Assembly: GCA_003611875.1 (NCBI GenBank)
Contig: RAYY01000045.1
Location: forward strand, 1 to 35,677
DNA from: a bacterium D16-56
GTDB lineage: Bacteria; Bacillota; Clostridia; Lachnospirales; Lachnospiraceae
Direction: 5' to 3'
DNA: 35,677 nucleotides
Shown: positions 1-35,677 of the stretch, in pieces
How the letters are laid out: each line of letters opens with the position of its first letter
Position numbering within the stretch: position 1 is the first letter of the stretch
Notes under the pieces: generated by a model
Told to the model about the DNA's origin: nothing
What the model saw: only the letters and a program-made list of their open reading frames with translations
The model's database searches: none
Program-made: the position numbers and the translations under genes

Positions 1-50
1 TTTTCCACCGGTCTAATCGTCGTGGAAAAAATTCATATTAAAAATTTATA

Positions 51-92
51 AAAAACCTGCTAAAAAGTCTTGACTTTTGTTAGCAGGTTTTT
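51..92. terminator. Strong hairpin, probable bidirectional terminator
   Basis: Arms AAAAACCTGCTAA and TTAGCAGGTTTTT are perfect complements, and the inner AAAGTC/GACTTT extends the stem. A/T runs on both sides suit termination in either direction. A second inverted repeat, TTTTCCAC (1-8) with GTGGAAAA (22-29), lies just before it. The gene it ends on the left is outside the window. Confidence 0.75.
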
Positions 93-93
93 A

Positions 94-399
94 TACCCAA
101 AACATAATTGATGGGCCTTGGGGTCATAAGATACATTGCCTATGTTGTCTATATCAACATAAAACGGGTCTGAATGTTTCTCTAAGTCTGCATCTATCTA
201 CACAAGGACTAAGCTAAAATCGCTTCGCCTGAATCCAACGATGTAGCAGAAAAACGTAGTGGTATTCCAATCAAATATGAAACCTCTTTCAAATTTTTTT
301 TCTTTCTCTCACAGTCCACTGCATCATACTCAGGTTCCTTTGGCTTTTTTGAAAATAATCCTATACTGTTTTCCACCGTAATCTACAAATGAAAGTTGT
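94..399. other. Gap with one weak minus-strand reading frame
   Basis: About 300 bases with no convincing gene. The minus strand is open from a GTG at 376 to a TAG at 209-211 (55 codons, beginning VENSIGLFSKKPKEPEY). I see no good ribosome site and recognise no family. It could be the tail of a decayed gene. The region is AT-rich and otherwise featureless. Confidence 0.3.
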
Positions 400-1179
400 C
401 TATTCTTCCTCGTCCGGCTTGAATACCTTCAAATAGGCGGGACGGCCCTCTGCTTCCTCACCATAGACATACAGCGTATTGGTCTCGGTATCCAGACAGG
501 TGTGGCAGAAGCGCCCGCCGGGGAAAGGATATGGCTCACACAGCCGCTGGAAGTCTACACTGCCCTCGGATAGGATCTTTTGTATTTCGGCGGGGTTCTC
601 TATCTCGTCCGGGTTGGCCTCTTCCTCCAGATTTACAAGCATGATGTTCAGGAGGAAAGACTGGACGGAATCGGAAAATGGAGCCCAGCTGTACATATCG
701 TCCTGATCATTGTAGTACACCGCCGGGTTGGGGTGGGTCAAATCCTCTGCTTTGATTCCTGCGTACCAACAGCCCTGATTTTCGCACCAGAACAGCAGGT
801 AGTTGCCGATAACCTCGCCCCACCGCTCGCGCGGCAGGGCACGCAGCTTCGCCAACTCTTCATAATCATCTTCTCCCGGTTTGCTGAAAAATTCTAAGTC
901 CTCGTCAATATGATCGTAAGAGAAGGTCAGGCGCTTCTCAAAGAGTTTGGCCTTTTTGTCAGGGACGAATATCTCATGCAGTGCGCAGTTCAGGCTGGCT
1001 TTGCCGCAGGCGAGATAGTAGTCCCGCAGGGCAGCGGGAAGGCGTATCCCTGCCGCCGCCTCATAGGAGGCGACTGTCTTCTCGGAAAACCCTGTTGCTT
1101 TTCCCTCTCCAAAGCCGAACAGCGGTTCTGCACACTGAACCAGCTCTACGGGGGAAATCTGATACCGTTTTTCACTCAT
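400..1179 (-). CDS. SMI1/KNR4 (SUKH) family protein
   Basis: 259 aa. Residues about 31-60 (FSEKTVASYEAAAGIRLPA followed by LRDYYLACG) match the start of the SMI1/KNR4 fold: a helix for docking, then the small alpha/beta domain. SUKH proteins in bacteria often act as immunity partners to polymorphic toxins, but many are stand-alone proteins of unknown role, and no toxin gene is visible here. The acidic middle and the Trp/Tyr-rich stretch (LFWCENQGCWYAG) are typical. The start has an AAAGGAAA site upstream. It is followed 38 nt upstream by another minus-strand gene, so the two may be cotranscribed. Family call is by recalled motif, function inferred only. Confidence 0.7.
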   Translation of the reverse strand: MSEKRYQISPVELVQCAEPLFGFGEGKATGFSEKTVASYEAAAGIRLPAALRDYYLACGKASLNCALHEIFVPDKKAKLFEKRLTFSYDHIDEDLEFFSKPGEDDYEELAKLRALPRERWGEVIGNYLLFWCENQGCWYAGIKAEDLTHPNPAVYYNDQDDMYSWAPFSDSVQSFLLNIMLVNLEEEANPDEIENPAEIQKILSEGSVDFQRLCEPYPFPGGRFCHTCLDTETNTLYVYGEEAEGRPAYLKVFKPDEEE

Positions 1180-1217
1180 TATGACACTTTCCTTTCTGCA
1201 ATTTGCACTTATTTTTC

Positions 1218-1922
1218 TTAATCATATTCCGCACAGATATATTTGAAATCCTCAGTCTTGCGCAATGCTGCCAAAGCGTGTTTCTCGATATGATTTGACA
1301 TGATTTCTGCGGCATACCGGAAATTCTCTGACGGATGGCCCTCGGCGCAGCATACCATTGTGATCAGCATCCGGTTGTCACCTTCGATAGATTCAGACGG
1401 GTAGTTGCCGGAGTTATCGCAGGCATCTTCGCCGCGGTATTTCCGTCTTACTGCCTCCATCTGCTTTGCAGTGCCGATCACTGCATGGTAATCCATGTTA
1501 TCGCCGTCACGGTAGTAGTCGATAAAAAGCCTTGCCATAACATCCGTACATTGCTGGATCTGCTCAATCATGGCATTTGCATTTCGGATAGCAAATCTTC
1601 GAATTTTCTCCTTAGCATCTTCCTCGTTTTCATAGCGGATGTACAAAAGCGTTTCGCGGCCCTTAAGCATAGCCGTAATCTTCTGAAGCATTCCGCCCCT
1701 GCCATAGAAGGTACGCAGCGTCCGAACAAGTTCCCCCTCTGGCACACTGTACAGCGTCATCTCACGCCTGTCCTTCCCAACAGGAATGTTATAGGTAAGC
1801 AATTGATACTGTGCGTCATTGTCAAAGGAGATCACGTCGTCTCCGTTGATGTCCTTACTAAAATCAACAGCGCAGTGCACACCTTCTATATATGTGAGCG
1901 GAATGTTGCATAATTCTGGCAT
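1218..1922 (-). CDS. Unrecognised 234-aa protein
   Basis: A full-length reading frame with a good site (GAGGAGACCCAA then ATG), so likely real. I do not recognise a family. It is soluble, with no membrane segment or signal peptide, mixed alpha/beta in character, and carries a helix-rich middle (residues about 105-165) and two cysteines in MVCCAEGHPSENF near residue 190. It lies directly upstream of the SMI1/KNR4 gene in the same orientation with a 38-nt gap, so the two may form one unit. No function is offered. Confidence 0.65.
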   Translation of the reverse strand: MPELCNIPLTYIEGVHCAVDFSKDINGDDVISFDNDAQYQLLTYNIPVGKDRREMTLYSVPEGELVRTLRTFYGRGGMLQKITAMLKGRETLLYIRYENEEDAKEKIRRFAIRNANAMIEQIQQCTDVMARLFIDYYRDGDNMDYHAVIGTAKQMEAVRRKYRGEDACDNSGNYPSESIEGDNRMLITMVCCAEGHPSENFRYAAEIMSNHIEKHALAALRKTEDFKYICAEYD

Positions 1923-1997
1923 TTGGGTCTCCTCTCCTTATCGAATATGAACTTGTCTGCGTGGTCACTATCATAACAGCCAATTGTCACAGAAATG

Positions 1998-2507
1998 TCA
2001 CAGGCCGCTGGAAGCCTGAAAAAGCTCCCGCCGCTTTTCTTCGGGCAAGGGCTGTTCCAGCAGCGTGGCATTGACCATTTTAAGGTTGCTGATCGGCGTT
2101 TTCACCTGATGGGATATGTCAGAGATCAATTCCTGCAGGTCGGCCCGCTCTTTCGCTGCACTCTCCCTGTTTTCCCGCATAACTTCATATAGGCGGACAA
2201 GCCGGTGGTTGATTTTATAAAACAGGTTTTCTTCCTCATAGACCTGCGGTGGGGTTGGTGCTCCGTCCAGCATATTGTCTATTGTTTCGCACAGCCTGTC
2301 TGAAAACAACACCAGCTTCCGGCGCAGAAAGAGCATGAAAAGAGCAGCACAGGTGAACACCAGCAAGGTAAACAGCAGACCCAGCCACACAATTGCCGGA
2401 TTTCTGGTAAAGAGAAAAGCCGCAGTAACGGCCGCAGTGGAGAGCAAACCTAAAAAAGCTGCCCCTACCGCACAGGTGCGGTTGACGGAAAGTCTGCTCC
2501 CATTCAC
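1998..2507 (-). pseudogene. Truncated VncS-like sensor histidine kinase
   Basis: 169 aa from a GTG that overlaps the response-regulator stop as GTGA, with a G-rich ribosome site. Two membrane helices (residues about 12-60), a linker, then the phosphoacceptor helix with H-box ISDISHQVKTPISNLKM. The frame ends in FQASSGL directly after the H-box helix. The whole ATP-binding domain (N, G1, F, G2 boxes) is missing, and about half of the expected length of roughly 330 aa is gone. It cannot phosphorylate itself. The family assignment comes from its paired regulator, which resembles VncR, and from the short extracellular loop. Confidence 0.8.
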
Positions 2508-3031
2508 TTCTTTATCCCCCCAATCCACATATAGCCCATGCCGTAGACGGTCTTGATATATTGCAGGCCGTTTATCTCGATTTTTCCCCGGATGCGGCTA
2601 ATTGCAGCGGTCAGTTCCGAAAAATTGATGGACAGCATACCGTCCGTATAGCAATCGCCGCCTGTTTGCTTCTGGATGCGGGCCAGCAGCGCCGAAACCT
2701 TTTTGCGGAATACGCTGACAGGAAACGATTTTGTTGCATAATCGTCTGCACCCAACTCAAAACCCTTCAGCATATCGCTCTCCATATCGTTTGCCGTTAG
2801 GAAAATTACGGCGGTATCAGGTCGGCGCTCCTTGATTTTCCCGCATAGATCAAACCCATTTCCGTCAGGCAAATTGACATCCAGCACAATCAGATCATAG
2901 TCCTGCGCCTCGCAGAAATTGACCGCCGATGATATTGTCAAGGCAGTGTCCACAGTGTAACCTGCCATCGAAAGATTGTAGCAAAGCGTATTGTTCAAAA
3001 GACGGTCATCCTCAACTACCAAAAGTTTTAT
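2504..3031 (-). pseudogene. VncR-like response regulator, start and DNA-binding domain damaged
   Basis: The receiver domain is near complete (LLVVEDDRLLNNTL, LDVNLPDGNGFD with phosphoacceptor Asp, then GADDYATKSFP where the family has a conserved K-P). The winged-helix domain is mostly absent: INFSELTAA runs straight into ISRIRGKIE and YIKTVYGMGYMW, so about 50 residues holding the recognition helix are deleted in frame between two LTAA-type segments. The position where relatives start with ATG AAA CTT reads ATA (3029-3031) behind an intact GGAAG site. Initiation would have to use ATA or the TTG at 3022. Both changes indicate a dead gene. Confidence 0.8.
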
Positions 3032-3535
3032 ATTCTCACTTCCTTACTAAACCCTTATGCCCACACACTTGGCACCACCATAAATATAAGTCAGCTGAAG
3101 TTTGCTAATACTTTACAAATTATATTTCTGTGACAGCTTGTGACATGTGCATAGGCATGAGACTTATATAGTAAACAATCATGCGCCCGGTAACGGACGC
3201 GCCACCACGAATGAAAGTTATGGTGGGCGCACTTGGCATACCTGAATTCAGATCGCCTGACGGCAATGAACTTTCATAGTAAACATTGAAAAATCGCAGA
3301 AGCAGTCTGCCGTTTCTATTTCATGGTGTGTTCTCCCCTGTGTACTGAGAGCAGTATAACAAAGAAATATCAGCAAAATGTTACAGTTGTTAATTCCTAT
3401 CAATGAATATTTATTATAAGGAAACAGCAGTTGAAAATCAAGAAAGAAATGATGCATTATAAACCGCAGGTAACTGCATATCCTATTATTCCACAGAAAC
3501 ACTGTGAACGATATACTGATATAGGGTGAAATAAT
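3032..3535. other. Intergenic region with a GC-rich hairpin
   Basis: No supported gene. It holds an inverted repeat GCGCCACCA (3199-3207) with TGGTGGGCGC (3221-3230), without a T-run. Near 3124-3145 are TGTGACA-like motifs upstream of the decayed response regulator, which may have been its promoter region. The minus-strand frame 3248-3502 has no ribosome site or recognisable motif. Confidence 0.4.
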
Positions 3536-3715
3536 ATGGAAGATGTGAAAGATTGTCCCGGTTTTGAAACCTTTGGTGAAGATGCACGGGCAGCACTGGG
3601 CTTTACGATCAAGGTGTTGACAGAACGGGTAAATATTGACCCACGGTATCTTTTGTACAGGGCAGGGGAAGCGTGGTTGACTAAAGAGAGCGTAGGGCGC
3701 AATATGTTCTTATAA
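3536..3715 (+). pseudogene. 5' stub of an XRE-type HTH regulator
   Basis: 59 codons with a plausible GGTGAAATAAT site. Residues about 10-39 (GFETFGEDARAALGF then LTERVNIDPRYL) match the start of the Cro/C1 HTH found beside mobilisation genes in Clostridia, including the intact relative at 25072. Where that family continues with ANIENKG, this frame changes to LYRAGEAWLTKESV and stops, so the second half of the HTH is missing. It marks a broken mobile-element regulator. Confidence 0.6.
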
Positions 3716-3795
3716 CGTAGGTTATCGGAAAATTATTTTTATCGGAAATCTTGACGGAAATACCTTATTAAAAGGATTTTGGAATAAAATTATTA

Positions 3796-3833
3796 GTGAA
3801 TTAAGATTATCTCTTTAGAAGTTTTTATATGTC
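3796..3833 (+). repeat. 38-bp repeat, copy 1 (possible attachment site)
   Basis: From GTGAATTAAG to TATATGTC. It matches 36 of 38 bases of the copy at 15033-15070 in the same orientation. The right side abuts the 3' end of a transposase remnant. Because the other copy borders a Tn916-type integrase, this may be an old element end or integration site. Confidence 0.6.
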
Positions 3834-4266
3834 CGCTTGGATTTGCTGGCCAATTTCGTACCGGGTTGACTGGGCACTGGCGGACGGATATCCGGAAAAG
3901 CTTTCATCACTGTAAGGAAGCAGGGTCATGGCACTATAGGACAGACTGATCCGATTTACCAGCCGTTCGATTCCTTCCGGCTCCCTTTTCCGTTTTTGAG
4001 TGCAGTAAAAGTTCAAAATGCTTACCGTATTTTTCGATCATGGTATCATCAATAGTAAGAAAAATTGGCTGATCTGTCAAAGTGCCGGGAACAGTCTGAA
4101 CAGCTTTCGATACAGTAACGTCATTCCAGGCGGAGTGATCATAGGCATCTGTTTTGAGTGTATAGTAAAACGCGTTAAGCGAGGTATCGGACAGTCTGGA
4201 AATCATATGGCTGTGAGCAAAGCGCACGGAGCGGAAAAGTCCGGAGTCAAAATGGAGATAACCAAC
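3825..4266 (-). pseudogene. Frameshifted DDE transposase remnant
   Basis: Reading leftwards, the first frame (about 4266-3934) contains FAHSHMISRLSDTSLNAFYY and then PIFLTIDDTMIEKYGKHFE, where IDDT looks like the first catalytic aspartate of an IS4-like DDE fold. The C-terminal part is in another frame (4016-3825), with RISLSYSAMTLLPYSDESF and RYEIGQQIQADI. The N terminus and the later catalytic residues cannot be joined without a frameshift, so the gene is dead. The IS family is a guess from the motif. Confidence 0.6.
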
Positions 4267-4353
4267 AGGAACAGGTTTCTGGCGGTAGGTCTGGAAGCAG
4301 CGGCAAAATAATCCTGAAGATATAAAAACAGTCTATTAAAAATGAAATCTTTA

Positions 4354-4445
4354 AGGTATAATAAGCGGTAGATACAAACTCATCTCTTTTCGTGTGGATT
4401 TTTGTTTAGTCGCTTAAATTATACCGCAAAGAGATTGAGTTTGTA
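4354..4445. repeat. Interleaved inverted repeats, probable IS end and promoter
   Basis: TACAAACTCATCTCTTTT (4373-4390) is mirrored by AAAGAGATTGAGTTTGTA (4428-4445) with one bulge. GGTATAATAAGCG (about 4355-4367) is mirrored by CGCTTAAATTATACC (4411-4425). The two pairs interleave and do not nest. On the minus strand each copy contains a TATAAT-like box pointing towards the transposase remnant. The rest of 4267-4565 shows no gene. Confidence 0.55.
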
Positions 4446-4565
4446 TTTTTATTTTTCAAAAATCAAAAAGTTGTAAACTGGTGTTAACAAACTAAAACTG
4501 TCTAAATCTGTTAAGTAAAAAATGCCCTATTCTATCGTGATTTTCCTTTTCTTAATGACATTGGG

Positions 4566-5198
4566 TCATTTGCTGGTTGATAAGGTTTGCATGAGAGTAA
4601 AGAAATCTTGCTCCTTGCCACTGCTGAAATAGTTATACCACGCTTCCAGCGTACCAGGATGAAAGACTTCCAAACGCTCAATGATTTGTCTTGCCCATAA
4701 CAAAGCCCCGGTGGAACTTGCGGTAATCAAGTTGTGGTCTGCAACAGAGGGGTTATCAACATAGAAGTGCTGTCCTTTGTAATGGGGACAACACATTTCA
4801 AGGTATCCCATTCCATTGCTGGTGTGCGGGCGGTGATCCAGCAGGCCAGCATTTGCCAATGCCACAGTGGCACCGCAGATGGCACATACCGTAGAACCTG
4901 CTGAAAGGAGTTCTCCTGTTTTTTCAATAATAGCACCATGCTTCGGATCGTTCCAGGTGTTTGCTCCTGGCAGCAGTAATACACTTTTTTCGTTTACCGC
5001 AATATCGCTGATGGAGCAGTCAGGAATGATAGTAAAGCCGCCCATTGTCTTGGCAGGTTCTTTTGAGATACCGACTGATTTGATCGATATATTCGGCGCA
5101 TCTTTTTTGAAAAAGCGTTTAGAATTTAGTTCTGCGGTGGCATACCCCAGTTCCCAATCTGCCAGGGTATCAAGGGTATAAACATAGACTGTAATCAT
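4566..5198 (-). CDS. DJ-1/PfpI family protein
   Basis: 210 aa, full length for a single-domain DJ-1/PfpI protein. The nucleophile elbow is AICGATVALANAG with Cys108, and the preceding strand LLLPGANTW (residues about 74-82) belongs to the same fold. The family covers glyoxalase/deglycase-like, chaperone and amidase activities; the sequence does not say which. No signal peptide, so cytosolic. Start preceded by GGAGGAAAGGC. It is divergent from the WYL regulator at 5318 across about 120 nt, a common regulator-target arrangement. Confidence 0.85.
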   Translation of the reverse strand: MITVYVYTLDTLADWELGYATAELNSKRFFKKDAPNISIKSVGISKEPAKTMGGFTIIPDCSISDIAVNEKSVLLLPGANTWNDPKHGAIIEKTGELLSAGSTVCAICGATVALANAGLLDHRPHTSNGMGYLEMCCPHYKGQHFYVDNPSVADHNLITASSTGALLWARQIIERLEVFHPGTLEAWYNYFSSGKEQDFFTLMQTLSTSK

Positions 5199-5258
5199 GC
5201 CTTTCCTCCGTTTTCATTTTCTATTTGCTGTTAGCTTTTTCATTGTACCAATCAATCG

Positions 5259-5287
5259 TTGACAGCAGTATGGCAACAATCTATAAT
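5259..5287 (+). promoter_or_regulatory. Consensus sigma-A promoter of the WYL regulator
   Basis: TTGACA (5259-5264), 17-nt spacer, TATAAT (5282-5287): both hexamers match consensus exactly. It reads towards the ATG at 5318, leaving a leader of about 25 nt. Confidence 0.85.
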
Positions 5288-5317
5288 GAAAGAGGATTTT
5301 GGAAAGGCGGTCATGAA

Positions 5318-6250
5318 ATGAAAGTTGACAGGCTTGTTAGCATTATTATGACGCTCCTTGATAAAAAGCGTATAGGAGCACAGGAACTGGCAGATATGTT
5401 TGAAGTTTCGCCCCGCACAATCTATCGTGACATAGATGCAATCAATATGGCGGGTGTTCCCATCCGCTCAATTTCGGGAGTTGGCGGCGGCTTTGAAATT
5501 ATGCCAGAGTATAAGATTGATAAAAATGTTTTTTCGACTGCCGATCTTTCCGCAATCTTGATGGGGCTTTCCAATCTTTCCAACATGGTACGAGGCGGTG
5601 AACTTGTAAACGCTCTGGCAAAAGTCAAGAGTTTCATCCCTGCCGACAAAGCGAATGATATTGAAATAAAGATAAATCAAATTTGTGTAGATTTAAGTCC
5701 ATGGTCAGGCAACAAAAATATCCAACCATACTTGCAAATGATTAAAGCAGCTTTAGAGGATTACAAACAGCTTTCCTTTGAATACATCGCACATCATGGA
5801 AATAGAGGTGTGCGAACAGTTGAACCATACCAGCTTGTATTGAAAAGCGGCCACTGGTATTTTTATGGGTATTGCTATAGCAGGAGCGACTATCGCCTAT
5901 TCAGACTATCCAGAATGTCGAACTTGCAGATAAAGCAGGAAACTTTTGCCCCACGGAATTATCAAAAACCGATTTTGAATTTTGAGGAAATTATAAAAAC
6001 GATGCAAACAGAAATTAAAATACGCATCCATAAATCTGTGCTGGATAGAGTGCTTGAATTTTGCACCTATGACTGCTTTTTTCCAGATGGTGACGAGCAT
6101 TATATCGTAAATTTTCCGTTCATTGATAACGAATATTACTATGATGTTCTCCTCAGCTTTGGAGATAAGTGCGAGTGCCTTGAGCCTCTACATATCCGCG
6201 CAAAGATGAAGCAAAAAATATACGATATAGCTGCGATATATAGCAATTAA
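5318..6250 (+). CDS. HTH/WYL-domain transcriptional regulator (YafY-like)
   Basis: 310 aa from the ATG at 5318 (AAAGGCGG site); an upstream in-frame start at 5225 would begin before the promoter, so it is rejected. Residues about 1-60 form a DeoR-type winged HTH (IGAQELADMFEVSPRTIYRD). A linker (about 75-140) leads to a WYL domain near residues 145-230 with the signature EPYQLVLKSGHWYFYGYC and a C-terminal extension. WYL domains bind small ligands or nucleic acid and often control the neighbouring gene, here plausibly the divergent DJ-1 gene. The consensus promoter would give steady expression. Confidence 0.9.
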   Translation: MKVDRLVSIIMTLLDKKRIGAQELADMFEVSPRTIYRDIDAINMAGVPIRSISGVGGGFEIMPEYKIDKNVFSTADLSAILMGLSNLSNMVRGGELVNALAKVKSFIPADKANDIEIKINQICVDLSPWSGNKNIQPYLQMIKAALEDYKQLSFEYIAHHGNRGVRTVEPYQLVLKSGHWYFYGYCYSRSDYRLFRLSRMSNLQIKQETFAPRNYQKPILNFEEIIKTMQTEIKIRIHKSVLDRVLEFCTYDCFFPDGDEHYIVNFPFIDNEYYYDVLLSFGDKCECLEPLHIRAKMKQKIYDIAAIYSN

Positions 6251-6257
6251 CAGGCTG

Positions 6258-6941
6258 GTGAGAGATATGAGCAAGAAAATCCGGGCGGTAAAACGCTCAG
6301 AAGACATGAATGGGAAGCCTGTCACAAGCAAGCCCGTGTACGGCTATCTTATGGACGAGGACGAAAATTTCATCATTGACGAAGAAGCCGCCCCCGTAGG
6401 GAAGCGGATATACAGCCTTTGCCTTGCGGGGAACGGTCCGACCAAGATAGCCCGTATGCTTGTGGAGCAGCAAATCCCCACGCCGGGAACTCTGGAATAC
6501 CGCCGGACAGGAAGCACCTGCCGCTGCCACCCCGGCTATGAGTGCAAATGGGCGACAAACACCGTGGCGCATATCCTTGAAAACCGGGAATACACGGGCT
6601 GCCTTGTGAAATTCAAGACCGAGAAAGAGTCCTACAAGGTGAAGCAGAGCAAAGAGAACACCGTGGAGAAACAGGCGGTGTTTGAGAACCACCACGCCCC
6701 AATCATTGACCATGAAACATGGGAGCGTGTGCAGGAGCTGCGCAAGCAGCGCAAACGCCCCAACCGCTATGATGAAGATGGCTTGTTCTCCGGCATACTC
6801 TTTTGTGCCGACTGCGGCAGCGTCATGTACCAGCAACGCTGCCAAACGGATAAGCAGCGGCAAAGAAGAGAAACACATCAGCATGGACACGCTGGCACGA
6901 ATCTGCGAAAAGCTGGCAGGCGGAGGAACGGCTGGACTTAA
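6258..6941 (+). pseudogene. Serine recombinase fragment without catalytic domain
   Basis: Matches the middle of large serine recombinases: Recombinase domain (KPVYGYLMDEDENFIIDEE, then GPTKIARMLVEQQIPTPGT and ATNTVAHILENREYTG) and the start of the zinc ribbon (GLFSGILFCADCGSVMYQQ, one CxxC). The N-terminal resolvase domain with the catalytic serine is missing. After QTDKQRQ the reading frame leaves the family and the second cysteine pair and coiled coil are lost. It begins 8 nt after the WYL gene, a scar of deletion. Not functional. Confidence 0.85.
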
Positions 6942-7077
6942 TCATTGAGCAGATGAAAGCCGCCGAGGGAGTGACGGAGGAGCTGAAAGCCCAAAACCAG
7001 CTTGAATGGGTGGCCGGATGAACAATATTCGCAACCGGGCAGAGGAAATCATAAACAGCGAACGGATTTATATTTGA
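6914..7077 (+). pseudogene. tnpV: tnpV 3' fragment with a frameshift
   Basis: Reads AEERLDLIIEQMKAAEGVTEE then LKAQNQLEWV, the C-terminal part of TnpV from Tn4451-like transposons. In the expected WVGRMNNIRNRAEEI the G-R-M stretch is out of frame: one base is missing after GTGG near 7013, so this frame stops at TGA, while the following frame reads NNIRNRAEEIINSERIYI to a TGA at 7075. The N-terminal half is absent, replaced by recombinase sequence. Confidence 0.65.
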
Positions 7078-7092
7078 TTGGACATGGAAAGG

Positions 7093-7112
7093 CCAGCCGA
7101 CTACCCGGCTGG
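7093..7112 (-). terminator. Short hairpin terminator
   Basis: CCAGCCG (7093-7099) pairs with CGGCTGG (7106-7112) around a 6-nt loop. It lies just after the stop of the minus-strand fragment at 7118. The T-run on that strand is weak (CCTTTCC). Confidence 0.5.
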
Positions 7113-7117
7113 TCTCT

Positions 7118-7258
7118 CTAACTTTCATTACGCTCCAATACTGCCCGAATCATGGCAACGGCGATTTCCTGCTGGCTGGGCGGCGTACTTTCCCACAGTT
7201 TTGCCAGCTGCTCCTTTGTGGACCTGCCGCCCGAAAATCTTTCAGAAAGCCTATTTCA
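7118..7258 (-). pseudogene. C-terminal remnant of an unidentified mobile-element protein
   Basis: Open for 46 codons to a TAG at 7118-7120, with sequence RSTKEQLAKLWESTPPSQQ and ending RAVLERNES. It has no start codon or ribosome site, and the frame is closed upstream by TGA. Codon use is that of a real gene and a hairpin follows. I do not recognise the parent gene. Confidence 0.35.
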
Positions 7259-7320
7259 TTTAGCAAGTTAAAGCTGTATAATAGAGCCAGCGAAAAACCG
7301 GAATTGATGGAGGGCAAACT

Positions 7321-7599
7321 ATGGAATATAAGGACTATATTAAGCAAGGATTGAATGGGAACGCCCCATTAAAATTAATATTATGTGGAAATATACAGAG
7401 GACGGAAAATGATAAAGTAGGTGTTGTATCAGTTATATATGCTACAAATGATAAGGACTTAGCAGAACAAAAAATGAATGAATTGATTGCCATCAATCCT
7501 AATAATTATTACATGGTTTATAGTGTGCCACTAAATGTTGATTTGACGGAACTTTCTCATTATCCTTCAATAGCAATTTCTAAAGATGATTTAAAATAA
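7321..7599 (+). CDS. Small hypothetical protein, 92 aa
   Basis: Has a good site (GGAGGG, 6 nt before ATG) and a TATAAT-like box near 7276. The protein reads as a compact alpha/beta fold: strand LKLILCGNIQ, strand VGVVSVIYAT, helix DLAEQKMNELIAINP, strand YYMVYSVPLN. No signal peptide or membrane helix. AT-rich codon use contrasts with the GC-richer fragments around it, which suggests separate acquisition. I do not recognise the family. Confidence 0.6.
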   Translation: MEYKDYIKQGLNGNAPLKLILCGNIQRTENDKVGVVSVIYATNDKDLAEQKMNELIAINPNNYYMVYSVPLNVDLTELSHYPSIAISKDDLK

Positions 7600-7613
7600 A
7601 GGCAGTTCCAGTT

Positions 7614-7847
7614 GTGCGCCCAGCAAAGGGAAATTAACCTTACAGGTGCAAATCCTGTCTGCAAAGGTCTAGCCAACCAGCAGTAGTGAGTCTTGGGTGG
7701 GTGTCAGTAATGGCAGCTGCTAAGCGTAGACAACGAGCAAGTAGGGATGCAATGCGATTGAGTCTCGAAATGTTATAATCCAGAGGGCTGACGTTTTAAC
7801 TGGTACGGAAAGCAACATCGGGCAGTTCGCAAATGGCGAGAATTTGG
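7614..7847 (+). ncRNA. 5' fragment of a group II intron
   Basis: Starts with GTGCGCCC, fitting the GUGYG 5' end of group II introns, and carries the domain I sequence usual in clostridial introns (TCTTGGGTGGGTGTCAG, TAAGCGTAGACAACGAGC, CCAGAGGGCTGACG). No reverse transcriptase and no domains V/VI follow: sequence passes into a topB fragment at about 7848. Splicing is impossible. The end point is approximate. Confidence 0.7.
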
Positions 7848-8073
7848 CGGCGGTTATCCGGTGAGCTGGTGCGTGGGGCACCTTTTAGAACTGGCGCAGT
7901 CGGAGGCTTATGGGGAACAGTATGCCAGATGGCGTTACGATGATCTGCTGATCCTGCCGGAAACATGGAAATATGAGGCTCCAAAAGATAAGAAGAAACA
8001 GCTTGATTTCCTGTGCCGGCTGATGAAGGACAAACGGGTGGATTCCGTGGTATGCGCAGCAGATGTTGGATAG
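7848..8073 (+). pseudogene. topB: DNA topoisomerase III fragment
   Basis: Reads GGGYPVSWCVGHLLELAQ then YARWRYDDLLILPETW and KKKQLDFLCRLMKDKRVDSVV, the N-terminal Toprim region of the topoisomerase III carried by conjugative elements. It stops at CAADVG, where the family has the acidic Toprim motif CATDAGREGE, so the catalytic core and everything after are lost. The first 30 or so residues are also missing, replaced by the intron fragment. Confidence 0.8.
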
Positions 8074-8100
8074 TGCAAAGGGGCGACAAACAAATACAAA

Positions 8101-8198
8101 TAAGAAAGGGACTTCCTCAATCCTTAAAAGTCTATGACAGTAACGGTTATAGTCTTTTTCCAATTTTTGAACAAAATTTGCGGTATATTACCGTATGA
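8101..8198 (+). pseudogene. Possible C-terminal fragment coupled to the next gene
   Basis: The frame KGLPQSLKVYDSNGYSLFP followed by IFEQNLRYITV ends in TGA at 8196-8198, overlapping the ATG at 8195 as ATGA. That overlap is typical of translational coupling and would explain why the next gene has no ribosome site. No family recognised and the 5' end is missing. Confidence 0.3.
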
Positions 8199-8587
8199 AA
8201 TGCGAAGTCGAGGTAAGGCAGACCGATAATCATGGAACAATCACAGCGAGGGATAATTATGAACTGACAGGAAATCTCCCTAAGTGCGTGGGCGTGGAGT
8301 GTTTATGTGAGGACGCAGATTTTCAGATACCTTTTAATGTTGGTGAAATCAACTTAATCTATCAGTTTGGGGATCAGGGCAAAGCGGAAACGTGCGCCAG
8401 TCCGTCCGCTATCTTTCCGCAGATAAAGGACAGCAACACAAAGCAGATAGTAAGCGGCACATTGAAGAAATTAAATGCCCTCTCAGAAAAAATGTGTGCG
8501 GAACTGACCGCCGCCACCAAAAGACGGAAACTGACCGAGCGTGACCATTCCATAAAGACGAGATTAGCCAAAGCAAAGAAATCTTAA
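8195..8587 (+). CDS. Conserved-looking hypothetical protein of mobile elements
   Basis: 130 aa. Residues 1-65 look like a beta-rich domain with three cysteines (LPKCVGVECLCEDADFQIPF) and INLIYQFGDQGKAETC. The C-terminal 50 residues are helical and basic (TAATKRRKLTERDHSIKTRL). I recall similar proteins in Lachnospiraceae integrative elements but cannot name a family safely. No ribosome site precedes the ATG; translation could be coupled to the fragment ending at 8198. It sits among topB and nuclease fragments, so it may be a survivor of a lost element. Confidence 0.5.
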   Translation: MKCEVEVRQTDNHGTITARDNYELTGNLPKCVGVECLCEDADFQIPFNVGEINLIYQFGDQGKAETCASPSAIFPQIKDSNTKQIVSGTLKKLNALSEKMCAELTAATKRRKLTERDHSIKTRLAKAKKS

Positions 8588-8589
8588 GT

Positions 8590-8877
8590 GGTTTCTGGGT
8601 GGAGGACAGATTGATACCTTCCATTACGGTGACCATATTTTTCGGCTCGGAAGAGTGGGATGGACCGTTAAGCCTGTTTGAGATGATGGATGTGTCAGAT
8701 CCGGATGTGCTTGCCTGCATGGACAATTATCATGTGCAGTTGATTGCACCGGCGCAGATGACGGACGAGGAGATTATGAAATTCCAGTCTAGCCTGCGGG
8801 AGGTCATGCTGTTCATCAAGTATTCAAAGGACAGGGAGAACTTAAGCAGGGTGCTGGTGACCAATGAAAAGCAATAG
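8590..8877 (+). pseudogene. Fragment of a PD-(D/E)XK (Rpn-type) nuclease/transposase-like protein
   Basis: Contains ITVTIFFGSEEWDGPLSLFE, then LACMDNYHVQLIAPAQMTDEE and FQSSLREVMLFIKYSKD, the central part of Rpn-family PD-(D/E)XK proteins abundant in Lachnospiraceae. The N-terminal part with the first acidic residue is absent, and the C-terminal helical region ends at TNEKQ, short of the usual 280-330 aa. Only about 90 residues remain, so it is not functional. Confidence 0.7.
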
Positions 8878-8903
8878 AGTTTTCACGATTGACAATTGAA
8901 TAA

Positions 8904-9050
8904 ATCGATGATTTGCTATGGTACATAAATTTTGTGGATGATAAACGAATTTTGAATGAAATGAAGAAATCATTGCATAAATTTTCTAAGTATCGTAGAT
9001 ATAAAGATATTACTCTTTTTGAAAAAGTATTTGATACATTACTCAAATAG
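8904..9050 (+). pseudogene. Short C-terminal gene remnant
   Basis: Open for 48 codons after a TAA: DDLLWYINFVDDKRILNEMK then KSLHKFSKYRRYKDITLFEKVF, ending DTLLK. Composition is gene-like, but there is no start or ribosome site. Not recognised. It may belong to a separate deleted gene. Confidence 0.25.
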
Positions 9051-9695
9051 CAGAAAGGATAAAAATTAATCTTGAGTTGCCGCTAAAAAGTGGTTTTACA
9101 TCTAACAAAATCATGAAATGTTTGGAGAGAAAATATAATATGTAGAACCACTTAAACTTGGAAATTCAAGTTTATTAATATGAGGCAGTATGTTCATTTT
9201 GGATAAAACTTCGATTCCATGTGATTTCCAAATATTTGAGCATAGAATGAAGTTTAATTTCAGATTTAGTAGAGGGTGACTTGTATAATTTAATGAGCGG
9301 ATTAGATGGACAGAAGATGATTTTGCAAAAAGGAAGTTTGTGTGGGTTTTATAGTAACATGTCATTAACACATAGAGGTGTCTCCTTCCCCGGAAGATAC
9401 AGACACGGAAAGCCGGGAAAGCCCGTAAACACGGCACTTTCGGCACTACATAGCTTTCAAAGTTGCATTATTTCCGTGTGCTTTTAGAGGCATTTTTACA
9501 TTAACGAGGGTGCGAACTTCTGTTCTGGGGTTGTTTTGCCTGATAGTATATACTCGTAGGCAAAAGTCGGCTATTATCACGGAAACTTGCTGGGAGTTTT
9601 CGTGATAATATGGGGGTTTCCGTGATAATATACAGAGTTTCCGTGTTTGTATATGAGTAAAGCGGTAAAAACTTAATGGATAAATGACAATTATG
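9051..9695. other. Gap with an iteron-like repeat cluster
   Basis: No supported gene over this stretch. 9051-9370 is AT-rich with nothing recognised. 9390-9450 is GC-richer (CCGGAAGATACAGACACGG and following). From 9571 to 9653 there is a cluster of four short repeats described separately. Confidence 0.4.
9571..9653 (+). repeat. Iteron-like TTTCCGTGATAATAT cluster, copy 1
   Basis: One inverted unit CTATTATCACGGAAAC (9571-9586), then direct units GTTTTCGTGATAATAT, GTTTCCGTGATAATAT and GTTTCCGTGTTTGTAT. A related cluster is at about 14270-14370. Such arrays resemble replication-initiator iterons, but no rep gene is present. Confidence 0.6.
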
Positions 9696-9727
9696 AAAAA
9701 GGGCTGTTCAATGCCCTTTTTTTATTT
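9696..9727 (+). terminator. Rho-independent terminator
   Basis: AAAAAGGGC, loop TGTTCAAT, GCCCTTTTTTT. A standard terminator on the plus strand. It shields the AraC-ABC cluster from upstream transcription. Confidence 0.85.
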
Positions 9728-9854
9728 TAGCGTCAAATAGCTAAAAAGGAGATTGCATCAAAATTTTTAATAAGGTAAAGTTTACAAAAGAGCGCATGAA
9801 AAGCGAGGAATATAATTGTTTTTTGATTTAGACTGATTTGCAGGAGGTAAAAAA

Positions 9855-10737
9855 ATGGAATGGTTGAAAAATCTAAGCAACGCCATAGAGTACATAGAAG
9901 ATAATCTTGACAAAGAAATATCTTATGAGGAAGCAGCCCGCATTGCGTGTTGTTCAACCTATTACTTTCAGCGTTTGTTTTCCTATGTGGCTGGTGTTTC
10001 TCTTTCAGAGTACATACGCAAACGCAGAATGTCACAGGCTGCTTTTGAATTACAGCGGACAGACAAAAAGGTGTTAGACGTTGCCCTCAAATATGGCTAT
10101 ACTTCTCCAACATCTTTTAACAGAGCATTTCAAAGTGTTCATGGGATAACGCCTGCTGCTGCAAAAAGCAAAGGAAGTACCTTAAATGCTTATCTACCAA
10201 TTAAATTTTCCGTAAAAGTCACAGGAGGAAGTGCTATGCCCTATCGCATTGCAGAAACAGAAGCTATTAGAATTGTTGGTATTCGTACATCTCTGACCGA
10301 GGATATGGAAGAAAATCAGCGTATAGTCCCGGATTTTTGGAAAGACCCTTGAAAGAGAACAGTTTTCAGATATATGCCTGTTATCAAATGAAAATCCCAA
10401 AGGAATTTTAGGCATAAGTGTCTACCATGACCCGGACAACATTTTCTATTATATAGCCGCTGCCACAAGCAAAGAAACTCCCACAGGAATGTATCAGTAT
10501 GAAATTCCAGCTTCAACATGGGTAGTTTTTGAAAATGACGGGCATTTCAAAGAAAATGTGCAGGATGTTTTCAAGCGGTTTTATACAGAATGGCTTCCAT
10601 TTTCCGGCTATGAATATGCCGGACTGCCGGACATTGAAGTGTACCCTATTATCCATGAGAAACCGATTTACGGACATTCCGAAGTGTGGATAGCAATAAA
10701 AAAGAAAAGGAGAAATAATTATGCAATATCAAATTGA
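9855..10737 (+). pseudogene. AraC-family regulator with GyrI-like ligand domain, frameshifted
   Basis: Starts after GCAGGAGG. Residues about 8-105 carry the two AraC helix-turn-helix units (ISYEEAARIACCSTYYFQRL; VLDVALKYGYTSPTSFNRAF). After residue 160 (VPDFWK) the frame ends at TGA 10350-10352. The next frame, from about 10340, continues TLEREQFSDICLLSNENPKG and on through the GyrI-like domain to [15 protein letters not shown] at 10737. One extra or altered base in TGGAAAGACCC explains it. The HTH half could still be made as a 165-aa protein without its ligand domain. It overlaps the next gene by 17 nt. Confidence 0.8.
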
Positions 10738-11176
10738 GATACGGGAAACCCCGCCTGTTCGTGTTGCTTACATGAAGTATAAAGGCATTGCTGCCGAAGC
10801 AAACAAGATATTTCCCAATGTTTTCAAATCAATTCGCGGAAAAGTGAATGGTGCGCCATTTTTCAGCTATTTAGCAATGAACTCGGAAACAAAACAGGGA
10901 GAAATGGAATTGTGCGTACCCACCGTGGAAAATCCTGCCGGAAACGGCATTGAAGTAAAAGAAATGCCCCGCATAAAAGCGGTATGCGTTACTCATATTG
11001 GCTCCTATGAAACACTTCCCTTGACGTATGCTGCCATTGATAAGTATGCAGCAGATAACGGACTGATACTGACACCGCCATTTCGGGAAGTATTTATAAA
11101 GGCTCCCGGAATGTTTCTGAAAGGAAACCCGGACAAATATATCACAGAAATTCAATTCCCGATTAAGGGGGAATAG
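10721..11176 (+). CDS. GyrI-like (SOUL/AraC effector-binding fold) protein
   Basis: 151 aa, a stand-alone GyrI-like domain: [20 protein letters not shown] is its usual first strand, and the two internal repeats of the fold follow, ending [15 protein letters not shown]. These domains bind small hydrophobic or cationic compounds and appear alone or fused to AraC HTH units. It starts at an ATG behind AAAAGGAG inside the end of the frameshifted AraC gene, and is followed after 3 nt by the ABC ATPase gene, so the four genes form one operon, probably for detoxification or efflux. Confidence 0.8.
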
Positions 11177-11179
11177 ATC

Positions 11180-12130
11180 ATGTATGCTATTGAAACAGAA
11201 AATATTATAAAGCAGTATAAAAATGGCGTACAGGCACTTTCGGGCTTATCCCTTTCGGTTAAAGCCGGGGAAATTTTTTCACTATTAGGGGAGAATGGAG
11301 CGGGGAAATCCACCTTAATCCGCATATTGACAATTTATATACGTTCTACTTCCGGCAAAGTAACTATGCTGGGAAGAAACATTTATACGGACGCTGCGTG
11401 GGTACGTTCACAGATCGCTTGTGTTGCACAGCAAACATCAATCGACACCCATTTGTCATTAGAAGAAAATATGCTGTTCCAAAGCCGCTTATATAAAATC
11501 CCGAAAGCAGAAGCCAAAAAGAGAACGGAAAAACTCATTACGGATTTTGGATTGGAACGGTATCGGAAATATCCTGTATCATCTTATTCCGGGGGCGTAA
11601 AACGCCGCCTTGATATTGCCCTTAACATGATGTCAAATTCTAAAATCCTCTTTTTGGACGAGCCAACTGTTGGCATGGATATTCAATCCCGTATTTCTAT
11701 GTGGGAAATGATGAAACAAATTTGTAGTGATTTTGAAACCACTATTTTTCTCACAACACACTATCTTGAAGAAGCAGATAGTTTAAGTAATAACGTCTGT
11801 ATTATGAAGGATGGAAAAGCTGTAAAGCAGGGGACACCAACTGAATTACGCTCTTTACTTCGGGAAAACACGATACGGCTACAATTCCATAATATTGAGG
11901 ACGCAAAAGAATACATGGAGATATTAAAGAACTTTTTCCAGCAAGAAAATATGATTGTGCAAAATTCGACAGTCATCATCCATTCACCTAATGCGCAATC
12001 AAATATGGAGTATATAATATCGTTTTTGGCAGAACGTCATATTCCCTTTCAAGGAATAGAAATTGCACAGCCAACTTTAGAAGATGTTTTTTTACGTCTG
12101 ACACAGAGCAGACAAGGGGAATGTATATGA
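11180..12130 (+). CDS. ABC transporter ATP-binding protein (drug/antibiotic export type)
   Basis: 316 aa, DrrA/CcmA-like. Walker A GENGAGKST at residues 37-45, Q-loop region IACVAQQTSIDTHLSLEEN, signature SYSGGVKRRLD, Walker B ILFLDEPTVGMD and switch histidine in FLTTHYLEEADSLS. The C-terminal 90 residues are the usual regulatory extension of this subfamily, ending in LEDVFLRLTQ. Pairs with the permease at 12127, with which it overlaps by ATGA. Substrate unknown; the AraC/GyrI neighbours suggest export of a toxic small molecule sensed by the regulator. Confidence 0.9.
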   Translation: MYAIETENIIKQYKNGVQALSGLSLSVKAGEIFSLLGENGAGKSTLIRILTIYIRSTSGKVTMLGRNIYTDAAWVRSQIACVAQQTSIDTHLSLEENMLFQSRLYKIPKAEAKKRTEKLITDFGLERYRKYPVSSYSGGVKRRLDIALNMMSNSKILFLDEPTVGMDIQSRISMWEMMKQICSDFETTIFLTTHYLEEADSLSNNVCIMKDGKAVKQGTPTELRSLLRENTIRLQFHNIEDAKEYMEILKNFFQQENMIVQNSTVIIHSPNAQSNMEYIISFLAERHIPFQGIEIAQPTLEDVFLRLTQSRQGECI

Positions 12131-12882
12131 GTGTATTCACAATTTTGTACCGAAATGTAAAATGGCGTTTTCATAACTCATTTACCATTGTAATTACAAT
12201 TTTACAGCCTATCTTGTGGCTTGTGCTTTACAGTGCTGTTGCTGGGCAGACTATGAAAAATACAGGAATAGAAAACTATACCGCATTTATTCTTCCCGGA
12301 TTAGTGGTTTTAGTTAGTTTTTCTACTTGCAGCAGCAGCGGAATTATGAATTATATGATGAAGTCGGACGGTAGCTTTTATAGGGTATTGATTGCACCTA
12401 TTAAACGAAGCTCTATTGTTTTAGGACAACTTCTTGAAGCGGTATTATGTACTTTCCTTGAAGTGGGAATAATGGGGTGTATTAGTCTGCTTTTTCATGT
12501 AAGGCTTGCCAGTGGTATAACAGGAATTTTTCTGATTTTGATACTGGTGTTTCTGACAGCATTTTTTATGGCGGGACTTGCTTATGGAATAAGTCTAATT
12601 CTGCCAAACGAGATAATATATGAAACAGTAATGAACGCGATTGTATTACCTGTATTTTTTCTTAGTACAGCATTATTTCCGGCAGACGGTATCAGCGGCA
12701 TATTAAAGATTGCAATTAACATCAATCCATTCACCCATATGATTAACGTATTGCGTGATCTGATACTTTATGGAACTGTCAACACAAATAGCACGGTATT
12801 TGTGTTCATGCTTTTTATACTTATGGGAAGTATCAGTTTTATTTGGGCTTTACATGGATTGAAAAAGGAATTGAGCCTATAG
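12127..12882 (+). CDS. ABC-2 type permease
   Basis: 251 aa with six hydrophobic segments, starting with a cytoplasmic RNVKWRFHNSF helix and a segment ILQPILWLVLYSAV. PGLVVLVSFSTCSSSGIMNY matches the ABC-2 export permease pattern. I chose ATG 12127 over 12121 because it gives the ATGA overlap with the ATPase gene and proper spacing from AAGGGGA. It forms the membrane half of the exporter with the preceding protein. Confidence 0.88.
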   Translation: MSVFTILYRNVKWRFHNSFTIVITILQPILWLVLYSAVAGQTMKNTGIENYTAFILPGLVVLVSFSTCSSSGIMNYMMKSDGSFYRVLIAPIKRSSIVLGQLLEAVLCTFLEVGIMGCISLLFHVRLASGITGIFLILILVFLTAFFMAGLAYGISLILPNEIIYETVMNAIVLPVFFLSTALFPADGISGILKIAININPFTHMINVLRDLILYGTVNTNSTVFVFMLFILMGSISFIWALHGLKKELSL

Positions 12883-12891
12883 ACGGATTTC

Positions 12892-12918
12892 TGACATATT
12901 TGGAATAAATATGTGTCA
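12892..12918 (+). terminator. Hairpin after the ABC operon
   Basis: TGACATATTT pairs with AAATATGTGTCA with a two-base bulge. There is no clear T-run, so its strength is uncertain. Confidence 0.45.
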
Positions 12919-13122
12919 GGGGTGAGGGTTTACGAAGACCGCTTTGAGTGGCTCCTAAACTTAAGCCCCGATGCGGGAGGGGGACTGGATGATGCCGGTT
13001 CCCCCGTTTATTTTAAGAAGATAACAGTCACGCCGGATGACGAGCGGGCGTGGTTCAAGAAGCACCCACAGTGGTCAAAATCCAACAGGTACGCGGAGCT
13101 GGAGGTGTGGATTTTCATCTAA
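12913..13122 (+). pseudogene. C-terminal fragment, possibly of a serine recombinase
   Basis: Reads VRVYEDRFEWLLNLSPDAGG and later ITVTPDDERAWFKKHPQWSK, ending ELEVWIFI. The VYEDRFEWLLNL strand resembles the C-terminal end of large serine recombinases of Clostridia. No catalytic or Recombinase domain is upstream. Could instead be another element protein; the family call is weak. Confidence 0.35.
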
Positions 13123-13131
13123 ACGAAAGAG

Positions 13132-13174
13132 GGACAGGGCGGAAGGGCTGTGGCGCAGCCTTTCCGTCCTGTCC
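13132..13174. terminator. Large GC-rich hairpin
   Basis: GGACAGG, then GGAAGGGCTG, pairs with CAGCCTTTCC, then CCTGTCC. Very stable. It separates the fragment ending at 13122 from the convergent gene at 13187, so it probably terminates from both sides. Confidence 0.65.
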
Positions 13175-13186
13175 GGCACTTTGCGG

Positions 13187-13495
13187 TTACAATTCTGTAT
13201 TCATTTCTTTTGCGTCTGTCGGCAGGCATTTCCCCAAAAACATGGCCTTGCAGTCGGAAAATCCCAGCAGGTAGGCGAGCATCCCAAACCGGGAGCCCAG
13301 CGCGTTCTGCTCGCTGACGTAGCGGTCAATCAGCAGCCGGATTTCTTTTGATAAATCCATCCTGTCCAGTTCGCCGGAGTATACGTCAGATTTTCGGAGA
13401 ATCGCCTGGTATTCCCCGTCACTGCTCACAATGCCGTTCATGACACCGTTCATGCGAGTGTCCATGAGCTGGTACAATGCAGAATCTTTTTCCAA
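13187..13495 (-). CDS. Conserved hypothetical protein, 102 aa
   Basis: The start is a TTG at 13493-13495, 6 nt after a strong GAGGAGGGG site; the longer frame to 13549 has no site. The protein is helical (DSALYQLMDTRMNGVMNGIV, LSKEIRLLIDRYVSEQNALG, GMLAYLLGFSDCKAMFLGK). I recall near relatives in Lachnospiraceae mobile regions but no function. No membrane segment. It is convergent with the hairpin at 13132 and divergent from the toxin locus at 13723. Confidence 0.65.
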   Translation of the reverse strand: MEKDSALYQLMDTRMNGVMNGIVSSDGEYQAILRKSDVYSGELDRMDLSKEIRLLIDRYVSEQNALGSRFGMLAYLLGFSDCKAMFLGKCLPTDAKEMNTEL

Positions 13496-13722
13496 TCCAA
13501 TCCCCTCCTCGTGGTGTCGTAGCTTACCTCTGTTTTGGCGGGATAGCAAGTGGAAAAAGAAAAAAGCCGGAAAACCATCTTGTAGCGTCCGACATTTTCT
13601 GATAAAATATTCATACGGGTACTGCCATAACGGTAGGCGGCTAGTTCTTCTACGGAGGGACTGTGACCCTCCGATTACATAGAAACCTGCTTGCAGGAAT
13701 CTAGGAAAGGAGGGCTAAGTGG

Positions 13723-13827
13723 ATGTTGACGATTGAAGGATTGATTTCAGTGCTTGGCTTATGCCTGACCTGCTTCGGTCTCGGATACGCCATCGGAAGC
13801 AAGGATAATAATAAACCACAAAAATAG
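13723..13827 (+). CDS. Holin-like type I toxin candidate, 34 aa
   Basis: M-L-T-I-E-G then a hydrophobic helix (LISVLGLCLTCFGLGYAIG) and a short polar tail SKDNNKPQK: the layout of Fst/TxpA/holin-like small toxins. Very strong site AAAGGAGGG, 8 nt before ATG. The leader holds hairpins CGGAGGG/CCCTCCG (13653-13673) and CCTGC/GCAGG (13686-13697). The gene ends in a shared terminator, and inverted sequences at 13619-13646 and 13876-13899 flank the locus. All this is usual for type I toxin mRNAs. Toxicity and the antisense RNA are inferred. Confidence 0.65.
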   Translation: MLTIEGLISVLGLCLTCFGLGYAIGSKDNNKPQK

Positions 13828-13862
13828 CCGCCCCAGTCTGGAAAACTTAGCGGCTATTTTTG
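13823..13862. terminator. Shared terminator of the toxin locus
   Basis: AATAGCCGC (13823-13831) pairs with GCGGCTATT (13850-13858), followed by T's on the plus strand and preceded by A's, so it can stop transcripts from both sides. It overlaps the last codons of the toxin frame. Confidence 0.8.
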
Positions 13863-14941
13863 CAACTAATAATTTGGACTAGCCGTCTATCGGCAGTACC
13901 TTTATGTAAATATATCTTAGCAGATTTATGTGGAATTGTCAAACGCTGCGGAGCGTTCCACTGAAATCATTTTATGCCGGATTCCGCACAAAAGCAAGGG
14001 GATTTTGGCGAATCCTGTTTGTCGAATGTCGAATTGGGTGGGGTAAATGGGGTAAAGAGGGGTAAAAGTCATCAGAATCTAACAGCGGCACAGGCGGCTA
14101 TTCAAAAATAATGCCATAGGATTTTTGGTACTCGCAGGCGAAAGTATGGAAGAATGGCTTAAAATCAAGGGTTTTAAGGCTTGGTGGGGTTCATCACGGT
14201 GGGTGGTGGACCCCAATTTTTTTGTTTTTGGATGCCGCTGATAGGATGGCGATACGGGAAAAAATCGTACTATCAGGCAAAAGTATACTTTCACGCAAAA
14301 GTCGGGGGTTTCCGTGATAGTATCCGAGTTTTGCATGAAAGTATAAGGGTTTCCGTGTTTGTTTGAAGTTTCGCCTGTTTGTAGAAAAATGCAGTTGAAA
14401 TATGGGGGATTTGCTATTTTGCCAGATAGTGCCTAAATCTTGATAAAGATATTTATGCGGATGATCTGGAGAAAAAAGAGGAGATTTTGCCGACGGAACC
14501 GGAGTGAACACTGTTTTTGCAGATGTGGGTGAAATATAGTAATTAAATTGTGCAAGATATTTCCTGTTACGATGGTTATCTGCTAGAGAGTCCAGAAGAA
14601 TTGTATTTTTCTTTATTGGAGTATTTTGAGAAGGAAAAATAAATAGAGAAGCTATGGATTAGAAGTTGTGACTAGCTAATTGTTGTTGTACGTTTTTCAG
14701 ATAGTAAATAGGGGAGAACTGTGGTAATATATTTTGTTATGAAAAAGGTGAATGTAATGTTGTTTTGATATTGCAGATCCAGATGCATCCTATAAGTGGA
14801 AAAGTTGGGTTATCTTGCAACAATCAACATTTTCTGATAAGATATCTATGATGTGATTAATCATATTAATTTATAAAAGAGTACAGACTAAATATTGGGA
14901 AGGAATTTGCCGATTAATTGGAAAAGATGAAAGGAATAGTT
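13863..14941. other. Long gap with repeats and gene crumbs
   Basis: No intact gene. It holds an inverted repeat arm (13876-13899), a G-rich GGGGTAAA series (about 14038-14066), an iteron-like cluster (14270-14370) and two short gene tails: DGYLLESPEELYFSLLEYF ending at TAA 14640-14642, and DIADPDASYKWKSWVILQQS ending near 14853. Neither has a start or ribosome site. Confidence 0.45.
14270..14370 (+). repeat. Iteron-like cluster, copy 2
   Basis: Units: CTATCAGGCAAAAGTATACT, GGGTTTCCGTGATAGTAT, GAGTTTTGCATGAAAGTAT and GGGTTTCCGTGTTTGTTT. Spacing and the final TTTCCGTGTTTGT unit match the cluster at 9571-9653, in the same orientation. Confidence 0.55.
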
Positions 14942-15055
14942 ATGGGAGAGAAATTATATAAAGGGATAAATTTTGAATATGATCAAAAGAAATTAGAATG
15001 GTTAAAAAATAAATATTTTGATAAAAATTATGGTGAATTTAGATTATCTCTTTAG
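14942..15055 (+). pseudogene. Gene stub cut by the element end
   Basis: 37 codons with a good site (GAAAGGAA): MGEKLYKGINFEYDQKKLEW and on to NYGEFRLSL. The last residues come from the 38-bp repeat at 15033, so the original gene was probably interrupted there and the stop is provided by the repeat. Not recognised. Confidence 0.4.
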
Positions 15056-15070
15056 AAGTTCTTATATGTC
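15033..15070 (+). repeat. 38-bp repeat, copy 2: probable end of the integrase element
   Basis: Matches 3796-3833 at 36 of 38 bases. Its AGAAGTTCTTATAT (15054-15067) occurs again exactly at 15117-15130, and a weaker AAAACTTCTTAGG follows at 15138. Clustered short repeats next to int fit integrase binding sites at an element end. Confidence 0.6.
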
Positions 15071-15075
15071 GGTAT

Positions 15076-15096
15076 AGCCCGTATTTTCGGGCTTTT
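15076..15096 (+). terminator. Terminator at the element end
   Basis: AGCCCG, TATTTT loop, CGGGCTTTT. It would stop transcripts entering the element from the left. Confidence 0.7.
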
Positions 15097-15195
15097 CCGG
15101 CATTTTAGATATGGGGAGAAGTTCTTATATACCCTCAAAACTTCTTAGGTTTTCCCTCTGGGTGGTAGTAAAAGAAGTAGTAAATCCGTCTGCGG

Positions 15196-16392
15196 CTATG
15201 CTGCGATCAGCCTTTCCATTTCAGCCCTTGCGGAAGCGAATGTTGCGTGTGCGTAATAGTTCAGCGTCATGGTAATGTTGGAATGTCCCATGATATACTG
15301 TAACGCTTTCGGGTTCATGCCCGCATTGGCTAAGTTGGTGCAGAATGTATGGCGCAGGGTGTGGGGTGTCATTACTTTGGGTAAGGCTTCTTCATGGCAT
15401 TTGTTGTACTTTTTCGCAAGCCCCCGGAACATGGTAGCATAGTTCACATTCGTTTTCGGGCAGCCGTCCCGGTTGAGGAAAAGGAAATTGCTGTAACCGT
15501 CAACGGTGATCTGCTTCGTTCCTTTGCGGTTCTCCAACACGCGCCCCAACGCTTCATACACTTTTTCACTCATTGGAATTTGTCTGATACCGCTTTGCGT
15601 TTTGGGCTTCTCTATGTAGTAGCCTGTTTCCGCGCTCCGTAAAAGCTGGTGGTCTACATTGATTACCCGATTTTCAAAGTCAAGGTCGGTTTCAGTCAGC
15701 CCGCAGAGTTCGGAAATCCTAAGCCCCGTCCCCAGCAGTATGATAACCTCGTCACGGTATTTCTGATAGACGCTATCACTTTGCATAAAGGATAAAAGGC
15801 TTTCTTCCTGTTCTGCTGTGAGGGGTACTTTCGGCTCCGTGTCGTCCTCGATCACGGTGTTTAGCTGGAAGTCAAAGGGATTTTTCCTTATACAGTCGTC
15901 CTGTATCGCTGTGTAAAAGGCAGCTTTCAGAGAACGCTTATCATTGCTTATGGTCTTGTAGGATATTCCCTTTTCTTTCATGCGCAACGCCCATTCTTTC
16001 GCGTCGGACAGTTTTACACTATCAATGGGGCAGGAACCAAGTTTATCCGCTTCCAGCAGCTTCATCAGCCGCTTGCGCCCCTGTGTGGTGTTGTACCGAA
16101 CATTCCCCCGGTGGCGGTTCTGCTTTGCGTAAAGCTCGCAGACAGTCATTTTCTTTCCAATCGTGTCTATCCCGTCGTCAAGGTCTTTCTGTATCTCTTT
16201 TTCCTTTTCTCTAAGGGATATGTCGTCACGCTTCCCGGCAGGGGTCTTGTCCGTAGGCACTAACTTCCACGCATAGACAAATTGCACTTTACCAAAAGTA
16301 TCGGTATATTTGTAAGCATATCTCCCGTCTTTTCTCTGGCTCTCTCCCGAACGCAAAATGCGGTTTTTATTATCACGTCTTTTCTCCGACAT
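15196..16392 (-). CDS. int: Tn916/Tn1549-type tyrosine integrase
   Basis: 398 aa, the usual length. N-terminal arm-binding domain (residues about 1-75), core-binding domain (about 82-180) and catalytic domain with the R-H-R-H-Y set: Arg225 in GTGLRISELCGL, His344 and Arg347 in HTLRHTFCTN, His370 in MGHSN, Tyr379 in NYYAHATF. All catalytic residues are intact, so it may still be active. Next to it are xis and the 38-bp end sequence with AGAAGTTCTTATAT repeats. Carries out excision and integration with Xis at AT-rich targets. Confidence 0.95.
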   Translation of the reverse strand: MSEKRRDNKNRILRSGESQRKDGRYAYKYTDTFGKVQFVYAWKLVPTDKTPAGKRDDISLREKEKEIQKDLDDGIDTIGKKMTVCELYAKQNRHRGNVRYNTTQGRKRLMKLLEADKLGSCPIDSVKLSDAKEWALRMKEKGISYKTISNDKRSLKAAFYTAIQDDCIRKNPFDFQLNTVIEDDTEPKVPLTAEQEESLLSFMQSDSVYQKYRDEVIILLGTGLRISELCGLTETDLDFENRVINVDHQLLRSAETGYYIEKPKTQSGIRQIPMSEKVYEALGRVLENRKGTKQITVDGYSNFLFLNRDGCPKTNVNYATMFRGLAKKYNKCHEEALPKVMTPHTLRHTFCTNLANAGMNPKALQYIMGHSNITMTLNYYAHATFASARAEMERLIAA

Positions 16393-16415
16393 TGTGTTGC
16401 TCCTTTCCGTGTCGG

Positions 16416-16464
16416 AAAGAGCCTTGATATGCCTACATCTATTATAGCATATTCAAGGCTCTTT
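16416..16464. promoter_or_regulatory. Long hairpin between xis and int with TATAAT in its loop
   Basis: AAAGAGCCTTGATATGC pairs with GCATATTCAAGGCTCTTT with one bulge, followed by T's. The loop contains TATAAT on the minus strand. It may terminate or attenuate xis-int readthrough, or act as an int promoter. Confidence 0.6.
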
Positions 16465-16480
16465 TTCACTATCTTTTTCG

Positions 16481-16684
16481 CTAAATTGCGTCCAGTGTGT
16501 CAATGATTTTTTCAAACTGTTTCCTCTTGATCTGAATACGGTTGCCGTTCAAGATTACCCAGCCCGCCGTAGGGTTTTCCTCTGCAAGTTTCCGCAGCTT
16601 GTTTTCCCCAATGCGGAAATATTTTGACGCTTCTTCAATGGTAAGCGTGTACTTTTCCCAAATAGGCACATCAGCATTGCTCAT
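16481..16684 (-). CDS. xis: Excisionase
   Basis: 67 aa, typical of Tn916 Xis. Reads [20 protein letters not shown] then [20 protein letters not shown] and [14 protein letters not shown]: a MerR-like winged HTH that bends DNA at the element ends and drives Int towards excision. A ribosome site (AAGGGGGATTTAT) precedes ATG. The gene lies 88 nt before int with a long hairpin between them. Confidence 0.92.
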
Positions 16685-17123
16685 TCTATAAATCCCCCTT
16701 TCAAAAATGGGTAAATGGTTAATGGTGAAAAAGGGGCTGTGATCGGACGGTTAATAGCGTAACCTCACGGGAGTTTCACCCCTGCATGGTTCTCATGCAG
16801 CCCTACCCATTGCCTGCGACGCTTTGAACGCTCGGACTGTGGCGGTAAGGGAGTATCATTATATATTCTGCGCTTTCGTCGCCCGCAAGCTGCTAAACTT
16901 GCTCCCCGGCTCGGTGTTGGTCGCTCGGCTGTCCCGGCAGGGAAAAGAAAACCCCGCCGGGATAGTGTCATGGCGCACCCGCCGTATGGCTCGGCGCAAA
17001 AGGGACGTATCCGATCTGCCCTATGCTGCGCCGCCGTTATCTTGCGCCGCTTTCTTTGTCAAGGTGCTGGAAAGGTTCTGCTGGGGGCAGCGGAAAGAGG
17101 GACGCTGCCTGTCCTAAATCAGC
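16685..17123. other. Non-coding gap upstream of xis
   Basis: GC-rich and with hairpins such as GCATG/CATGC near 16783-16798 and TCCCGGC/GCCGGGA (16937-16963). Frames on the plus strand (16824-17117 and 16970-17155) lack ribosome sites and read against the operon, so I treat them as chance. Probably the regulatory leader of xis. Confidence 0.5.
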
Positions 17124-17375
17124 TTAAACCTCGAATGAAAGGACAGCCCGCATAAGCCGTGACCGTAAACGGTCGCGTATGTCCTCGTCTATGCCCCAAT
17201 ATACATTTCCCCGCTCGTCGTAGAGCTTGCGCATAGACAGGGACGTTATGTAGCTTTCGTAGTGCTTGACGACAATCGCCATAGCTTCCGGGTCGCCCTT
17301 TGTTGCGGCTATGATTACCGGGTAGGGTAACAAGCCGCGTTCGGCATTTTCATTGTTACCAGTCTGTGCAGTCAT
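17124..17375 (-). CDS. HTH-domain protein of Tn916 type (orf8-like)
   Basis: 83 aa: LLPYPVIIAATKGDPEAMAI then VKHYESYITSLSMRKLYDE and DIRDRLRSRLMRAVLSFEV. This is the small HTH domain protein always found next to the sigma-like regulator in Tn916/Tn1549 elements. It overlaps the sigma gene by 20 nt, so the two are coupled. In Tn916 the equivalent pair controls excision and transfer transcription. Confidence 0.85.
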   Translation of the reverse strand: MTAQTGNNENAERGLLPYPVIIAATKGDPEAMAIVVKHYESYITSLSMRKLYDERGNVYWGIDEDIRDRLRSRLMRAVLSFEV

Positions 17376-17799
17376 AGGCGCGTTCCTCCAAATAGCGTTT
17401 TAGTAGCTCAAAAGAGCTGTTGCGGCGATACTTCACTGTTGTCCTCGGAATGTTGCAGAGCCTTGAAATCTCGGTTTCGCTCATATCGAAGAAATAATAC
17501 AGCAGGATAGTTTCGCGCTTTTCTTCCGGCAAGCTCCGCAGGGCTTCGGCAAGCAGCTTTGCGGTTATCTCTTTTCCCGCAATAATGAAAGACTGTTCAG
17601 CTTCATCATCTGCAAAATATCTGTCGTAGGTAACAAGCTGGCTTTCTTCCAGTGGTGACAGATCGGAGAATGTTACTTCCCTTGATTGCTGCCGCTTTGT
17701 GTCCCTGTGGGCGTTCATTGCTTCGCGCTTCAATGCCTGTTTGCAAAAGCCATTAAAAGCACAACGGATTTGCCATTGGGTACGGTTCGGTTCATTCAT
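17356..17799 (-). CDS. Sigma-70 family regulator of the element (orf7-like)
   Basis: 147 aa from an ATG with a strong GAAAGGAGGTGAGAAC site; the longer frame to 17934 is not needed. A short N-terminal region (QIRCAFNGFCKQALKREAMN) is followed by sigma region 4 (residues about 95-140): LRSLPEEKRETILLYYFFDM then SETEISRLCNIPRTTVKYRR, a clear HTH. It probably directs polymerase to element promoters. Downstream of the 36-aa gene and the second Pho promoter, and therefore a possible target of phosphate control. Confidence 0.9.
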   Translation of the reverse strand: MNEPNRTQWQIRCAFNGFCKQALKREAMNAHRDTKRQQSREVTFSDLSPLEESQLVTYDRYFADDEAEQSFIIAGKEITAKLLAEALRSLPEEKRETILLYYFFDMSETEISRLCNIPRTTVKYRRNSSFELLKRYLEERAYDCTDW

Positions 17800-17938
17800 G
17801 TTCTCACCTCCTTTCGCAGCCGCGAAAGCGGGTGATTTTTTCTGATGTCCCCTTTCATAAACCCTCAAAACCGCGCACCCCCGAATAGGCGGTGATTTTG
17901 CAAACTTTTTGAAAAAATTTTGCCGGGGGAACACAAAA

Positions 17939-17966
17939 CGCCCGTCTACAAAGTTGCAGACGGGCG
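17939..17966 (-). terminator. Terminator after the 36-aa gene
   Basis: CGCCCGTCT (17939-17947) pairs with AGACGGGCG (17958-17966). On the minus strand it is followed by TTTTGTGTT. It could reduce readthrough from the small gene into the sigma gene. Confidence 0.75.
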
Positions 17967-17987
17967 CAGAGGAATTGTAAGCAGTAT

Positions 17988-18098
17988 TCAGTTGATTAGA
18001 CAGTTCATATTCGTGGGTAGAATTTCCCCCGGCGGTGGACGGGCTTTTTTTGATATGTCAATGACCGTCGGATTTTGTCGATACGGTATGTGCTTCAT
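17988..18098 (-). CDS. Small 36-aa peptide gene of the element
   Basis: M-K-H-I-P-Y-R-Q-N-P-T-V-I-D-I then KKARPPPGEILPTNMNCLIN to TGA. It has an excellent site (AAAGGAGGTAGCCGCC then ATG), which makes it likely to be translated although it is tiny. Proline-rich and basic, with no membrane segment. It lies between the second Pho promoter (18299-18353) and the sigma gene, with its own terminator. I do not know a function. It could be a leader peptide that couples translation to readthrough of the downstream hairpin, as known for Tn916 regulation. Confidence 0.6.
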   Translation of the reverse strand: MKHIPYRQNPTVIDISKKARPPPGEILPTNMNCLIN

Positions 18099-18227
18099 GG
18101 CGGCTACCTCCTTTAGCCGCCGCTTTTAACAGTGAAACCGCGTCATTCCTTGAGAAGATAAAAAAGAAACGGCGGCTTTGATTTTTCAAAACCACCGATT
18201 ATGTTGATTCTTGAAAATGAACGCAAA

Positions 18228-18273
18228 AATCCTACCTGTCAGCGGTTTTTGTCTTTTCCCGCATTGGCAGGTA
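18228..18273 (-). terminator. Terminator or attenuator downstream of the second Pho promoter
   Basis: On the minus strand TACCTG pairs with CAGGTA and GCGG with CCGC, with a small internal bulge, followed by GGATTTTTG. It is about 20-65 nt after the predicted start of the Pho promoter, so it would give a transcript of roughly 68 nt or act as an attenuator. Confidence 0.55.
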
Positions 18274-18298
18274 TTTCCATTTCTTTTGTTTTATTTAG

Positions 18299-18353
18299 AT
18301 ATTATCAAGTCAACATCAAATCCAATATCTTGAAATTGTAAAATCCATGTAAA
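18299..18353 (-). promoter_or_regulatory. Second Pho-box promoter, pointing into the element
   Basis: Minus-strand repeats TTTACA (18353-18348), TTTACA (18342-18337), AAGATA (18331-18326), TTTGAT (18320-18315), each 11 nt apart, then 10 nt and TAATAT (18304-18299). Same spacing as the pstS promoter at 24916-24970, including the shared GATATTGGATTTGAT. It is downstream of phoR and reads away from it. Confidence 0.7.
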
Positions 18354-18355
18354 AC

Positions 18356-18382
18356 AAAAAAGCTGCCGTATGCAGCTTTTTT
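18356..18382. terminator. Terminator of the pst-pho operon
   Basis: AAAAAGCTGC and GCAGCTTTTTT around CGTAT. It lies 27 nt after the phoR stop and works in both directions. It also insulates phoR from the second Pho promoter. Confidence 0.85.
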
Positions 18383-18408
18383 GAAAAATGGTTATACAAT
18401 TTAATGTT

Positions 18409-20064
18409 TCATTTTGGAAATGTTACAATAACCGTCGTGCCTTTTCCGACATGACTTTTTACATCAACTTTAGCATTATGGATTTTAGCGGCGTGTTTCA
18501 CAATAGAAAGCCCAAGCCCGGTTCCCCCTACTGCCTTAGAATGGCTCTTATCAACACGATAGAAACGCTCAAAAATCCGCTCTTGATGTTCGGGTGCAAT
18601 TCCTATCCCCGTGTCCTCCACTGATAAAACTACCATGCCGTTTTCATTCTGTATGTTCACCATTACTTTTCCGTTTTCATGGTTATACTTAATCGCATTG
18701 TCACAAAGATTATAAATCACACTGTATAAAAGCTGTGGTATGCCGTTAAGGGGAGCCGGAACGCCGGAAAGCTCCAATGCAACACATACGGTATCTGCCT
18801 CTGGCTCTAAGCTCTGTACCGCCTTTTCTGCCAATGTGTATAGGTCGATATTTTCTCTCTGCATATCGTCCGCACCTTCGTCAAGGTGCGAAAGACTGAT
18901 AATGTCCTCCACAAGCCGTATCATTCGTCCGGCTTCATCATAAATCTTTCCGGCAAAGGGTATTTTATCATTCTCCTTTACCATATCGTTTTTCAAAAGC
19001 TCCGCATACCCGGAAATGGAGTGAAGCGGGGTTTTTAATTCATGGGACACATTAGCGGTAAATTCGCGCCGTATCTGTTCCGCTTTTTCTTTTTCTGTCA
19101 CATTGAAAAAGAAAAGCGCGGCTCCTTTCACAATGTTTTCAGAAGTGATCGGGTCAGCGTCAATTTGATAGCTTTCTCCATGCAGCCGGATAATGTTTTC
19201 GCCCCGTTCTCCGTGCAAGGCTTTCGTAAGGATTTCCTGCAATTCAAGATTACGGCATAAGGACAGCATATCAGAACCGATACAGTCTGTGCCAGCGTCC
19301 AACAGTTTTCTTGCCGCAGGGTTTATACTGATAATTTTCCCTTTTTGATTTAGGAGAATCATGCCCTCATTCATGCTGCCGATAATCGTATTTAATTCAT
19401 TCTCTTTTTGGAGAAGCTCGGCTTTCTGCCCCCGTAGCTGTCTTTGCTGGCTGTCAATACGCCGTAAAAAAGGGGAAAGCTCATCATAGCCCTCATTTGA
19501 CAACGGATTATCAAGATCAATTTCATTTAATGGCTTTACTATTTTTTTTGAAACTTGAATAGCTAAAACAATGGAAAGAATCAGCGCGATCACAAATATA
19601 ATGCAAATCGGCTGTGTCATACCTAAAAGGAGCGTCAAAATAGAATTTTGAGATATGGAAAGCCGTAATACAGTGCCATCATCAAGTTTCTGCGCGGAAT
19701 AAAACGAACGCTCCATCAAAGTAGCAGAATACCGTTTACTTTCACCATAGCCCGAAGAAAGGGCTTCCCGCACTTCTTCCCGCTCTAAATGATTTTCCAT
19801 TTCCGCAGTATCAGACGCACTATCAAAAATAACATTTCCCTCTGTATCAATCCATGATATACGATAATTTTTCACTTTCAAATCATGGAAATAATCAATG
19901 CCCTCATTTGTAACGCCCTGTGCGGCAAGGGTTGTCTGCATTTTTAGCTGTGTCTGTTCAACATTTGAAAAGTATTCATACAGAACACCCATGAACAGGA
20001 CAACAGACGCAAGAAAAACAGTCAATGCGACAAGGCAGATTGAACGAAAAATTCGTTTCGTCAT
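18409..20064 (-). CDS. phoR: Phosphate sensor histidine kinase PhoR
   Basis: 551 aa. Two membrane helices (about 9-30 and 150-172) enclose an extracellular domain; a HAMP-like segment and coiled coil (172-225), a PAS domain (about 226-320, IIGSMNEGMILLNQKGKIIS), HisKA with phosphoacceptor His341 in FTANVSHELKTPLHS, and HATPase_c with N box NLCDNAIKYNHENGK, G1 VEDTGIGIAP and G2 VGGTGLGLSIVKH. All boxes are intact. It overlaps phoP by ATGA. It senses phosphate sufficiency with PstSCAB-PhoU and phosphorylates PhoP. Confidence 0.93.
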   Translation of the reverse strand: MTKRIFRSICLVALTVFLASVVLFMGVLYEYFSNVEQTQLKMQTTLAAQGVTNEGIDYFHDLKVKNYRISWIDTEGNVIFDSASDTAEMENHLEREEVREALSSGYGESKRYSATLMERSFYSAQKLDDGTVLRLSISQNSILTLLLGMTQPICIIFVIALILSIVLAIQVSKKIVKPLNEIDLDNPLSNEGYDELSPFLRRIDSQQRQLRGQKAELLQKENELNTIIGSMNEGMILLNQKGKIISINPAARKLLDAGTDCIGSDMLSLCRNLELQEILTKALHGERGENIIRLHGESYQIDADPITSENIVKGAALFFFNVTEKEKAEQIRREFTANVSHELKTPLHSISGYAELLKNDMVKENDKIPFAGKIYDEAGRMIRLVEDIISLSHLDEGADDMQRENIDLYTLAEKAVQSLEPEADTVCVALELSGVPAPLNGIPQLLYSVIYNLCDNAIKYNHENGKVMVNIQNENGMVVLSVEDTGIGIAPEHQERIFERFYRVDKSHSKAVGGTGLGLSIVKHAAKIHNAKVDVKSHVGKGTTVIVTFPK

Positions 20065-20735
20065 ACTTCCCCCTCCATTCGATACCCAACTCCCCGTACC
20101 GTTTCAATATAGCTCCCACATTCGCCTAATTTTGTTCGGAGTGTTCCAATGTGAACATCTACGGTTCGGGTTTCTCCTATGTAGTCAATGCCCCATATCA
20201 TTTCAAGAAGCTGATCGCGTGTAAACACCCGTCCGGGGTTTTCCATAAAAGTATGGAGCAGCTTATGTTCTTTCAGTGTCAACTGAACCCGTTCGTTGTT
20301 TACAAGTACAATATATGTTTCCAAATTCAATTCTAAATTACCAATTTTTAGCTTTTTAGTTTCTTCTTTCGGACTTGTACGGCGCAATACCGCTTTCACA
20401 CGGGAAATCATTTCCATCATGCCAAACGGCTTTGCAAGGTAATCATCAGCTCCCAAATCAAGCCCGGTTACTTTGTCGTATTCGGTTCCTTTGGCTGTCG
20501 CCATAATAACAGGAATATCCTCTGTCGTCCCCTGCATACGCAGCTTTTTCAATATGGAAATGCCATCTTCGCCGGGAAGCATTATATCAAGCATAATAAG
20601 CTGGGGTTTTTCTGTCTGCAAAGCGTCAAAAAGGGTGTCCGCGCAGTCAAAACCTTTTGCTTCAAATCCGGCAGAATTTAATGTGTATATCATCAGATCA
20701 CGGATAGAGCTGTCGTCCTCAACACAATAAATCAT
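20061..20735 (-). CDS. phoP: Phosphate response regulator PhoP (PhoB-like)
   Basis: 224 aa from the ATG at 20735 behind GAAAGGAG; an earlier ATG at 20783 lacks a site. Receiver domain with acid pair E6-D7-D8, phosphoacceptor Asp50 in IMLDIMLPGEDG and Lys in DYLAKPFGMME; winged-helix OmpR-type DNA-binding domain (about 125-222) with RVQLTLKEHKLLHTFMENPG and DVHIGTLRTKLG. Expected to bind the two 11-nt-period Pho boxes at 18315-18353 and 24932-24970. Confidence 0.93.
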   Translation of the reverse strand: MIYCVEDDSSIRDLMIYTLNSAGFEAKGFDCADTLFDALQTEKPQLIMLDIMLPGEDGISILKKLRMQGTTEDIPVIMATAKGTEYDKVTGLDLGADDYLAKPFGMMEMISRVKAVLRRTSPKEETKKLKIGNLELNLETYIVLVNNERVQLTLKEHKLLHTFMENPGRVFTRDQLLEMIWGIDYIGETRTVDVHIGTLRTKLGECGSYIETVRGVGYRMEGEV

Positions 20736-20818
20736 GTAAATCTGCTCCTTTCTTTCCTGTGGCAATATTCCGAAATCAATCATACCATATTACCTATATT
20801 TCATCAATGGCGGTATGT

Positions 20819-21460
20819 TCACCCCTCTTTGTTCCCTGTGATTGAGAACAGAACCCATTTTGCAATATTGACCGCATGATCTCCGATACGTTCAAAATAT
20901 TTTGCAATCATTAACAGGTCTATGGCATACTCACCGTCTGTTTCGGGCTTGCTGAAAAGTTCAATCAGCATTTTCTTCACCTTATCGAAAAAGGAATCCA
21001 CCACATCATCATAATCTATCACGGCTTTCGCCATCTGCATATCCTTTTTCACAAAAGCGTCAATACTGTCTGTTACCATTTTAATGACAGCAACCGACAT
21101 ATCATGGATAACTTGTGTGTCGTCGGTGGCGTGGATATTGGCTAATGTGATAATTTCCGCTATGTCTGCGGATTGATCTCCGATTCTTGCCATATCTGTC
21201 ACCATTTTCAGCGCGGACGATACAACCCTCAAATCTTTTGCCACGGGCTGCTGCTGTAAGAGCAGCTTTAGACACATAGTTTCAATTTCGCGCTCCTTGT
21301 GGTCTATCTGAACAGAGAGATCGGGAACAGCCTTTGCAAGCGCGGGATTCCCCTCTGTCAGAGCTTTTGCGGACATAGCAATCGCATTTTCACAAAAAGC
21401 CCCCATTGTAATCAACTCTTTATTTAATAAATCTAACTGTTCATCAAATTTTAGGCGCAT
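20819..21460 (-). CDS. phoU: PhoU, negative regulator of Pho signalling
   Basis: 213 aa, two tandem PhoU three-helix domains (about 15-105 and 120-205). Metal-binding type motifs: VSSALKMVTDMARIGDQSAD and LMIAKYFERIGDHAVNIAKW. It couples the Pst transporter to PhoR so that high phosphate keeps the kinase off. The start overlaps the stop of pstB by one base (TAATG), a sign of coupled translation. Confidence 0.95.
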   Translation of the reverse strand: MRLKFDEQLDLLNKELITMGAFCENAIAMSAKALTEGNPALAKAVPDLSVQIDHKEREIETMCLKLLLQQQPVAKDLRVVSSALKMVTDMARIGDQSADIAEIITLANIHATDDTQVIHDMSVAVIKMVTDSIDAFVKKDMQMAKAVIDYDDVVDSFFDKVKKMLIELFSKPETDGEYAIDLLMIAKYFERIGDHAVNIAKWVLFSITGNKEG

Positions 21461-22209
21461 TATCCAAACCTCCCCGTAATATAATCCTCTGTCCGCTTGT
21501 CCTGCGGCATGGAGAATAATTTTTCTGTTTCTCCAAACTCCACCATTTCCCCAAGCAGGAAAAACGCTGTCCTGTCGGAAATTCGGAGTGCTTGCTGCAT
21601 ATTATGTGTCACAATGACAATGGTATAGTCCTTTTTTAATTCTGCGGCAAGTTCCTCTACCTTTGCCGTAGAAATAGGGTCAAGTGCGCTGGTCGGTTCG
21701 TCCATCAACAAAACTTCCGGCTCCACTGCCAAAGCGCGGGCAATGCAAAGACGCTGCTGTTGACCGCCCGACATACCAAGCGCAGATTTTTTCAGCCTGT
21801 CTTTTACCTCGTCCCAAATTGCCGCCCCTTTTAAGGAACGCTCTACAATTTCGTCCAGCGCAGCTTTAGAACGGATACCATGCGTCCTTGCTCCAAAGGC
21901 AACATTGTCATAAATGCTCATAGGGAACGGATTCGGTTTTTGAAATACCATTCCCACACGTTTACGCAGTAGGTTAATATCCATATTTCCATAAATATCT
22001 TCACCGTCTAAACGGATAGTCCCTTTGATGTGGCAGCCCTCCACCAAGTCATTCATTCGGTTCAATGTTTTTAATAATGTCGATTTACCGCAGCCCGACG
22101 GTCCGATCAGCGCGGTAATTTCGTGTTCCTTAAACGCCACATTTATTTTTTTCAAGGCTTGAAAGTTTCCGTAGAATAAATCCAAATCCTCAACCACGAT
22201 TTTATCCAT
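21460..22209 (-). CDS. pstB: Phosphate ABC transporter ATPase PstB
   Basis: 249 aa. Walker [11 protein letters not shown]-loop [20 protein letters not shown], signature [17 protein letters not shown], Walker [14 protein letters not shown] and switch His in [13 protein letters not shown]: diagnostic of PstB. It energises PstA/PstC. It overlaps pstA by 8 nt. Confidence 0.97.
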
Positions 22210-23068
22210 CTGTGTTTTTACCTCCTATCTTTTTTGCCACAAACCCAGAAAGTGCATTTATCAGAATGACAACAACCAATAATACAACCGCAGTTGCGTA
22301 AGTCTGCTTGATATACAGTCCCTCACCCGAAATAGAATACATATGGACGGATAAAGTTCTTGCCGACGAAAAAATACTTGTTGCTATTTCTGCAACGGTT
22401 CCGGAAGTAAAGATCAGTGCCGCCGATTCCCCGACGATACGCCCGATTCCAAGAATAACGCCGGACAAGATACCCGGAACGGCGCAGGGCAGGACAATAG
22501 AGAATACGGTTCGTAGCTTTCCGGCTCCAAGCCCGAAGCTGCCCTCGCGGTAACTGTCGGGAACGCTTCGCAAGGCTTCTTCTGTTGTCCGCATAATAAG
22601 CGGCAAAATCATAATGCTTAATGTCAAAGCCCCGGACAGCAAAGACAACCCCAGCCCAAGATATTTCACGAAGAAAAGGGAACCGAACAGCCCATAAACG
22701 ATTGACGGAATCCCGGACAATGTTTCAGCGGTAATACCTACGATATGAACCAGCTTATTTCCCCGTCTTGCGTATTCTGTCAGATAAATTGCAGCACCAA
22801 TTCCTACGGGAACCGCAAACAGCAGGGAAAGCAGCATAATGAACAGTGTATTGATAAGTGCTGGAAGCAGGGACACATTTTCTGTTGTATATTTGCTGTC
22901 AAATAAATCCAGCGTTAAATTTGGAATCCCTTTTATCAATATGTATGCAATAATAAAAATAAGCGCAAGCATTGTAATCAATGCTGCAAGGCATACAGAA
23001 AGAAAGAGAACAAAAGATTTAGGGTCGCGTCTGTATGCGCACCATTTCCGTTTCAATTTTCCAACCAT
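22202..23068 (-). CDS. pstA: Phosphate ABC transporter permease PstA
   Basis: 288 aa, six membrane helices, with the conserved EAA-loop region [20 protein letters not shown] and [15 protein letters not shown] good AAAAGGAGGGTG site precedes ATG. Forms the membrane channel with PstC; the genes abut. Confidence 0.95.
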
Positions 23069-23917
23069 TTATTTCACCCTCCTTTTGAACAGGGAGAGGG
23101 ACAGATTGATAATGAGAATGAAAACAAACAGGACAACAGCCGTACCAATTAACGCTTCACGGTGTAAATCCGTAGAATATCCCATTTCCAATACAATGTT
23201 TGTGGTCAGTGTCCGAACGCCGGAAAGCATACTGTCCGGGATAACCGCTTGATTTCCGGCAACCATCATAACCGCCATTGTTTCACCGACTGCCCGCCCA
23301 ATCCCTAATACAACCCCTGCAAAAATACCGCTCTTTGCTGCGGGAAGAACCGTAAAAAATACACTTCTTTCATGGGAAGCTCCAAGAGCAAGCCCTCCCT
23401 CATAGTAACTTTCCGGGACAGCCCGGATTGAAGTTTCCGAAACGCTGATAATGGTAGGTAAAATCATCAGCCCCAGCAGGACAGAAGCAGTAAGTACACT
23501 CATACCGCGCCCGCCAAAGGCTTCCCGAATAAAAGGCACTAAGACTACCAATCCAAAAAAACCGTACACAACCGACGGAATCCCCGCCATTAGATTAACA
23601 GCAGCTTTCAAAGGCGCATAGATACTTCTCGGAGCAAATCTTGCCATGAATACCGCTGTCAATATTCCAATCGGTACGCCAATAATCAATGCTCCAGCAG
23701 TTACATAGAAAGAGCCGACGATCATAGGGAGAATCCCATAGAGATTATTTGCGGGTTTCCAGCTTGTACCCAGCAAAAATTTGAAAACGCCTATTTCTTT
23801 TATTGCAGGGATACCGCTTGCAAACAGGAATATGCAGATTAGAATTACCGCTGCTATGGAAACAAGGGCTGTCAAGAAAAAAAGCAGTTTCATCACTTTT
23901 TCTTTTATATTCTTCAT
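23069..23917 (-). CDS. pstC: Phosphate ABC transporter permease PstC
   Basis: 282 aa; I chose ATG 23917 because AAGGAG is 7 nt before it, whereas the ATG at 23923 touches that site. Six helices, the GIPSVVYGFFGLVVLVPFI motif and cytoplasmic loop ETSIRAVPESYYEGGLALGA. Partner of PstA; 57 nt after pstS. Confidence 0.95.
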   Translation of the reverse strand: MKNIKEKVMKLLFFLTALVSIAAVILICIFLFASGIPAIKEIGVFKFLLGTSWKPANNLYGILPMIVGSFYVTAGALIIGVPIGILTAVFMARFAPRSIYAPLKAAVNLMAGIPSVVYGFFGLVVLVPFIREAFGGRGMSVLTASVLLGLMILPTIISVSETSIRAVPESYYEGGLALGASHERSVFFTVLPAAKSGIFAGVVLGIGRAVGETMAVMMVAGNQAVIPDSMLSGVRTLTTNIVLEMGYSTDLHREALIGTAVVLFVFILIINLSLSLFKRRVK

Positions 23918-23974
23918 AATCATGCTCCTTATTGAAAAGGGGCGGCGGCTTTCTTACCGCAGCCCCTTAAAATC

Positions 23975-24868
23975 CTACTGTGATATTTCACTCCAACGAA
24001 CCGCATTACCCATAAAAATATCTTTTACCTGTTCACTTGTAAGGTTATTTATGGGACAGTCATTATTAACAATCACTGTAATACCGTCCATTGCAATTAC
24101 GGTAGCGGTCAGTCCTTTTTCCATTTCGGAATCTTTCAGCTCACGGGAAGCCATGCCTATATCGCAGGTTCCGTCTATTGTGTCAGACATACCAGTAGAA
24201 GAATCACTTTGCTGTATCTCAATCGTAACGCCCGGATTTCTCTCAAGATAGGCTTCTTTGAGCTTTTCCATAACCGGGGTGACAGAGCTGGAACCCGCTA
24301 CAATAATTTTGCCCGAATCCATTTCCCCGCTGTAACTTCCCGCGTCAGATACAGAAATATATCCATTTTCTTCAATCACCGCTTGACCGTCCGCACTCAT
24401 AATGAAGTCGATAAAATCCTGCGCCGTGTCGCTCAAACCGTCTTTTGTTGCAATGTTAAAGGGACGTGCAATCTCATAAGTACCGTTTTTAATATTTTCA
24501 ATCGTTGCTTCGCAGCCGTCGATCTGAATCGCTTTTACAGTATCATTCATGGAGCCAAGAGAAATATATCCGATAGAGTATAAATCCCCGGCAACCGTTG
24601 TCATCATAACAGACGTAGAATTTGTAACGGCGGCGGTGTCTGTTGTATAGTCAATTTTTTCTCCCGCTTCATTTTTCTGCTCGATTCCAAACAGCTCTAT
24701 GAACGCGCCGCGTGTCCCCGAACCATCTTCGCGGGTAAGTACATTGATCTCTCTTGCCGTGTCAAATTTGGCTGAATCGCCCTCGTTCTTATTACTGCAC
24801 CCCGTTAATGCAGACAGCATTAGAACACTCATAAGGGCAAATGCCAAGTATTTTTTTGATGTTTTCAT
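23975..24868 (-). CDS. pstS: Phosphate-binding lipoprotein PstS
   Basis: 297 aa. Lipoprotein signal peptide with lipobox LTGC (Cys24), so anchored outside the membrane. Two PBP-like lobes; phosphate-contacting loops are likely REDGSGTRGAFIE (first lobe) and VAGSSSVTPVMEKL with SDSSTGMSDTIDGTCDIGMA (second lobe). First gene of the operon, with an AAAGGAGA site and a Pho-box promoter upstream. Captures phosphate and passes it to PstCA. Confidence 0.95.
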   Translation of the reverse strand: MKTSKKYLAFALMSVLMLSALTGCSNKNEGDSAKFDTAREINVLTREDGSGTRGAFIELFGIEQKNEAGEKIDYTTDTAAVTNSTSVMMTTVAGDLYSIGYISLGSMNDTVKAIQIDGCEATIENIKNGTYEIARPFNIATKDGLSDTAQDFIDFIMSADGQAVIEENGYISVSDAGSYSGEMDSGKIIVAGSSSVTPVMEKLKEAYLERNPGVTIEIQQSDSSTGMSDTIDGTCDIGMASRELKDSEMEKGLTATVIAMDGITVIVNNDCPINNLTSEQVKDIFMGNAVRWSEISQ

Positions 24869-24915
24869 TTTTTGAATCTCCTTTGCTTTTTGTTTTTCTT
24901 GAAGTTTACAGCTAT

Positions 24916-24970
24916 ATCATACAGGACAAAAATCAAATCCAATATCGCGGCATTGTAAAATTGATGTAAA
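24916..24970 (-). promoter_or_regulatory. Pho-box promoter of the pst-pho operon
   Basis: Minus-strand repeats TTTACA (24970-24965), TTTACA (24959-24954), GCGATA (24948-24943), TTTGAT (24937-24932) at 11-nt period, then 10 nt and TATGAT (24921-24916). This is the arrangement known for PhoP-activated promoters in Firmicutes. Leader about 40 nt. Confidence 0.8.
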
Positions 24971-25071
24971 GTTTCTATGCAGAAATAGGAATTATTTAAG
25001 CTATTGATAGGTACTATGTAGACATATCCAAAAAGAAAGGTGAACAGTAAAATGTAATAGGGTGAATGAAT

Positions 25072-25425
25072 ATGGCAAAAAGACCAGTACCACGATACGA
25101 CTTTAAGGCTTTTGGGGAAGCAATTAAGACAGCCCGGAAAGGGCGCAAGGAAAGCCGGAAAAAGGTATGCGACGAAATGTATATATCCCCGCGCTACCTT
25201 GCGAATATTGAGAATAAGGGGCAGCACCCCAGTTTACAGATATTCTTTGAGCTTATGCTGCGTTACAATATCTCGGTAGACCAATTCCTTTTGGAGCAGC
25301 CCGCCGGGAAGAATACCCAGCGGCGGTAGCTTGACGCTTTGCTGGACGATATGAGCGATACGGGAATACGGATAGTCACCGCCACGGCGCGGGAGATTGC
25401 AGAGATTGAGGGTGTGAGAGAATAA
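25072..25425 (+). pseudogene. XRE regulator of the mobilisation region with premature amber stop
   Basis: Start at ATG 25072 (AGGGTGA site). Residues 1-85 contain the Cro/C1 HTH (FGEAIKTARKGRKESRKKVC, then ISPRYLANIENKGQHPSLQI). A TAG at 25327-25329 ends it after QRR; the same frame goes on with LDALLDDMSDTGIRIVTATA REIAEIEGVRE to TAA at 25425, the usual tail of this family, so a CAG or similar codon became TAG. The HTH may still work as an 85-aa protein. Related to the stub at 3536. Confidence 0.8.
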
Positions 25426-25559
25426 CCGCTGTCCGGCTAAAATTGAATAGGAACTAAGAAGCGTTGCAATTTTTTCAGTTGCAGCGTTTTTCTTTTGCGG
25501 AAATCCGCCAAATCAGACATTCCCGGTGTTGTAGGTAGTAGGAAGAACTTTCGTAGCAA

Positions 25560-25650
25560 GCATATCTTAGGAAAAGAGTACCCTTTTCCGTATTTCTGCC
25601 CGCCCGGTCGGTCAGAAATTGCTTGTTGGGAAGTGTCCCAAACCCTCTAT
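25560..25650 (+). other. Probable origin of transfer (oriT)
   Basis: Directly upstream of mobC. Inverted repeats GGAAAAG/CTTTTCC (25570-25589) and ATTTCTG/CAGAAAT (25592-25619, with GCCCGCCCGGTCGG inside), then GCTTGTTGGGAAGTGTCCC. Placement and paired hairpins fit an oriT used by the adjacent relaxase. The nick site is not identified. Confidence 0.55.
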
Positions 25651-25674
25651 GAGAACGGAAAGGAGCGAAAAACC

Positions 25675-26004
25675 ATGAACGGACGCAAAAGGACAATACA
25701 GGTCAAATTCTATGTGACAGAGGAAGAAAGGAAACTGATTGAGGAAAAAATGAAGCTCGTCCCCACAAGCAACATGGCGGCGTATCTGCGCAAGATCGCC
25801 ATTGACGGGTACATTATCCAAGTAGACCACACGGACATAAAAGCAATGACAGCGGAGATACAGAAGATCGGGGTCAATGTCAATCAGATCGCACGTCGCG
25901 TAAACGCGACGGGAAACGCCTACAAAGAGGATATAGAGGAAATCAAGGGGGTGCTTGCGGAAATATGGCGGTTACAAAGATTAAGCCTGTTAAAAGCACT
26001 CTAA
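25675..26004 (+). CDS. mobC: Relaxosome accessory protein MobC
   Basis: 109 aa from ATG 25675 behind GGAAAGGAGCG. Ribbon-helix-helix start (KRTIQVKFYVTEEERKLIEE) followed by the MobC motif IGVNVNQIARRVNATGNAYK. It binds oriT and helps the relaxase open it. It overlaps the relaxase start by 40 nt, as usual in this family. Confidence 0.92.
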   Translation: MNGRKRTIQVKFYVTEEERKLIEEKMKLVPTSNMAAYLRKIAIDGYIIQVDHTDIKAMTAEIQKIGVNVNQIARRVNATGNAYKEDIEEIKGVLAEIWRLQRLSLLKAL

Positions 26005-27182
26005 GCAAAGCCCTTGACTATATCGAAAACCCGGACAAGACGGACGAAAAAATGCTCATATCCTCTTTCGGGTGCAGCTATGAAACGGCAGATATTGAGT
26101 TTGGCTATACCCTCTCGCAAGCGCGGGATAAGGGCAACAACTTAGCCTTTCACTTGATACAGTCCTTTGCTCCGGGAGAAGTGGACTATCAGAAAGCCCA
26201 TGAGATCGGGCGGCAGCTTGCCGACGCGGTAACAAAGGGGCAGCATGAATATGTACTCACGACACACATTGACAAGGGGCATATACACAATCACATTATT
26301 TTCTGCGCGGTCAACTTCGTAGATCATCACAAGTATGTTTCCAACAAGCGGACGTATTACGGCATACGGAACATGAGCGACAAGCTGTGCCGGGACAACG
26401 GGCTTTCTGTGGTCGTCCCCGGCAAGGGAAGCAAGGGAAAGAGCTATGCGGAATACCAAGCGGAGAAAACCGGGACAAGCTGGAAAGGCAAGCTGAAAAT
26501 CGCCATGGACGCGCTCATTCCCCAAGTTTCCAGCTTTGAGGAACTATTGCAGCGGTTACAGGCGGCGGGCTATGAGATCAAGCCGGGAAAATATGTGTCA
26601 TGCCGCGCACCGGGGCAGGAACGCTTTACCCGCCTAAAAACCCTCGGCGCAGACTATACAGAAGAAGCCATAAGGGAACGGATAGCGGGCAAGCGCACCC
26701 GCGCCGCCAAAGCTCCAAAGGCAGAGCGTAGGGGCGTTAATCTTCTCATTGACATTGAGAACAGTATCAAGGCGCAGCAGAGCCGGGGCTATGAACAGTG
26801 GGCGAAAATCCACAATCTGAAACAGGCGGCAAAGACTATGAACTTCCTTACCGAAAACAAGATTGAACAGTACGCCGATCTGCTTACCCGGATAAAGGAA
26901 ATCGCCACGGCAAGCGAACAGGCGGGGGACAGCCTAAAGGAAGCGGAAAAGCGTCTTTCGGATATGGCGTTGCTCATTAAGAATGTCACTACCTACCAAA
27001 AGACAAAGCCCCTCTATGAAGCCTACCGCAAAGGAAATGTCCCTGTCTTTAAATTTATTCTCCATGACACATTCCCTCCACCAGCCACCGGAGTGTTTTT
27101 ACCGTATCATTCCTCCATTTGCAGACAGTGCTTTTTGCCAGACCGAGGATTCCCCCAATCTCCCTGTCCGTCCATCCGATGA
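25965..27182 (+). pseudogene. Relaxase (MOBP-like), 3' end replaced
   Basis: The N-terminal nuclease domain is intact: catalytic Tyr19 in ALDYIENPDKT and the histidine triad at about His101, His106/108, His110 (TTHIDKGHIHNHIIF). A helical C-terminal region follows to YEAYRKGN (residue 358, base 27039). After that the last 47 residues (VPVFKFILHDTF...) are antisense to a sigma gene from another element, so the real C terminus is lost. It might still nick oriT. All transfer genes normally downstream are absent. Confidence 0.85.
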
Positions 27183-27480
27183 AGTAATACATCAGCACAA
27201 TCTGTAACTGTCTGTCCGACAGTTCCCTTAATGCCTGTGCCAAATCACCGTCCACTATGCCGATTTCATAACCCATGACATAAAAATAGTCAGCGTGGTA
27301 TGTATCAAAGATTTTATCAACCGTTTCCAACTGCTTTTCGGAAAACATCTCCATGTGCGATTCCCGTTCCGCCATGCGCTTGCGTTCGTTGTAATAGTTA
27401 ATTTTTTCGTATCTCAATGCCATGCGGCAGTATGTCACAAACTGGCGCACCACCCTGTCTTTTTTATCTTTGTTTATCAA
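27055..27480 (-). CDS. Sigma-70-like regulator from a second mobile element
   Basis: 141 aa, with an HTH of sigma region 4 at about residues 85-135: LRELSDRQLQIVLMYYFIGW then TDREIGGILGLAKSTVCKWR. N-terminal helix rich in basic residues. Such genes sit with an HTH partner in Clostridia integrative elements; here the partner is missing and the gene runs convergently into the cut relaxase. It may be intact but is out of its normal setting. Confidence 0.75.
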   Translation of the reverse strand: MINKDKKDRVVRQFVTYCRMALRYEKINYYNERKRMAERESHMEMFSEKQLETVDKIFDTYHADYFYVMGYEIGIVDGDLAQALRELSDRQLQIVLMYYFIGWTDREIGGILGLAKSTVCKWRNDTVKTLRWLVEGMCHGE

Positions 27481-27570
27481 TGTCCTGTCCTCTATTTCTG
27501 AAAAATTGATTTATCTGAAACGGAATTAGGACTGGCGGGGAACGGCAGTGTATTGTTGCTTTTAGAAACA

Positions 27571-27609
27571 GAAAAGCGCTCATTGGTTTTCTTCCAACAA
27601 ACGCTTTCC
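27571..27609 (-). terminator. Terminator of the leftward stress operon
   Basis: GAAAAGCG pairs with CGCTTTCC, with an inner TTGG/CCAA stem; on the minus strand it ends in GCGCTTTTCTGTTTC. It is 33 nt after the ldh stop. Confidence 0.7.
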
Positions 27610-27641
27610 CGCCTAAGTTTCAGTGTAAATATTCCTTTTTC

Positions 27642-28610
27642 CTAATTTGGGACAACTTCCAAATCAAGCTCTTCTGCAATTTTTCTTATAGTTTTTGCCG
27701 AATTGTGAAGTTTCTCCATTTCCTTTTCATTCAAAGAAATAGGAACATGGGTTTCGATTCCGTCTGCCCCTATAATAGCGGGCATACTAAGGGCAATTTC
27801 TTTAATCCCATAATTTCCATGCATGATAGAAGATACCGGAAGAATAGATTTTTCATCCCTTACAACGCATTCACAGATACGCTTAACCGACATAGCAATT
27901 CCATAATAAGTAGCCTGCTTTTTAGAAATAATATCATAAGCGCTGTTTTTTACATCTTCCGCAATCTCCCGCATTGCTTCCTCATGGTTGAAATGTCCAC
28001 GCATCTCACAAAAATCATTCAATGGAATACCAGATATATTCGTGCTGCTCCATGCTGCAATCTCACTATCCCCATGTTCGCCAATGATAAAGGAATGAAT
28101 GCTACGGCTGTCTACCCCTAAATGTTTACTAAGCGCATATTTTAGCCTTGCGGTATCAAGAACCGTTCCGGAACCAATTACTCTTTTTTCAGGAAACCCG
28201 CTCAGCTTTACAGCAGCATAAGTAAGAATATCAACCGGATTTGATACAATCAGCAATATTCCTTTAAAATTGCGCTTTGCAATTTCAGGAATGATGCTTT
28301 TGTAGATAGCAACATTTTTATGTACTAAATCGAGCCTTGTTTCATTCGGCTTCTGGTTTGCCCCGGCAGTCACAATGACAATAGAAGCATCCATCAGGTC
28401 ATCATAGCCTCCTGCATAAATCTTCATCTGTCCGGCAAACGGAACGCCATGCGAAATGTCCTTTGCTTCTCCGTCTGCTTTATCATAATTTGCATCAAGA
28501 AGCACCATTTCAGTGAACAGCCTGCTCTGCATCAGTGTAAATGCTGTTGCAGCGCCTACAAATCCACAGCCGATGACTGCTGCTTTTCTTGGGTTAATTG
28601 TTTTTATCAT
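27642..28610 (-). CDS. ldh: L-lactate dehydrogenase
   Basis: 322 aa from ATG 28610 (GGAGGAATAGAG); an upstream in-frame ATG is less well placed. NAD-binding GCGFVGAATA (residues 14-23), substrate loop with Gln86 (lactate rather than malate type), Arg92, Arg155 in VLDTARL, catalytic His179 in IGEHGDSE. Reduces pyruvate to L-lactate and reoxidises NADH. It sits last in the stress operon; in Staphylococcus aureus a nitric-oxide-induced Ldh keeps redox balance when respiration is blocked, which suggests a similar task here. Confidence 0.93.
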   Translation of the reverse strand: MIKTINPRKAAVIGCGFVGAATAFTLMQSRLFTEMVLLDANYDKADGEAKDISHGVPFAGQMKIYAGGYDDLMDASIVIVTAGANQKPNETRLDLVHKNVAIYKSIIPEIAKRNFKGILLIVSNPVDILTYAAVKLSGFPEKRVIGSGTVLDTARLKYALSKHLGVDSRSIHSFIIGEHGDSEIAAWSSTNISGIPLNDFCEMRGHFNHEEAMREIAEDVKNSAYDIISKKQATYYGIAMSVKRICECVVRDEKSILPVSSIMHGNYGIKEIALSMPAIIGADGIETHVPISLNEKEMEKLHNSAKTIRKIAEELDLEVVPN

Positions 28611-28612
28611 CT

Positions 28613-28801
28613 CTATTCCTCCCATTCAATAGCGGAAACAGAACAGGAACGAACGGCATCCTGTACCATGCTTTCGTTTTCCGGTGCAGAGTCCTGATAC
28701 CCCTCCGCCTTATCATCGTCATTCATACGGAATACATCAGGTGCCATCCCAACACACAGCCCGCATCCAATACAAGCATTCTGATCTACATTCACCCTCA
28801 T
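28613..28801 (-). CDS. Ferredoxin, single [4Fe-4S]
   Basis: 62 aa. Motif ACIGCGLCVGMAPDVF (C-x2-C-x2-C, residues about 10-16) and a fourth cysteine in RSCSVSAIEW. Acidic, cytosolic electron carrier of the single-cluster type. Two nt before ldh's leader, so cotranscribed. Likely electron donor for a reductase, possibly of the neighbouring di-iron proteins; inferred. Confidence 0.9.
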   Translation of the reverse strand: MRVNVDQNACIGCGLCVGMAPDVFRMNDDDKAEGYQDSAPENESMVQDAVRSCSVSAIEWEE

Positions 28802-28818
28802 GCCGCATCCCCCTTTCG

Positions 28819-29148
28819 CTAAAATACAACAACCAGCAACATTTTAAACTGCTCTTTACCCAAGACCGCATGAGGGTGTTTTGCGGGCATTACGATAGAT
28901 TCTCCCTCATGCAGTTCATACTTTTTGTCATCAATCGTAATCTCGCCAACGCCATCCAAACAAATCACAAAGGCATCACCACTGGACTCATGGCTGCTGA
29001 TTTCTTCTCCCTTGTCAAAAGAAAACAATGTGACACTCAGCGCATTATTTTGTGCTAAAGTCCTGCTTACAACCTGATTGCTTTGGTAAGCAACCTGTTC
29101 TTTTAAAACTAAAATTTCTGCCTTGTCTATATTTTTTATTTTTTCCAT
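28819..29148 (-). CDS. Cupin-domain protein
   Basis: 109 aa, one beta-barrel cupin: GEEISSHESSGDAFVICLDG then VGEITIDDKKYELHEGESIV and PAKHPHAVLG hold the two conserved motifs, with His and Glu metal ligands partly present. Binds a metal in the cytosol. Members near hemerythrin genes are common in anaerobes but their reaction is unknown. Confidence 0.85.
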   Translation of the reverse strand: MEKIKNIDKAEILVLKEQVAYQSNQVVSRTLAQNNALSVTLFSFDKGEEISSHESSGDAFVICLDGVGEITIDDKKYELHEGESIVMPAKHPHAVLGKEQFKMLLVVVF

Positions 29149-29193
29149 ACTGTTCGTTTGCTCCTTCCCTCAGCCTGATTTTTAACCACCCGT

Positions 29194-29429
29194 TCAAGAT
29201 GTTTCTGTTTTCACCTCAAACCCATGTTTCTCAAAAGTTTCAAAAACTTTGTCCATAGGAATATTTTTTATGGCAGCTCCATTTGGTATCTTCATTACTT
29301 ACCCATTACAGCTAAAGACATAGGCTTTATAATTTCCTTAAACCCTGCTTCTGCCAATACCTCTTTTATTTCAGGATTTTCACTTACCAGCTCTGAAACT
29401 GTTTTTGTGAAATCAACAACTTTACCCAT
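29194..29429 (-). pseudogene. DUF1858-type gene split by a one-base deletion
   Basis: First part 29429-29295: MGKVVDFTKTVSELVSENPE and on to PMSLAVMGK, then stop. Second part 29295-29194: MKIPNGAAIKNIPMDKVFET then FEKHGFEVK. Relatives read through (GRVMKIPKGAAMK style), so one A was lost in a run of A's at 29296-29300. A GGAG site precedes the ATG. The two halves overlap by one base and could be coupled, but a joined protein cannot be made without slippage. Confidence 0.65.
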
Positions 29430-29433
29430 TCGC

Positions 29434-29979
29434 CTATCTCCTTTTTTCTAACCATGTAATATATTTCTCCTGTATGCCGTCCTGTTCCGCTTTTTTCTCA
29501 AACGCTCTTGTCTGTTCATCAATCTGCGCTTTGCATTCCTCTGACAGTGTTCGTAATGCATAAGTGTAGCAGACGGTATCTTCTTTCTCAATGTGACGCT
29601 GCAATAAATCCACATAACCCGATGCATGGGTGACGATATCCAGCTTTCCTTCTGTAGTCGGAACACTGGCATACTGCTTAACTGCGTACTCCAATTCCCC
29701 GATATGGAATCTTCCGAAGTCATGTTCCACCAGCATTCCATTGCGCACCAGTTTTTCTGCAACAGGATCGGAATTATTAAGCATAAACCGAAACAATATC
29801 TGTTCTTCCTTTCCATGATGATGCTTGTCTGCATAAGTTCTTGCAAAATCAATACACTCCAGGAACTCCTGAACATCAATGTCTGCCCCCTCAATCACAG
29901 CACAGCAGGTTCTCCTTAAATGCTTAGTCAGTGCTACGATATTCTCATGTTCTTTCATCAGTAAATCAATTCCATACAT
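29434..29979 (-). CDS. Hemerythrin-domain protein
   Basis: 181 aa, four-helix bundle with di-iron ligands: His11 (MKEHENIV), His53-55 with Glu58/59 (KHHHGKEEQILF), His86 (LVEHDFGR), His129 with Glu133/Asp134 (QRHIEKED). Related to the hemerythrin-like domains that bind O2 or NO or repair iron centres. Good site AAGGAGGG. It lies 3 nt after the preceding gene, so translation is tightly linked. Confidence 0.92.
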   Translation of the reverse strand: MYGIDLLMKEHENIVALTKHLRRTCCAVIEGADIDVQEFLECIDFARTYADKHHHGKEEQILFRFMLNNSDPVAEKLVRNGMLVEHDFGRFHIGELEYAVKQYASVPTTEGKLDIVTHASGYVDLLQRHIEKEDTVCYTYALRTLSEECKAQIDEQTRAFEKKAEQDGIQEKYITWLEKRR

Positions 29980-29982
29980 TAT

Positions 29983-30594
29983 TTATCCCTCCTTAATCAA
30001 TGTGAATGTCTGATTTCCTAAATATTTGTAGGAAAAACCGCTGCCCTCCAAAATACCTGCGATCAGCCTCTCCTTCAGGTCATAATAATGACTGACATCT
30101 CCTTGTAATGCTTCCCAATATGGCAAATGTATATCCACAGTCTGTTTCCATACTACTGCCTCCTGACTTATGGAAACCACAGTATTAACCCTGTCACAAG
30201 GCATTCCGTTCAATAGCAGATTATCTAAATGCCTATAAACTTCTTCTGCGCTTGTTTTCCCCGACAGTTTCCTGCTCCGTCCATACTCATATGCAGCATT
30301 CGCAATATCCGGCATACATTCAGAATGGGCATCCATCGTTGAGATGACCAGAAAAGCAAGGCGGTTTTCAGCGGCAGCGATTTTATCCTGTAACCAGCCA
30401 TGTATATTACTGTTATCAATCATATTTTCAAGACTGCCTTTCTCCACCGCCCCATACTTTTGTTCCATTTCGGAAAGAATGCCATCATCATACCCGTTTT
30501 TGCTTATCATATCTGATAATCTTTCAACTAGCCCGTTTTGGAACTCTATTTTTCCGTATAGCCAGTGATGAATCGAACCTAAAAATGCGCTCAT
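29983..30594 (-). CDS. Uncharacterised protein of the stress operon, 203 aa
   Basis: Starts MSAFLGSIHHWLYGKIEFQN with a good AGGAGG site. Helix-rich, no membrane segment. It has His9-His10 near the N terminus and other histidines, a cysteine at about 145 (GMPCDRVN), and a VVSISQEAVVWKQTVDIHLPYW segment. I recall similar proteins in clostridial operons with hemerythrin genes but know no family name. Embedded between DUF1858 and hemerythrin genes, 3 nt from the latter, so its role is probably in the same stress response. Confidence 0.75.
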   Translation of the reverse strand: MSAFLGSIHHWLYGKIEFQNGLVERLSDMISKNGYDDGILSEMEQKYGAVEKGSLENMIDNSNIHGWLQDKIAAAENRLAFLVISTMDAHSECMPDIANAAYEYGRSRKLSGKTSAEEVYRHLDNLLLNGMPCDRVNTVVSISQEAVVWKQTVDIHLPYWEALQGDVSHYYDLKERLIAGILEGSGFSYKYLGNQTFTLIKEG

Positions 30595-30604
30595 TGCACT
30601 CCTC

Positions 30605-30790
30605 CTATGAATTCAGCTTTTTCAAGAGTTCATTGGCATCCAGCCCATGCACCATGCAGGCATCCGCAAGGCTCTCCATCTGTGAGGACGGGCACCCTAA
30701 ACAGTGCATCCCCATCTGCATCAACACCTCTGCCGCCTCCGGTTTGGTTCTTAAAATTTCTCCAAGTAACATTTCCTTTGTGATTGCCAT
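30605..30790 (-). CDS. DUF1858 (hybrid-cluster associated disulfide) protein
   Basis: 61 aa: LGEILRTKPEAAEVLMQMGM then HCLGCPSSQMESLADACMVH. The C-x2-C pair in HCLGC is the defining motif; it probably forms a redox disulfide or holds a metal. Proteins of this type occur next to hybrid cluster proteins and hemerythrins in nitrosative stress operons. Good GGGAGG site. Confidence 0.88.
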   Translation of the reverse strand: MAITKEMLLGEILRTKPEAAEVLMQMGMHCLGCPSSQMESLADACMVHGLDANELLKKLNS

Positions 30791-30819
30791 ATTATTTTCC
30801 TCCCTATCTTTCTTTCCTG

Positions 30820-31509
30820 TTACAACACTTGCACTTCCTGATTTTTTTCGCCAAACTTTTCTTTTATCTCGGTGCAGATTTCTTCCCTGCTTATGCCTCT
30901 TTGTTCCTGCGTCTTAATCATCTTATACGCTTGAAAAAGCGGTGAAGGTCCAATTTCCGAGCTGAAAAATCCGATCCCCTGATTCCATGCCAAAAGTTCA
31001 AACACATCATCCAGCGCTGCGGATTCAAGACCATAGATATATGCCTTTACCAGTTCCCGCACAGCCTGCCTCATTCTTCCTGCGCCAACTGCATTTGTCA
31101 GGGAAAGGAGCAGACGCATTTCATAGGGGAGAGTGCGCTTCTCACTCTGCCATGTTGCCTGCCAAAAATCCGCCGCGATACGCCCTAAGTCCTCATCAAT
31201 CATAGGATAATTCAGCAATGCAAGCGGACGGTATGGTGCAGAGCCTTCCGGCTCTTTTTCCTCTGTCCGGTAAAACCAGACATGAAACTCATTTTCTGCC
31301 AGCTTCTCTGTATGATGTATATACCCCAGCATATCCATCTCCTTATATAGCGGGTAAGGTTCAAAAGTCTGTATGACCTCAATTCCCTCCCCGGCTTTTA
31401 GCGTCATGGCACGTCTTTGTAAGCCGGGAAAGAAATTTCCCTGCACATGGCGTACATCCACTTTGAAGAAGTCTTTCTTTTTATCCTTCCATTCCTCGTA
31501 CTTTATCAT
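30820..31509 (-). CDS. DUF2249-domain protein
   Basis: 229 aa. Residues about 15-80 match DUF2249 (VDVRHVQGNFFPGLQRRAMT then KAGEGIEVIQTFEPYPLYKE), a TusA-like fold. Residues about 120-200 are helical (LPYEMRLLLSLTNAVGAGRM) and resemble a carboxymuconolactone decarboxylase/AhpD bundle, without a clear CxxC. First gene of the leftward operon with a strong GGAGGATATC site and an activator palindrome upstream. Confidence 0.8.
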   Translation of the reverse strand: MIKYEEWKDKKKDFFKVDVRHVQGNFFPGLQRRAMTLKAGEGIEVIQTFEPYPLYKEMDMLGYIHHTEKLAENEFHVWFYRTEEKEPEGSAPYRPLALLNYPMIDEDLGRIAADFWQATWQSEKRTLPYEMRLLLSLTNAVGAGRMRQAVRELVKAYIYGLESAALDDVFELLAWNQGIGFFSSEIGPSPLFQAYKMIKTQEQRGISREEICTEIKEKFGEKNQEVQVL

Positions 31510-31548
31510 GATATCCTCCTTTATTTATTTTCTTGCTTTGGTGATTAC

Positions 31549-31591
31549 ATTATAGTAAAATAAGCAGAGTAAGTATGTTTGAATTCAAACA
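31549..31591 (-). promoter_or_regulatory. Crp/Fnr-type operator and promoter of the stress operon
   Basis: Perfect palindrome TGTTTGAATTCAAACA (31576-31591) and, on the minus strand, TATAAT (31554-31549) with no good -35. A start near 31542 puts the palindrome centre at about -41.5, the class II activator site. It also lies just before the TTG start of the divergent regulator, so it may autoregulate. Confidence 0.7.
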
Positions 31592-31604
31592 AAGAGGTGA
31601 GATT

Positions 31605-32279
31605 TTGGAAAAATTTTTAAACGTATTAAAAAAATGCCCGCTGTTTGCAGGATTATCCGATGACGAGATTTTAACCTCGCTAAAGTGTATCGGAGCAAAA
31701 GTCAGAAAAAACGCCAAAAATCAATACATCCTTCAGGCAGGAGATTGTACGGACTGTATCAGCCTGCTTGCGTCTGGGACTGCTTTAGTCATTCAGGAAG
31801 ATTTATGGGGAAACCGGAACGTTATGACAAATCTTATGCCGGGCGACTACTTTGCCGAACCCTTTGCCGCCATTCCTGATGCAGTTCTCAGCGTCAGTGT
31901 TGTTGCGACAGAAAATTGTGAAATTGTGGAAATAAATATGAACCGCCTGATTACCATGTGTTCCGCTGCCTGCAGCCATCATAACCGCCTGATCAAAAAC
32001 CTGATTACAGCTTTTGCCCAAAAGACCCTGTTGTTTAACGAGAAGATAACGCACATGAGCAAGCGAAAAACACGTGATAAGCTGCTTTCCTATTTATCTG
32101 CTGAAGCAGCCAGACAAGGATCACTTTCTTTTGACATTTCCTTTGACCGCCAGCAGCTTGCCGACTTCCTCTGTGTAGAACGTGCAGCAATGTCTGTAGA
32201 ATTATCAAAGCTGCAAAAAGAAGGGCTTCTGAAAACCTTTCATTCTCATTTTGAATTAAGTCCAAATGCCACAAATTAA
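31605..32279 (+). CDS. Crp/Fnr-family regulator
   Basis: 224 aa from a TTG 6 nt after GAGGTGA; the ATG at 31575 lies within the operator and lacks a site. Cyclic-nucleotide-binding-like domain (about 15-130: AKNQYILQAGDCTDC, GDYFAEPFAA) and Crp-type winged HTH (about 150-220: FDRQQLADFLCVERAAMSVE). Cysteines at 11, 28, 48 and 51 (CTDC) and further ones near 130 could be sensing residues, as in heme/Fe-S or thiol sensors. Divergent from the hemerythrin-ldh operon, which it probably activates. Confidence 0.88.
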   Translation: MEKFLNVLKKCPLFAGLSDDEILTSLKCIGAKVRKNAKNQYILQAGDCTDCISLLASGTALVIQEDLWGNRNVMTNLMPGDYFAEPFAAIPDAVLSVSVVATENCEIVEINMNRLITMCSAACSHHNRLIKNLITAFAQKTLLFNEKITHMSKRKTRDKLLSYLSAEAARQGSLSFDISFDRQQLADFLCVERAAMSVELSKLQKEGLLKTFHSHFELSPNATN

Positions 32280-32315
32280 AACAGGTCAATCTATACATAG
32301 CAGATTGACCTGTTT
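32278..32315. terminator. Bidirectional terminator
   Basis: AAACAGGTCAATCT pairs exactly with AGATTGACCTGTTT. It lies between the convergent Crp/Fnr and HD-domain genes. Confidence 0.88.
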
Positions 32316-32339
32316 ACAAAATACATATTTGTTATCAAA

Positions 32340-32843
32340 TCAGCGGTTGCCTTCTGCAATCCCATAAACGGATTGCAGAAGCATTTTTCCTGATGATGTC
32401 TTAAAAACACAATCTATAACATTTCTGATATTGGCTTCCTGATATCCGGATTCGTCAGCATTAACCAAATAATCAGCTTCCAGCAAAATCTGGTAATCAA
32501 TCCCGTCAACCTCCTGAAAAGTATGATGATGTGCGACCAAAAAGATGATACGGTTCACCATCTCGTTCGACAGCCCTGTACCCTTCAGGAATTCTTCAGC
32601 TAATACAGCGCCTTCTTTTTCCTGAAGTTTTCCATTTGTATTTCCGTATTTTTCCCGGCACAAAGGACACGCAATATCATGTATAATAGCCGCAATTTCT
32701 ATTATTCTCTGTTCATCATCCGCTACTTTCTCACACTCTGCAATCGTTTTTGCATAGGCATACACTTTCATAAAATGATTGATATCATGAAGATTTCCTT
32801 TTGAATACTTTACCATTTTAACCATGATTTCTGAAACAGTCAT
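32340..32843 (-). CDS. HD-domain phosphohydrolase-like protein
   Basis: 167 aa. HD pattern: His at HDINHFMKVYAYAK (residue 19), HD pair in AAIIHDIACPLCREK (about 54-55), LVAHHHTFQEVDGID and Asp further on. Metal-dependent phosphohydrolase superfamily; small one-domain members act on nucleotides or phosphoesters, substrate unknown. Good GGAGG-type site. Follows TIGR04076 and pdxY genes in the same direction. Confidence 0.85.
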   Translation of the reverse strand: MTVSEIMVKMVKYSKGNLHDINHFMKVYAYAKTIAECEKVADDEQRIIEIAAIIHDIACPLCREKYGNTNGKLQEKEGAVLAEEFLKGTGLSNEMVNRIIFLVAHHHTFQEVDGIDYQILLEADYLVNADESGYQEANIRNVIDCVFKTSSGKMLLQSVYGIAEGNR

Positions 32844-32927
32844 ATCATTTCCTCCTGTTATCTATACATCGTCTATAACCAATAGTCCACAAACTTACCA
32901 GTCACATCGTACAATTAAAAGCCAACC

Positions 32928-33209
32928 TTATGGCGAATCGTCATCCAAAACATCAATCCGTTCTATTTTAAAGACATTTAATGTGTCCACATCAGGGCAG
33001 GCAAAAACCGCTGTCCCCTTCTCCTGTCCGGGTATTTCGCCGCCGTATCTTAAAATATCAATATATGGAAATGCAACATGCATAGCCATAGGACAGAGTT
33101 TTCCACGCTCTGTATCAAAATCAAAACTATCACCTATTTTGTGACCCCTATGACATCCTTTCGTGCCTTTTTGATCAATCAATGTGATCTGGATTCCAGG
33201 TTTTTTCAT
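32928..33209 (-). CDS. TIGR04076 family protein
   Basis: 93 aa: IQITLIDQKGTKGCHRGHKIG, then GKLCPMAMHVAFPYIDILRYG and VFACPDVDTLNVFKIERID. Cysteines at about 19, 39 and 70 are conserved in the family and may bind a metal or cluster. The start overlaps the pdxY stop by 4 nt, so the two are coupled. Function unknown. Confidence 0.85.
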   Translation of the reverse strand: MKKPGIQITLIDQKGTKGCHRGHKIGDSFDFDTERGKLCPMAMHVAFPYIDILRYGGEIPGQEKGTAVFACPDVDTLNVFKIERIDVLDDDSP

Positions 33210-34033
33210 ATTTTAAGCACCTCCAACTCCTTCTCAATCGGTATTCCCTTATATATATCTGTATTGTTTCTATTGTTTTCAATCAGGCTGCTCACAGTGT
33301 CCATGGCTTTTTTTGTACTGTCATATAGGCTGTTTCCCTCCATCAGTTTTCCCAATAAAACGGAAGAAAAAATATCGCCCGTACCCGGAAACCTGACCGG
33401 AATGTTATAAAAAGGAATTGTAAATCTTTGTTTCGTTTTATGATCGAAGCCTGCAACCACATCTTTGCCATCCTGCTGAATGCTTGTGATGATTACCGAT
33501 TTTGCGCCCATATTACCAAGCCTTTGAATCATTTCATCTACCTCCGAGATTGTTGCAGATTCATGATACTCCACTCCTGTAAGTCTGGCCGCTTCAGTAT
33601 AATTTGGTACAATATAATCGGCTACTCCTACCAGTTTCTTCATATGTGCAACCGTTTGCTCTGTAACTCCATTGTACAGGGTTCCTTCATCTCCCATAAT
33701 TGGATCAACAAATATCAGGGTTCCTTTCATGCTTTCCTTTCGACAAAATTCTTCTATGATTTTTACCTGCTCCTCTGAAACAATAAAGCCTGTCGCTATC
33801 ACATCAAAGCAGAATCCCAATTCCTCCCATACTTTAATAGTGTTCTTCATATAATCTGTTGTTTCAAGAATATCGAATTTGCCATAATCCAACGTATTTG
33901 ATACTAACGCAGTGGGAAGATTATATATTTGGTACCCCATATATGACATCAATGGAAGCATGACCGATAATGCCACCTTTCCATATCCTGCCAGATCATT
34001 TATCAACAATACTTGCTTGCCCATTTTCATCAT
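33206..34033 (-). CDS. pdxY: Pyridoxal/pyridoxamine kinase
   Basis: 275 aa, ribokinase (PfkB) fold in the PdxK/PdxY branch: LINDLAGYGKVALSVMLPLM near the start, DPIMGDEGTLYNG (Mg/phosphate), YIVPNYTEAARLTG and the anion-hole motif PVRFPGTGDIFSSVLLGKL with catalytic Asp. Salvages B6 vitamers to PLP. ATG 34033 or 34024 could start it. A consensus promoter at 34070-34098 lies upstream. Confidence 0.9.
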   Translation of the reverse strand: MMKMGKQVLLINDLAGYGKVALSVMLPLMSYMGYQIYNLPTALVSNTLDYGKFDILETTDYMKNTIKVWEELGFCFDVIATGFIVSEEQVKIIEEFCRKESMKGTLIFVDPIMGDEGTLYNGVTEQTVAHMKKLVGVADYIVPNYTEAARLTGVEYHESATISEVDEMIQRLGNMGAKSVIITSIQQDGKDVVAGFDHKTKQRFTIPFYNIPVRFPGTGDIFSSVLLGKLMEGNSLYDSTKKAMDTVSSLIENNRNNTDIYKGIPIEKELEVLKI

Positions 34034-34069
34034 GCCTTTCAGTTAATTCAATTCATCTATAATGAAATA

Positions 34070-34098
34070 ATTATATACAGGGAGCAGGTTTTCGTCAA
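34070..34098 (-). promoter_or_regulatory. Promoter of the pdxY operon
   Basis: TTGACG (34098-34093), 17-nt spacer, TATAAT (34075-34070). It gives a leader of about 30 nt before the pdxY ATG. Confidence 0.8.
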
Positions 34099-34217
34099 GA
34101 TTTGTGTATACAAGCACCAATATATACATTAAATATCCGCCACACTCCGGAATTTTATGGATTTCTGTTACGTGACTGCTTTTATTGACTTTACCCATTT
34201 CACTCAATCCGAAATTC

Positions 34218-34481
34218 TTATCCCCTGTTCTGCAACTCCCGTAAATGTCTAAGCTGAGCTTCGCTTAATGTTCTCGGTTTCCCAATCCTGACAAGATTTT
34301 TGGGTAAAACATAGGTCTTACTTACTTCCGTCCATGACTTTAACCTTATTACCTCTGGAAACTCTTTACATAGCTTATCCATTTTCCGTATCCATGCCAG
34401 ATTAGCTGTGTAAATTGTTGCTTCGCTTTCATCTGCATTAAAGTTGATAACAACCTCCTGCTCATATCTTGATAATTTCAT
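34218..34481 (-). CDS. Small conserved protein, 87 aa
   Basis: Start at ATG 34481 with a GAAAGGAGC site; the frame is open to 34655 but without any other site. Reads KLSRYEQEVVINFNADESEA then YTANLAWIRKMDKLCKEFPE and SKTYVLPKNLVRIGKPRTLS. I recall this type in clostridial mobile regions, as a small alpha/beta protein of unknown role. Four GGTACC-like boxes just upstream suggest regulation. Confidence 0.7.
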   Translation of the reverse strand: MKLSRYEQEVVINFNADESEATIYTANLAWIRKMDKLCKEFPEVIRLKSWTEVSKTYVLPKNLVRIGKPRTLSEAQLRHLRELQNRG

Positions 34482-34498
34482 TCCATGCTCCTTTCTCC

Positions 34499-34546
34499 AG
34501 TACCGAAACTGGCACCAATCCAATTTAACGGTACCCTTCCGGTACC
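34499..34546 (-). promoter_or_regulatory. GGTACC-like box array upstream of the 87-aa gene
   Basis: Minus-strand GGTACC (34546-34541), GGTACC (34535-34530), GGTGCC (34516-34511) and GGTACT (34504-34499), with 11, 19 and 12 nt between starts. Probable operator of an unknown repressor. Confidence 0.5.
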
Positions 34547-34864
34547 AAATAAATATACTCAATCTTGGGCGGTTTTCTATCATTGCTGTTTTCCCCTTGC
34601 TGTTTCCTGACAGGCAACCCTTGTCGGCACTGTGTCGTCCAATATTGGCGCTCAAATTTTCTTAAAATTGGTCTTGGCGGTTTATATCAGCTTGGACAGT
34701 CATTCAGTTGTACTGTCATTATCCAACAAAACGCCCTGCTTTCCCGTATATCCACCATGTCAGAAATCTTCCAAAAAACAGATTTTTTCTATCATGCTGG
34801 AAATTTTCGGTAGGAATCCGCCTGTTTGTGTGATATTCTGTTTTCGTAAAGGAGAGATTTATCT
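34547..34864. other. Gap between the 87-aa gene and the XRE regulator
   Basis: About 320 bases without a supported gene; the plus-strand frames here (34565-34813, 34632-34868) have no ribosome site. TGATATTCT near 34828 may be the -10 of the XRE gene. Confidence 0.4.
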
Positions 34865-35650
34865 ATGAAAACGCAATTAAGCATACAGGAACGCCTGAAA
34901 GACCTGCGTGTAGAAAAGGGAATGACTTTAGAACAACTGTCACAGCAGACAAAAATTCCTGCTTCCACGCTTGGCTCTTATGAATCTGATGATTATAAAG
35001 AAATACCCCATAGGAACATCATCGAATTAGCAAAATTCTATGAAGTATCAACGGATTATCTGCTTGGTATGACTGAAAACAGACAGCTTGACAACATTGC
35101 CCTGTCCAATCTGCACCTGAGTGACGCTGCCCTGACACTTCTCAAAGACCGCAAAATCAACACACTGCTCCTGTCAGAGCTTATCACTCATGAACAGTTC
35201 CGAAAACTCATGCTTGACTTGGAGATATATGTTGACGGTCTTGCTGATATGCAGATCAAATCACTTAATTTTGTGGTGGACACAAGCAGAAAGGCACTGA
35301 TGAAGCGGCACAATCCTGATGAATACAACCTGCAATTAAACACGCTGAAAGCACAGCACCTTGAACTGAATGAATACTTTTCCCATGTGATTGATGACGA
35401 TATGCACGCCATTATCAAAGACATCAGGAATGCCCATAAAGGCGATATTGATTCTGCCCCTCCTAAGACCATAACCGAACATTGGGAAGAAATTCTTGAA
35501 AAAGCTGAAAACTTTGCAGGCACTTCCAAACAGAAACTTGCTTACATATTCACCCAATTTCTAAAGATTAAACCAACCGAAAAGAATATTGATGATATGG
35601 CAGATATTGTGGATTTGTTACGCGATAGAACGCCATTTTGCCGGGGTTAG
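34865..35650 (+). CDS. XRE-family transcriptional regulator
   Basis: 261 aa with an AAAGGAGAG site 10 nt before ATG. Residues about 8-66 are a Cro/C1 HTH: ERLKDLRVEKGMTLEQLSQQ, TKIPASTLGSYESDDYKEIP and VSTDYLLGMTENR. The remaining 190 residues are helical (SDAALTLLKDRKINTLLLSE, SHVIDDDMHAIIKDIRNAHK) and probably serve for dimerisation or ligand sensing. Such long XRE proteins are often found at mobile-element borders. Ends 27 bases before the window edge. Confidence 0.85.
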   Translation: MKTQLSIQERLKDLRVEKGMTLEQLSQQTKIPASTLGSYESDDYKEIPHRNIIELAKFYEVSTDYLLGMTENRQLDNIALSNLHLSDAALTLLKDRKINTLLLSELITHEQFRKLMLDLEIYVDGLADMQIKSLNFVVDTSRKALMKRHNPDEYNLQLNTLKAQHLELNEYFSHVIDDDMHAIIKDIRNAHKGDIDSAPPKTITEHWEEILEKAENFAGTSKQKLAYIFTQFLKIKPTEKNIDDMADIVDLLRDRTPFCRG

Positions 35651-35677
35651 GTATAAATCCCTGTCCCCGGCAAAAGT

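Follow-up and report, generated by a model that had tools for sequence, protein, structure and literature searches.

In Tn916, regulation of the element is coupled to its cargo through tet(M)/orf12 attenuation and the orf9/orf7 genes, and transcription arriving from the cargo side has been proposed, in passages of two papers, to de-repress orf7 and excision (PMC7288454, PMC9632896). Quite separately, promoters of the PhoP regulon that drive pst operons are built from Pho boxes, and S. aureus nptA, which encodes the cotransporter NptA, is PhoPR-dependent according to a passage of PMC13170248. Here we report a locus in which these two kinds of system adjoin. The window (the whole stretch of 35,677 nucleotides analysed) holds a Tn916-like element that carries a pst-phoPR cassette as cargo, with a candidate Pho-box promoter at the edge of the cassette. 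No paper on a Pho promoter within a Tn916-like element was apparent, by title or abstract opening, among the literature matches listed.

The locus resembles each of its closest counterparts in part. As in Tn916, Tn916-type int and xis are present, the cargo adjoins the regulators and stem-loops lie in the path between them; Tn916, however, relies on attenuation relieved by tetracycline, whereas here the signal would come from a phosphate-starvation promoter and the coupling is putative. Box sequences, period and -10 spacing are like those of pst-operon promoters, but the candidate does not stand ahead of a phosphate gene. Its nearest positional equivalents are Lachnospiraceae promoters found downstream of phoR and ahead of Na+/Pi cotransporter genes (L048, L093, L102, L188, L191 and L195), which share its place, strand and 11-nt period. 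Four of them (L048, L093, L102 and L188) also share a TA..AT -10 at 10 nt, while in L191 and L195 the fourth box departs from the pattern; at our locus, in contrast, the cotransporter gene is absent and element backbone follows.

The candidate promoter and the element that carries it

The mobile element encodes, all on the minus strand, a Tn916-type integrase (15196..16392), a Tn916-type excisionase (16481..16684), an HTH_16 protein (17124..17375) and a sigma-70 region 4 protein (17356..17805). Matches to PF00589, PF02920 and PF09035 are above cut-off, as expected of a Tn916-like integrative element, and MobC-like and relaxase genes lie on its far side. A scan for viral-contig patterns gave no match, and a plasmid search returned one match, confined to the element backbone. 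An Rfam pemK RNA lies between the HTH and xis genes (16765-16862, minus strand) and occurs also in L009, L026, L060, L155, L156, L172 and L173. A group II intron domain match (RF02005) was seen at 7649-7867 on the plus strand, on the integrase side away from the cargo.

Every cargo gene reads leftwards: pstS-pstC-pstA-pstB-phoU (20819..24868, minus strand; pstC is assigned by position and open reading frame only), phoP (20061..20783, minus strand), whose response regulator is the likely activator of both promoters, and phoR, encoding the histidine kinase (18409..20064, minus strand). The next-best match to the element's PhoP in the host genome is 44% identical. Within the host draft genome (97.5% complete), the element's PstB (21463-22200, minus strand) is the sole one above the TIGR00972 cut-off, so that in this host phosphate uptake may be bound up with the mobile element.

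Directly beyond the phoR terminator hairpin (18355..18383, minus strand), whose T-run points towards box 1, lies the candidate promoter (18299..18353, minus strand). Its four boxes (18353-18315) repeat with an 11-nt period as TTTACA-n5-TTTACA-n5-AAGATA-n5-TTTGAT and are followed after 10 nt by the -10 hexamer TAATAT (18304-18299), from whose position transcription is expected to start at about 18292. The element's pstS promoter (24916..24970, minus strand; box 1 starting at 24970), which served as the reference copy of boxes and -10, reads TTTACA-n5-TTTACA-n5-GCGATA-n5-TTTGAT, then 10 nt and TATGAT; across 42 bp, the identity between the two promoters is 83%. The same 10-nt distance from box 4 to the -10 is found in pst and cotransporter promoters, with TAGAAT in L048, TAGCAT in L093, TACGAT in L102 and TAGTAT in L188.

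These similarities were scored with a matrix built from the promoters of nine relatives, each located solely via PhoR protein searches. Across the 71,278 positions of the window, the pstS promoter ranked first (58.35) and the candidate second (48.70), the third-ranked position reaching 0.22, and the top score in 30 dinucleotide-shuffled windows was 18.61. An earlier matrix of 12 promoters, which included two found only through DNA similarity to the candidate (L093 and L102), gave 58.14, 50.93 and 0.62, respectively. By matrix score, the direct repeats of the candidate match the Pho boxes of related genomes. The preliminary description had placed four 11-nt-period repeats and a -10 with pstS-like spacing beyond the phoR terminator, reading leftwards, and in these respects it was borne out. 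As far as sequence can tell, the candidate is well supported as a structurally intact PhoP-type promoter aimed at the element's regulators.

Regions downstream of phoR in relatives

We compared 77 stretches that follow phoR (L008-L054 and L182-L211), of which 76 were scored, some shorter than 1500 nt and L210 being too short to include. Fifteen of the 76 rows, the window among them, are copies of this element, and 14 of these are distinct, since L183 and L015 do not differ over 4,233 nt. Each carries all 22 of the 22 specified box positions, a result that is circular because the four-box consensus was taken from the candidate and the pstS promoter. Of the remaining 61 rows, which include one element copy with the region deleted (L036) and may include repeats of one genome, four score at least 19 (L048, L188, L191 and L195), and in all four a Na+/Pi cotransporter gene follows on the same strand. 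The same order of phoR, Pho box and cotransporter gene is found in L093 and L102, the two loci retrieved by DNA similarity to the candidate. PF02690 was detected for L048, L093, L102 and L188; the assignments in L191 and L195 are by tblastn. Overall, a cotransporter gene lies within 1.5 kb after phoR in 6 of the 76 rows, four with a box and two without (L049 and L050). Two further rows have weaker boxes, one (L204; 15/22) between phoR and pstS and the other (L202; 17/22, partial) with no recognised gene within the 616 bases available.

Like the cotransporter promoters, the candidate thus lies beyond phoR and on its strand, but the cotransporter gene is not next to it; in the window and the element copies, no cotransporter match was found in up to 1500 nt after phoR. 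It is an orphan, accordingly, only by its proposed origin. Neither of the host's own two cotransporter genes has such a Pho box, and a wider PF02690 survey of 60 genomes, with several subfamilies mixed, placed none of 34 cotransporter rows (two same-place pairs in the host's own genome included) directly after phoR. The phoR-box-cotransporter layout is therefore one of several.

Promoter sequence alone, as compared here, does not discriminate between a cotransporter and a pstS origin. In a 42-bp comparison, the candidate agrees with pstS promoters at up to 36 positions and with cotransporter promoters at up to 35. When 62 nt are compared, L093 ranks first (48), but this locus was selected by DNA similarity; the unselected cotransporter promoters L048, L191 and L195 match at 41, 36 and 42 positions, against 41-46 for pstS promoters when one misplaced row is left out.

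The cassette, with phoR at 96-100% identity, was also seen in another setting (L011, L014, L019, L022-L025, L027-L031, L033, L047 and L051). These loci diverge right past the phoR stop codon, and the second Pho box is absent from them.

From the promoter to the sigma gene

Leftwards of the candidate, the captured cassette appears to end and the Tn916-like backbone to begin within a junction zone (18273..18298, minus strand), after which there is no cotransporter coding sequence. Similarity to cassette-free elements starts at 18272 (L064/L077) or 18260 (L070/L075), which places the junction between about 18299 and 18273. In the cassette-free element loci examined, other coding sequence stands upstream of the shared backbone, and the cargo side of L075-L078 shows only distant ABC-transporter and two-component similarity to the element's Pst/Pho proteins (at most 35%).

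The path from the promoter to the sigma gene crosses three terminator-like hairpins, all on the minus strand: a backbone hairpin with an A-rich loop and a T-run (18228..18273), a second backbone terminator (18170..18197), after which sits a leader-like open reading frame of 36 amino acids (17988..18098, minus strand), and a third terminator between that frame and the sigma gene (17938..17967). A hairpin with a T-run about 20 nt past the predicted start had been part of the preliminary description, and the first of the three is that structure; the predicted fold of the 68 nt from 18292 to 18225 has an energy of -17.1 kcal/mol (z -3.84 against shuffles). With the thresholds applied, no sigma-70-like site scoring at least 9/12 was found on the same strand between 18292 and the sigma gene.

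Comparison with other elements assigns the first hairpin to the backbone. We folded 21 distinct hairpin sequences (six from this element and 15 from others) singly; a MAFFT alignment of 16 hairpins misplaced the stems. In all 21 the apical loop holds an A-rich stretch, and the stems vary; since the hairpin search pattern itself specified the A-rich stretch and the second terminator, finding these features in the sequences is not independent evidence. Up to 400 nt upstream of the 15 other distinct hairpins there is no Pho box, the best matrix score being -6.8 as against 48.7 in the window and 44.5 in L026. Because the hairpin occurs elsewhere with no Pho box upstream, we regard it as backbone rather than as a Pho-specific small RNA gene. 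In some related elements (L060, L155, L157 and L176) the second terminator is present but the A-rich hairpin is missing.

The region also bears a likeness to Rfam SQ2397 (RF03532), in which an A-rich-loop hairpin precedes a second hairpin with a T-run. Its score of 39.4 bits (E 2.8e-5) lies below the curated cut-off of 100, and the stretch matched here differs in including the captured promoter; the model match extends through the second terminator. Four of 17 further loci likewise scored below the cut-off (L071 56.2, L065 53.1, L156 44.0 and L026 40.7). A passage of the Rfam 14 paper (PMC7779021) gives SQ2397 as a cis-regulator of an HTH transcription factor, citing a C. difficile RNA study; a term search of the main text of that study (PMC3649979) did not return the name SQ2397.

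Conservation of the path was followed by DNA alignment in 16 distinct copies of the element, namely the window, 14 named loci (L015 being G329) and L092 of G327. Nine copies have the path (the window, L008, L012, L015, L016, L018, L021, L026 and L040), contig ends cut it in two (L010 and L020), and it is broken in five. In L009 an inserted segment of about 1.26 kb, bounded by terminal inverted repeats (about 11770-13037), separates promoter and backbone hairpin, in L013 the sigma gene is truncated, L017 and L036 have lost the regulators, and in L092 the boxes are replaced after the first TTTACA by DNA in which no Rfam family was found at gathering level. No damage to boxes or -10 is seen in 14 distinct copies, a state that a kept function would explain as well; divergence among copies is too low to discriminate, with a chance of 0.28 of seeing no change at 30 positions in L026.

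Origin and possible roles of the promoter

Based on these observations, we suggest that the candidate is probably the orphaned promoter of a lost phosphate-uptake gene, captured with the pst-phoPR cassette and insulated by terminators. Directly established are the sequence, its spacing, the synteny in relatives, the lack of a transporter gene and the assignment of the hairpins to the backbone. The promoter would once have served a gene directly after phoR, most likely that of a Na+/Pi cotransporter, before a Tn916-like mobile element acquired the pst-phoU-phoPR block as cargo; capture would have ended directly past the promoter, and the promoter would therefore have been taken up without its gene. 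At low phosphate, PhoP~P would activate both the pstS promoter and the candidate. Transcripts starting near 18292, some 20 nt ahead of the backbone hairpins at 18228-18273 and 18170-18197, would mostly stop at those hairpins as short by-products, and some leakage into the sigma/HTH regulators may occur. The identity of the lost gene, binding by PhoP, induction by starvation, the efficiency of termination and the absence of a selected role are what we infer in this scheme. A search for the donor chromosome did not find one.

The origin of the site could also be sought in a pstS promoter, either as a duplicate of the element's own copy or as the promoter left behind by a pstS gene formerly situated after phoR. 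Such a derivation would account for the 83% identity to the element's pstS promoter over 42 bp and finds a parallel in L204, where a Pho box does lie between phoR and pstS; pstS promoters, moreover, resemble the candidate no less than the unselected cotransporter promoters do. Outside the boxes, nevertheless, the likeness to the pstS promoter of the element itself falls away (42/62 nt), and all four strong post-phoR boxes outside the element precede cotransporter genes, and we consider a pstS origin quite improbable. The product might instead be a dedicated small RNA under phosphate control, about 68 nt long and terminating at the hairpin 18228-18273, as the preliminary description had allowed. 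The predicted start and hairpin would yield such a transcript, its fold is stronger than that of shuffled sequences, and the SQ2397 family that the region resembles takes its reference from a study of regulatory RNAs in C. difficile. Yet the hairpin exists in 15 distinct other versions lacking an upstream Pho box, and the SQ2397 model falls well short of its cut-off and continues through the second terminator. We have largely rejected a dedicated small RNA on the ground that the hairpin belongs to the backbone, and hold it to be very unlikely; from the earlier account, a second Pho-type promoter directed towards the regulators is what sequence and comparison uphold, but not the role that was proposed for it.

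Because cargo-side transcription in Tn916 is thought to affect excision, we retain phosphate-coupled mobility as a rival reading. The promoter would then control the element, with starvation-induced transcription running beyond the phoR terminator and through the leader into the sigma/HTH genes and raising excision, comparable to the action of tetracycline in Tn916. An intact promoter directed at the regulators is consistent with this, as is a path preserved in 9 of 16 distinct copies, and the absence, at the thresholds applied, of a sigma-70-like site scoring at least 9/12 between 18292 and the sigma gene leaves room for it. Three terminator-like hairpins stand in between, however, related leaders are found in elements without a Pho box upstream, and insertion, deletions or replacement have broken the path in L009, L013, L017, L036 and L092, so we judge functional control to be rather unlikely. 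That a captured PhoP-dependent promoter reads into the leader and the sigma/HTH genes such that phosphate starvation, and not an antibiotic, raises both excision and transfer is the boldest reading, for which we see only a slim chance.

An orphaned promoter would still be of consequence for how elements are wired. Through cargo capture, the control genes of a mobile element can come to lie immediately behind a nutrient-responsive promoter, and even as a leftover such a promoter is raw material for new wiring. The arrangement also suits a clean test of whether the element's terminator-like hairpins shield its regulators from cargo promoters.

The leader itself has features of its own. Beside the start codon of the 36-amino-acid frame lies a hairpin (18095-18125) with the ribosome-binding site in its loop, and this start-codon hairpin recurs, with differing stems, in many Tn916-like loci (L060, L063, L065, L070, L071, L173 and others), where it accompanies short variable open reading frames, often with SKK. 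Frame and hairpin together look like a conserved leader. In the predicted leader fold, a segment at about 18023-18034, within the 36-amino-acid frame, can pair with 17922-17931 and enclose the third terminator (minus strand), a pairing that may represent attenuation.
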